From the NCBI GenBank assembly GCA_021397835.1, contig JAJFZO010000028.1:2589501-2653500 (forward strand): a stretch of DNA of 64,000 nt. The letters are read 5' to 3'. Below the pieces are notes generated by a model, which searched no databases, was not told the DNA's origin, and worked only from the letters and a program-made list of their open reading frames with translations. This DNA comes from Moringa oleifera (taxonomy: Eukaryota > Streptophyta > Magnoliopsida > Brassicales > Moringaceae). Position numbers and translations under genes: made by a program. Shown here piece after piece: positions 1 through 64,000 of this stretch (its first letter is position 1; every line of letters starts with the position of its first letter).

Positions 1-929
1 TATAAAAAGAATTACTTTTGTCATCAATGAATGGTTGTTATGCAACTTAATATTGATGAAGTAAACAAAAGATTCTTAGGATTGTAAGACAATCTACCTT
101 CAAGAATTATAAGACAAGATATAGGCAAAAAGATTTATTTATTGATCTTCTACCTTCAATGTTTCTCGTTTCACCACAATAAACATATTTTATTTAGCAA
201 TTCTATCTAAAATCACCATTTTACCAAATTTTGAACTCTTTTTTATATAGTACCCTACATGTTAAACTCAAGAAGTGAGGAAAGATCGAGCATGTACATG
301 TATGTATTTATGTATGTATGTATGTATGTATGTATGTGTACACATGTATTTGCTATCTTATTAATATAACAATGATATAATGAACTCATTCACCATTTTC
401 TAATACATATAGGAAAAGTTTTCTATCATAGATATTTTAGTGGCATCACCAATGCTCAAACAAACTTTTGTATGAAAGTGCATCTTGCTATCCATGTATA
501 TACGTCGCTCAAGTTTCTACGGATATGTTTCTATTTTAATTGTAGATTTTCATTCCCTTTTCTAGGTAATATATTTTTTACAAGTATGCAATCGAGATAT
601 TATGACAATCACCTTGATGCGTCCATGAAGTATCATAAGAGTTGTGAAGTTATTAGAAATACTCTTGAAGTGAACACACTTTTGACTCTTTCATCTCATA
701 AGTATCTCTTAAAATCTCAGCTAACATCAGAAAGTACTATAGCAATTCTTTAACACTATTGCTACAAATTGTAGAAGGATTTCATGAGGACTTGACTTAG
801 GAACTCCAAGAATTGAGTGAAATCTTTATCATTGACAAACGGTAGCATGAAATGTCATCAAAGGAGCGGCAATGAAAAGGAAAGTAATGTTTGATATATT
901 ATGTCAATTCTTTGATTGATGATTTTATT
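1..929. other. A+T-rich intergenic DNA, no gene recognised
   Basis: I see no convincing coding sequence here. A tetranucleotide TATG microsatellite lies at about 301-338. The open frame at 472-753 (plus) has low-complexity composition and no recognisable domain. The stretch from about 750 to 930 precedes the recognisable Ty3/gypsy remnant and may be a more decayed part of it, but I cannot support that from the translation. Confidence 0.5.
301..338. repeat. (TATG)n microsatellite
   Basis: About nine near-perfect tandem copies of the tetranucleotide TATG, with one interruption (TATT) near the left end. This is a simple-sequence repeat seen directly in the sequence. Confidence 0.95.
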
Positions 930-1600
930 TTATACCAAAATTTCACTTACTTAGAGTTTGCTTATAATAAGAGTGCGCAATCAACCTTTACATTTTCACC
1001 TTTTAAAGTTATGTATGGTTTTAATCCATTAACTTGCTTAGATCTAACTGCTTGCCCAATCTGAGCATGTTAATTTAGAAAGATAAAAGAACAGTGACTT
1101 TGTTAAATAGATCTATCAAAAGACATGACAAAGCATTGAAAGAAGAACTGAATAATATACTAACCAAGCTAATAAGGGAGTGCATCAAATTTGCATTTGA
1201 GTTAGGTGATTGTGGTTGCATATGAGGAAATAAAAATTTCCCAATCAAAGGTGCTTTAGACTACTTCAAAGGGAAGATTATCCATATTAAGAGATGAAAG
1301 GATCAATGACAATGCCTACAAGTTAGACCTTTCAATTAAGTATAAGTGCATGCAAGTCTTAATGCTACTAATTTGTCTCATTCTAATATAGGTGAAGATT
1401 TAAGGATAAATTCTTTTCAAGAAAAGGGAATGAAGAGTAAAAAAGCACCATCAAAGAATCCAATACATGTTCTAATTGGATTAATAACAAGGGTAATGGC
1501 TAAAAATGTAAAAAAAAACCACACACTTAGTAGGTTGATACTAGATATTCATAGTCCTTTATTATTTACGATTTATTTCCCCTTTAAGTCATTTAATCTA
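930..1600 (+). pseudogene. Ty3/gypsy pol 3' end (integrase C-terminus), decayed
   Basis: The plus-strand translation, read across several frame breaks, matches the C-terminal part of plant Ty3/gypsy polyproteins. A segment reading LEFAYN is followed by SPFKVMYGFNPLT. A segment reading KFAFELGD comes next, then a chromodomain-proximal stretch with RINDNAYK-like and NATNLSHSNIGEDLR residues. It ends with GLITRVMAK, equivalent to the usual GPITRARAK tail. The integrase catalytic core, RT, RNase H and gag are not visible upstream, so this is a 3' relic. It contains stops and frameshifts and cannot encode a working protein. The region just downstream (1,600-1,960) may be 3' LTR or UTR, but no LTR pair is visible. 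The family assignment is by remembered motif; the exact lineage is not assigned. Confidence 0.75.
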
Positions 1601-1964
1601 TTTGGCTATATAAGCCAATATAACCCTAAAAGGAAAGTATTTTTTTATTATTGTGACAACATTATTGAAAGTTGTCTCTTTGGTTCTTTGAGAACTATTT
1701 TTGAACTTATCAAGATTCATCTTGTGTCATTCATCATTGACTTATCACTCGCATTCCTTCTCATGCATCTTAAATATGGTGTTTACCTTAATTTCTTATA
1801 CATGTGGTTCTTATCTCTTGATAGATATGAATCAAGTTCCTTGTTATTGCTTGTCGATGAATTTGAATTAGAACGATTCAAAGAAAAACAACATTATTGA
1901 TTTTTGGGTCTTATTTTCTTTATGGGGTTTATATCAAGCCGATGTGCGGAGGCTGTAGACTATA

Positions 1965-2249
1965 ATACTCTTACATTTTTAAGGCTCTAAGGGATGGATC
2001 AAATACTATATCGAGTACAAATTCACCAAGTAAATGTAATGTAAAGTCTAGACACATCTTAACCTCACCATATTTCTTTTGGAGTGAATAAGGCATTTAA
2101 TGACAAAATTATATGGTGTGTCTTAACAATGTCCAATGCTAAAATGGAAAAAATCTGGTGTGATATCGGCAAAGGTTTCTGTCACTAATTCAGGCATCAT
2201 AATTTGGCCCAACTCAATGTGTTTAAACTTGGGAGGTTAATAATGCCAT
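1965..2249. repeat. diverged ~280-bp sub-repeat flanking the satellite array
   Basis: This segment aligns by eye with the first ~280 bp of the 1.03-kb repeat units to its right. Shared landmarks in the same order are a 'ctaagggatggatcaaat' start, 'cacatcttaacc', 'gaataagg', 'atcataatttggc' and 'aaacttgggaggtt'. It is much more diverged than the four tandem units, so it is probably an older copy of the sub-repeat. It joins the Ty3/gypsy remnant to the tandem array. Confidence 0.7.
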
Positions 2250-5200
2250 TACATTTTTAGGGCATTAAGGGGTGTATCAAATCTTACTTTCATTGTGGCA
2301 ATATAAAGTGTATGCACATCTTAACCTTGTAAGATGTCGTTTAAAGTGAATAAGGTCTCTAAACAAAAAACCAAAATAAGGTATGTGCCAATATCGACCA
2401 GTGCAAATCAAATAATACCTTAAGTGGTTTTGATACATGGTCCCTACTATTAATTTTGAGTATCATAAATTGGCGTCATCTATAGGACCTAATATCCATA
2501 AATTTGGGGAGTTAAGGATGCGTTCACATACCTTGGACCTTAAAAGGTAGATTAAATCTGAAATCAGATATAAATTCACCAAAAAAATAACATATAAAAT
2601 TTAAGCACATTTTAATCTTTTAATATACTTTAACTAAATGAAATTTTCAAAAGATAAGACAACATGATATATTTCAATAACGATCAACATCAAAACAAAC
2701 AATATCTTAGGATGTTTCAATAATGATCTCTATCATTAATTTTAAACATTATCAATATATTTAATTCGTTCAAAATATGTGTATGATATGTAGAGTGAAA
2801 AAACTAAGGACAGATGAAATAAGATAAAGGTTAGTCAAACTTTTATTCATAACTTGCCTCTCATCTAGATATCCCACTTCTCATACCTTGAAAACAGCAA
2901 GTAGGAATTTGATTTTAAGCATTATAATACTCATTGGTTGGACTTAAACCGATTTGTTGTTGACCCTTTGCTCACCCTCTGTCATTGCCAATTGTATAAG
3001 TGGAGGTGATGAGCAGGGGACTGTATCCTCAGACAACCGAAAGTTAGTGAGTAGAGTTAGCCAATGAGCTAAATTACTATACGTTAACAATGCTACGGTG
3101 GTGACAGGTAGGAGGTCTGTGGCCCTATTAGTACTAGCAATAATGTATCCAAGAATATGATGATTTTGATGAGAGATTGAGCATATAGAAACCATGATGA
3201 CATTGATCCATACAAGAAACATTATTGTCGTACATAATATGAATTTGATAACACAATAATTACTTTCAAGGATATTAAAATGTTAGCTTTTTAGGGAATT
3301 AAGTGGTGTATCAAATCATACTTTCGTTACGGCAATATAGAGTGTATGCACATCTTAGCCTTGTGAGACGTCGCTTAAAGTGAATGAGGTCTCTAAAAAA
3401 TAAAATAAAAGAAGGTATGTGCCAATATTGACTAGTGCAAATCAAACAATACCTTATGTGGTTTTGATACATTGTCCCTACTATTAATTTTGAGTATCAT
3501 AATTTGGCGTCATCCTTAGGACCTAATATCCCTAAACTTAGGGTGTTGATGATGCATTAACATATCTTGGACCTTGAAAAGTAGATTAAATCTAACATCA
3601 AATATAAATTCACCAAAAAAATAGTATATAAAATTTAAGCACATTTTATCCTTTTAATATACTTTAACTGAATGAAATTTCAAAAGATAAGACTACATGA
3701 TATATTTCAATAACGATCAATGTCAAAACAAAAAAATATCTTAGGATGTTTCAATAAAGATCTCTATCATTAATTTTAAACATTATCAATATATTTAATT
3801 CATTGAAAATATGTGTATGATATGTAAAGTGAAAAAGCTAAGAACAGATAAAATAAGATAAAGGTTAGTCAAACTTTTATTCATAACTTGCCTCTCATTT
3901 GGATATCCCACTTCTCATACCTTGAAAACAGCAAGTAGGAATTTGATTTTAAGCATTATAATACTCTTTGGTTAAACTAAAATTGATTCGTTCTTGAACT
4001 TTGCTCACCCTCTGCCATTGCCAATTATATAGCTAGAGGTGATGAGTACGGGACTGTACCCTCGGACAACCGAAAGTTAATGAGTAGAGTTAACCAATGA
4101 GCTAAATTACTATACGTTGACAATGCTATGGTGGTGACAGGTAGGAGGTCTGTGGCCCTATTAGTACTAGCAATAATGTATCCAAGAATATGATGATTTT
4201 GATGAGAGATTGAGCATATAGAAACCATGATGACATTGATCCATACAAGAAACACTATTGTAGTACATAATATGAATTTGATAACATAATAATTACTTTC
4301 AAGGATATTAAAAAGTTAGCTTCTTAGGGCATTAAGGGGTGTATCAAATCTTACTTTTGTTATGGCAATATAAAGTGTATGCAATCTTGGCCTTGTGAGA
4401 CGTCGCTTAAAGTGAATGAGGTCTCTAAAAAATAAACTAAAAGAAGGTATGTGCCAATATTGACCAGTGCAAATCAAACAATACCTTATGTGGTTTTGAT
4501 ACATGTTCCCTACTATTAATTTTAAGTATCATAATTTGGCGTCATCCTTAGGACCTAATTTCCCTAAACTTGGGGAGTTGATGATTAACATATCTTGGAC
4601 CTTAAAAAGTAGATTAAATCTGACATCAAATATAAATTCACCAAAAAAATAGTATATAAAATTTAAGCACATTTTAACCTTTTAATATACTTTAACTGAA
4701 TGAAATTTCAGAAGATAAGACTACATGATATATTTCAATAACGATCAATGTCAAAACTAACAATATCTTAGGATGTTTCAATAAAGATCTCTATCATTAA
4801 TTTCAAACATTATCAATATATTTAATTCATTGAAAATATGTGTATGATATGTAAAATGAAAAAGCTAAGAACAAATGAAATAAGATAAAGGTTAGTCAAA
4901 CTTTTATTCATAACTTGCCTCTCATCTTGATATCCCACTTCTCATACCTTGAAAACAGCAAATAGGAATTTGATTTTAAGCATTATAATACTGTTTGGTT
5001 GGATTAAAACTGATTCGTTCTTGAACTTTGCTCACCCTCTATCATTGCCAATTGTATAGGTGGATGTGATAAGCAGGGGACTGTATCCTCGGATACCTAA
5101 AAGTTAGTGAGTATAGTTAGCCAATGAGCTAAATTACTATACGTTGATAATGCTACGGCGGTGACAGGTAGGAGGTCTGTGGCCCTATTAGTACTAGCGA

Positions 5201-6380
5201 TAATGTATCCAAGAATATGATTATTTTGATGACAGATTGAGCATATAGAAACCATGATGAAATTAATCCATACAAGAAACACTATTGTCGTACATAATAT
5301 GAATTTGATAACACAATAATTACTTTCAAGGATATTAAAATGTTAGCTTTTTAGGGCATTAAGGGGTGTATCAAATCATACTTTCGTTACGGCAATATAA
5401 AGTGTATGCACATCTTAGCCTTGTGAGACGTCGCTTAAAGTGAATGAGGTCTCTAAAAAATAAACTAAAAGAAGGTATGTGCCAATATTGACTAGTGCAA
5501 ATCAAACAATACCTTATGTGGTTTTGATACATGGTCCTTACTATTAATTTTGAGTATCATAATTTGGTGTCATCCTTAGGACCTAATATCCCTAAACTTG
5601 GAGAGTTGATGATGCATTAACATATCTTGGACCTTAAAAGGTTGATTAAATCTGACATCAAATATAAATTCACCAAAAAAATAGTATATAAAATTTAAGT
5701 ACATTTTAACCTTTTAATATACTTTAACTGAATGAAATTTCAAAAGATAAGACTACAGGAGATATTTCAATAACGATCAATGTCAAAACTAACAATATCT
5801 TAGGATGTTTCAATAAAGATCTCTATCATTAATTTTAAACATTATCAATATATTTAATTCATTGAAAATATGTGTATGATATGTAAAGTGGAAAAGCTAA
5901 GAACAGATGAAATAAGATAAAGGTTAGTCAAACTTTTATTCATAACTTGCCTCTCATCTGGATATCCCACTTCTCATACCTTGAAAATAGCAAGTAGGAA
6001 TTTGATTTTAAGCATTATAATACTCTTTGGTTGAACTAAAACTGATTCGTTCTTGAACTTTGCAAGCCCTCTGTCATTGCCAATTGTATAGCTAGAAGTG
6101 ATGAGTAGGGGACTGTACCCTCGGACAACCGAAAGTTAGTGAGTAGAGTTAACCAATGAGTTAAATTACTATACGTTGACAATGCTATGGTGGTGACAGG
6201 TAGGAGGTCTATGGCCCTATTAGTACTAGCGATAATGTATCCAAGAATATGATCATTTTGATGAGAGATTGAGCATATAGAAACCATGATGACATTAACC
6301 CATACAAGAAACACCATTATAGCGCGTAATATGAATTTGATAACACAGTAGTTACTTTCAAGGATATTAAAATGTTAGCT
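2250..6380. repeat. four tandem copies of a ~1,030-bp repeat
   Basis: Four head-to-tail units at approximately 2250-3283, 3284-4316, 4317-5343 and 5344-6380. The landmark 'ttagggcattaaggggtg' recurs at 2,257, 3,291 (one change), 4,324 and 5,351, giving periods of 1,034, 1,033 and 1,027 bp. Within each unit two ~280-bp sub-repeats can be aligned with each other: one begins at 'agggcattaagg', the next at 'cttggaccttaaaa'. A ~500-bp part without internal repetition follows. The unrepeated part holds a minus-strand open frame of 61-93 residues (2944-3222, 4025-4255, 5097-5282, 6036-6317) beginning FLVWIN. Its length varies by indel and stop between units, so I treat it as non-coding. Units differ by only a few percent, so the amplification is recent or homogenised. 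Confidence 0.92.
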
Positions 6381-7819
6381 CCTTCTCTCATTGACCCCTC
6401 CCAGTATATATCCAGTACTCTAGACTTAAGAACAATATCAAATCATAAACTAAAAGAAATTTTACATTACGTTACATTGATGAGTGTGGTGCACCATCCA
6501 ATGCTTACCGGTGCTTTAGAATGGAAGCATTAACCATAAACTTCAAGTTAAAGTTATTATATTCAATGTCTCAACCACCAGATCAATCCATCAAGCCCTT
6601 GCCAACTCATATCATTTTGATTTTGGACATATAGAATAGTTTTGTTATAAACTGCAACTGTTCTTTACTTGGGCTCATATGCTGTCACTATGTTGTTATA
6701 CATATCACTAAGGTATTAGAACAGTGTCATGTTAGCGCCACACCATTGAGCAGAAAGAAAATCTGCCAGAAAACAGAGGCAACTAAAATAATCCTTTTAT
6801 TATACATTTTAGTTATACAATTACCTTTCTCAACATGAGTATACTATAAAATAATCCCTCCGTGGAAGGAAAAGAATATGACTCCATAAATTGAAGAATG
6901 ATAGTGAAGATCTAACTCATAATTTTAGCTAGAAGAATAATGTTAATACTTCAATGATTATGCAATGGACATGACGCTCAAAATTATAACACCATTAGCT
7001 GGCATAAAGGAACTGCATTGAATGTTCTCAACTCTGTTTCTCTAAATAGAAAAAAGGTCTATGCCTGCCTTATGAGTTGTAATTACACCAATTACTTCCA
7101 ATGGTTTGAGACCTTGACCTACAAAAGCAAGAGATTTCATCCTATTCAGTTATCATAATCTCTCGCCGATTCTTTCCATTCATGTTTCATAAGTACCCTA
7201 ATGACCTTTTGTGGCCTGCTAGAGAATACTCTTTCATTCTTCTTTCCCTTTATTTTGTACATGTCTTATATTATTCCCTTTATTTTATTCTTTAAGATAC
7301 TTAGTATTCACTAACATTGCAATCCAAACTATTCTTAAGAATTGTATAATAATTAACTTTACTCAAATACTTTTATTTCAGGAAAAAAAATCAAATGCAA
7401 CATGTAACTAAGAGAGAGACAGATAAAGAAAGCATAAATTCAAGGAATTGCGTGGCCACCTAATTTGGTTACATAATGCTTCAATTTTTGAAATTTATCC
7501 ATAGAGTGACATAGAACAAAAACTTCATTAACTTGTATAGAAAAACGATAATGCATTTATAATTCAGGTCATTGCCAAACTAAATCTTCTAACAGCGAAT
7601 GCAACCATTTCTAATATATTAGAGAAGGGGCTCTTATGAAGATACAAACATTTGTAATTATCTATGTTCTGTGCGTTTAAACTTCATACTGTTAGTTTGC
7701 AGAAATAAGGTTGTTGAAAGCCATTCTAGCAGCTATCAAGTCACATATTAAGTTACTAGTAGGAATCAAACAATTAAATTATATGAAATGCTCTAATTAT
7801 ATGAGAAAGCAAAGGATAC
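6381..7819. other. A+T-rich DNA, no gene recognised
   Basis: No open frame longer than 60 codons with recognisable content on either strand, and no clear terminal repeats. It lies between the 1.03-kb array and the miniature MULE relic. The left terminus of that relic could lie here, but I did not find a matching inverted repeat. Confidence 0.5.
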
Positions 7820-8062
7820 TCTTTAGTGGGAAGAGAATGCGCTAAAAGAAATGCTCTAGATGCAGTTAATATGGACACAATTGATTACTGTGCTCGAGCC
7901 TATAATATTATGATGAAGTAAGCCACTCTCAATCATTAAATGTGCCTAATCAGTTGCATCGTAAATGTCATAATTATGGTGGAATTGGGCATAATTCTAA
8001 AACTTGTCATATGCCTCCCAACTCAACTTTACTAGATGATGATACAACTGACTTATGCTAAT
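7820..8062 (+). pseudogene. MULE transposase C-terminal (zinc-knuckle) fragment
   Basis: This segment is closely related to 35,100-35,345, the 3' end of the larger MULE transposase in this window, including the shared end around the stop codon ('ctttactagatgatg'). It translates to a degenerate CCHC zinc knuckle of the MURA C-terminus: CHNYGGIGHNSKTC, in which the second Cys of the knuckle is Tyr. In-frame stops are present ('KEML*MQL'-type breaks). Only the last ~80 codons of the transposase are present. It is followed 330 bp downstream by the opposite-strand DUF1985-like fragment, so it is the left part of an internally deleted copy of the same MULE family. Confidence 0.75.
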
Positions 8063-8389
8063 CATAATGTTTTGATTACATTGTTGATTTTTAACTTCTT
8101 TTTCATTACAGATTGGTATACAATTTGAGACTAAGTTTTTGTATGGTCTTAATTGTTATATGCAGGTCAATTGATGTAATGTTGACTATGCAACTGACAC
8201 TTTGACAATGTTTTCAACACAAATCGTAACTTGATTAGTAAATCATATAACAAAATTATCCTTTGATTTATAAATCATGCAAACATCATGATGTTAACGT
8301 ATCCTTGTTTTATATCTTTGATTCGTAACTTGATTGGTAAATTGTATACACACTCACAATGTGAAATGAAAATTAAAAAATGAAGATAC

Positions 8390-8840
8390 GAAATTACTTA
8401 CAATGTTTATGAAGATCTTCTTGCAATCTCCACTATGGGGCTTGCGATGGAACCTCCATCTACAAATGCAAGATAATGGCAAGTTAGAGCTTGACAACTT
8501 AATACCATGGACATTGGTAGCAAAAATCACTTCGAAGGCAAAAACCTTTAGAAAAGGAAAATCAAGTTATGCTTGATTAATATAAAATTCAATCAAACTA
8601 AAAAGAAAAAAATATGAAAAGGAAAGATCCTTACACCATCAACATCCATTATTGGATTCACAACTACCTTTTTAAAATGTAATAAGAAGTTGCAGTAGAC
8701 CCATGTACTCTATGGAAAGCTATTGAAAGCTTTTAAATTGTCTACCAAATGAAACTACCACGTCAAGACCTGCTGGCGCTCGTCATGGCCTTTGATAAAG
8801 ACATTCAATAAATTCTTTAAGCTAATTAATGGAACATCAA
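8390..8840 (-). pseudogene. MULE-borne DUF1985-like gene fragment
   Basis: Aligns over its length with 51,470-51,975 on the same strand, which is part of the DUF1985/Ulp1-like gene of the large MULE. Shared blocks include 'gaagatcttcttg', 'ggcaagttagagc', 'gatccttac', 'tcaacatcca' and 'ctaccaaatgaaac'. No long open frame survives. Together with the transposase fragment at 7,820-8,062 in opposite orientation, it reproduces the two-gene order of the large MULE with the middle removed. Inference: a deletion derivative or a second decayed copy. Confidence 0.7.
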
Positions 8841-10098
8841 GGAACTAAATTATAGACAAAATGAGATTCAACGGGCAAAGTCACTATAAGAAAACAATAG
8901 AACTTTTATGAAAAATTCCAATGAAAATAATTTTTGCAGAAAAATTATTATTTTCTCATGAAATATTATAACAAAAATAATAATTAATGAGAATTTTAAA
9001 TTTAAAAAAAAAACAATAAAATATGACATTTGAAAGAGGGCTCAAAAATACTTCATTGTAAATATCATGGGAAATTTGAAAAAAAAACATTTTTGATTTA
9101 TTTTTATTAAAGATAAAGAATAATAAATTTTTTCAATAAAAAAGTACCATGATAATCTTGATTGTATATTTCCAACTGTATGTTTCCATAAGAATAGTTT
9201 TTTTTTTATTTTTTGTCATAATTTTTTTTAAAAAAATAGATAATTTTCTAATGCAAATTTTGTTGGATAAAATCTCACAGTATATTTCGTGAGAAAGTAT
9301 GCATATAAAATATTAATTTTTTAAATAAAATTAATACATGATATTTGAAGAAAATTCTTAAGGAAAAAACCAAAGAAATATGTATTATCTAATTCTTCCA
9401 AACTTTTCATTAAGAATTTTGAAAACAAAATCACAATTTTTTTGCGAATAATCTATAAGAAAGGATAAAAAAATTTCAAATTCAAAATACGTAAATTAGG
9501 CAGGAATTGTATTTTGAATTAAAACTTTTTATGGATAAGATTCTAATGGAAATTTTTTTAGAATTTTTTTTTTTGCGAATAATCTATAAGAAAGGATAAA
9601 AAAATTTCAAATTCAAAATACGTAAATTAGGCAGGAATTGTATTTTGAATTAAAATTTTTTATGGATAAGATTCTAATGGAAATTTTTTTAGAATTTTTG
9701 GATATTGAATTTAATTATGATTTTGTTCACAATTGAAAGAAAAATAAAATGGTTAAATTATTTTTTATTAAAAATAAATGTTACGTGAATATTAAAAAAT
9801 TTTAGAATTATTTTTTATTTTTATTAAAAATGGTTAAATTATCATTCAAAGCTTTTTTTATAGAACATGGCGAAAAGATGTGCTACTTTGATTTTTGTTG
9901 GTAATTTCTTCCTATTGATCACCCATTTAGATAGAATAGGAGAAATTTTGTCGATTGTTAGATTGAAAAAGCTGAACCATTAAGGATACTATTTGGAGTA
10001 GAAGTGTATGAACAAGTTAGGTTGTTTCCTTTAGTAATTGACGCTGGAAGCTTGCATCGAATACCTGACTATAGAGAGTTATATAATTTCATAAAACA
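8841..10098. other. A+T-rich DNA with a 131-bp tandem duplication
   Basis: Very A+T-rich with many homopolymer runs, and no coding sequence recognised. The only clear structure is the duplication at 9,444-9,697, listed separately. Confidence 0.6.
9444..9697. repeat. 131-bp tandem duplication
   Basis: Two adjacent, almost identical copies beginning 'gcgaataatctataagaaag' at 9,444 and 9,575, the second slightly shorter at its right end. Visible differences are minimal (for example 'taaaacttttt' against 'taaaattttttt'), so the duplication is recent. Confidence 0.95.
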
Positions 10099-10147
10099 TA
10101 GCATCTTTTGGGATTTACGAAACTAGCATAAATCCCAAAAGATGTTA
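10099..10147. repeat. short inverted repeat (hairpin)
   Basis: 19-bp arms at 10,099-10,117 and 10,129-10,147 separated by 11 bp. They pair along 'gcatcttttgggattta' with one mismatch near the base. The hairpin lies immediately upstream of the CACTA transposase relic. No function is implied by the sequence itself. Confidence 0.85.
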
Positions 10148-10164
10148 TCCAATGCTAAACAAGA

Positions 10165-10785
10165 CTAAGTTAAAAGTAATGGACAATAATATTGCCATAA
10201 TTTTATGCAATTTTAAGAAAATACTTCCTCCTGTGTTCTTTGATGTCATGAAACATTTTCCTATATACTTAATGTATGAAGCACAAGTAGAAGGACTAGT
10301 ACAATACAAATGAATATATCCACTTGAAAGGTATGAATAATATTGTACTCCTATTATTTCTATTTTAATGATTTGCACTTTATATATCCATCTTAATACG
10401 TTTAGAATGTTATTTTTCACATTTTTACACAATCTCAATATGCGAGGCTTACATGTGGAGAAGACATTAACTTTTTGTTCTTACTACTTTAAGCCATATG
10501 TCCAATCTAGGAGTCAAAGAGTGCCACAAAATGATGGTGGTGGTGACTCATCTAAATATCCATTAATATCTATCTTTAATTATCCTAGCTGATGTGAAAG
10601 ATTATGTAAAATTTGTTATCTCACAAGGGAGGAAGCATTTGAGATCAGCAAAAATATGCTTATGAATTACCCTGAAGTCGAATTTTTTATGCAGTAAGTT
10701 CCACTTTATGTATTCCCATAGGGGTACTTGAAATATAATCCATAACACATATAATGTATACTTGTAAAATATACATTCAAACATT
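10165..10785 (+). pseudogene. CACTA (TNP2-type) transposase fragment, DUF4218 region
   Basis: The plus strand reads, in broken frames, as the DUF4218 part of plant CACTA transposases. NFKKILPPVFFDVMKHFP is followed by IYLMYEAQVEG and WIYPLERYE, equivalent to the family pattern PPSFFDIMVHL..HLVREA..GPVQYRWMYPFERYM. After ~90 bp it continues with a VEKTLTFCSYYFKPYVQSR-like stretch. Near 10,630 EEAFEISKNMLMNYPEVE matches the linker before DUF4216. Stops and frame changes separate the blocks and no N-terminal transposase part is present. It is in the opposite orientation to the three CACTA elements further right, and no CACTA termini were found around it. Confidence 0.7.
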
Positions 10786-11720
10786 AACTATAACCTGATC
10801 ATATATATATACTCCACCGATATATGTAAACATGTTCAATTAGACTTTGTTCAATGGTTCAAAGGTCACGTAAGTTAGTTCTTCATAATTATTATTTCAA
10901 ATGTAAAATAATATATCCCCTAATATTATTTATGTTAATGAAGTTTCTTTTATCTGTGTCATGGGTTATCAAGTGCATAATCTTGTGAATGAAATGAATG
11001 ATTTATTCTTGTACAACTTAGCATGGGAACTACGAATAAATTTAACACTTAACCAATTATTTATGTCAATGGTTATTTAGCTAATAAATGGCTAACTCTT
11101 AATTGTTGTGGCACCAAGGGGATAAGGTACTGAAGAGATTTTTTCTCTTTGCTATCGTACATGTTTTAATGCTTTCAAAGGCGTACTTACTCATATGCTG
11201 TCTATTGTAGTGCTTAGAAGGCATAATTGTTCATAAGATATAATCTATTTGTCGGAATGTCTTTGGCATGATGATCATCTTCTTACTAACATGCAATTTA
11301 ATATTGTTAGGTTAATTTTGTGCTGAGAGAATTTTTTTTAGGTTAATTTTGTTAATTAATTATTTTTTCTCTTTAATTAACCACACCTGATTGTAACTCT
11401 TATTTAGTCTTTCATGTCATTTTAGTGACTCTTTATTATTTTTATTTTTATTTCTTTTTATTTTCACGAACACCAAACAAGTCTACAAAAATATGGGTAC
11501 CAAAAAATTCTACTCAAACTATGTGCAACAAATTAAACTAAATGAAAAAAACAAGTCCCTGAGTTCTTGTTGGAAAGCAAAGATCATACATAAATTTTGT
11601 ATAGCCGAGGCATTTAGAACAACCAAGAGCTATACTTTAAGTGAAGGTGAATAATTTATGCTGACACTTGGCCATCCTTCTATGCAATAATGGGTTTTGC
11701 CTTCCCACCAAATTCTGTTT
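10786..11720. other. flank of the TEX2-like pseudogene, no other gene
   Basis: A+T-rich. The right part (about 11,300-11,720) would be the 3' untranslated and downstream region of the minus-strand TEX2-like gene. I see no coding sequence here. Confidence 0.45.
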
Positions 11721-13830
11721 TCAAGGTCCTATCATCTTTTCCACAATATGCCTGCCCTTTTTCTTCAATATAACGCCTTTTCTCTTCAAGTTTCTCTCCC
11801 ATTTTCTTCCTCAAATCAAGCATCCTTGCCTTCTTTCCCATCTTCCTCAGCTTTGACTCATCTTGCTCAATTTGAATATTTGGCCTTTTGAACTGTTTCA
11901 GAGACCCATATGGCGACTGGCACCCCGTTATTTCTTCTCTGTGCTCTTGTAGTTCAGTACTAGTTAGCAAAGGAGTTTTTAGTTCTTGTAAAGACCTCCT
12001 CCCCTGTAGGGATGTGGTCATAGAGCTTAATGCAGATGTAGATAGATTTATTGATTCAGTAATTGGTTGTTGACTGCATTCTACCTTCTTCACTTTTTGA
12101 TGCTTACTTCCAGGATGATCACTTTCGTTTCCTCTACTGCCTTCAGTCTTGGCTTTTGCTTCCACAGATGGAGAGATGAAAGCTTCATACTCATTGTTGT
12201 AATTGCTACCTACTTCTTGATTAAGCCATAAGAACGGAGCGGCTCTCCCGGGAACCCAGTCATCCTTTTTTGCTAACATCCAGGGAACACATACGCTTCC
12301 ATAGTTGGGTTGCACCATGGTTTCACCTATGGCTGCTTGCATAAGCAAAGCTAGTATCAATGAAACCAAATAGTACTATAGGTTCATCCGGTTAATGCTA
12401 TATCATCAGCAGGGGGAAAAGCTTTAACATTATCAATGCTTGATTTTGCGTGACTACCTAACCTTCCAAAAAATGAAGCACAGTCTATGAATGATTAAAC
12501 ATATCCTGGGTAGCAAATGCTTCATGGAAAATGAGAGAGAGAGGCAAGAATTTACTGATAATAGGAGACAAGTTCTTGATTCTAATCTCAAGAGGTCATT
12601 TACAGGTACTTTTGGCCAATGTAAACTCATATAACTAATAGGTTACTCTGGTATCTGATAATCTATCAACACCAAGAATATTGACAATGCCATCACATAC
12701 ATGGAAGCTGTTGCTGATGGTTTATAGATAAAAGAAAGTACACTGTTCATATATGTATGCATGCATGTCTGGCTGAATGCTCTAGAGCTTAAAAGAAGAT
12801 AATCATAGAATGCATTTTGTTGTAATTACATGTCAAAATATGGCTATTCCATACTATAAAGTTTTATGCAGGTAATGAGTAGAGTCAAGGAAACAACTTA
12901 ATTAAAAGAAAAAAAATTAAATGCTAGTTTTGAAAGATTAGCTTACTCTTAGGTGATTTAAAAAAGGTATAAAAATGCAAAAACAATAAGATCAGAAGGG
13001 AAGGAGGAGTCTGCTATTGTATTTGGTTATATCATAGAAATTTTCCATACCTTATATCAATTGATTAAGAATAAAGCAATATGTTCATGGGTAACCTTGT
13101 GTTCCCAAGTAGAAGACTCAAGAACAAACTCTATATCAGGCATGAAACCAAACCATAACTGGTCAGTAGGAGGGGGCTTTATATTGCAAGCGCACTATTC
13201 CCGAAGTGACCCTTATTGACAAGGATAGAGGAATCTTCAATTTGAAAAATCAACCAGTTGAGCAACTTGGTGTCTTTAGTAGCAGATTATTTGGTTCAAC
13301 TCACACGTCATAAACATAGATCTACATGTTAGATATTTGGCTGCAACAGCCAGGTTTGTAGACTTCAGCAAGTGTACCACTTAAGTGCATTCTCATTTTC
13401 TCCTATCATTGCCTTCAATATTACCAAAAAAAAAAAAAAATCTAACACAAGGAAAGCCTCTCTTTAATTGCCAACAAGGTAACTTATATCTATTGTGAGA
13501 GAGGATGCTTCACAGACATTACACAACTGGAACATAATTTCAATAACCTTCAACACTATTTTCCTTCATATTGTTCAATGGGCCACTTCTACTCCTTCCC
13601 CTATCCTTCCTCCCTCTTTCCATATTAAGCAAAACATATGATAGTTCACTTTCCTAGTCAAACATTTGTAACACAATTACAAGAAAATTTGAACATGTTT
13701 TTATATATTTGCATTGTCTAATGACGTTAGCATGTATTCACAAACTTGTGAAACTTGTTTAGCAATGGAATTTAGAATGGACTTCCACCTGGACTTTGAT
13801 ATCATGCTTTTTAAGTCTTTGAAATCCCAA
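11721..13830 (-). pseudogene. TEX2-like (DUF2404/SMP-domain) gene, 3' exons
   Basis: Three exon-like blocks on the minus strand match the C-terminal half of plant testis-expressed-2-like proteins, ER contact-site proteins with a PH and an SMP lipid-transfer domain. Block C (about 13,746-13,830) reads KSRWKSILNSIAKQ. Block D (13,051-13,234) reads IPLSLSIRVTS, then PPPTDQLWFGFMPDIE and HEHIALFLIN, the end of the SMP domain. Block E (11,721-12,335) reads GETMVQPNYGSVCVPWMLAK, WVPGRAAPFLWLNQE, SLQELKTPLL and MGEKLEEKRRYIEEKG. Lesions: TGA replaces a conserved Arg codon at 13,057-13,059. Small indels sit near 'tcacttcggg' in block D. The acceptor before block E reads caa|G where cag|G is expected. 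One extra A near the end shifts the last ~11 residues out of frame. The upstream half of the gene lies at 53,352-55,903. The lesions make it a pseudogene, though an allele elsewhere could be intact. Confidence 0.78.
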
Positions 13831-13939
13831 CCTCGGAATAGTTAATTATACATGTATATCGGAATTGAAAGCATAGGGTTTAAGTTGGGTGGTATCTGTG
13901 TTAGCAGCTGTCAGGGGCAGATGACCTTAACTTGTGGAC

Positions 13940-14340
13940 AAAAACCTGTACCGACAGACACTTTGATCGTCGGTATAGGCTCCATCGCTATAAACTTTTA
14001 GTAACATTTTTTACATCTATTGGTATATGTAATAGGTGCTTTAGTGATGATTTTACGTACGTCACTATATGTAAATGTTGTACTGATAGATGCTTTGTTT
14101 GTCACTAAATGTAAATATTTTAATGATACATTCTTTGGCTGTCACTATATGTATAAAATCTTTAGCTATGCATACTTCCATGTGTCAGTATATGAATAAA
14201 TATTTACTGACGGACACAACACTCATCAGTGTATTATAAAATCTTTACTGATAGACACTACATCCATCAGTGTATATTTATAGAATTTTACTTACGAATA
14301 AGATATCCGTCAATACATGTCTACTATAGATTTTTTAAAA
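13940..14340. repeat. CACTA-3 left sub-terminal repeats
   Basis: A series of short diverged repeats in both orientations, such as 'ctgacggaca', 'ctgatagaca' and 'tcactatatgtaa', spaced about 40-60 bp. In CACTA elements such arrays are binding sites for the element's DNA-binding protein. The same types occur at 30,660-31,225 and 57,780-58,170. Confidence 0.8.
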
Positions 14341-14819
14341 AAATTTACATTTAATTTTATTTTAAAATTATACTTATCGTATTGCATACACCATCGACTT
14401 ACTATTGAATACTTTATTATATGAATTCATTTTAATCGTAGATGTAATACTATACGAATGATGATTTTATACTACAATTTCATTTCAAAGTAAATAACTT
14501 ACTCCTATCTGGATAATCCAAGTCCCAAATTATAGTCAACATACATTAAATGACCAATGGTAAGAAAAAGTAATAGAAAAAAATTAACTGTAAATGGTAA
14601 CAATTATAGTTCACCCTAAGAAAAGACATCTAAATATTAAAAAAAAAAAAACATTGTTATAAGGCTTCAACATAGTGATGTAGATCTGAAGTAATACAAG
14701 TGTTAAATAAAATTACAAAAAAAGAAACAAAAATATGAAAAAGTCTGTGTCCAATATGACCATGTCCAAGCTGCGATTGGGAAGGTACTTCTAAACTAGT
14801 ATCTTTTTTTCTTCTTTTA

Positions 14820-14960
14820 GCAAAAACCTAACAGATTTACTAGGTTTTGGTATAGTAGTTTAGCAATCAACATTACTTCAATTTTCAACTCTTATAGACC
14901 TTGCCCTGAGGTACTTAATAGCCTCTTCACAGCTACTTTTTGCCCATCAAATAGTGTCCC
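14820..14960 (-). pseudogene. receptor-like kinase exon fragment captured in CACTA-3
   Basis: The minus strand reads GTLFDGQKVAVKRLLSTSG, a stop (TAA, from CAA or GAA), then IEVMLIAKLLYQNLVNLL and GFC. This is the N-lobe of a plant receptor-like kinase of the DUF26/S-domain type, equivalent to GTL.DGQEIAVKRLS.SSGQG..EF.NEV.LIAKLQHRNLVRLLG. The ATP-binding Lys of the VAVK motif is present. Only ~47 codons are visible, there is no flanking kinase sequence, and one stop interrupts it. It lies inside the left arm of CACTA-3 between the sub-terminal repeats and the second CACTA ORF, so it is best explained as captured host DNA. Not functional. Confidence 0.75.
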
Positions 14961-16739
14961 TTAAATGACTAGATCCATAGTAATATGTAAATGAAAATAA
15001 ACATGTGGGCATGTAAATATGTATTTTGAATATATATATATAGCATTACCTTATAAAATGGAGCAAAACGTCCTTCTTCAAACTTTTTAGAATCAGAAAA
15101 ATATGAATTACCTTCTAAACAAGATAAGATCAAAGTAATAAGTCAATCCAATGAAAAAAAAACTACAAAGAAACACATTTACTAAAGAATTTGCTAATAG
15201 ATAAAACTTAAGTTATGAACAAAAGTAATACCAATATAAGATTAGTAAAAACAATTAGTCATCAAATATAATCAATGCAAAACTTAAGACTTAGATCTTC
15301 AAATGCAGAAAAAACCAAACCAATACATGTATACATTTAGTAATAAGAAAAGTAAATAATAGCACTAGTAATACAAAAAATGGTAAGTTCTATGAACATA
15401 ACATAATCATTAAGGCATCAAACATAACTCATCATAGGCTACCCAATTAACATCACTTATCAACATTTTATTTAGTAGATTCTAGTTTAAAGATATTCAT
15501 ACTGCAATTTAATAGAAGACTTCTTATAGCTGCAAAGTGTTGTTATGGAACGCTACTATCATCTTGAACCTATTAATGACAAACAAAGAGAAAATATATA
15601 TAAGAATGCAGTAATTAATTATATTATTTTTAAACTTAAAATGTAAAAGATATCATACCTCCACATCATTTGATGCCTTCCCCACATTTGAAAGTGCAGT
15701 TAAATCAGTAATTGGATATTGCTTAATTAAGTCAAGCATAACTCCAAACTTTCCTTGAAGTTCTCTGACATCTCCCTCTAATCCTTGAATGTAATTCTTC
15801 AATTTAGTATTTTCTTGCATGACTTGTGATTTGGAACATTCATCTCCTTTTGATGAACTACCAATCTTACAAATACAATGAACACATCCTCTCCATTTAA
15901 CTCTTTTTACTTGAGAATAAATATCACCTTTATATGAACCACAATCACTCAATGACCCTCCAAATTCATTTATTTTATTCGTCATAAGCTTCTACCATTT
16001 AATAATAATTCAATCATTAATGTCCACTAAGATTGAATCTATTAACAAATATGAAAAGAGAAAATAAATAAATTACATACAATTATATGAGCAGCCTTCT
16101 CATTCATAATGGTTTTGTCCTTTCATGTCAGACTTTCAATATATATTTGAGCACGTAAAGTTCGTACTCCATTAGCCTCCAAAGTCTGTAATAAAAAGCA
16201 AAATAATGAATACCTTGATAAGTGAATTATCTTGTTAATGCAAATACTAAACAGAAGGTCTAAAAAATAAAGTAATCTTTTTATGGATTAATCTAGAAAA
16301 TGACTTCATCCCAATGCAATGAGGCTCATCTAGTTTGGCACGATTTTGTTTGTTTACTATGCTCACTGTCTGCAATTTAAAAAAAAAAAGTAACTGTACA
16401 TGTTTTGAAAGGAAAACTAATATAAAATCAAGATAAAACACAAATAATGGTTGAAATGATGAATTCATACCTTCCATTTACTAAAGCACCAATAGTGACA
16501 AATAAGTTTTAACTGAGTTTTATCAACTTGAGAATCTACCATATTGCCAATCATTTGCTCTTCGAATAAGGTTTCATCAAATATTTTAGCCTTTATTTCA
16601 CTTTTTCACTGTCTGCATTTTTCACCAATATTACTTATTTTCCATTTTTTTGATGTTTTAGTTAAGCTTGGAACAAATATAAAAAACCATATCAAAAGCT
16701 TAATTAACTATTAAACTACCATTATAAGAAAAATTATTT

Positions 16740-16915
16740 TTAATGACAGTATTTTATGACGGTCTTTTATGAACGTCATTAAAAAATTGAATACATAACG
16801 GTTTGAAAAGACTGTCACAAAAAACGTAACATACATGACGGTCATAAGAGATCGTCATAAAAAACGTAGTATACATGACGGTTTTGAGGGACCGTCATAA
16901 AAAATCTGTAATGAG
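16740..16915. repeat. CACTA-2 left sub-terminal TGACGGTC repeats
   Basis: About seven copies of a 9-10 bp motif (tgacggtct / gaccgtcat and variants) in both orientations, several arranged as small palindromes. They mirror the right-hand array at 20,635-20,990. Confidence 0.9.
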
Positions 16916-17029
16916 ACAAAAAAAGTTTGTGATGGAGACTCGAATCTAATATAAATGTCATTGCCATCTAGCCAAAGCAAAAGATGTTGCATGTCTTAGA
17001 CAGATTGATATTTAATTTAAATAATTGAT

Positions 17030-17240
17030 TGAAAATGCAAACCAACAGGCTCGAACCCAAGTCCTGTTGAACCTTATTTCAAGCTTACAATCATTTGCTC
17101 CACAATTTGTTTGCTATGTTGTTTGTTTAATAAAACATATGTTTGAATTATTTTGAGAAAAAAAGGCCTGGAGGCTGACTTGAACCCAAGCTCTCTTAGT
17201 CAATTTTATGAGACTTTACCACTTGGTCAACCGAAATCTT
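17030..17240 (-). repeat. two tRNA-like (SINE-head-like) segments
   Basis: On the minus strand, 17,177-17,232 reads 'gaccaagtggtaaag', resembling a pol III A box, and 45 bp later 'gggttcaagtc', resembling a B box. A second B-box-like 'gggttcgagcc' occurs at 17,048-17,058 with weaker A-box-like sequence upstream. Neither folds into an obvious complete tRNA with an acceptor stem or CCA end, so these are not called tRNA genes. They could be SINE heads or tRNA relics carried by CACTA-2. Confidence 0.4.
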
Positions 17241-18478
17241 ATGTAATAATTTTGACAGTAATAAAATTTAAATAGTATATAGGATGTACTGTAAATATCT
17301 GGAAAGCTCTTCACCCACGCACTGGCAGTGGTCTTCTTCATTCACCCCCGAAAATACCAGTATTTGAAATAGAGATTTCTCTCTTTCAACATCATATAAT
17401 CGATGGAAAGCTTCGTTCTTTCAAGAAATTTTGTGAAATAGGCTTCGTGCACTGTCGAATGATACCATTAAAGAAAAAAATGGTATGTAAAACTAATCAA
17501 ACTTTCATCTCACATTGTTAGAGAAAGAGAGAGAGATTGTTTTATTGATTCTTCCAATTTCTTACTTAGTTTTGTTCTAAAACTTTCTTCTCTTGGCATT
17601 ATGCATTTTCGGATGATACCCATGTTTGTTACCCTTGTGATACTGGAAATTGTAAGTAAATGAAGCGAGAAATTGTAAGCTATGTCTGGGGCTGCCAAGT
17701 TTCTCCTAATGACGTAACAAAGCCACACCGAAGTGTGTACCATGCATGTATTTGAGGAAAAGTAAAACCTAACATAGACAAATTAACTCTCTTTCTTTCT
17801 CTCTATGTATATGTATTTAGTAGCTTAGACAGCCTTAGGTACTGCCTTCACAGGCTACGTTTTCTCATCCCTATAGGCAGGAAAGCTTGTTGTCAAAGCA
17901 TGCTTGCTCGTTCTTGGACCAGAATTTTAGATTATAAATGTTAGTTGGCTGGCAATTCGGACACTTAATTCCTTCTCATCTAAGATGTCTTTGTGCTATT
18001 CAAGGTGCTCTTTTTGAAGAATCATCACACATGTAAGCTTGGAAAAGGAGCTGCCACTTGACTGACCCCACCACATGGAAGACAAAAGCACCAATATTCT
18101 ATCATTTTGCTGCATGTAGGTGCCATAATATAGGACTGCCATTTAGTACATGAATTAAATCCTTAAGAGAAACCAATAATAAAGAATAATCATTGAGAGA
18201 AAAAGTTTATTGATACTCCGATACTTTAATTAAAGTGAAACTTTTGTAGTATTTTTCTATGCTAGTAATAAAGGTTTTTTTTTCTCACAGATGATATGGT
18301 TCATCATGCAGGATAATTGCTGTGATGGTCAATTGCTCGTTTGAAGGAAAGGAAAGCTTATAATATATTAATAGAACTTGAAAGAAAAGTCAAAACCCTT
18401 CAGACAGAAGCCATTACTTTTTTTGCACAGGTAACATCATTCCAGGTTGGTAATTTCTTAGTAATCTACTAATGTACC

Positions 18479-18870
18479 ATGTGTTTAGAAGAAATAGTCT
18501 TCGCTTTGCCTAAGGCCTTTCAGTCTAGTAGGCACCTTGCTTTTACCATTTCTCATTGTGAAGATCTTACACTCATTAGATGTCCTTGTCAATCATGTGC
18601 TAATTTGACATTATTAAGTGTTGAAGAAATAAAGTATCATTTGTTTAGTAAATGGATTGATCAGAGGTGTAAGAGATGGATTTGGCATAGAGAAGAGTGT
18701 TCTTCTAGATCTTGCACAAATAAGAAATCAGTGTTTGATGAATCTTTCAAGGATGATCATATCGACAATACAATAGTCATAGTTCATGATGCATTTGAAT
18801 CTTGTCAAGATGATTCCAAATTATTTCAGAACTTACTAGCATTTGTCTGTATATCAGGTGAGATAGAATT
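18479..18870 (+). pseudogene. CACTA-2 transposase-associated domain fragment
   Basis: The frame 18,479-18,949 contains IRCPCQSCAN, then EEIKYHLFSKWID and RWIWHREE. This is the zinc-binding Transpos_assoc domain at the N-terminus of CACTA transposases (pattern CPC..C.N......V..HL...G....Y..WIWHGE). It continues with acidic sequence (SFKDDHIDNTIVIVHDAFE), also typical of that region. The rest of the transposase (Transposase_21, DUF4218, DUF4216) is absent. The next recognisable block is the Ulp1-like fragment at 19.1-19.8 kb, so the middle of the element has been deleted. The last part of the open frame, after about 18,870, probably runs into an intron. Confidence 0.75.
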
Positions 18871-19129
18871 TCAATATCAGTTTATTTCAATATCCATATT
18901 TATAAGATTTAACTTTCAATTTTTTTACTTTCAGATATCTACATGTTAATTTGAAGGATACGAAAAATTTGAAACAATTTGGCTTCATCAATCCTGTGAT
19001 TGTCTCAATCTCTGATGGACTAAACAATGAAAGTAGGTTAAAAGATAAGGCACAACATATTGCTGAGCGGTTAGAAAAAGCACATTCTAACCAAATTCTT
19101 TTCATGCCTTACAATCCAAAGTAAGAAAT

Positions 19130-19800
19130 TTCTATCTTAATTGCTTTACCAAGACATATTTCATTTGGCTATTTATCATCTCTCGTTTTTCTTATTACGA
19201 ATAAATTTCATTGGGAATTAGTGGTTATTGATATGGCATCACGAATAGTGTATCATTTGGATTCTTTGAGTCATGAAGTAGGACCTGATCTTAGAAAAAT
19301 TGTGACCATGTGAGTACAAGTTTTACTTTATGTCTTTTGTTTGTTGATTTTATTATTACTTCTAAATACTACATATTTTCAAATGTTTATTGGTTAATGA
19401 TACATGGGTTTTGAAATGTTTCATGTGAGATCCAATATTACATGGCAACAAATTCAAGTGAGTTCATTTTGTTTTTTCATTATTAATAATATTAAAAATA
19501 ATACGTGTTAATGATTATATTTCTACATTTATAGGCACCGATTCAAAGAGGTGGTATAAAATGTGGCTATTTTGTACTTCGATTTATGAAGGAAATAATT
19601 AAAGATCCAAAAATTCTTTGTGAGAATGTCAAATTATTTATTTTATTTACATATTAAATATTTTATATTATACATAATATCAAATTGATTATGTTATCTT
19701 CTTTTGTGTTTTAATCTTAAAGTTCAATGGTAAGGATACATATAGCAATGAAGAAATTGATAAAGTATGTGTTGAATGGGCTATGCATGTACAATAGTTA
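19130..19800 (+). pseudogene. CACTA-2 Ulp1-like cysteine protease fragment
   Basis: Exon-like blocks on the plus strand match the catalytic part of Ulp1/C48 proteases found in plant transposons. The first reads FHWELVVIDMASRIVYHLDS (19,208-19,270), giving the catalytic His and Asp. After an intron-like gap, APIQRGGIKCGYFVLRFMKE (19,532-19,595) gives the oxyanion Gln and catalytic Cys. A final block reads FNGKDTYSNEEIDKVCVEWA (from about 19,722). All four active-site positions are therefore still present, although the N-terminal part of the protease is missing. Whether the blocks can be spliced in frame cannot be judged by eye. In CACTA elements this protease is normally part of the second ORF. 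Confidence 0.72.
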
Positions 19801-20634
19801 CTATCATAGCCAGGTATGTAATCCTTGTTAGCTCATTAATAGTGTATTTTAATTGTGTGTTGTTTGTCTTGGTTAAATTCAAGTATGATAAACTAATTCT
19901 ATTCATTGAACGCTCTATTCATTCTATTCATTGAGCCATCTACTAATTCTGTTCAGTTCTTTGTCAATTCTATTGAGAATTCAGTAAATGTCATCTTTAA
20001 GCAGTTGGTAAAGCAAAAAGCAAGGAAAAGTATTCAAGCATGCATATGAAATAAATATGTTCATAATCAGTTAATTTTCACACTTACTGTTGCATTACAC
20101 GAAGTTACATTTTTTATGCCTAGATGTAGGGAATTAGAATAGAAAATTGCATATTATGGTTAATATATACCTTATAGGTTACAAGAAGTTATATTTTTGG
20201 CATCTAAATACATTCCCAACCTTTTATTATATTTGATTTTCAAGCTTTATTACATTTGCTTATTTATTTTGATATGTAAATTAATTATATGGTAAATAGA
20301 GCTTATATAATAATGTATCTTTTCTATAACTATTGCAGAAGTGACACATCTAATGCATTGGGTATTTTTTGATGTAATGGTAGAACGGAGCAGTGAAAAT
20401 GACAATTGTGTAATTTAATTTGTAGATATTTTGTTTATTTTTTATACTTAATATTATTTTATTTTGTAAAATAATAATAGTTGTAGTTATAAATATATGT
20501 AATTTTTTTGTTTAACATTTTTGCATTGTTTGACTATAATTGCAAAAAAAATGACAAATATTAATTAATTTACAAAAATTATAAAAAATTTTGTGATTAA
20601 TTAATAAAAAATATATAATAAAACATAAACATTT

Positions 20635-20990
20635 TTTATGACGGTCATAAAAACCGTCATAAAAAGTACACATTTCTGTTATTCACAAAAACTGTTGATA
20701 ATTAAATTTTTTTTAATGACGATCACAAAGACCGTCATGATATCATCAATATATTTTATGACGGTCTGTAATGTACCGTCATAAGTTTTTTATGATGGTC
20801 CATTACAGACCTTCATTAATATTCTAACTTTTTAATGACGGTTAAAAACCGTCAAAAATTTATGACGGTCTTTTAAACCGTCAAAAATTTATGACGGTCT
20901 TTTTTCTATGACATCACTTATAATAACAGTTTTCTGACCGTCATAAAAAGCTTTTTATGATGGGCATTACCCGTCATAAAGATTTGTTTT
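20635..20990. repeat. CACTA-2 right sub-terminal TGACGGTC repeats
   Basis: A dense array of 'tgacggtc' / 'gaccgtca' motifs in both orientations, about a dozen copies over ~350 bp, several forming perfect small palindromes such as 'gacggtc...gaccgtc'. It corresponds to the left array at 16,740-16,915. Confidence 0.92.
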
Positions 20991-21314
20991 CTTGTAGTGT
21001 ACAATGGAAAAAATCTGTTAACTCATACCTGTATTGTTTTCCACATTTCATCTTTGTATTGTTTTGGCATCTCATGCCAACTTACATAATTGATGGGTAC
21101 AAATTGAGCATTTCGAACCATGCTACCAATGAAACAAGTTAGAGTATAAGCTTCTGTGCCAATAGGTTGACCTTTTGCTTCTAATGAAACAGCAATGTGT
21201 TCATCTTCAGATAAATCTCAAACCTGGACAATGCGTGAAGGACCTCTAACCCTCTTGTTATGTTGAATAACATCTACTTAAAAGAGACATACATTAATAT
21301 CTTATTGTAAGTAC

Positions 21315-21985
21315 TGTAACATATTATAGTAGGTCTACTTCAACATGTTAAAGCAAGTTGATGCAACATGCGGCAATAAGTTAGCTACATAATTTGGCAG
21401 TAAATTGCTGTAAAATATAGCAGTATGTTGCTATAAAATATAGTAATATGTTTGCTTTAACATATTAAGGCAAGAAGATGCAACATATGGTAGCAAGCTC
21501 TACTGCAACATATAGTAGTAAGTTACTGCAAAATTTGGCAGCAAGTTACTGCAACATATAGCAGCAAGCTGCTACAAAATATGACAGTAAAATATGGCAG
21601 TAGGTTTGCTTCAACATGTTAAAGCAAGTATATGCAACATATGGTAGCAAGTTAGCTACACAATTTGGTAGCAACTTGCTGCAAAATATGGCAATATGTA
21701 TGCTTCAACATGATAAAGGAAAAAGATGCAACATATGGCAGCAAGCTGCTACAAAATATGACGGTAAAATTTGGCAGTAGGTTTACTTCAACATATTAAA
21801 GCAAGTAAATGCAAGATATGGCAGCAAGTTAGTTATACAATTTAGCAACAAGTTATTGCAAAATATGGCAGTATGTTAGCTTTAACATAGTAAGGCAAAG
21901 AAGATGCAACATATGGCAGCAAGTTACTATAAAATTTGGTAGCAAGTTGCTACAACATATGACAGTAGGTTTGCTGTAACATAAT
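21315..21985. repeat. minisatellite of ~22-bp 'gcaacatatggcagcaagtt' units
   Basis: About 30 diverged copies of a 21-24 bp unit (variants of 'tgcaacatatggcagcaagt' and 'gctacaaaatatggcagta'), organised in a higher-order pattern of ~95-155 bp. That pattern is marked by a recurring 'tttgcttcaacatgttaaag' segment, seen near 21,338, 21,450, 21,607, 21,698, 21,785 and 21,870. It lies between the two CACTA-3 ORFs, probably in an intron or spacer. Confidence 0.88.
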
Positions 21986-22293
21986 ACCAAAATAAAGGAG
22001 TTATACCTCGTCTATCTTTTGCTGTACAAGTTGAGGAGTTCTCACGATATTGCTCGAGCTGAAACTGTGAACTAGGATTAGAATTATGACTTGAACATAT
22101 AATATTCAAACGTTTATGTCTTGGCATTTTTTAAAGTAATGCTCAATAAAAAAGCAATTGAAAGATATGTTAAAAGAATAAATACAACATAACACAAAAC
22201 TATGTAGAATAACATAATATGCCACTTTTTTGGTAAAAATAAACTTCTATAAAAACTAGAATATAAAATTGACCTTGGGCATCATTGATATTA

Positions 22294-25200
22294 TTACAAA
22301 CTGTCATCATCATTGTCATTCTCTACATTGGTATCTTCTGTAACATTACTTTCCATCCCTTGTGCCACATGTTCTCCACCATCATCGTCAACATCATCTA
22401 TAAGCCAATTTGAATCATCTTGCACATCATTTAGAGTTTCAAGCCCCACTTCATTAGATTGATCTCTATTGAGAGATGGCATATTACCCATGTCAAACGT
22501 AGCCCTTAATTTCACATGCTTGACAACAAGCCAATCTTTATGAATCTCATCTTTAATACAGAACACTTTTTTGACTTGTGTTGCTAATACAAAGGGATCA
22601 TCAATCAAATTATTACCTTTGTGAGTCAAGTATGAAAAATTCATAATGTTGTTTCCAAATCCATCTATCTTGCAACCTCTGTTGATATCAACCCAATCAC
22701 ATTTGAATAATGCAAACTTATATCTACCATAATAATTTAATAGAATAATGTCTGTTATTGCTTCATAGTAACTAACTTCTTCTTCAATAGGTCGCTTATC
22801 CCTTGCACTAGCATAACTTGTTGTTTTGACATTAACAACAACTCCACTATTTTGAGTTTTCAAGTGTTTTTCACGTTCTCTAGTTTGAAACCTAAATCCA
22901 TTGATGATATACCCAGTATATTTTCTAATCACTTCACTAGGACCACGAGCAAGCCATTTAATTTGATATGTAACTTTTGTATTTTCTTGTGCATCCAAGT
23001 ATGTAACCTATTTATTTTAGAAAAATAATTAATATAGAACATTCTAAATCGAGTAATGTATCATATGTCAAATTATACTTACTCGATCATGCAACCAATC
23101 ATCAAAAGTTTGGCTTTAAATCTTATCAATATAATATTGTGATAACCGACATGGACGATTTTGTCTCTTAATAACTTCCTCATGTTCCCTACATGTAATA
23201 CATCATATAAGAATCCAATTTTCTTTAAAAAAAAAAAAGTTATATTTTGTAAGAATAAAAGGTATCTTTTATATCTTACTTTCGAAATATGGTTATTGCA
23301 TCGGTATTGAATAACACATAACGATGAGTTTGAGCTAACGTTTGCTTGTTTAGCACAACTCAAGATACCCTCTTTTGCTTTTTCACTTGAAACCCTTGTA
23401 ACCTTTTTTTACCCATGGGTTTACTTCTAGTTGATAAAATAGATACTCCTTGAAATTTGGAAGTATCATCCTCAAAATTTCTTATAGGTCCATTTAACCT
23501 AGTTTTCAACTCCAGATAAGTATTTTGAACAAAAAGTTAAACTTTCTTGTGCTAATTACCCTTCTGCAATATTTGAACCTTCCAGTTGAGTTTTGTTGCA
23601 TACATATGACTTGAGTGTCAATAGAAATCTATTTGAATAAGAACAATAATGCAACATCTTTAATATATTCATTGATATTTCATTTTAAGAAACAAGATAT
23701 ACAAAATAATTTAATATTTACCTCTCAATAGGATACATCCACCGATATATAACTAGACTAGCAATTTTTTCCTCATCAACCAGATGAGTAACTAAATGCA
23801 CCATAATAGTAAAAAATGAAAGAGGAAATATCTTTTCCATTTTGTAAAGAGTTAACATAATAAATGATTAAAGCCGCTTAAGTTCACAATCATGAAGCAC
23901 TTTGGAGTAAATGTTTTTAAAAAAATTGCATAACTTAATTATAACCATACTTACACAATGTGGCAAAGATCATCATAATGCTATGAGAATAAACTCTTGC
24001 ATTAAAATATCACAATCACAGCTTTTGAGCCCCAATAACTTACGTTGCTTAAGTTGAACACAGTTTGATATGTTGGATAAATATTGATCTAAAACTTTTA
24101 ATTGCTCAAGAACATTCAAGAAAATGTCCTTTTCTCTCAAAGTCATCTGATAACAAGCCTTGGATAAATACTCCACATTACTATTAGGGCACTTTTGTGG
24201 ACGAAGCTCATTTCTTATACACATGTCTTGAAGATCACGTCTTGCTTTGTAGTTATCTTTTGACTTTCCTTCTTGTCCCAATAATGTATCGATAATATTA
24301 TCACAAACATTTTTTTCTATGTGCATAACATCTAGATTATGATGCAATAAAAGATGCTTCCAATAAGGTAAAGAAAAAAAAAATGCTCTTCTTTTTCCAT
24401 GGATGTACTATACCCTTATTTCCACTATCGTTCAAGAATTCTAGTTGCCTTAAAACTGTGCTCCCAGATGGTAGTGTAAGTGCACTCCTGCATTCATGAT
24501 TTGCATCAAAAAGCATGTCGATCAAATCGATACTTATGGTCAGGCTTCAACCATCGATGATGACACATATAACTAAACTTTCTACTGTGTTGTAGCCACA
24601 TTAATGCAGTTTCATAGCCACATGATGGATAAGCATATTATCCCTTTGTGCTGCATCCAAATAGGCTAGCATATGCTAGAAAGTCATTAATAATCCATAT
24701 TAATGTAGCATGTAGTTGAAATCTCTAATTTATAGTAACGTCAAAAGTTTCAATCCCAACTTCCCATAAGTCTTTCAACTCATCAATCAAAGGTTGTATG
24801 AAGATGTCAAGTTTATAACCAGGTCTAGTCAGATCAAGAATCAACAAAGAAAGAATAAAATTAGGTTATTTCATGCACAATTATGGAGATATATGGAATC
24901 AAGATAACAAGCCAAGTGCTGTGAGTAGCACTAATATTCATGAATGGGTTAAAATCATTGGAAGCCAATCCAAGATGCACATTACGAGAATCCATGACGA
25001 ATCCAAGATAATGAGAATCAGGTTCCTTCTAAGCTTGTGAATCTGTTGGATGTCGTAAGAATCCATCCTTAGTGCGACCTTCATCATGCCATTGCATTAA
25101 AGCTGCAGTCTTTAAAGGCGTAAACAGTCTTTGTAATCTTGGTTTTAGAGGATATCAACGCAAGATCTTTGCAGGTTCTTTCTTTCTCTTTCTTGGAGTC

Positions 25201-25974
25201 TGCTCAAAGTCATCTACTGCAATATTTTTGCTTAATTTCCACCTTCATAAACCACATGTTGAACATATATCTACATCGACTGTCTTTCCAAAACAACATG
25301 CAATTATTTGGACAAACATGAATCTTCTCATATCCAAGACCCAAACCCTTGATGATTTTTTTAACCTCATAGAATGATTCTGGCAATGTGCTTTCCTTTG
25401 GTAATGCATCTTTTAGTAACTCCAATAACATTGAGAATGACTTGTTACTACATCCATTAAGTTACTTCATCCATTACGGCACTTCAAATGGTACAAATGA
25501 ACTATGAAAGACAATTTTGTGTAGTTCTTGCAACCAGGATATAATTTTTTCTCAGCATCTTCTTAGGCAACTCATAAAAAACATGTGTAGGATTCCTTAC
25601 TATAGCTTCAGCTCTTTCATTAGTATCACATTCATTTCTATTTGTCACTTCATCATTCAATATATACATGGGAAAAAAAATTATGTAACAAGCCGTGTAT
25701 ATCATGTTGAAGATCACTTTCTTTCTCATTAATTATACTAGCAGAGATATCAAATGTTTCTCCATGAAATATCCATCAAACATATCCTTTGAGAAAACCA
25801 TAACAAATTAAATGATCAAAAACATCTCCCATTGTAAATCAATATGTATTCACGCATTTTATACATGGGCATAAGATTTTGCCATCTTTAGATCATCTCT
25901 CAAATGCAAAATTCAAAAAGTTGTCAACCCCTTTAATGTACTTATTGCTTGCTCTTAATGTAAGACTTATCCAT
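22294..25974 (-). pseudogene. CACTA-3 TNP2-type transposase
   Basis: Minus-strand gene with the full domain order of a plant CACTA transposase, in broken frames. It starts MDKSYI at 25,974 with a Transpos_assoc domain (GKILCPCIKCVN, DHLICYGFLKGYV, FHGE). The Transposase_21 region follows: 25,210-25,431 reads LPESFYEVKKIIKGLGLGY, EKIHVCPNNCMLF. Next is 23,973-24,347, MHHNLDVMHIEKNVCDNIID with QKCPNSNVEYLSKACYQM. The DUF4216 domain is the best preserved part, 234 codons at 22,294-22,998: KYTGYIINGFRFQTRERE, ALFKCDWVDINRGCK, DPFVLATQVKKVFCIKDE, then an acidic tail. Stops and frameshifts between blocks make it non-functional as it stands. The DUF4218 part is shortened. Confidence 0.82.
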
Positions 25975-26251
25975 GATTTATCTACTAAATAATAACTGAA
26001 CTGAAATGATCAATATTTAAAATTAAAAAAATTTGGCTAGCTTTCTAACCATGGAGTATTAAAATATGATTACAATAATACAATACAAGTGTACTAAATG
26101 CACAAAGTAACATACTTGGCTATGACATACCTAAAAAAGAAGATACAACACCACAGCAAGATGGCTTATAAGGATTTTTCTTCTTTAAAAAACCAAATCT
26201 ATAAGAAATGATTTCCAAATGATATATATGGCATGGCAATCTCTAAAATTC

Positions 26252-26820
26252 TTTGTGTAATAAGCAGTATGCAGCATGCAGTGTGCAATATGCAAAGTAT
26301 GCAATGTATAGTATGCAGTATGCAGAGAATGCAGTGTGTAATATGCATAGTATGCAATATGCAGTATGCAGTGTGTAGTATCACAGTGTACAGTGTGTAA
26401 TATGCAGTATCATAATATGCAGTATGTAGTATGTAATATGGCAGTGTGCGGTATGCAGTATCAATATGTAGTATGCAGTATGCAGTATGTAGTATGTAGT
26501 ATGGCAATATGCAGTATGGCAGTATGCAATATGGAGTATGGTAGTATGACAATATGCAATATGGAAATATGCAGTATGCAGTGTGTAGTATCATAGTGTA
26601 CAGTGTGCAATATGCAGTATCATAATATGCAGTATGTAGTATGTAGTATGTAGTATGTAATATGGCAGTATATAGTATGGCAGTGTGCGGTATGCAGTAT
26701 CAATATGTAGTATGCAGTATGTAGTATGTAGTATGGCAATATGCAGTGTGGCAGTATGCAATATGGAGTATGGTAGTATGACAATATGCAATATGCAATA
26801 TGGAAATATGCAGTATGCAA
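26252..26820. repeat. minisatellite of 'agtatgc' type heptamers
   Basis: About 570 bp made almost entirely of 6-8 bp variants of 'gcagtat' ('gtagtat', 'gcaatat', 'ggcagtat'). A longer segment is repeated with a period of about 239 bp: 'gtgtgcggtatgcagtatca' occurs at 26,444 and 26,683. Open frames appear on both strands because the repeat lacks stops; they are not genes. It lies just upstream of the CACTA-3 transposase start. Confidence 0.95.
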
Positions 26821-28675
26821 TTCAAAAAGATGAGTGGAAAGAAATTTGACCCTTACAGGTCATGAAGGATTGTTTCTATATCTTATGGATGCAAGGAGCT
26901 ATTTTTCCTGTCTTTTTTTCCTCATTGTAGATGTTAAAAGAACAAGAATTAAAAAGAGAGCATTAATAATAAGACAAGAGTTGTCTTGGAAGGATAGGCT
27001 TCAGTAAAGACTCAAGCCATAACAATTTTAACAGATCAATGGGCAAAGCAGGTTCCTTTCCATGACAATGTACAAATAATTTGCATGATGCACCATGTAA
27101 GTCAACTTTAGTTTAGGAAAAAAAAATTTGCCATCAGTAATCAAAAATAAAAAAAAAGCAATTTCTTTTCCTTCCTCTTCTATGGCATCCCAAGGTGCAA
27201 TCTTAGATACATTACAGGGCATAACAGTTGGAAATAACAGTGGGGCGAAACTTTTCAGTGGGTTTCATGTCAGGCACATCAAAGAAAGGAATGTAATATA
27301 TGCTGTACAGTGAGGTTTTCTTATGTATCAACAAAGTCCAACCTTACCACTTCTTATCACTGTAAGTAAACTCAAAACATGTTAACATAATTATGAATGG
27401 CAGAACCTGTAAGAATGGCATCAAGAGAGATGCATGGACTCAAGTAGATAATGATACTCTAAGTAGGTAGCATCAGCTTAAGAAATTTAAACAACAAGAC
27501 ATGGCAGCCTGCACAGTCCAATTTGAACGGCATGACAAAACCAAGGCTTTGTAAGGCATTGGTAGGTGTGCCTCTTTCTCAATTAAAGGTCTTCGTTCAC
27601 CTTTCTGGGCTCAGCTTGAAATTATTTCAGTTATTATGCTTAAAGCAAAAAGTTTTCACTTTATAAACTCATAGTAGTACTAGAGAAAAGAAGCAAATAT
27701 CATGGCACTGCTTCCCATGATGATGGCTCTATGGCATATTTGGTTGATGGGCTATGCTGCAAATTAGTGTGGAATCTTAAATTTAGTGACTTTTTTATTA
27801 TTGATATGCAAAATTAGGTAACAATCATCTAACTTCTTTTAGATAAATAAATGACTTTACTTGATGTCTTCTACCAATTTAGGAATGCTTCTTTTAGCAA
27901 CCCCCTAGTTGTGCCCCTAGTTCACATGTATGTAGTAATGTCAAAGAGAAAATGGTAATGAGCATACCATATGATTCATGAAATGAGTCCTTTCTCTTCA
28001 AAAAATGATGAAATTGAACTTGTTTGTGCAAGTAGAATGTTTGTGGCTTTAGCCTCTTCTACCGGCACTAGAAAGCAAAAGTTGATAAAACTGTGGAGTC
28101 CTTTAATCTACAATGAGATGCTAAGTGGAAAAGCTTTAACAAATTGGTACAATAACACATCCAAATGAAGTTAGCAAATCACTATGCAGCTTATGACACA
28201 AACGACAATCACTAGGGGAAATATATGTTCAAAGATTTAAACTTAATATTCCTAAAGCGATTAAGTTTTCCCTCTTTGAAATTTCCATATGAAGATTTCA
28301 TGAATGAGCAGTGAAATTTTTAAGCTTAAAACTAAATTGGATGTCATATTTGTCATGGCAATTCTCTATGAGAATGTAACCTATAAGTGCCTTAAAAAAA
28401 ATTAATACACATGGATTAGACAGTCTATAAGATAGGAAATCAGAAAATCTATAGGTAAGAAATTGTTACTTGGAAGTAGGAAACTGTGATGGAAAATAAA
28501 AGCTTATCCTCTCTTATTCATTACATGGATATTATATTAATTTATGTATGGGAAAAGGGCCTCTACACAGCAGCTGAAATATATGAACAAAAAAGAATGA
28601 AAAGAATACATTTTCTACCATTTTACATATTTGCATATTTACTGAGTGACATGGACATATAGGCTAGGATGCTAC
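26821..28675. other. CACTA-3 interior, unassigned
   Basis: No recognisable transposon or host domain. An open frame at 27,971-28,168 (plus) has moderately gene-like composition but no motif I can name. This may be long 5' intron or captured sequence of CACTA-3. Confidence 0.4.
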
Positions 28676-29770
28676 AGGTCGAGGAAAACCCTATGTTCAT
28701 TGAACTCTGCATTTTGATGTATAGTGGATTCACCTTCATCACTAATTTGCTTCTACAGAGGAGTAAAAAATAATGCCCCTGTACAATCTGCATACCATGG
28801 GTGATAACAAGTAAAATAACTTATGTTTAAATGGAGATATGATGGAAAACCTAACTATGACTTCTACCAAACAAGAATTTATGCTACCAAAAACACCAAC
28901 CACATATGATGCTAATGATGTACATTCTGAGATAAGACCTAAGATTTCCAATCCTTGGAAAACGCAGGTAGGTCAAAGAAGCATGGATCTGAGATAGATC
29001 CCTGTACCATCCAAAGTACATGCCATGACCAAATAGTTTATGTTGGATTTGCATGTGGCCAAGCTCAAATGACCATACAAGAAGTTTTGTTATAAAGGAT
29101 TCTTGGGTTTAAACCCATGCACCAATCATTTAGAAAATGATATTTTGACGCAACTTATGCATTTCCCTTCCTGAATAAAGGAGGATTGAAAACAAAGAAT
29201 AACTTGAGACACAGTTGCACCCAACTTCAACTTTAGCAACTAGCCATGGGAAACTAGGTCACTCGGGTAAGGAATTACTGGCAAACCTTTTGGTAGATTC
29301 AATAAAGAACAACTGTTATAGTGCATTGGTTACTTGTAGTCCACCAGAGTTAGGCCACCCAAGATTATCCCAATCTAGGGCAGGATACTCATCATCCCTG
29401 CAATTACCACATCCCTAAGAAGAAAAATATAAAAAACTAACTTAATAATAGAGAACCCATCAGATTTGTTGGGGAGATAGAAATAAACAGTGGAAGTTCA
29501 TAATCTTTCAGAATATGAAACCACTTTGGTTACCTATGACTAAATGGCTTCTGTTGTTCTTGCAAGGAAGCAGCATCTTGAGATGTGTAGAAACGGTAAG
29601 CTCCAAGCTGCAGTTTAAGGGCATTTTCAGAGTAGCATCCATTAATTCAAAGTTAAAACCATCAGCCTGAGACGAATTAGAAGAATACCGTGGAGAAATT
29701 GCAAAGAGGAGCCAAGGCCTATCTTTACCTGAAAAAGCTCTCGGTGGTTTCTTGAGATCTAAATCACTCA
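28676..29770 (-). other. exon-like blocks inside CACTA-3, possible captured gene
   Basis: On the minus strand, 28,676-28,752 is a 77-bp open block reading KQISDEGESTIHQNAEFNE then HRVFLDL. It is preceded by a pyrimidine-rich tract ending in 'ctctgtag' and followed by 'gtagc', so it looks like an internal exon. Upstream, 29,534-29,635 reads LQLGAYRFYTSQDAASLQEQ ending at a 'catag|gtaacc' donor. Sequence at 29,640-29,770 is also open (KKPPRAFSGKDRPWLLFAIS). A further block near 29,335-29,420 reads GCGNCRDDEYPALDWDNLGW. I do not recognise the gene. The blocks are not obviously in phase with one another, so this could equally be chance open sequence. The composition is less A+T-rich than the surrounding transposon. 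Confidence 0.3.
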
Positions 29771-30491
29771 GTCACAAAATTTTGTAAATGAACAAGATGT
29801 GAGATCAAAACCAAAAGAAGAGAAATGAGGAAAATTTAACACATTGACAACAATTATGAGAGAATGAGATTTATATTTTAGGGATTTAGAGTAAGAAGCA
29901 AAGGAAGAGCAAATGAAAGAAAGAAAAAGAGATACCATCTCGATAAATTTAAATAAAATAAATAAAAATTGCTTTTATTTGAAATAAATAAATTTATCAG
30001 TTAAATTAATTTTTTAATTTATTTTATATTTTTATGTAAAAGTAAATAAATTTAATTTTATCTTAATCTTTTTATGAATTATTTTTTTAAAAAATGTAAT
30101 ATTTATGTAAAAAAATTTTAACTTATCCATATAATTTTGACTTTATATTATTAAAAGATAATTTAGATTGCTTTTTAAAAAATTAATCTTAATATAAATA
30201 TCATAATAATTTTTAAAATCTTTCAATTAATTAAAATCTTTTCATTAATTAATTGGAAGGTATATGTGCATGATATGCATGTTATTGTTGTCATGTGTCT
30301 TGTAATATCATATTGAAATATATATGTTATCTTGTTCAATGAATATGATAAATATCATATGGTACAATATAGTAAAATGGGTGATTTTTTCTTTATCAAA
30401 TATTTTAATTGTCTAAAAATATTTGCTAATAATTTTTATTTATTAAAATTATTTTTACTTTACATTTTAAATTAGCGATTGAACTAATTGT

Positions 30492-30527
<36 letters not shown>

Positions 30528-30659
30528 CGATTTGATTCAGTTAAATTATGCCTTTTATTTATTTTAAAAATATTTATTCAAATTAAAATTTTACATAATA
30601 AATTTAAACTTAAAATTTTTTAATTATATTTTTTGATACATGCTGATGTAAATAATTAA
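29771..30659. other. A+T-rich spacer in CACTA-3
   Basis: Extremely A+T-rich with no coding sequence. It includes a (TA)n microsatellite at about 30,498-30,522. Confidence 0.6.
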
Positions 30660-31225
30660 CTATTTTGTGATGAACATAAAGAAAAAAAATCTATCAATGT
30701 ATGTTATGAATATATTGGATATTTAGTGACACCTGTAAATAATTATCGCTGTAGGTATAGACTTACCGATGCATAAAGATATTTGTCACTATAAGTTAAA
30801 TATTTTTAGGCATTTACTAACAAACAAAAATGATTGTTAGTAAATACAAGAGATTTATTGATGGATAGAACAAGCCATCAGTATAAGCACATATTTACTG
30901 ATAGCTAGTACAGAATCGTCACTATATGTAAGATATTTAGTGACACACATACATATTTGACACTACATACTAGATATTTACTGATGAAAAATAAATCTGT
31001 CACTAAGAGTAAGATTTTTACTTACGAGTGATAAAAATCGTTAGTATATATTGAGAATTATAACTTTTAGGGACGGACGATATAAACCATTAATATATGT
31101 ATGGTATATACTGACAGATTTTTTTGTTCATCAGTAATGATCATATATGTATTTATGTATATATACTAGTGGATTTTAACCATCACTAAAAAGTGACAGT
31201 AGTAAATGGCAATTTTTTTGTAGTG
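30660..31225. repeat. CACTA-3 right sub-terminal repeats and terminus
   Basis: Short repeats in both orientations ('tagtgacaca', 'ctgatggata', 'gtcactataag', 'ctgacagatt') leading to the end 'ggcaatttttttgtagtg'. The last five bases, TAGTG at 31,221-31,225, are the complement of CACTA. Confidence 0.85.
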
Positions 31226-32082
31226 TGTGGAATGGAAAACAAGGGATGATCTTTAAGTTCCAAAGAATAAGAAGGGGATTATGGCCATGGTTCCTCTGTT
31301 TATCTTTTGGATAATGAGGGGGGAGGAGAATGTGGCAGGGTTTTGAGGTGGTAGAGAACCCTCTAATTTAATTTCACATAGATGGGATCAAGTTTTGAAA
31401 CTTTGGATGTTAGGATTTTATTTTGTAAACGAGGTGATTTTGTAGAGTTTTTGGAAATTTTAAGGTTGTGATAGCTAACTATTCATGTATATAATAGTTA
31501 AGGATGACATGTAGCAAACGTTGAATTAACTTCATCTCCTTCTTCTAATCATTTAGGTAAAGTGAAAAAAAAGAGCCCTAATGAGAGTTGTCCCACAACC
31601 TTGAGCGTGGAGTAAGATGAAGCCATATGAAGTGCCTAAGGGTGCCCCATGCCACCCTTTCCTCATAATGAAATATGTTTTCCAGTAGTAATGTTGCACA
31701 TAATGAAAAGAAAGGTGCAAACATAAAAGATACCCCAGAGAACTAGTTCAAAAATAACTAGAAAATTCCCACCCTTCAAGAATTAACAGTTTTTCATTAC
31801 TTTCCCATACCTTAGTAACCTTTGCTAAATTCTAAACTAGCATTGCTATCATTTCCACAACGATTTCAGACAAAACCATGTTGTATACGTCAAGTAAAAA
31901 GTTTTGGACCACATGCAAAGAAAAGATGCAAATAAAACAGGTTTTCGTACTAACCATGCTTGGCATCTCGTTCATCCTTCAAATCTTGTGCACTACCACT
32001 TCTTCGAAAAGATTCAAGAGGAAATTTCCAAAATTGGCATCCTACCACTTTTTATTTTTTTTACAAAAGAAATTCCTTTTAT
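31226..32082. other. spacer between CACTA-3 and the MULE
   Basis: Not part of either element as far as termini show, so it is probably original DNA of the TEX2-like gene (intron) or an older insertion. No TEX2-like exon was found in it. A short frame on the plus strand begins 'atggccatggttcctc' near 31,284 but stops within about 25 codons. Confidence 0.4.
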
Positions 32083-32206
32083 TAAGGTTTTTTTTTCAGC
32101 ACTTACATGCATTAAAAAGACAAAAATACCCTTGCAAAAGACAATGATACTCTCGAAATTAAAATAACACAAAAATTGAAGAGATTTGGCTGGGTACACT
32201 CTTTTT

Positions 32207-32285
32207 AAGATCTCTCTCTCTTGGATCTCTGTCTCTCTTCGATCTCTGTCTTTCTTCACTCTCTCATTTAGTTTTTTCTTCTTGT
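32207..32285 (+). promoter_or_regulatory. pyrimidine-rich leader of the MULE transposase
   Basis: A run of CT repeats ('tctctctctcttggatctct' and similar) about 400 bp upstream of the recognisable transposase sequence and just inside the left end of the element. Such pyrimidine patches are common near plant transcription starts. Promoter use is inferred only from position and composition. Confidence 0.35.
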
Positions 32286-32692
32286 CTTTGTATCCAATAT
32301 CCAAAGAAGGAATCGAAGATGGTTATTAATATTTTTGACTACTTGTCATACATAAATAAGAAAGCTCGTATTTTTTATAGCGTATTTCTCAAGCTCGTGC
32401 TTTTCATAATATATTTCTCTTCAAAATCAAAACGTGCTCGAAGGTGAAAAGTGTGATAGGTATAACTTTGAACAACAATGTAGCTTAAATATAGTTTATG
32501 TCCTTTATTATATATATGAATATATATGTTTGAAAATCGTATTTTTACTTGGTAAATTGTAACATCATTATGTAATTTGCAACTTTACTCATAAAATCGT
32601 AACAAGTTTATGAAATCATGTCTTATTCTACATTATAACTAACTCTTTTCAATTGTGATTTGGAATGTTTTTTTGACATTGCAGAATACGAA

Positions 32693-35342
32693 TAATTGTA
32701 ACTTGGAATGGTGAGTGGTTTGAGTCTAGTGGTGGTTTTAAGTACATTGGCAGAGTTATCAAAACTAAGAGATACGTTGTTTGGAGGGATTTGACATATG
32801 TGCAATTGTTGGATTTGGTTAAATCTTGTATGGAGGCTGATTTCTCTAAGACTAATGTTGTACTGCATACCATAATAAGATCTAAAAAAGCTATTATCAA
32901 AATTGAGTTAGTGAACGATGATGATGTTAAGTTTATGTTGTATGATGACAACATAGTTTCCCATGTGATTGCTGATTTAGTGGAGAGAAATTTTATTGAG
33001 AATATGTTTATATGAAGGTGGAATTTCAGGATGAATCAATCCTTTTAATTCTTGTTCTGGGAGTAATCCAACTATTGAATTAGATGTTTATGGCATCAAA
33101 CCATTCTTCCACAGTGAGACTCCCCTTGACACTCACCATACCGATGAGATCAACTTAGATGAGTGGATGGACTATGATATTGCATATGAATACCTAATCA
33201 TGGAAACTTAACTTACTCAACCCATTAGTGAAGATCAATGTGAACTCATTCCAAAAATAGAACTCGACAGTGAAGAATTGAATGAGAACTTACGTCTTGT
33301 CCCACCTTATGTCCCAGTTACATGCCCGAAAGTACATAATAATTCAAGTGATGGTGTTGTCAGACGGTATAGTATGTTGGGTGCTAACTTATATGGTCTT
33401 GCATAAGCTTTTACTATATTGACACCTTTGCTAGAGGTCAATTTTTTCCAAACAAAAAAGAGCTAAAGCGATTTTTGGGTGTGCATGCTTTAACTGAGAA
33501 CTTTGAATTTAGGGTCACTAGATCCAACAAATCATTATTTTATTATAAAGAAAGAAATTATGCATGAAAAATTCGTGTTGTGAGAGTTACACAAAGGCAA
33601 TTCTTTTTAAATTAGAAGGTGTGATTTGACACATATTTGCACAATTAAAGAGTTGCATTGATGGCATCGACAAGCAAGTTCTGCCGTTATTGGAGAAATT
33701 ATGGCTGAAAGGTTGTCTACTAATGCTAGAATCATTAAGTCAAAAGACATCATGGGTGATATAAAAGAACTTTATGGCATACAAATTTTATATATTAAAG
33801 TAAAAAGGCTAAAAAGTATGCATTGTCTCTTACACATGGTGGCCCAATTGAGTCATATCAACAATTGTCATCATACTGCCACATGTTGGAGGCAATTAAT
33901 ATGAGAATTAGGGCTCATATATGCATTAAAGATGGAACTAATCGATTTAAGTATTTCTTTGTGACTTTTGGGCAATTGTTGAGGGGGTTTCACTCAGTAA
34001 TTAGGGCGGTTATTACTATCAGTGCTACTTACCTAAAAAAGAGGTTCCACAGTGTAATATTCGTAGTGGCGTGCAAAGATGAAAATGAACAGATATATCC
34101 ACTATGATGACTCTAAGAATTATGAAGCATGGGAGTGGTTCTTATAGCAGCTAAAAGAAGCTATATGTTCAGTTGAGCACTTGGTTATTACATCAGATCG
34201 TTATGCCAGTATTGCAAATGACATTGCAAAAGTCTTTCTCAATTCTTGTCATGGTTTATGTTCGTGGCATATGGCCCAAAATATAAAGAATAAATTCAAA
34301 AGAGAAGATGTATCTAAGATATTTTATAGTGCAGCTAGGGCATATTAAAAATCTGATTTTAATAAATTGATGACTAAGTTGTAGGCTAATGATTTTAAAG
34401 CCTTTGAATATATCATGAAAAAAGATTCGAGAAAATGGTCACATGTGCGTTACGCCTAGAGACGATATCAACTCATGACCACTAACATAGCCGAAAGCTT
34501 GAATTTGTGTCTCCGATTTCCTCCTGAGTTACCCGTGATGGCTCTACTAGAATTCATTCGAAACATGATATAATATTGGTTCTATGATCGACTCGAGAAA
34601 GTTAAAGTTTAGAGATCACAACTAATAGAATGGTTCACTCATTGATGACTTTGAGACAAAAAGTTTCATTACAAATTACAGCTTCCAATGTTGATTGGAA
34701 TATATTTTCAGTTAGGCATAAAGGTAAAGAGGTGATTATGAATCTTATTGAACATATTTGCACTTGTAGGGAGTTTCAAGCTGATCATTTGCCATGTGCA
34801 TATGCACTAGCAACTTTCAGGTGACATTCATGGTTTTGTTGGTAATTTTTTTTATTATTCATTGTTACTACTTAGATTAAATTCACAAATTGGTTATTTT
34901 TTTTCTAAAAAATATAATGTTGACTTCATAGCTTTTTGCTTCAACTACTATAAACAGGATCAACTAATAACAGCATATGTTAAGCCAATATATCCAGTTG
35001 GTGATAAGTCTACTTGGGATGTACTTGAGGAAGATAGAAGAGTTGTGGTATTACCACCAAATAATGGTCAATTAATAGGGCATATAAAAAAATGGAGAAT
35101 ACTTTCTGGTGGGGAGAGGACGCACTAAAAGAAGTGCTTTAGATGTATGCAATATGGACACAATCAATTGACGTGCTTGAATCCACAACATTATGATAGA
35201 GTAAGCCACTCTCGATTGTCTAAGGTGCCTGATCAGTTGCACTGTAAATGTCATAATTGTGATAGAGTTGGGCATAATTCACAAACTTTTCAAATGCTTC
35301 TCAATTCAACTTTACTAGATGATGGCACAAGTGACTTATGAT
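32693..35342 (+). pseudogene. MURA-type MULE transposase
   Basis: Plus-strand transposase in broken frames. The N-terminal region reads WNGEWFESSGGFKYIGR and PLDTHHTDEINLDEWMDYDI. The DNA-binding/transposase region (33,820-34,110) reads GGPIESYQQLSSYCHMLEAI, DGTNRFKYFFVTFGQLLRGF, HSVI and NEQIYPL. The core continues in other frames with WEWFL, ITSDRYASIAND and CHGLCSWHMAQNIKNKF. The SWIM finger is at 34,735-34,822 (CTCREFQADHLPCAYA, final His replaced by Tyr). The C-terminal zinc knuckle is at 35,240-35,300 (CHNCDRVGHNSQTF, last Cys replaced by Phe). The first catalytic Asp, expected in the 'VDATYLK' motif, is Ser (AGT at 34,021-34,023). With that change plus multiple stops it is inactive. 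Transcribed toward the minus-strand partner gene. Confidence 0.85.
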
Positions 35343-35479
35343 AATCATAATGCTTTGTTTATATTGTTGTTTTCAAGCTTATTTTTCATTATTGATTAGT
35401 ATATTGTTTAAGATTTTTAAGTTTTTATATAGTCTTGATTGTTATGTATAGGTCAATTCATATAATATTGGTAGTGTTG

Positions 35480-35903
35480 GCAATGCAATTGATCGGACAA
35501 TGATTTCGCATCTTCAATTTGCAACTTCAATAGTAAATCATACAATGATTTTGTTCCTTTGATTTGCATCTTTCAATTGTACATCGTACCTTCAATTTGT
35601 AAATTATACCTCCAGTTTGCATATTCAATTCATACATTTAATAGTAAATCGTACACATATTTCATACTTTCAATAGTAAATCGTACCTTTAATTTGCTCC
35701 ATTAATTTCGTACCTCCAATAGTAAATCGTGCTTTAATTAGTAAATCGTACACATGTTTCGTACTTTCAACAGTAAATCATACTTTCAATGGTAAATCAT
35801 ACCTTCAATTCGCACCATTAATTTCGCATTTTTAATAGTAAATTATACCTTAAATAGTAAATCGCACCATCAATTTGCACCTTCATTGGTAAATCATACC
35901 TTC
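35480..35903. repeat. MULE intergenic minisatellite, left part
   Basis: Some 18-20 diverged copies of a ~20-25 bp unit around 'caatagtaaatcgtacctt'. It continues at 48,632-48,770 on the other side of CACTA-1, which shows that CACTA-1 inserted into this array. Related short copies occur near 8,215-8,350 in the miniature MULE. Confidence 0.88.
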
Positions 35904-35924
35904 CACTATTACAAATAAAAGCTT

Positions 35925-36265
35925 TAATGACAGTTTAAAATAGTTTTTAATGACAATTATAAAATTGTCATCTTTGTTCATGTCATTAAAGGGAAGAAGC
36001 TTTAATGATAGTTATCGAACTGTCATTGAAAGCATTTTTTAATGACAGTTCTATTGAAACTGTCATTAAAAGGGTGACTTTTTAATGATAGTTCTATTAG
36101 AATTGTCGTTAAAGGGGGTACCCTTTAATGACAGTTCTAAACAGAATTGCCGTTAAAAGGGGGTACCTTTTAATGACAGTTCCAACGAAACTGTCATTAA
36201 AAAAGGGGGACCTTTTAATGACAGTTCCAATGGTACTGTCGTTAAAAGGGGATACCCATTAAAGG
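35925..36265. repeat. CACTA-1 left sub-terminal repeats
   Basis: About ten copies of 'tttaatgacagttc' or its inverse 'gaactgtcattaaa', arranged as inverted pairs with 8-15 bp loops and a period of ~55-60 bp. The same motif recurs at 48,495-48,600 near the right end. These are the expected binding sites for the element's own DNA-binding protein. Confidence 0.93.
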
Positions 36266-36627
36266 TATTTTTTGTATTTATTTCAAAATAAATAAAAAAA
36301 TTTTATATTCAAATTATCCAAAACCTGCTTTCACATCATCCATATAGATCAATACAATTCTTCACAATATATATGCAACCAAAATTTTTATGTTATACAC
36401 TTCAATATCATTCTAGCAGAGATCGTCATTACTTTTTTCATATTTGAAAACACTCAAAATAATCTAATCAAAAAAAGTAATAAGAGATAAACAAAACAAA
36501 AGATTACTAAAGTTTGATGTTATAATTGGAATCTATATGTACAATACATGAGTTAAAATATTACACAATCCTAAAAATTCAACTATATAAATTCAATAAT
36601 GGTCATGTGTACAAAAATCTTCAAGGT
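36266..36627. other. CACTA-1 spacer, no gene
   Basis: A+T-rich DNA between the left sub-terminal repeats and the 3' end of the second ORF; probably its 3' untranslated region. Confidence 0.6.
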
Positions 36628-39600
36628 TCAACTTTCTAATATGGCACTCCAAAGAAATTGTCTAACCTCCTTTCTAACTTCATCAATATCTGATTGGGTG
36701 TAAGTATCTATGTCCACTAATTGTATTTCAAAAAAAAAGAAGTTAGTCCAATTAAAATTTTTAATAAACACATCAATTAATTACTTAAGTATTTACATAA
36801 GCAAATGATTAAAAACTTATCATTTTTGCATATGGGATATTTCTATCACGTCTATCAATGATGTCCCTTAAAAATTTCATAATATAATATCCACACTCAG
36901 TATTTGAAGGCTGATGTGGACACTGCATTAAAAATTTATCATTATTATATTTTGTAAAATAAATAAAACTAACATTACGTATAGGTTTAAATATACATAC
37001 CTTAGCAGGAATACTCATAGGAATGCGCTATTGCTTGATTCTTTGAAAACTTGAAACAATTTAAAAGAACTGCTAATAGAAAATAATCAATATTATTAAG
37101 AGTAAGAAAAAATATATACTAACATAAATGAAAATATTTTCACTTACGTGGACATAAGTTGATCTAGTTCTTGACGAGAACCATAGTTGAAAGGATCAAA
37201 AATACTATACACAAAATTACGAGGCTCGACAACCACCAATAACCAGTGCTGCCTACATTATGAAAAATAAATGTAAAAAATATTTTGAACAAATCTATTA
37301 ATAATTTTAATTAGTATTATAACTTACCTCAAGTTATAAGGAAATATCACTACTCCTTGATCACATGGATCTATCATTCTATTGGCTAAGTGATGAGCTT
37401 GAGTGTCTATACTTATAGACATTCCATATGACAATGTTGACGGATCAGCAAATACAAAATACTTTTTCAAGCCAAGTGCAGCTAAATCTGTATAAAGTTT
37501 ACTAAAATAATAAAGAGTAAGAAAAATATAAATATGATGTAGCTAAATAATAATAACCAAATAAAAATTCAAAAGACATACGTACACAATGTAAGCCTGA
37601 ATAATGGTGACACTTAGCTCTTCCATGTGACAAAATTGCATGATATCTTCTCGAGCCACAAATACATGTCCATCAGAAGCAAAGACTTCAGTAAAAGGTA
37701 TGTGTATTGCTTCATCAGGTGCCATCACCTTATTCACATAATTATATATCTTCTGTAATCCTTGTGGCAACCCAACGAAAGATACTTGTTGTGATGATTG
37801 TGGTTTTGTCAATGTTAGTGCTTTCTTAACTGGCAACTTACTTTGTTGCTTTATAGTCGATAGCTGAAAAAATTTTGCAAACTTAGTTGACATTAATAGG
37901 TTGACTTTATAAAATATATTACCAAAAACATTACCTTATGTGTACCAACAATGACCCAATCTCGAGGCCAAGCAACAACTAAACCAAGTGCAGAAAAAAC
38001 ATTTGTCAATCCACCGTCTGGTTTAGGACTAGGCAACTATGCATCACCATGAATAGCTATGTCCACTGTCACCCGAACATCACCAGAAAATAATGGACGC
38101 CCGTGGATGATCTGATTAGGAGTATGATCCATAAAGATAACCTCACTTGCCACTATGTAGTCTGATGATTGGATGGACATATGGCATGGCTCACACTGTA
38201 ATGATCCAAAAAAACAGAAGTTACGTTCGTAATATTATTAATATCAGATCTACTATGAATAACATGTAACATAGTTTGTTGTCGTGTGGTGCCACTGTAG
38301 GTGCAGGTGTTGGTGGTGTGACTGGTATAGGTGATTGAGGTATTGGATATTCTTCTTCCTTCAATAACCCAGTTATATTGTTGCTATCTTTACTTAAACA
38401 AAATTGCATTGTAGATTTTTCTTACTGGACATTATCATTTTTGTTCGCAACCATGTTTGTCAAAACCTTTTTATGCTTTGTAAACCACCTTATCATCTCT
38501 GCCAATTGCTATTGATCTAATTGCATACCTTGAGGGACATTCAACTTTTTGGGCTTCCCAAAATAAGATGTGATAGTTACCCCAGATCCTTGACCTCTAA
38601 TTCATCCGGGTGCTCAAGTGTACCAAGAGCTTTCGTCAGTACATCTTCTGGACCGAAGTTTGTAAATTTACCTTCTGTGCTCTGTGTCATCAACTCATCC
38701 TACAATGTTATAATAAAATTAATCAATAAACATGAAATTTATTACAATAAATGCTAGAAAAAAGTTGAACTACACTTATAATTCTTTCCCTACACAGTCG
38801 GCTCGCATCATTCACATATTCTCCGTTTTTATTCTATCGTGAAGCCTTTCATAATAAAGCACGATCAATTTGAGCATCGCTACCCAATGCTTATTTCTTT
38901 TTCTAACATAAAGAGTGAACATGTTAGATTTTAAAATGCACTACGAAATTAATATATTATTAATTATAAACATAATAAACGAAAAAAAAAAAAAACTTAC
39001 AAGTTCACTCTCCAGCCCTGCAAATCCAGACGATAATCGTACACATTCTTCTTTCTTTTCTCTTTTGCTATTTGTCTCTTTTCCTGTAAGATCAATACAC
39101 ATCAACATTTGGAGAAATTGTATAAACAAAAACTTTACTAACTATAAATATATACTTGAAACTCTTCTGTTATAGGAGAGTTCACAAATTCTTGCCACAC
39201 CCCAACATCAATAACACTGCTGTATTCTTCAGGTGGAAATGATAAAAATTTCAAGTCATCAATGTGAGGGAATATGTGCTTTGATGTAAGATTGGTCTTA
39301 AAGTTCCTCCATTTGTTTGCAGTAGACTGAAGTACGTACCTTTTCATGCTCGCATCAATATCATACGTCTCCTACAACATATTATAAAAAAGTGGATTGG
39401 TGCAAATCAAATTAATTAGCGGTTAACTAATTGAAAAGCAATACCACATTGTGTTTCATTTAACTTACCAATATTGTCTCCCAAATCTTATTTTTCATTT
39501 CAATGCTTACTGAGTGCTAATTCACGATATTTATAGGCACCGTATTATGTACCATTACCCCAATGTAGCTATTGAATTGGATGCTATTCCTCCCAATTGG

Positions 39601-39732
39601 TTGACCTTTATCATTTACCTTGATTGTGAACTTAACTCCGGAAGCACGACTCTTAATTATCTTAGGCATACTAGTGATACCTCGTTTTTTGGGCCCTTGA
39701 GAGCCTTCACTTGAGTGTTCAGAAGGATCCAT
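36628..39732 (-). pseudogene. CACTA-1 second ORF: Transposase_24-like plus Ulp1 protease
   Basis: Minus-strand, multi-exon. It starts MDPSEHSSEGSQGPKKRG at 39,732, followed by VKFTIKVNDKGQPIGRNS (39,517-39,690). Next is YVLQSTANKWRNFKTNLTSK and WQEFVNSPITEEFQ (39,138-39,347), the PF03004-type part. After a Pro-rich linker (38,221-38,409) a protease region begins: 37,543-37,893 has IHIPFTEVFASDGHVFV. Then 37,330-37,500 has DPCDQGVVIFPYNL. Near 37,150-37,255 it reads HWLLVVVEPRNFVYSIFDPF (catalytic His and Asp). At 36,809-36,930, QPSNTECGYYIMKFLRDIID gives the Gln and catalytic Cys. It ends with DIDEVRKEVRQFLWSAILE and TGA at 36,628-36,630. The His-Asp-Cys triad is intact. Splice junctions are plausible for several introns, but intervening breaks leave its integrity unproven. 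The protease type is that of SUMO proteases; its role in transposition is unknown. Confidence 0.8.
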
Positions 39733-39880
39733 CAAATCGATGAACAATAACAAATTATGGTTGGCATCATATATGCAAAATATGATATAACATGATAAAA
39801 TTAAAAAAATAAAATAAAATTATAAAAAAATAAAATAACTTTAACACATGAGGCAATTGATTACTACCTTAAAAAAATAC

Positions 39881-42800
39881 TCAAACCCACAACCCTTCAT
39901 CATTGTCTCGAGCATATACAAGATGATACTCATCCATTTGGTCAAATAAATCAGCAGGTGGCAAATTATTATAAGAAGACATGTGCTCCATACTAATATC
40001 GCACAAATTATGATCTTCATCATAGTCTTGTGGAGGTGTTGACAGTACTATAGACCATTTGGCATCAATAGGATCTTCAATGTAAAATACTTGTCTTGCT
40101 TGTGAAGCCAATATAAACTGATCATTCCTATGTCAAATCCGATTGAGATCAACTAGCATAACTCCTAGATCATCAACTTTAATACCACTACTATTCTCAA
40201 TCCAATCACATTTGAAAACTGGAACTCTGAAAGTTATATAATCTAGTTCTCATATTTCTTGTATAACTCCATAGAATGATAAATCACCATATATTAGATT
40301 TTTATCCTTAGCACTGGAGATTTGCATGGTGTTGGCAACTAGAGTGACACCACTATTTTGATGGATCCTTGAGTTATCTCGTTGTTTTGTGTAAAAGCGA
40401 CAACCGTTGATGATATATCCAGGATACTTGATTATTGTGCATCGAGGACCATGGGCAAGCCATCGTAGTGTTGATGAGACATTATGATTGGATAATAAAA
40501 GTTCATTCTCAATCTATATCATAACATATATTAGATGAACCATATTAAAAATAAATTTAATGTCTAAACAACAATAAGTATTCTTACCCGTGTGCGTAAC
40601 CAATGACTTAAGGTTCGATTGTATTCATCATGTAACTATTTGAGTCGTTTTGACTTGATAGAATTGTGGACCCTTAACTGATTTAAATGCTCACTGCATG
40701 TTAAGAATAAATCATCAAACAATAATTCAAATATTATTTCATATAATAATAAACTATAAGTCATAAAATTTACTTACTTTATATATGGTTGAACTTCACT
40801 TGTATTCATCAAAACGTACAAGTTCGCTTGATGAAGGAGGACATTATTAGCTTTCTCAATAGTTTCACTAGTTAGAGCTTTTCCATTCCGAGTTGAATGA
40901 CTAAGTACATTCTTTTGTGGGGGAATTCCAATAATATTCATGCCAGATAAATAGTCAACGCAGAATTCTAATGCTTCTTTTACTATGTACGACTCAGCAA
41001 TACTACCCTCAGGTCAATTATGATTTCGAACATAACCTTTTAACACTTTCATGTATCTTTCAAATGGGTACATCCATCGTAAATACACGGGACCACATAA
41101 TTTTACTTCTCTGATAAGATGAACTGTGAGGTGGACCATAATATCAAAAAAGCTGGGAGGAAAGTACTTCTTAAGCAAATAAAGTGTTGTGACAAGTTCG
41201 TTTTGAATTCCATCTAACTTTGACACGTCCACCACCTTTTGGCATAACAAATTAAAGAACATGCAAAGTCTGATGAGAGCATATCTAACATGTTTGGGTA
41301 GCACACCTCGTAAAGCAATAGGTAAAAGTTGTTGCAATAGGATGTGACAATCATGCGACTTCAACCCATATAGTTTCAAGTCGTCCATGGATACTAGATT
41401 TCTGATGTTCAAAGAATACCTATCCGAGACCTTAATCTCACTGAAAACTTTACAGAATATTCTTTTTCTTCCCTCGATAAAGTGTAGCATGCAGGTGGTA
41501 GAAATGTACGATTACCGCGAACTTGTGGTTCCAACTCAGACCTTAACCCCATGTCTTTCAAATCCATTCTTGAAGCTAATCCATCTTTAGATTTTCCTGG
41601 AATATCAAGTAATGTCCCAAGAAGACTATCACAAATATTCTTTTAAATGTGCATGACATCTAGAATATGTCTAATATGCATGGACTTCCAATATGGTAAA
41701 TCAAAGAAAATTGACTTTTTTTTTTAGCACAGTGTAACAACATCTTCTTTACCCATTGTACTTCATTTCTTCAACTTTCCCCATGAATTTACTAAACATT
41801 GAACTTTGTGAAAGACTTCTTCACTGCTTAATGGTTGGGGAGCAATTCTGAATTCTTGTTCACCATTGAAGGCCTTTTTCTGTCTGCGGTAAGGATGATA
41901 CTGTGGTAAGAATCTCCTGTGTCCAACATATGACATCTTTTTACTATATTTTAAGTGACTAACTTAGGTGTTCTCAGCACAGATAGGACAAGCATAATAC
42001 CCTTTAACAGTGCAACCAGATAAATTACCATATGCAGGAAAATCATTGATTGCCCATAACAAAACAGCTTTCAAGTTGAATGACTCATCACAGTACGCAT
42101 CATGTACTTTTACACCTGTGTCCCATAACATTTTTAAGTCTTCTATAAATGGAGCCAAGTAGACATCGATATCATTACCAGGTTGTTTAGGACCTGATAT
42201 TAGTAACGTCAACATCATGAACTTTCTCTTCATTGTTAACCATGGCGGTAAATTATAGTTCACCATAATCACCGGCCAATAACTATATCAACTACTCAAT
42301 GTACTATGCGGATTAATCCCATCTGCTGATATGGCAAGCCTTAAGTTTCTTGGCTCCGAAGCAAACTTTGGCCACATGTAGTTAACCAATTTCCATGATG
42401 GTGCATCCGATGGATGCCTCAACTAACCATCAATTTCCCTTTTTTTTGAATGCCATGTAAGGTTTTTTGATATTTCAGAACTTTTGAACATTCTTTTAAA
42501 TCTTGGTATTGGTGGAAAATACCGTAACACCTCAGCAGGCAGACCAGTCTTTATTTTGTTACCGTTTTTCATTACTTTCCATCTTCAAAGTCCACAAGTT
42601 GGACATTGAATGTCATCTTAAAACTCCTTTCGATATAATATGCAATCATTTGGACAGGCATGAATCTTTTGATACTCCATCCCTAATGCACTCAATGTTT
42701 TCTTGGCATCATACATGGATGTAGGCATTTCATTATTATCAGGCAAAATATCGATAATCAAATTTAAAATATCACTGAAGCTTTGATCGGACCAACCATA

Positions 42801-43258
42801 TTTTGCCTTCAAATTGTACAATTTAACTAGAGCAAATAATTTAGTAAACTTCACTGATCCAGAGTATAAAGGTTTCTCAGCATCACAAAGAATCTTTCAA
42901 AGTGGTTAGGATTACTATCATACTCTGCAAATGCTTCTTGTACCATTTCTATAGTGTTACCAACTTCTTCGATGTGTTCTACCTCCCTAACAACTTTAGC
43001 ATTCTTACTAGTAGAAGACCCAATAATACTGGTTTCTCCGTGCCATATCCAGTTTTGATAGCTGCTATCAACTCCATATATATATAAATGATTCCGTATC
43101 TCATATGGGGTATGACGCTTCATGTTGCCACATTTAATACATGGACACCGAACTAATTCAGGGTTATCACTATTTTGAACAGCATAATCTAAAAAGGTAT
43201 GCACCTCTACATCATATGCCTCTGATCTTCTATCAGCAAACATCCAAGTTTTATCCAT
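39881..43258 (-). pseudogene. CACTA-1 TNP2-type transposase
   Basis: Minus-strand gene starting MDKTWMFADRRSEAYD at 43,258. The Transpos_assoc domain occupies the first ~90 codons: RCPCIKCGNMKRHTPYEIRN, HLYIYGVD, WIWHGE. The Transposase_21 region follows: 42,618-42,854 has SFSDILNLIIDILPDNNEMP and ACPNDCILYRKEF. Then 41,964-42,272 has GPKQPGNDIDVYLAPFIEDL, DAYCDESFNLKAVLLWAIND and GCTVKGYYACPIC. DUF4218 is well preserved at 41,014-41,490 (LKLYGLKSHDCHILLQQLLP, FFDIMVHLTVHLIREVK, YLRWMYPFERYM). DUF4216 lies at 39,881-40,500 (PGYIINGCRFYTKQRDNS, VFKCDWIENSSGIKV, ASQARQVFYIEDP). Several TAG/TAA codons and frame changes between blocks inactivate it. Full domain content indicates an element that was autonomous in the past. 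Confidence 0.88.
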
Positions 43259-43974
43259 TCTGAAATTTAAAAGATATTTAATTATTTACTTTTCAAGCGT
43301 CTAATATACTAAGTGAAATTTAAATAAATGATTAATAACTATTTAATTAATTAATACAAAAAGTTAATGAAAGCATTTAATTAACTAACTATTAAATTAA
43401 TTCAAGTTTAAATAACAGTTATTATTTACCTTACAAGCATCAAATTTACTAATTAAAATTTAAATATATAATTAATAATTATTTAGTTAATTAAGATATA
43501 GTCAATATTTACTTAACATCTAATTTACTATATAAGCACTTAATTGATTAAAATTTAAATAACATTTAATGGTTTATATTACAAGCATATAATTAATTAA
43601 TTATCTATTTAAAATTTAACTAAATTTATTAATTTATGTTAACAATGAAATCAATATAATTAAATTTGATAAAATATACCAATTAATCTTACGTAAAAAA
43701 ATTAATTCAACCATAAATTCATCTACACTCAATATATAATTAATTTATCAAAATATAAATTCATCTAATTAACATTTTTAATTTATCAATTAATCTAAAA
43801 ATCTTAATAATTATGAAATAAGAAATATATCAATATATATCCATTTATACCAAATATGTTCATCAAAATATACTAATGAAAAAAAACTAAAATTTCATCA
43901 ATTAATAACAATTCACCTAACACAATTAATAAAAAACTTCTCAAAATATAAATTCATCTACCTGGACAGAGAAC
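43259..43974. other. A+T-rich 5' region of the CACTA-1 transposase
   Basis: About 700 bp of very A+T-rich DNA between the transposase start and the 105-bp repeats. It is probably leader or first intron. No coding sequence. Confidence 0.5.
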
Positions 43975-44400
43975 AAAGAGATGGCTGGAAAGGTTGCCAA
44001 CAGCTACCTCAATTGGTTATGGACGAACAATAGACAGGGAAATGGCCGGAGAATGGCTGGCTATGTGGACAGAGACCAAAATAGAGAGTGCTGGAAAGGC
44101 TGCCAGCAGCTACCCTAGCTGGTTCTAGACGAACAGCAAATAGGGGAATGGCCAGAGAATGGCTGGCTGTGTGGACAGAGACCAAAACAGAGAAGGCCGA
44201 AAAGGCTTCCAGCAGCTACCCCAGCTGCTTCCGGACGGATTGTAGACAGGAGAATGGCCGGAGAATGGTTGGCTGTGCGAACAGGGACCAAAAAAAGAGA
44301 GGGTCGAAAAGGCTGCCAGCAGCTACCCCAGCTGGTTCTGGGCGAATAGCAGATAGAAGAATGGCCGGAGAATGGATGGCTGGCTGTGCAGCTGCTTCTG
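43975..44400. repeat. four ~105-bp G+C-richer tandem repeats in CACTA-1
   Basis: The landmark 'gagaatggctggctgtgtgg' recurs (with changes) at about 44,051, 44,154, 44,263 and 44,365, with associated 'ctgccagcagctacccc' blocks between, giving a period of 102-109 bp. Open frames exist on both strands across the array (44,088-44,432 plus, 44,115-44,405 minus), but they follow the repeat and show no domain. The array is clearly richer in G+C than its surroundings and lies upstream of the transposase. Confidence 0.9.
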
Positions 44401-44504
44401 GACAATCTGTGAAGAGGAGAATTCTGACCTAGAGAGAAAAAATTTCGCGGGATGTTATGGAGGGCTCTAGAAAAATATTTAGATCCCCAACCTTAAAAAG
44501 CAAG

Positions 44505-44748
44505 GTAGCATATCCTTCAACGTCAGTTATTCCATAACTGGCGTTGAAGGTTCATATTCTCCGGCCTTCAACGCCAGTTATTCCAGAACTGGCGTTGAAG
44601 GTTCACATTGTTTGGTCTTCAACGCAAGTTCTCATGTGCTGACTTTTGTGCAGGAGTATGTGCGATGTGTGGCTCTGTAACCAGCCATTGCTGCTGCAAG
44701 AAGCAGCAGCAATGACTGCTGCTGTAACACAGCCATTGCTACTGCAAA
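44505..44748. repeat. CACTA-1 internal hairpin repeats, left of the laccase copy
   Basis: Inverted pairs of 'cttcaacgccagtt' / 'aactggcgttgaag' at 44,516-44,635, followed by a GCTGCT-rich palindromic segment ('agccattgctgctgcaagaa') at 44,683-44,748. The same two motif classes occur to the right of the laccase copy (47,860-48,480), so the laccase copy splits an originally continuous repeat region. Confidence 0.88.
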
Positions 44749-44815
44749 CCAGGGAGTGATTAACAACAACAGGCTCTAAATTCTAATAAAGGGATATGAA
44801 CAACATAGTCAAGGC
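44749..44815. repeat. left copy of the 67-bp duplication flanking the laccase insert
   Basis: Begins 'ccagggagtgattaacaaca' and ends 'catagtcaaggc'. It differs at three positions from the copy at 47,773-47,839, in the same orientation. Its right edge abuts laccase exon 6. Confidence 0.95.
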
Positions 44816-46968
44816 CCCAGCTGGTGTGGACTTCCAAGTGACAATGCATGAACAATACTCTTGTTATAAATGGTTGTTGTCATCAAAATCAAATAAAATC
44901 ATTAAACATATTGAATTTGTATTAGTATGGTGAGTTTTGCTCACCTGGGTTGTTTGCTAAAGACCGAATTGCCACCCAACCACCAGAGGGTACACCCACT
45001 GTGTTCCTCTCAACAAGATCAACAAGGTTGAAGTTTGCAGGGTCTTTATTTGGATCAAATTTCCCAAAACCTTGGCCTATAATGAAGAAATTAAAGCCAT
45101 GTAAGTGAAGTGGATGGCTCTCTGCATCAAATATGCTTGTATCCTACATGACTAGCTCCACACTAGTGTTAAAAGGCAGCACCATTAGCTTTGTCCCATT
45201 GCTGACCATGGTATTGTTAGGTGGATTGCCTGTATAATTGAAAGGAATCATGGGGTTTCTTGGGAAATTACTGGTGTAAACACCATTGAATTGACCAGAA
45301 AAGTGTGCCTGAAGAAGAGCTGAGGTTGGCATTGTGAAGGATACATTGTTGACAGAGGTTACAAACGTTGTCCCATTAGGTCCCTAGCAGGTTTGGTTAT
45401 ACTGGCAAGGATTAGTTCCTAGGCGTACTGTGAAGAAAAATCTCTTATCAACTTTCTGGGGCACATTAGCAGGGAATTGGGCACTTGCCAAGCTGCAAAG
45501 ATTGTTTGTATAATTTGTAGCAAAAGAAGTGTCATTGAGAGGAGGAAAAATTGGTTTAAATACTAAAAGGTTCTTGATTGAGGCTCTTATGTGAAGAGTA
45601 TTGGGTGGTGACACATATTCTACAACACCTGCAACAGTTGAGTTATCAAAAGTACCCAAGCCTATAGCATAAGGTCTAGCCGTCATGAAGAATTTGGCAT
45701 TTGGGTAGTGAGGTTTGGTCTTCAGAAGCACATTTGTGGTCTGTCCAGGTGCAATGAGAAGTGTTTGGGTCTCAAAGGGTTTGACATAGACAGCATCAGC
45801 TTCAACAACAATGAGTGTGTAGTTTGCTATGCTGAAGAAGAGCTCATCGTTGAGTGCAGCATTGATCAGTTGAAGAAGGTATGTCTTTTCGGGTTTCACA
45901 TTCAGCTTGAATGTATCTGCTAAGGCCCATTATAATTGATCATTAGTAACCTCCAATGATGATGATGTAACCTGGAACATTTAGATCTCACTGTAGTTTT
46001 GTGTTGATACCTTTAGCAGAACAGTTATATAATGGCCCTGGAAGTCCATTGAAGGTATAGGACTTGTTTGGAGTGCCTGGCTGATAATTGCTTTTGGATC
46101 TGCATTGAACCATTCTCTTGTAATATCAGAAACATTACAATTTATGTGAGCACATCCTGATTACCAAAACGAGAACTAAAATACAAGTAAATATTAGTGT
46201 GTTTCAGCAGTTAATGTTACCTAAAATGATGGGAACTTCCTTGTAAGGTTTCTCAAATGGGTAAGGAACACCATGCTTAGGAAGAATGACAATGGGACCA
46301 TAGACAGTTGCTCTAAGCCATGGGATGTGTGCATGCCAGAAAAGAGTGCCTCTTTGGCCAACAATGGTGAAGTTGTACACATAGCTTTGCCCAGTTTGTA
46401 TGGGGCACTGAGTTATATATGCAGGTCCATCAGCCCATGCTGTTTGAAGCTATCGAATTCCATGCCTATTTCACAAAGAGTAGGATTCAGGATTCAGATT
46501 ATGATGATTAAGGGAAGTACTAAAAATATGCTGTAGATATAAAGTTAATTTGGTGTCTATACTAGTGGATGGAGACGTTATTGGCGACATGGTTCACCAC
46601 TTTAATAAGTAATCTATCTCCTTCTCTTACTACAATACGAGGTCCTAGAAACTTGCCATTTACTGATACAATGCTCTTGGTGTGGCACAGACGCGTCACA
46701 TTTTGCAGCTTGACCTACAATCAGAAGAGGTTAAGAACTTGTTAAATGATTCTCAAAAAAGAAATAGTAAAGAAGCAGAATTCTGTATTTGCAATGGGAG
46801 TTAGCATGATAATAGTGTATATGTGTGACAAGGCAACATAACGCTTACATCAAACTTGTAGTGCCTAGTGATCCCAATTAGAGGCTCTAGTAGAAGAATA
46901 CAGAAAGAAATGAACCAAAACAAAAAAGCTACGAAGGAAATTGGTCCTGGAAGAACAGAGGTAGCCAT
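44816..46968 (-). pseudogene. captured laccase gene copy (multicopper oxidase), truncated
   Basis: Minus strand, six exons with canonical laccase exon sizes where undisturbed: 1, 46,849-46,968 (120 bp, ATG and hydrophobic signal-peptide-like N-terminus); 2, 46,563-46,714 (152 bp); 3, 46,221-46,465 (245 bp); 4, 46,011-46,117 (shortened); 5, 44,945-45,916 (972 bp); 6, 44,816-44,860 (cut). Laccases are secreted copper enzymes that oxidise phenols. Copper-site motifs seen: HWHG at the exon 2/3 junction (Trp codon now TAG), FWHAH, HPLHLHG and HCHLEVH. Lesions: TAG at the split Trp codon (46,564-46,563/46,465), at 46,450-46,452, at 45,384-45,386 and at 45,144-45,146. A ~22-bp deletion in exon 4 shifts frame. 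Acceptors of exons 4 and 6 read caa|G for cag|G. The conserved Trp before FMHCH is Leu. The last ~30 residues are missing. Introns are kept, so capture was of DNA, not cDNA. Certainly non-functional as laccase. Confidence 0.93.
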
Positions 46969-47772
46969 TGTTTGTCGGTAGTCCTTCTTTGAATGCTTAA
47001 GTTTCAGGATCTTGAACTGACCCTTGTATAGATATACACCATAGTCTATGGGCTGCTGTATATATAGAAGTGAAGTGCAGGGTGTCTGGTTGATTAGGTG
47101 AATACAAACACTATACTTTACCGATACGAGAAAATCAGAATTGGTTCGTACAATTACTTTGATATGACCTGTTGTTACAGCAGAACAACTTTAGAGTAAT
47201 GTCAAAGATAATCAACTGTCTTTGACCTCCTTTCTCTTCAAGTTAATCCTTCACCTTCCACATATTGTTTCTAAAATCCTTCGTACTCTCATACTCCTAG
47301 GTTGTCCAAAATAGTTACTTCCAATATTCAGCTTGAAAAACCAACCTGGAGGCTTACCTGTTTTCTTACAAACAGCAAAGAAACAGAAGAAATTAATTTG
47401 TGAACTATGCATTTTCTAATTCAATCTGATAAATGACAGTGGAACGAAAGGAATAATATCCTTGCATTCCTTTGCAGCCACACAGGTGACTAATGGCAAT
47501 TGGTGAGTTTATAGGACAAGACCTTTAAAATTGAAAGCAATACCATTTGGTATATAGATTTGTACATCAATGTTATGAATCTGTGGCTGCAGTCTGACTG
47601 TCAAAATGTAACCTTAATTGCAGTTTGTCTGAGATTAATCATTAGCAGTCACATCTGCTATTGTTGGTGATAAAGCTTATGCTAGGTTCCCATCAAGTAA
47701 TCATTTTAGAGTGTATAGTTTTTCATCGGAAAGAAGGGAAACCTCAATACAAGCATCCTTTTTCGAAGCAAT
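46969..47772 (-). promoter_or_regulatory. captured 5' flank of the laccase copy
   Basis: About 800 bp upstream of the laccase ATG, up to the right-hand 67-bp duplication. A TATA box ('ctatatatacag' on the minus strand, core at 47,059-47,066) lies ~90 bp from the ATG, so a start near 47,030 with a ~60-bp leader is plausible. The sequence is unlike the rest of CACTA-1, which fits it being part of the captured host segment. Confidence 0.65.
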
Positions 47773-47839
47773 CCAGGGAGTGATTAACAACAACAGGCTT
47801 TGAATTCTGATAAAGGGATATGAACAACATAGTCAAGGC
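47773..47839. repeat. right copy of the 67-bp duplication flanking the laccase insert
   Basis: Same orientation as 44,749-44,815 with three differences (all A/G or C/T). Its left edge abuts the laccase 5' flank and its right edge leads back into the GCTGCT-rich CACTA-1 repeats. Confidence 0.95.
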
Positions 47840-47859
47840 ACAACTAGTCCTCAATCCAG

Positions 47860-48480
47860 CCATTGCTGCTGCTTCTTGCAGCAACAGCAGCAGTCGTTGC
47901 TGCAGCTGTAAGCAGCCATTGCTGTTGCAAGAAGCAACAGCAACGACTGCTGCTGTAACCCAGCCATTGCTACTGCAAGAAGCAGCAGCAATTGGCCTTT
48001 GACACCAGTTCTTCAAGAACTGGCATCAAAGGCTTTATGTTTAACGTCAGTTCCTTCAGAACTGATGTTAAATCCAGACATTGTTGCTGCCTCTTGCAGC
48101 AACAGCAGCAGTCCTTGTTACAACTGTAAGCAACCATTGCTGCTGCAAGAAGCAGCAGCAACGACTGCTGCTGTAACCTAGGCATTGCTGCTGCTTCTTG
48201 CAGCAGTAGCAGTCCTTACTGCAGCTGTAAGCAGCCATCGCTACTACAAGCTGCTGCTTCTTACAGCAGCAACAGCAGCAGCTGTCCTTGCTGTAGTTGT
48301 AAGCAGCCATCGCTACTGCAAGAAGCAGCAGCAATTTTGGCGTTTGACGCTAGTTCTTCAAGAACTGGCATCAAAGGCTTTATGTTTAACATCAGTTCAC
48401 GTTAAATGTCAAATTCTTGTTCTTTTAACATCAGTTCTTTAGGAACTAACGTTAAATGTTTAATTCATAGGTTTTTTAAC
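47860..48480. repeat. CACTA-1 GCTGCT-rich palindromes and inverted repeats
   Basis: Repeated palindromic blocks of the form 'ccattgctgctgcttcttgc ... gcaagaagcagcagcaa', each ~60-70 bp, are interspersed with 'agttcttcaagaactggc'-type and 'aacatcagttcttta'-type inverted pairs. Frames open on both strands across 47,744-48,442 are by-products of the repeat (poly-Leu, Gln, Ala and Cys). Confidence 0.9.
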
Positions 48481-48631
48481 GCCAGTTCTTCTTTAATTTG
48501 CATTAAAAACCTTACTTTTAATGATAGTTTTGGAATAACTGTAATAAAAAATGTTAATAAATCTTTTAATGACAGTTCTTTGAATAACTGTCATTAAATT
48601 GATGTCAATTATTATAATTTTTATAGTAGTG
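48481..48631. repeat. CACTA-1 right sub-terminal repeats and terminus
   Basis: 'tttaatgatagttttggaat' and 'tttaatgacagttctttgaa' with their inverse copies, matching the left array at 35,925-36,265, followed by the terminus ending TAGTAGTG at 48,631. Confidence 0.93.
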
Positions 48632-48770
48632 TTCAATAGTAAATTACACCTTCAATTCGCAGCTTTAATAGTAAATCATACACTTATTTTATGTCTTGAA
48701 CTCACAATAGTTCATACTAAATCGTTCACTCACAATGAATATGTGACTCGAATTCATAGTATGATTGGAA
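48632..48770. repeat. MULE intergenic minisatellite, right part
   Basis: Continuation of the 'caatagtaaatcgtacc' array interrupted by CACTA-1. The first three bases, TTC, are the target duplication. Confidence 0.85.
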
Positions 48771-49429
48771 AATCTTAAGAAGGAAGAAGCTAGATGATTA
48801 GACAATGCATTGAAAATTATTTTTTTATTGATAAAAAGAATATTATATATAATTTTCAAATGTATATACAAAATTAATGCATTATAAAAAGTATAAAACA
48901 AATCAACTTTTATCATCTACAATTGAGTTGGCGAACACATGTATTGTCATGTGGTTTTGTATTTGTGGTACATCTTTGTCATTGTATTTTAATGGCTTCC
49001 TAAGTAGTAAATGCTCCATTATGTGCAGTATGTAAGGCCCGCAATTGTCATTGAAAAAAAAAAAAACATAATTGAAAAAAATAGATATTCGACAGAAAAT
49101 TTTTAGATAATAACAATAATTCGCAAAAAAGACTTACGTTTTTCTCTGCTGGGGAACCTTGTTCTTTGGTTCTAATGTGCATGAGAGTTGAATGTTTGGC
49201 TTTTTGACATTTAGTTTTTGCATAAAATATCTCCTGTTAGCCATATAACAGGTTAGCATAAATAGAAGGGGATTTTATTACCGAATACACACCTCAGTTG
49301 GTATCTCTTGACAAAAAGAGTCAAAATTTTGCAAAGAAAATTTTTGCAAAGAAAATTTTTGCAAATTTACGAAAACTAGCAGGCAGTGAGATCCCCCAAC
49401 GTGGCATGGAACCATCAGCTGCATTAAAA

Positions 49430-52200
49430 AATATTATTCAAATATCAGTGATGACTTCTCATAATATTGCTAGAAAATAGTTAAAACCAATGAAGATGTA
49501 CCTTACTCACAGTGTCCCAAGCTGGATAATTAGGATAAAATTGGCTTCTCACACAATCCAAAAAGTCTGGTTCCTACTTATGTGCTTTAAAACTGGAGTG
49601 TGGAGGTGGATAATCGGCATCTAGATCCTTTTGATATTCGTTATAAATGTAAAAAAGTGTAGTGTATAAATTTGAACAAAACAAAGTCAAGAAACAAATT
49701 GAATAAAAAGTCATCCAAACAATTAAAGTCCAATGAACTTACATAAAGCCAAGGATCACAAATGCAAACATCTTGTACATATTGTTAAGGAAGCTCCCTT
49801 TGCCTTCTCCGAAGGAGATTCAAATATGCTTTAATGTGCTGGTTGAGACATAAGAAAAGCAATAGTGTAATATTAAATCAATGTACGAAACGAAGGCACA
49901 AATGTTAATTCTTAATATGAATGTAAAGAATAGTGTTTTGTAAAATGACCAACTTACAGAGTCATCGACCTACTTATCGTTATCTTTGAAGGCTTTGAAC
50001 CATTCCATACTAACTGAATGACCAATACTTACATTACGGTTAAAGAGAATGAAAATAAAGTATGAGAAAAAAATAAAAAAAATTAAAAATTTAGTTTAAT
50101 GGAACGTAAAATACAAATATAAATGACTTATTATGATTGGCCATTCATAAACTCGTTGAATGTAATGAGGATCATGTCTGTAAATTTGGCCTTTGCATTC
50201 ACCAAGTAAGAGTACTTGGCTTTCTTAGTCCCAATGTTAAGGTTGACATATGGGCTGCATAGTTATCTTCATCGTTTATGAGTCCTAACAATTGGCAGCA
50301 TACTGTCAGTTGCCTCAATTGGGATAATAGCCAAGTCCCCCACTTTTTCATTGCATGGACCCTACAGTGACCATTTCCTCATCCATGGGCCCTATAGTGG
50401 CTATTTCCTCGATAATTGGCCCTACAGTGGTTCTTTTTCATGGAACTGCCCTGCAAGAGCCAAGATCTCCTCAGTGGAGTCTTTTGACTCCTCAGTTTCC
50501 TCAACGATGGGATAACGTGATATGGAGCTTGGATTAACACCCTGGGGAAAAAAAAAACAATTAAAGATGTCATCTTCATGTCATAAGTTGCATAATATTA
50601 TAAAATTATGATAAGATATAGATACAAATAGATTGAAAACCAAAAACTAAACTAATGGCTACATATGTCATTACTTACAGCATTGGGAACTAGATCTGAC
50701 ATAGTACAAGGAGGGTCTTGGCCACCAAATCCGTATCCTTGTAAGGAGAACTGGATGGATTTTAAGATAACCATTTGCTCCTGATGGCATCTTTCATTTT
50801 AGGAATCCATTTGATTTACTTTTTCCTTAAGGAGATCTAATTTCACCTTCATAGTAGTGAGGCGATGGTAAACTTCTAGATCCTTTGCAATCCTTTCTAC
50901 GCTAGGTGCTTGACCTTTAACATGATCTTCTCACACCTTGGATTCCATCCTCTGTCTCCCCGGCTCTTTTCTATCACTGATGACTTCATCAGATTGGTCA
51001 TCCCTCAATCGCTTGACAAAAAGAAATCTAACTCGTCGCTACAAGTAATAACAGTTGTTGACTATAAAATACAAAAACAAAAAACTCATATATATTATAA
51101 AGAATACATATCTTGTATTGCTTTGGCAAAAAAAAAAGGCAATTTTGTGGAGTTTTTCTAGAATGGGACTCTCGATAGTGTCATCATCCCTACTCGATCG
51201 TGCAACTAGGACATTAGCTTGAGCATATGGCTGCAACTATACGACAGTGTCTTTAACCCAACATAGTAAGAGGCATGACGCTTAACAGTTATTGGCTCCA
51301 ATTTTAGCTTAGCCCTCATCTGAAAATACAAAATAAAGCTTCTAAATTGAAAAATAAAGACAAAATTGAGAATGTAGGTATGAAATAAAAAATGTAGATG
51401 CAAAATTGAGAATACAAGTACAAAATGAAAATAAAGATACGAAATTGGTAATGTAGGTACAAAATGAAGATATGACATTAATTATAGTGTTTGTGAAGAT
51501 CTTCTTGTAGTCTGCATTATGTGACTTCTGATGGAATCTCCATCGATAAATTTGAGGCAATGGCAGGTTAGAGCCTAACAACCTACTACCGTGCATGTTG
51601 TAGCCCGGAATCACTTTAAAGGTAAAAATCTATGGAAAAAGAAAATTAAGTTAGGCTTGATAAAAATAAAATTTGAATCAAATAAAACTAAAAAAAATAA
51701 TAAAATAAAAAGGTACGATCCTTACTTGCAGTGCCCATATGAAGCCATAGGCATTGTAGATCACCCTATCAACATCCATGGCTTGGTTCGCAACTGCCTT
51801 CTCGAAATGCAACAATTACCTTCTTGAAATGCAATAACGAGTTATAGTAGACCCATATGTCCCATGGAAAAGCTATTAAAAGCTTCAATATTGTTTACCA
51901 AATGAAACAGTCACTTACAAACATGCTGATGCTCATCATAGCCTTTGAGGAAGCCATTTAACAAATACAGGAACCTTAACTTCACCTTGTCATCTTCTTT
52001 CTCAAACTTTCCTTTGAGTAGCCTTGTCTTGATACTAGTACCACTGACCTTATCCCTCCCCCCGACGTATTTAAAGAGGATATCAAATGGATTAGCAGCA
52101 ATGTTGTCTGTGCCCGATAGCTCACCAAACTTCAAGCCAATGATTAGATAGAATTCTACTTTGTCGAAACAAACCTCAATCTGCCTAAGTTTGAACCATA
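49430..52200 (-). pseudogene. MULE-borne DUF1985/Ulp1-like gene
   Basis: Minus-strand gene in broken frames. The N-terminal DUF1985-type region (51,911-52,200) reads VEFYLIIGLKFGELSG, FDILFKYVGG and DDKVKLRFLYLLNGFLKGYD. A middle part at 50,740-50,900 is coiled-coil-like (ERIAKDLEVYHRLTTMKVKL). Downstream blocks resemble the region before the Ulp1 catalytic core of such transposon proteins: MEWFKAFKDNDK near 49,990-50,020, HIKAYLNLLRRRQRELP near 49,800-49,845, and DFLDCVRSQFYP near 49,520-49,570. I do not find the His-Asp-Cys motifs, so the catalytic end is missing or too decayed to see. Multiple stops are present. It converges on the MURA gene. Captured Ulp1-like genes are known in plant MULEs. 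Confidence 0.65.
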
Positions 52201-53351
52201 TTTTGTCCTCGCAATTCTATTAAATCTCTCAAAACAAAAGATTATGGACAATAATCTCAAAGAAGTTAAAGTCTATGTGCACATGTATGAAATGCCCTAA
52301 ATAGGTCCCTCTAAACTTCTCCTTCTGAGAGTCATCCAAAATTTTCTTCAGAATGTGGATGACATCATTATCGCAGTGTTTTAGTATCTTTCCAGTCTTC
52401 TAGGACTCTCTAGGGATCACATATGGCTTTTAAGAAGTAAAGCTGGTTGTCATCTATACTTGGCCAAAAAAATATGCCAAAATTCAAGTAAAAAGTATAC
52501 AATTTCAAGATTATGATACGATTTAAAGAACTAAGAATGATTAATTGGCATGATTTCTAAAACTAGGTACGATTTTTCAAAATCAGGCATGATTTTCAAA
52601 GCTAGTTACAATTTCTAAAAACTAAGTGCAATTAATTAGTACGATTTCCAGTACGATTTGCCCTAACATGGTATGAATTTGACGAACTAATGCACATAGA
52701 TACACCTAAAGCAAGAAATTAGTGCACATACACCAAAGAATGAGTAGCTAAACATGCGATACCTATACATATACCTAAACTAATTTTTCAATTTCAATGT
52801 ACCAAAAGGAAAATGAAAAAAAGATACATTGATATACCCAAACATCACACATTCATAAACTAATACCAAAGCCTAAAAATATTAATAAAAAATGTATTTA
52901 GGCTTTTATAACCATAAACCAAAAATTAAAAATATTAAAAAAAGACGAATCAAATATGAAAGGAGGATTTCATCCATCGATATTTAGTAGGAAAGAATGA
53001 AGAATTTAAGCTGAATATAGTTTAAAGCCACAGTGCTATTGACTTCTTAGTGACTCAGTAGCTAGTGGATATTTTTCAAAGGTCTAAAGTGAAAAAATAA
53101 ACAAACACCGAATGCAGTGGGATGAAGCTAAGTGATGAAGTTCAGCACTAGAGTAAGAAGAGAGGAAAAGAAAGACGATTGATATGTTGACCTTTTGGAT
53201 TCTATATATAGACAATTAAATAATTGCACATGTTATATAAAAGGTAATTTTGTCTTAAAATACCTAGAAAATGTTAAAAGCATATACATTATTAATGTTA
53301 ATTATTTACATAAATACCCTTATACCATCGACTACAAAAAAAAAAAATCCT

Positions 53352-55903
53352 TAAAATTCAACTGCTTCCCAAAATAATCAAAACCTTCAAAAAGGTCCCA
53401 AGAGACATTCCCAGTAGAGCTCGATTCTGTATTAGAATCATCTATGCCTTTTTGCAAATCTAACTCATGAACTTCAAGTCTTGTTTCAACATCCAATACA
53501 TCCTCACTAGAAGATTCAACATCAACTTCAAAGGCCCATATCTCATTCATGTCCGCTAGCAGGAAGAACCCTCATACTATCAAGATAAGGTGGGAAATTC
53601 CCAATGTCTATGTCAATGCAAATGATTTAGCCTACGTAGCTGGGTGCCCTCATATTGAACAATGTTCTCTATTACAACAATCACAAGAATAATTCTTCAT
53701 TTTCAAAAAAGAAAAAAAAATAGAGGAATTATCAAGTGTATCCTATAATCTGCATCCATAAACAGAAAACAAAGCATGTACATATTTCTTCAGAACTGAA
53801 TATATAAAGTTCTAATATCCCCATTCGGCAAACAAATTCATTCACATTAATTCATCAAAATTTTCAATTAGGTCTCACTAATGCGGTTCCCTCTAGCAAA
53901 ACTAGTTTACTCCCACTTAAAAATGATGATACAACAACAAATAAATAATAAATAATGTAAGGCAAGCCCACGAAGATAGCAAAAATGACTGTGGCCAGTC
54001 TCAAAAGTTCCGAAACAACGTTATCCTCACGAACAAATTTTCTGGAAATCCAAGAAGTCAAGATTACTAATCTCCTTTTCTTGCCGCTTATATTTCCTTA
54101 TCTAATTTCTTTGCTCATCTCCTAAAACCAGTTTCTTCTTTATTGCCATCTTGGACGAAATATTCCAGTATCTAATAACTTAACCATCAATCAACATGTA
54201 ACTATTTTGAGATCCATGCAGCAGCTCAAGAAAATCCTGTTTACTAGCAACTAACAAATTGAAGAACTCCCATGAACCTAAATTTTTACAGGGACATATG
54301 TGAGCTTCCTTAAAGAAAGCCACTCTTTTGTATGTTGCACTTAGCTACATCATACAATAGCATATTCAAAACAAGAACAAAAAGCAAAGCTCCATACAGT
54401 CCCATTTGATGAATCACTTAAGTAGAACTTCTAGACACAAATGAAAAGTTAAAATTAGCATATCTATGACATTAATCAGCACAATAATGTGAACATTTTA
54501 CAAGTAAACTTAAAGAAGGAAACTATTAGTATAGGTTTCAACCCTAGAACACTAAACTTTCAAGTTTTGACGACATGACCAGACTCTTACAGTTCTTTTA
54601 ACTTTTTGAGAAAAAAAGATGAATGGTTGAGCTTATATGCGCATGAAGAATTTCAATGATTTAATTTTTTTTGAAGAAAAAAAGTGGACTTCAGTTGAGA
54701 GAGAAGGAAAGGATTTTAGTTAAGATTCTCAAACTAAACAGGTATGTTCATCATCTTGAAATTATATGCAATAGCTAGAACTATGAAGTAACATCAGTTA
54801 CTACTCCTAACTGTTTGTTCTTTTGTCTGTTTGGCTGACACAAAGTTGGCATCGTGCACCTTTACCTTGCTCTAAAGGTGAAATGGAAAAGGAAACTACG
54901 CTGGATTGTAATGGTAAAGGATAAGTTTCTTATACATATTATCCCTCATTAACAAAGCCAACAACCATGGCTACATCGATGTAGCAATAACCTCATTCTT
55001 ATATATGTAAGACACATTTTCTTCATAAGTAATTAGGCAGTCATATCTCTACCTATTATCAAGTATAATCTACTGTATGGACTAGCCCAGAAAGGTAAAG
55101 CAGTTAGAACAACAAAAGTGATGCACTGGTTCCATCTCCTATAGCTGCTCAAGCATATGACATGCATTTATCGTGACAAATACGTACAGTAAAATCATAT
55201 TTAGGGAAGTATCATACCTAAATGCGTGCTAAAATAGAACCTTTTAATCTTGCATTGCATTTGGCATAAAAAAAAAAGCCTAGAAATGAGCTAGTTCCAA
55301 AGTAGTGTTCCCTGATCAATATTAAACTTATCTTAAGTTCTACATCAAAAGTAATAGAAACATGACTTTGGCCCCCTGAGTGAGAAAAAGTTGATGAAGA
55401 TAGTGATACAATATTTTCTTCCATTAAACTGCTAGGCACCTTCATTGTTGGACCAGTCTTCATCCCCAAAAATGAATCTTGAGCTGTACAAAGTTTCTCA
55501 AAAATCTTCTTCTCTTCACGACCTGATGGATTCATCTAGATTCCCTTGTTTTCTAGACATGGTTTAGAAGCTTTCCTTAAGAGCTTTCTCTAAATTAGAC
55601 AAACCTTAGATGAAGCATCATCAAGCCTATTTCCCTTATCCACTTGCTCAGAAACCAATTAATCCTACTGATGGTTTCATAAATGAAGGATATCCTGTAT
55701 GAAATAATGTTAGGTAATTATGAAATTCTTCACCTAACTTGGTGAACCAGTTAAGTCTTTCTTTGTCCTCACATAAAGCAAGATGAAGGGCTTTACACCA
55801 TGATTCCTTCTCTCAAGATGTCTCAAGATATATATCAACTGCTCGACTTCCTTCGTATATGGCTAAAGTCTTGTGTTTTATTTTTATGGGGAACCGTTTG
55901 GCC
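53352..55903 (-). pseudogene. TEX2-like (DUF2404/SMP-domain) gene, upstream exons
   Basis: Minus strand. Exon A (55,218-55,903) begins after a 'ttaacag' acceptor and reads AKRFPIKIKHKTLAIYEGSR, IYLETS, WCKALHLALCEDKERLNWFT and GYPSFMKPSVG. This is the PH-like part of plant TEX2-like proteins. It continues SGREEKKIFEKL, SSSTFSHSGGQSHVSITFDV and KCNARLKGSILARI, the SMP start, with a 'gtatga' donor. Exon B (53,352-53,668) reads NMRAPSYVG, PPYLDSMRVLP, MNEIWAFEVDVE, LDVETRLEVHELDLQKG and EGFDYFGKQLN, then stops at the MULE end. Lesions: TGA for Trp (55,813-55,815), TAG for a likely Trp (55,536-55,538), a frame change near 55,680, TAA for Glu (53,627-53,629), and a 4-bp insertion at about 53,553-53,562. 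The N-terminal membrane exon is not in the window. The gene resumes at 13,830. Confidence 0.8.
53669..55217. other. intron between TEX2-like exons A and B
   Basis: Bounded by a 'gtatga' donor at 55,217 and a 'gtaatag' acceptor at 53,669. No exon of the TEX2-like family was found in it. The open frame at 53,864-54,061 (minus) has a hydrophobic stretch (VIFAIFVGLPYIIYYLFVVV), but it does not match the family and probably is chance. Confidence 0.6.
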
Positions 55904-57179
55904 CTGTTAAACCGAAATGGTATGCATAAGAAGAAACATAGTTAATATTTTTTCTAAAAATAAATAAATATTGCAAAACATCATCACTTGTAGAGCAACT
56001 TAAATGATTTTGGCCAGGACAAAAGTATACAAGGTGTCTGATGAAAAATGCATCCTTATGTCATATAAAAAAGGGTAAAAGAGAAAAAAAAATAGGTAAA
56101 TGAAGCTAATGCTATAAGAACAGGATTTATCTCAAAACTAAAATGTCAATTTAAAGACATTATTTTCAATAAAAAATATTTCTTCTCTGATCGATGGTAA
56201 CTCAGATTCTGTTACCTCTTAAGCCAAGTATTCATAGATAGAAGGAACAAGCAAATCAACGTAATTGAAATAGACAAATTACAGTGTTCTTGTTCAAGTA
56301 CAGAAAGCGACTTTTATCTAATTCTTGCTGAGAAGTATTGGCTGCCACAGATGCTTCTTAAAAATACTGTACAACAAAGTAGGCCTAGGGAAAGGACAGT
56401 CTAATTCAAGAGAAAATAAGTTTGTTAATCATTAAGTTTTTGATAGCTCTAAAAATGCACCATGTTTAATTTCTTTGGAGGGATATTGATCCAATTTTTA
56501 GCTAAAAAGGCATTACTAAAGCGTTAGAAAAGATACTGCATCTGGCCATTTCCAAGTTAACAATTAGACTTGATTAATTATCCATCCATCCAAAATGTAG
56601 TAAATACTGATATTTAAGGTGAAATAGTCATGCTTTCTACTGAAGTTCCACTACCTTCTCAAATGAATGTTCTAAAATATTGGTCCACTCACAAAACTAG
56701 AGTAAGATACTTTTATTGTAAGGAATATCCTCAACTTTAATATCTTATATCCTCAGGCCTTGACATTAAATGGATCTTGAAGAATAAAGATCCTATAAAA
56801 GTAGTCTAAAGTCGTAAATAATCTCCTTAAGATTTGTAAAATCTAACATGACAAAATCAAGAATAGTAGTATTATGTTATAACAGCAAAACTATGTCACA
56901 ACTCAAGTTTTCTTTGTTGGTTCTGAAAGAAAAATTTCTCAAGAGTACATGCAACTGCAAATGACCTGAAAGACTATGTTATCCTATCATAAATATATCT
57001 TGCTCCTCAAATGAATGACCTTACATGTATGCATCATTTGTATAAACATACACTTATAAGGCATAAGAACCATGACTAGTGCCTAGCTAGTTATGTAGAC
57101 TTTTGGTCAAGTGTAATAACTATAATAGCCATTTAAGAGGAATTGTTCATTAAAGAGATTTAATACTGCTAATAACAAT
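55904..57179. other. probable intron upstream of TEX2-like exon A
   Basis: No coding sequence recognised on either strand. The N-terminal exon of TEX2-like proteins, which carries a membrane segment, was looked for on the minus strand and not seen. Confidence 0.45.
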
Positions 57180-57184
57180 ATTCT

Positions 57185-57768
57185 ACATCGTGGACTGGGG
57201 TGTTGTATCCCAACCTATTGAAAGAGGTGCACTGGGGATCAAACCCTTATTGATCCACAATACAACGTCACTAAGGAAATGGTTAGCTGTAAATTTGGGA
57301 TGATGGAGGGAGGTTGGATGACAGAAGTATGGAAGAATGGCATATGGAGCTAGTATGTGAAGGGCTATGAGGAAGTTGTGGGAAGAATTTAAAGGGTGGA
57401 CGGAATTCAAGGTAGGTAGGGGAAACACAATAAATTTTTGAAGAGACAAGTAGTGCGGTGATAGACAGTGTTTTCACTAGCATGTAATAAGGATGCTTGG
57501 ATAAGTTACTATAGGACGATGGAAGGTAGTATTGGAGCGTGGTGCATTCAGCTTAGAAGAAATGTTTAAGACTAGGGGATTAACCAGCTGGAAGATTTTT
57601 ATGCAATGTTGCAGAATATTAAAACAGAGGACAGCTTGGAAAATGCATCGATATGGAAGCCGAATAGCAAGTAAAAAAGGAAGTTCACTCTAAAATCTTA
57701 TGTCAAAGCACTGAGTAATGGTGAAATTAACAAGCAGTTTCCATGGAGAGGGGTATCGAAGACTAAAG
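57185..57768 (+). pseudogene. LINE (non-LTR) ORF2 C-terminal fragment
   Basis: Plus strand in broken frames. It begins GLGC near 57,197, then an NTI.F/W-DK-like segment, then DAWISYYRTMEGSIGAW and NQLEDFYAMLQNIK. It ends EDSLENASIWKPNS, KFTLKSYVKALSNGE, FPWRGVSKTKVS. This is the region between the reverse transcriptase and the zinc-binding end of plant LINE ORF2 (pattern ED...W.....G.FSVKS.Y..L......FPWK.IWK.K.P.K). Stops and frameshifts are present. The fragment ends abruptly where the CACTA-type terminal repeats begin at about 57,769, so the junction is a truncation or insertion point. No RT catalytic motif and no poly-A tail are seen. Confidence 0.72.
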
Positions 57769-58198
57769 TATCACTAAATTATTTATTGACAAATATTTTG
57801 TTTATCAATAAAAATAATTATTTATATGTATATATTATCAAAAAAACTATTTGTTAATAAAGATTTTATACATATGACAAACAAAGAATTTATCATTAAA
57901 ACATTTAAATATAGTGATAGATAAATCTGTCACTAAAACATTTATATGTAGCAACAAGTGAAAAACTGTAAGTAAAATCTTGACTATGATAGATGGTACA
58001 TTTGTTAGTAAAAGCCTTGAACATACATTGGTGAACAAGAAATCTGTCAGTAAATATTTATTATATATCCTGACATATATAAATATATTTTAGTAGAAGT
58101 TTATAAAGACGAGGCTTATACCCAAGATCAAAGTGTCTCTTAGTATGAGTTTTTATCCGTTTGTATGATGGATTTTCATTTTTCAGTGACGGTTTTTA
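57769..58198. mobile_element. solitary CACTA end of the CACTA-3 family
   Basis: About 430 bp of sub-terminal repeats ('gatagataaatctgtcacta', 'ctgtcagtaaatat'). The right part (58,085-58,160), read in reverse, matches the left end of CACTA-3 at 13,938-14,000: 'gacactttgatc' and 'ctataaactt' or close variants occur in the same order. The outermost sequence reads 'tttttcagtg' at 58,189-58,198, the inverse of CACTGAAAAA, one change from CACTA. No partner end or transposase is next to it, so it is an orphan end or a heavily truncated element. Confidence 0.65.
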
Positions 58199-61100
58199 GT
58201 CTATTACTCTCTTCGTAATGTATAAGAAAATAATATATTGAATAATTTGGATGATAATGCGTCATGTTTTAGAATATCACAGAGCTTCATAACTTTCAAA
58301 CAGTTTCAAAACTATTTCCAAAAAAAAAAAAAATTCTCTACATAAAAGGTTACTTCATACAAGTAAGTACTTGTCATCATAAGTTTTTTCCTTTATGTTT
58401 TTATAGTTAAGAGCCCATACTTATACTAGCTTTGCCAAAATAGGATTTGAGTATAATCTAGATGATTGTTGTTGGTACACTTTAGAGCTCCTAATAGAAC
58501 TCTTTTTTATTTTTTGGTATGAATGGACATAAGCTTAAAAGAGAAAAACAAAGAAATAGTAACCACATCAATTGATAATTATATAAAAAAATTTATATAT
58601 CACTGAGAAACATGAAATAATAATTACTTTAGTTGATAATTATAAAGATAACTATCAATTAATATCATTACAGATACAATGGAACATATTGGTGGATAGT
58701 TTTAAAGAGAGCTAGCTATCAATTAATGTTTGTATTACCTTCATTTCTATCATTGATTGCTAAAACGAAATATAAAAAATGAAAATTTTCATAATTGATT
58801 TCAACAAGAATAAAAAATGAAAAGCTTGTTTCAAACTTTAGTCATAAGTTTCTATGGGAATCGAATGCTAATTATGAAAATGTTAATCTTGAAAGCTTTA
58901 GTTAAAAGTTCCTAAAGCAAAGATGACTAAAACCTCCTTTATAAGCCACAAATACCCACTTTTTAAAAACATTCTAACTATAAATCCTAAAATTATATTC
59001 TTTTTTTACCGTTACCTATTTCTTAAATTGATATAACATCTTTAGAATTTTACTGTTTTGCTTGATTTTCATTGCAAAATCACTTCTCTTTATAATTTTT
59101 CCATTATTTTACTTCAACTCAAGTATAAAATTTGTTGAGTAAGTTGGTTTTTATCAAATCTATCATTTTTTAAAATTTTAAGATATGTTTAAATTGTTTT
59201 ATAATTTTATAATTGTTATATCATTTTTTTATAATGTTATTGTGCTTTGAAAATATAAAAAGACGTGTGAGATAAATTATGAGATCACCATTGAGGTAAC
59301 AAAAGTTTTTGTTAATGTAGTTTTTCAACGTAACATCTAATTTATATATTTATTTTTGACAACATAAGATACATTAGATGCTAATTATTGTCAACATGAT
59401 ATATGCACATACACTAGTTTTGATACCTCATTCTAAAGTAAGTTAATAAATTTTAACTCATGTTATTATTTTAAGACGCTATCCACAATTGTTTATGATA
59501 TTTACCTATTGAAGCTTTCAAGTTGTTTTTGGCACTTTATAAATTACCACATGGAAGAAAAATTGTAGAGTTTTATCACCAAGATGTGTATAAGGAAAAC
59601 TACATGTGTTATTATTTTTATTTTAAAAATAATATTTGAATTATTTGATTTAATATTCATGTTAGCTTTTTAACTTTGAGCGAGAGTATCATGGTATTGA
59701 TAAATATACAATATTCCTTTCTTTCAATTTATAAGTTGCTTAATAATTATTTTTATAATTAATATGTTTATTTAAAACTTAAATTTGATTTTTTAATTTT
59801 TTTATAAATATATGAAGCATAAAAAAACCTACACTAAAGTTTGAATTGAATGAAATTAAAAAAAAAATAAACTTTTTGATTTGGAGTTTGACGATGAACA
59901 TGGATTAAAGTAAAAGTGAAGTTCCTAATGTTCTTGCAATTGAAATTTTGTAATTTATACTATCAATATTAGAATATAAATACTTTCAAACTTATTTAAT
60001 AAATAAATTATATTATAATATAATTTTGTGAAAAATTTATTATACTTTTAAATTATTTAAAATTAAAAACTTATTTTAAAAAATTACATTTAAACAAGTA
60101 ATTGTAGTTTTTTAAGCTAAAACTTATTTATTTCAAGATAATTTTTATAATATATTAAAATCATGGCAAATTTAACAATAGTAGCAAATGTTGTTTGATA
60201 ATACCTAATTTCTTTTTAAATAATTTTTTTAAAAATAAAAAACAAGTGTTATATTAATATAATAATAGTAGAATACTTGATCATTTTATGAAATTGTTAA
60301 TTATAAATAATCAAATGAAAATATAAATTTTTTAAATTTCTAATGTTATTTAAAAATAATAAAAAATAATATTGATTGATTAACTATAATAAAAGCATTG
60401 ATTATAATTATAAAAAATAACAAATAATAAATTTTTTATAATAAAAATTTAATTAATAATGATAGTATACTCATCAAATTTACAATAAATTGAAGATTAT
60501 ATAACAAATAAAAATTTTAAAATCAAAGGTAAATATTATATAAAACCTTGATATTTATCCCATATTCACTATCAAATCCTTATGTTAAAAGTGACATATG
60601 TATTAAATTGATCTAAATAAAATATAACTAGAACATTTAAAAATTGAGAATGTTTAAATTAAAGATCTTATATAACAACTTTTGACATAATTTTTTATAG
60701 ATGTAAAGAAATATTCAACCTATCGCTAAAAAAGAATTTTAAAATTTTTTGAGAGTTAATATTATTTTAAATTTGCATTATCAAAATTTTAAAAAATTCA
60801 TAAAAAATATATCTTAAATCCAAAATTGTTCAAATTTAATAAATAGATCCAAGATAAAGTGAAGAATTTATTTAGCTCGATGTTTAAGTATTTGAACAAT
60901 AAAAATACCCACAATTTTTTATAGGCATTTAAGCTAAAGTTCAATTGAATCAAATTGATAGATTAAATTTTATTTTTAAAAAAATATGAGAATTTGGTTG
61001 ATAATAGAGGACAAATATTAGAATTATATGTAATATTTACGTTAAAATCAACTATCATACTTATTTAATTTTTAAAATAAAAAAGTTTAAACTTTAATTT

Positions 61101-61227
61101 TAGAGCCACCAATATTTTTCTTACACTTTTTTGGTCAGTTGTATAAATGATTGTTTTTTATTAATCGATTAAAGTGCTTTTGAAGCATCAACTAAAAACT
61201 ATTTCACAATGATGGATGCTTATTGAA
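58199..61227. other. A+T-rich DNA, no gene recognised
   Basis: Extremely A+T-rich (long runs of A or T, few G or C). No protein domain on either strand. Short 'tatcaattaat' / 'aattgataatta' motifs recur between 58,560 and 58,760 without a clear repeat unit. Confidence 0.5.
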
Positions 61228-61560
61228 TCAATTGATAATTAAAGCATATCAATAAGTTAGAAATACATTTCATTACCACATTAATGGAGAGCACCTAAAA
61301 GTTTATTTTTAAATTACTCACTTATTTGATGAAATTTTAATTTTGAGCTTATTTATTGTTTTATTTTATTTATTAATATTAATTTCATCCATATATACTT
61401 AAGCTATCTAAAATTTGTAAGGCTCTCATATTAAGTCTACCTATTACCATCTTGATGGTTATCATAAAATTATTCTCTTACATTAAAGATATAAAGATGT
61501 GATGATAAAATAGTTTATTTTTGATATAGTGAATTAAATATGAGCAAATCAAAGCCATAA
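61228..61560. repeat. diverged repeat, copy 1 (offset ~1.28 kb)
   Basis: Aligns by eye with 62,503-62,850. Shared blocks in the same order are 'tcaattgataattaaag', 'tttcatccatatat', 'aggctctcatat', 'accatcttgatggttatca', 'tagtttatttttgatata' and 'aattaaatatg'. Diverged, with indels. Confidence 0.7.
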
Positions 61561-62502
61561 TTTAGTAAATCCAAAAGGAAAGTCTATATACTCTTTCAGT
61601 TCAATTACTCTAAAATGCTTCTTAAGTGGCAGCTTGGAGGTTTTTTTTTTTTTTTTCATTAATCAATGTGAATTGAACCATTGAGTTCAATTCGGTTTGA
61701 TGGTTTTTGTTTAGGTTAAAAATTTTTAATTTGAACTAGGTCAGAGCAAGTTAAATTATAAAAAATTAACCAAAATAGAGTCAAATCAAATGTGTAAGAT
61801 ATTATAAGTTCATTTATAGGTTCTTCAAAATAATAATAGTTTCAACATTACTTGATATTATCTAAATACAAAATGTAAACAGTTCATACTAAAATTACAT
61901 TTTTTTCATAAATATAATTTACGGATAAAATTGACAGTTCAATAAAAGATTGGTCGATTATATTTAATTAATCTTTTTAATAATAAATTTTAAAAAATTA
62001 TAAAAATTATAAAATATTAAATTAATTTAATAAAAAAGTAATTAATAGACAATTATAATAAATATAAAAATCATTTTTATGAAATTGTAAATATATGTAA
62101 AAATAATAAAATAATATTACTGATGGTTTAAGAATACAATAGTCTATTATGTTCAACTAAATATAAAAAACTTTAGAAGTAATAAATAATTTAAAACAAA
62201 ATTAAAGACACCATAGTGATAAGTTAGTCATGAGTTTATTATTAAAGTAAATGATTATACCAAAAAATTAAAAATTTTAAATAATTATTTGAATTTATTC
62301 ATTTATATAACACTGTTATAATGGTTACTTTTGTATTAAAACCAATCATTGTATTATTTAATCTAAAAAATTAAAAATTAAAACTATAATCGAGGAATCA
62401 ATAATATATATATATATATTTTATATTTTATCGTCATTAATATAGATAATTATTTTTAAATTGTCAATTAAAATATATTTATAATAGTGTGTGCTTGTCA
62501 TA

Positions 62503-62850
62503 TCAATTGATAATTTAAAGAATTTCAACAAGTTCATGTAAATTTCATTAGCAAATTGACAACCACTACCTACAAAAATGTCTAGTTTCAAATAACGTTC
62601 ACTTTTAGATTAAATTTTAATTTTTGGCTTGTTTGCCTACCTTCTTTTGTTTATTACCATCTAAAGTTTCATCTATGTATTCAAGCTATTTAGAATTTAT
62701 TAGGCTCTCACATAATTTTAACTCCTACCATCTTGATGATTATCAAAAATTTGTCTTCTTTCATTAAAGAAAGAAAGATATATATGATGTTAAAATAGTT
62801 TACTTTTGATATAACTAATTAAATATGGATTCAGACCAAAGTCATAACTT
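62503..62850. repeat. diverged repeat, copy 2
   Basis: Partner of 61,228-61,560, same orientation, 1,275-1,285 bp downstream. The pair could be LTRs of a short decayed retroelement or an old tandem duplication. No internal coding sequence is visible between them. Confidence 0.7.
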
Positions 62851-64000
62851 AAAAGAAGCCAAAAGTGGAAGGTTTTTAATTCTTCCATTTGAAGTACACC
62901 AAATAAATTCAATTATAGGAGAGGAGGCTTTGATATTGTTAAGTAAGGATTGGGGTCCAAATACTAACTTGAGCTTAAAAAGGTTAGCTCAAGATCAATA
63001 TTTTGGACATGAGGGGCCAATCTAAGAGATTTAATCTTATGTTGCAAGCAACTCTTTAGCATTAGTACGTAGGAATATAAAGAATAAAAGACAAGCGAGA
63101 ATCAATAAGGACAAACAAGACTCTTTAAACCACTTCAGTGAAAGTAAGTAGACAACATTAGTGGAATGTTGTCTTGAAGTGTATGTCATAAGTGGTAAAA
63201 CTACTTTACCGTTATTTAACTCATATAATTACTAATTGATTATCAAAATGTGACTTTACTTAACCCCATGATGACTTTTCCTTTCTTTTGTATTCTTTTG
63301 AAACCTAAAATCATTGCAACGTTAATCTCTCACGTATTTTGTTCCTCCTATAAGACACCATTTTTTGAAACATCAACTTTCTTTATACAATTTATTAAAT
63401 TATCAATATCTAATAACATATCTTATTTAATTTTGTTTATGAAATTTTTCCAAGATCTTTAATTCATATATAAAATAATCTAGATCATCAATATTTAATA
63501 ACATATCTTATTTTAAAACTTTTTCAAGTTACATTCTTACTCTTTTGTTTTTTGAATATTATGATTAAATTATTTTGAAGTGGTTAGAAAATAGATTAAA
63601 TATTTACATTTTAAATAAAGAATGAATAATCAAAGATTTTTTCTTTTTTGTTTCGTTAAACAATTATAGAAATTTTATTGATTTGAAGAGAAGGTTAAAA
63701 AAAGATAAAACTTGGATTGTGAAAAGTATCAAAATATTATTAATGATAAGAAAAAGTGGGAGAGATAGAAAAGAAATAGGAAGAAAAGAAGTTCAAAAAA
63801 TTGCCTTTTTTTCAATTAATAAAAAAGTTGTTTTTTGTGACAATAAGACTTTGTTGCATGATTAAAGATGTATTCATTATATAACTTTTTTCAAAAGAAA
63901 CTAAAACAAAAAAAAAAATATGAAAGCTACATTGGTTTTACATTTAATTGCATAATGATAACATCAAGGTTTCTTAAACATATATATATATATATATATA
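62851..64000. other. A+T-rich DNA, no gene recognised
   Basis: The open frames at 62,825-63,025, 63,250-63,462 and 63,683-63,865 (plus) show no recognisable domain. A segment at 62,850-63,240 is less A+T-rich and LTR- or UTR-like in texture, but I found no partner for it. A (TA)n microsatellite occupies the window end (about 63,980-64,000). Confidence 0.45.

Follow-up and report, generated by a model that had tools for sequence, protein, structure and literature searches.

A decayed laccase gene inside a Moringa CACTA transposon, likely written there by template switching during repair of the element's repeat-rich 5' end

How does a host gene, with its promoter and introns, come to lie inside a DNA transposon? 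The question is raised by a stretch of Moringa oleifera DNA (here called the window: 64,000 nucleotides, C572:2589501-2653500 of the 279.5-Mb assembly that was searched), in which a preliminary description, made from the letters alone, had placed a nearly complete laccase gene within an autonomous-type CACTA element. In the available text of a 2026 review (PMC13317346), the uptake of unlinked gene fragments by DNA transposons is left open. The pertinent features of the window, by position, are these:

35901-35903, no strand: target-site duplication TTC, left, flanking the CACTA element
35904-48631, minus strand: CACTA (En/Spm-type) element, 12,728 bp, with ends CACTATTACAAAT / TTTTTATAGTAGTG and its transposase on the minus strand
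39881-40132, minus strand: ORF with DUF4216 domain
41014-41511, minus strand: ORF with DUF4218 domain
41799-42431 (C572:2631299-2631931), minus strand: Transposase_21 domain (PF02992) with three internal stops
42851-43285, minus strand: ORF with Transpos_assoc domain (PF13963)
43963-44480, no strand: minisatellite of ~105-bp units between transposase and cargo, seen as self matches
44746-44815, minus strand: 70-bp patch copied out of order from the donor's 5' flank, adjoining the truncated 3' end of the laccase
44816-47858, minus strand: captured laccase gene (broken), with ~890 bp of 5' flank, exons 1-5, the start of exon 6, and five introns; 94% match to the donor on C518
44812-44860, minus strand: laccase exon 6, first part, cut 26 codons before the donor's end
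44945-45916, minus strand: laccase exon 5, 972 bp, with stops at codons 393 and 473
46011-46117, minus strand: laccase exon 4, 129 bp in the donor, with a 22-bp deletion and acceptor AA in the window copy
46221-46465, minus strand: laccase exon 3, 245 bp
46563-46714, minus strand: laccase exon 2, 152 bp, its HWHG copper motif interrupted by a stop at codon 91
46849-46968, minus strand: laccase exon 1
47059-47066, minus strand: TATATATA box of the captured promoter, identical in the donor
47858-48400, no strand: array of subterminal GCTGCTGC-type repeats, lying to the right of the cargo
48632-48634, no strand: target-site duplication TTC, right, flanking the CACTA element

The laccase does lie, as had been proposed, within the ends and target-site duplication of a single CACTA element. 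The terminal inverted repeats are of the CACTA type (CACTA at 35,904 and CACTACTA on the minus strand at 48,631), the 3-bp duplication is TTC on both sides, and the element has direct and inverted subterminal repeats, as CACTA elements do. Read from the right end, its order is GCTGCTGC-type array, laccase cargo, minisatellite, and then a minus-strand transposase region in which Pfam recognizes Transpos_assoc, Transposase_21, DUF4218, and DUF4216 domains. The laccase is oriented in the same direction as the transposase, as the preliminary description had it. The layout of the family and the presence of transposase-type domains fit an element of autonomous type, but the word does not suit the window copy itself: PF02992 matches a single ORF at 1.2e-50 and reaches 317.7 bits across the whole domain, which is interrupted by one TGA, one TAG, and one TAA. 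With three stops in its Transposase_21 domain, the element is non-autonomous today. Domains without stops occur at other places, among the best 150 of 1,535 candidates scored, and in that sample two of them belong to laccase carriers (C572:4063367 and C572:4599309). Outside the element, a further CACTACTA motif on the minus strand (window 50852-50859) may be due to chance; the window holds 7 CACTACWA motifs, where 4.3 are expected.

Where did the laccase come from? A search of the assembly with the 2,957-bp laccase segment gave 45 matching pieces, of which one (C518:2226780-2229764) stands alone at 94% to the window copy. At this place lies an intact laccase gene of 582 codons (C518:2226694-2228954), with GT-AG splice sites and exons of 120, 152, 245, 129, 972, and 131 bp. 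Plant laccases carry the copper motifs HWHG, HAH, HPLHLHG, and HCH, and all four are present in this gene, which matches the TIGR03389 laccase model at 921.7 bits (cut-off 558.9). For exon 5 the closest sequences are plant laccases; several of the matches listed are named laccase-17, and the named ones among the 120 listed are plant laccases, mostly from eudicots. The nearest paralogue, on C523, was rejected as donor (71%, compared with 94% for C518). For exon 4, a 168-bp model was dropped in favor of 129 bp at a downstream acceptor, where the C523 paralogue has matching residues. The preliminary description had made its reading depend on finding a donor elsewhere with matching introns, and on C518 there is one, whose 5' flank matches as well. 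Apart from the captured stretch, the patch, and a laccase-like neighbor, the 20 kb around the donor contain no CACTA match. A second laccase-like stretch lies 2-5 kb from the donor in the opposite orientation (C518:2231991-2234468), which suggests a laccase cluster on C518. Several laccase-like matches (68-70%) also lie close together at C13:5472652-5490473, and these are probably a tandem cluster.

Alignment to the donor, which runs from 47,858 to 44,812, changes the outline of the captured copy in some respects and not in others. The five introns and the exons of 152 and 245 bp are where they had been placed, their positions agreeing with those of the donor, and the TATA box TATATATA at 47,066-47,059 is confirmed, standing 98 bp upstream of the ATG in window copy and donor alike. 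The retention of five introns rules out a retrogene. A 5' flank was indeed captured, but with the ATG at 46,968 its length is 890 bp and not some 800 bp. Similarly, the segment 44,816-47,772 does consist of captured laccase, but the real block extends from 44,746 to 47,858, beginning at 44,746 because 44,746-44,815 is itself a displaced piece of the donor's 5' flank. The copy may be called nearly complete in that promoter and introns are present and only the last 26 codons are missing (it reaches codon 556 of 582, exon 6 being represented by ~49 of its 131 bp), and Pfam finds Cu-oxidase and Cu-oxidase_3 in it, but it has decayed. Four codons (91, 96, 393, and 473) have become stops, exon 4 has lost 22 bp, and the acceptors of exon 4 (as modeled) and exon 6 read AA in place of AG. 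The window copy is a pseudogene, not a working gene. The capture by a CACTA element of a nearly complete laccase, together with promoter and introns, is supported.

The same cargo is found at separate sites in at least 10 CACTA copies, ten having been read (the window's and nine more), so that all counts of carriers are lower bounds. Each of the ten has both ends, some with changed terminal bases. Perfect 3-bp duplications flank seven of them; the carrier on C532 retains two of the three bases, and in two others (C563 and C572c) the ends are changed and the duplication is unclear. Since ten carriers at separate sites each have both ends, the two ends belong to one element, and the concern that they might derive from two different elements falls away. 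Eight of the ten share a cargo start at donor base 149-151 (C572c and C572d have lost the start), and eight share an end at donor base 3224-3227 (C532 and C563b have lost the end). These shared boundaries suggest that the laccase was taken up in a single capture event. Divergence is 4.7-7.5% among carriers and 4.0-6.4% between carriers and donor, as would fit a capture that was soon followed by spread. The search for copies with and without the insert, as had been advised, gave ten carriers and an empty relative (L040). The transposase stretch yielded 557 candidates on a first look, 40 of which were scored, and beside that number the laccase carriers look like a small branch. Two further places, on C516, hold laccase fragments according to the genome search, and this pair is possibly one insertion duplicated with its surroundings. 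A remnant (L031, C665:481150-481628) has had nearly all of the laccase deleted, with the patch, ~35 bp from exon 6, and the outer portion of the 5' flank surviving. The C572b carrier (L013) is rearranged: beside its cargo lie displaced pieces of the array and a second copy of the laccase 5' flank, ~790 bp long.

What became of the cargo once it had spread? All nine read copies that have coding sequence contain premature stops, 2-8 each; the remaining one, C563b, has lost its coding sequence entirely. The stop-making base changes are almost all C>T or G>A (32 of 33), 24 of them at CG or CHG. Several stop codons have been hit in different sets of copies, a pattern that recurrent change may have left. 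With the ancestral base leaning on that of the donor, C>T changes per site in the cargo amount to 0.146 at CG (43/295), 0.115 at CHG (200/1738), and 0.033 at CHH (211/6325), and A/T transitions to 0.007 (89/12278). The transposon body gives 0.102, 0.108, and 0.044 for the same three contexts and 0.006 for A/T transitions. The ratio pN/pS in the laccase copies, which leans on the donor base in the same way, is 0.96 (277 N, 86 S), the observed N/S of 3.22 being slightly above the 2.65 of a context model, and changes affect 361 of 10593 exon sites (3.4%) and 306 of 10049 non-exon sites (3.0%). Fixed differences that separate the donor from the carrier group number 62; exons account for 19 (of 1,667 sites) and the remaining sequence for 43 (of 1,404). 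By type, 31 are transversions, 16 have C in the donor and T in the carriers, and 15 run the other way. Considered together, the footprint, the pN/pS, and the fixed differences indicate that the copies decay like transposon DNA, while the exons of the donor appear constrained. The excess of C-to-T change at CG and CHG, in cargo and body alike, is likely a footprint of methylation, and the cargo may well have been silenced together with its carrier. The laccase set lets one see the fate of a cargo: it spreads, and then it decays, acquiring a C-to-T footprint similar to the one in the transposon body.

These observations bear on three other ways to regard the laccase. It might be a native locus around which CACTA sequences happened to land, as its introns and promoter would allow, but then one should not meet it inside the ends of ten read elements at separate sites, nor find a complete CACTA-free gene on C518 that has the 3' end the cargo lacks. 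The carriers and the intact gene refute unrelated ends around a native gene, and we give the idea practically no weight. Nor does it seem at all likely that the captured laccase is functional and selected, now or recently, even though its promoter, TATA box included, and five introns came with it: exon and non-exon rates are alike, none of the read copies passes the cut in exon 6, and the stops in every read copy with coding sequence, with a pN/pS of 0.96, led us to reject it. It is easier to imagine, though still improbable, that transcripts of the insert feed small RNAs acting on the donor laccase. The copies are still ~94-96% like the donor, and the methylation-like footprint extends across the insert, as such a source of silencing might have it; but the donor's frame is intact, and fixed differences between donor and carriers are rarer in exons (19/1667) than outside (43/1404).

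If the laccase was captured, by what route did it enter? The patch at 44,746-44,815 is in direct orientation but out of order, 72 bp matching the donor's 5' flank at 95.8%. A search with 44,460-44,815 found it joined to the array at eight loci, including the window and the C665 remnant, with the match extending to position 356 of 356 at seven and to 355 at one; in the same search it was absent from the array joint in C572b, C563b, and the two C516 fragments. By eye, AATCCA is shared where the 5' end of the laccase meets the array, and AGGC where the patch meets exon 6. Over the joints inspected, any microhomology would be short, 0 to 6 bp as judged by eye. When placed on L040, the empty relative, the laccase joints fall at 239 and 552, as if ~312 bp of array had been replaced, a figure made uncertain by the repetitiveness of the array and by a second-best position of the right joint at 333. 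Breakpoints at the centers of palindromes looked good by eye, but over 10 joints, a subset of all, the mean score was 5.2, against 5.57 at array positions (P = 0.81), and the idea was dropped.

A donor left in place, an out-of-order patch, and short shared bases fit repair driven by synthesis with template switching. According to this model, the repeat-rich 5' end of an element would have been under repair (presumably of a gap in the subterminal array) when synthesis switched to the donor laccase as template, copying the gene into the element while the donor stayed where it was. Such switching would also account for the 70-bp patch, and the cargo would then have spread with the element and been silenced along with it. 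Another route is described for Arabidopsis Pack-CACTAs in the available text of PMC13317346: two CACTA elements flanking the laccase would lose their facing ends and move as a hybrid. Donor sites free of CACTA remnants could, by that account, be products of excision. However, it predicts a collinear capture and leaves the out-of-order patch at the 3' joint unexplained, and five donor stretches (2.5 to 20 kb) contain no CACTA match beyond the captured parts, so we consider it unlikely. That the segment is a dead laccase copy in a CACTA element, probably written by template switching during repair of the repeat-rich 5' end, is a reading in which we have considerable confidence.

Is the slot reserved for laccase? 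Relatives were found through 44,460-44,815, the left side of the slot, which they often cease to match at ~44,745, and eight such or related loci, besides C665, were read for cargo. Host segments were found as follows:

L032:976-2224: bZIP segment (Pfam, 1.1e-06)
L033:1007-2749: receptor-kinase segment (2.1e-27)
L036:386-1342: segment from the 3' end of a GRAS gene, also in L037
L039:524-1419: zinc-finger-like segment, matching C583:4136981
L030:2315-4100: HSP20 and CBF/Mak21 pieces (4.6e-15 and 7.2e-07)

The bZIP segment matches C18:3770527-3771800 at 94%, and a frame of 160 codons is open there; given a bZIP_1 cut-off of 27.6 bits, the donor frame falls just under (27.1) and the captured copy scores 29.1. 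The kinase segment matches C565, where an open frame of at least 767 codons runs off the stretch. In L036 and L037 the segment corresponds to the end of a GRAS frame (2.9e-80 in the donor) at C18:3767770 together with the sequence downstream of it; of the frame itself, no more than about 19 codons at the end were taken. On C18 the likely donors of the bZIP and GRAS segments share an orientation and are separated by ~1.8 kb, so one longer capture followed by deletions is possible. No zinc-finger match above the Pfam cut-off was found for cargo of the L039 type, which we take to be zinc-finger-like from its motifs; on its right side L039 returns into sequence of the left-flank type. L030 was rejected as an empty relative, having an HSP20/CBF cargo of its own, for which no donor turned up; when its left joint is placed on the empty relative, the match is weak. 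L040 is empty of cargo, and L038, whose right end was not located, looks empty. The four non-laccase donor stretches (2.5-4.2 kb read) contain no CACTA match; for laccase and four other cargoes, then, the likely donor is free of CACTA sequence over the stretch examined.

A cross-count was made over the 38 distinct loci with the longest matches, from 128 matches to 44,460-44,815, more distant paralogues and short repeat matches being left out. A known cargo lies within 6 kb at 25 of the 38 (laccase 11, kinase 6, bZIP 3, GRAS 3, zinc-finger-like 2), figures that, given the selection of relatives by likeness to the left side of the slot, say nothing of captures elsewhere in the element. One of the 13 loci without listed cargo is the laccase remnant on C665. 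Kinase, bZIP, and zinc-finger-like sequences each occur at exactly one place without the flank, the donor, while laccase and GRAS have one extra flankless place each (C532:3371343, which is a carrier, and C532:3117959, respectively). The HSP20/CBF cargo is not tied to the flank by this test, because all 13 of its listed places are without it.

The presence of other host genes in this zone of sister elements makes it seem open to repeated capture. Perhaps the subterminal array upstream of the transposase is a recombination hot spot at which template switching has repeatedly replaced array DNA with host genes and left the transposase region in place, an idea we put forward tentatively and with some doubt. 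If it were true, a self-propelled family would be shuffling genes through a single slot. The joints can be read base by base, because the filled elements, the empty L040, and the likely donors of five cargoes are all in one assembly.

CACTA elements with captured genes are already known, and the window element is another case. Gene fragments are said to be carried by a soybean CACTA element (Zabala and Vodkin), and Brassica Bot1 is reportedly a CACTA element with part of a host gene. A literature search for capture of a laccase gene by CACTA elements found no report, and articles on transduplication of laccases by transposons, judged by title, included none about CACTA. Set beside published CACTA captures, as far as the accessible portions of those papers go, what is less usual is a cargo of ~3 kb, promoter and five introns included, next to a transposase region, and the occurrence of several cargoes in one zone with their donors in one assembly. 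The Tpn1 family (En/Spm) of Japanese morning glory, as described in the available text of PMC5105172, likewise has members with host genic regions between conserved CACTA ends, but those gene carriers are non-autonomous, with the internal part substituted, whereas the window element keeps its transposase region, though broken. In Chenopodium CACTA elements (the available text of PMC8978399), captured fragments lie, as here, in the 5' region, upstream of ORF1, which is called capture-prone; the fragments there are small (e.g., 80 bp of AP2), while here they reach 3 kb, with the donor located and the decay measured. Pack-CACTA and other Pack-TYPE elements resemble the window element in having captured genic DNA between terminal inverted repeats (PMC8903248 and PMC13317346, as available). 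By the definition in the accessible part of PMC8903248 they lack a transposase, and the window element, retaining a recognizable one, differs from them in this. Finally, the grapevine element Cactavine-5 (the available part of PMC2528002), known in two copies, has part of a host gene with its 3' untranslated region beside the transposase, like the window element, but downstream of the transposase and in the opposite orientation.
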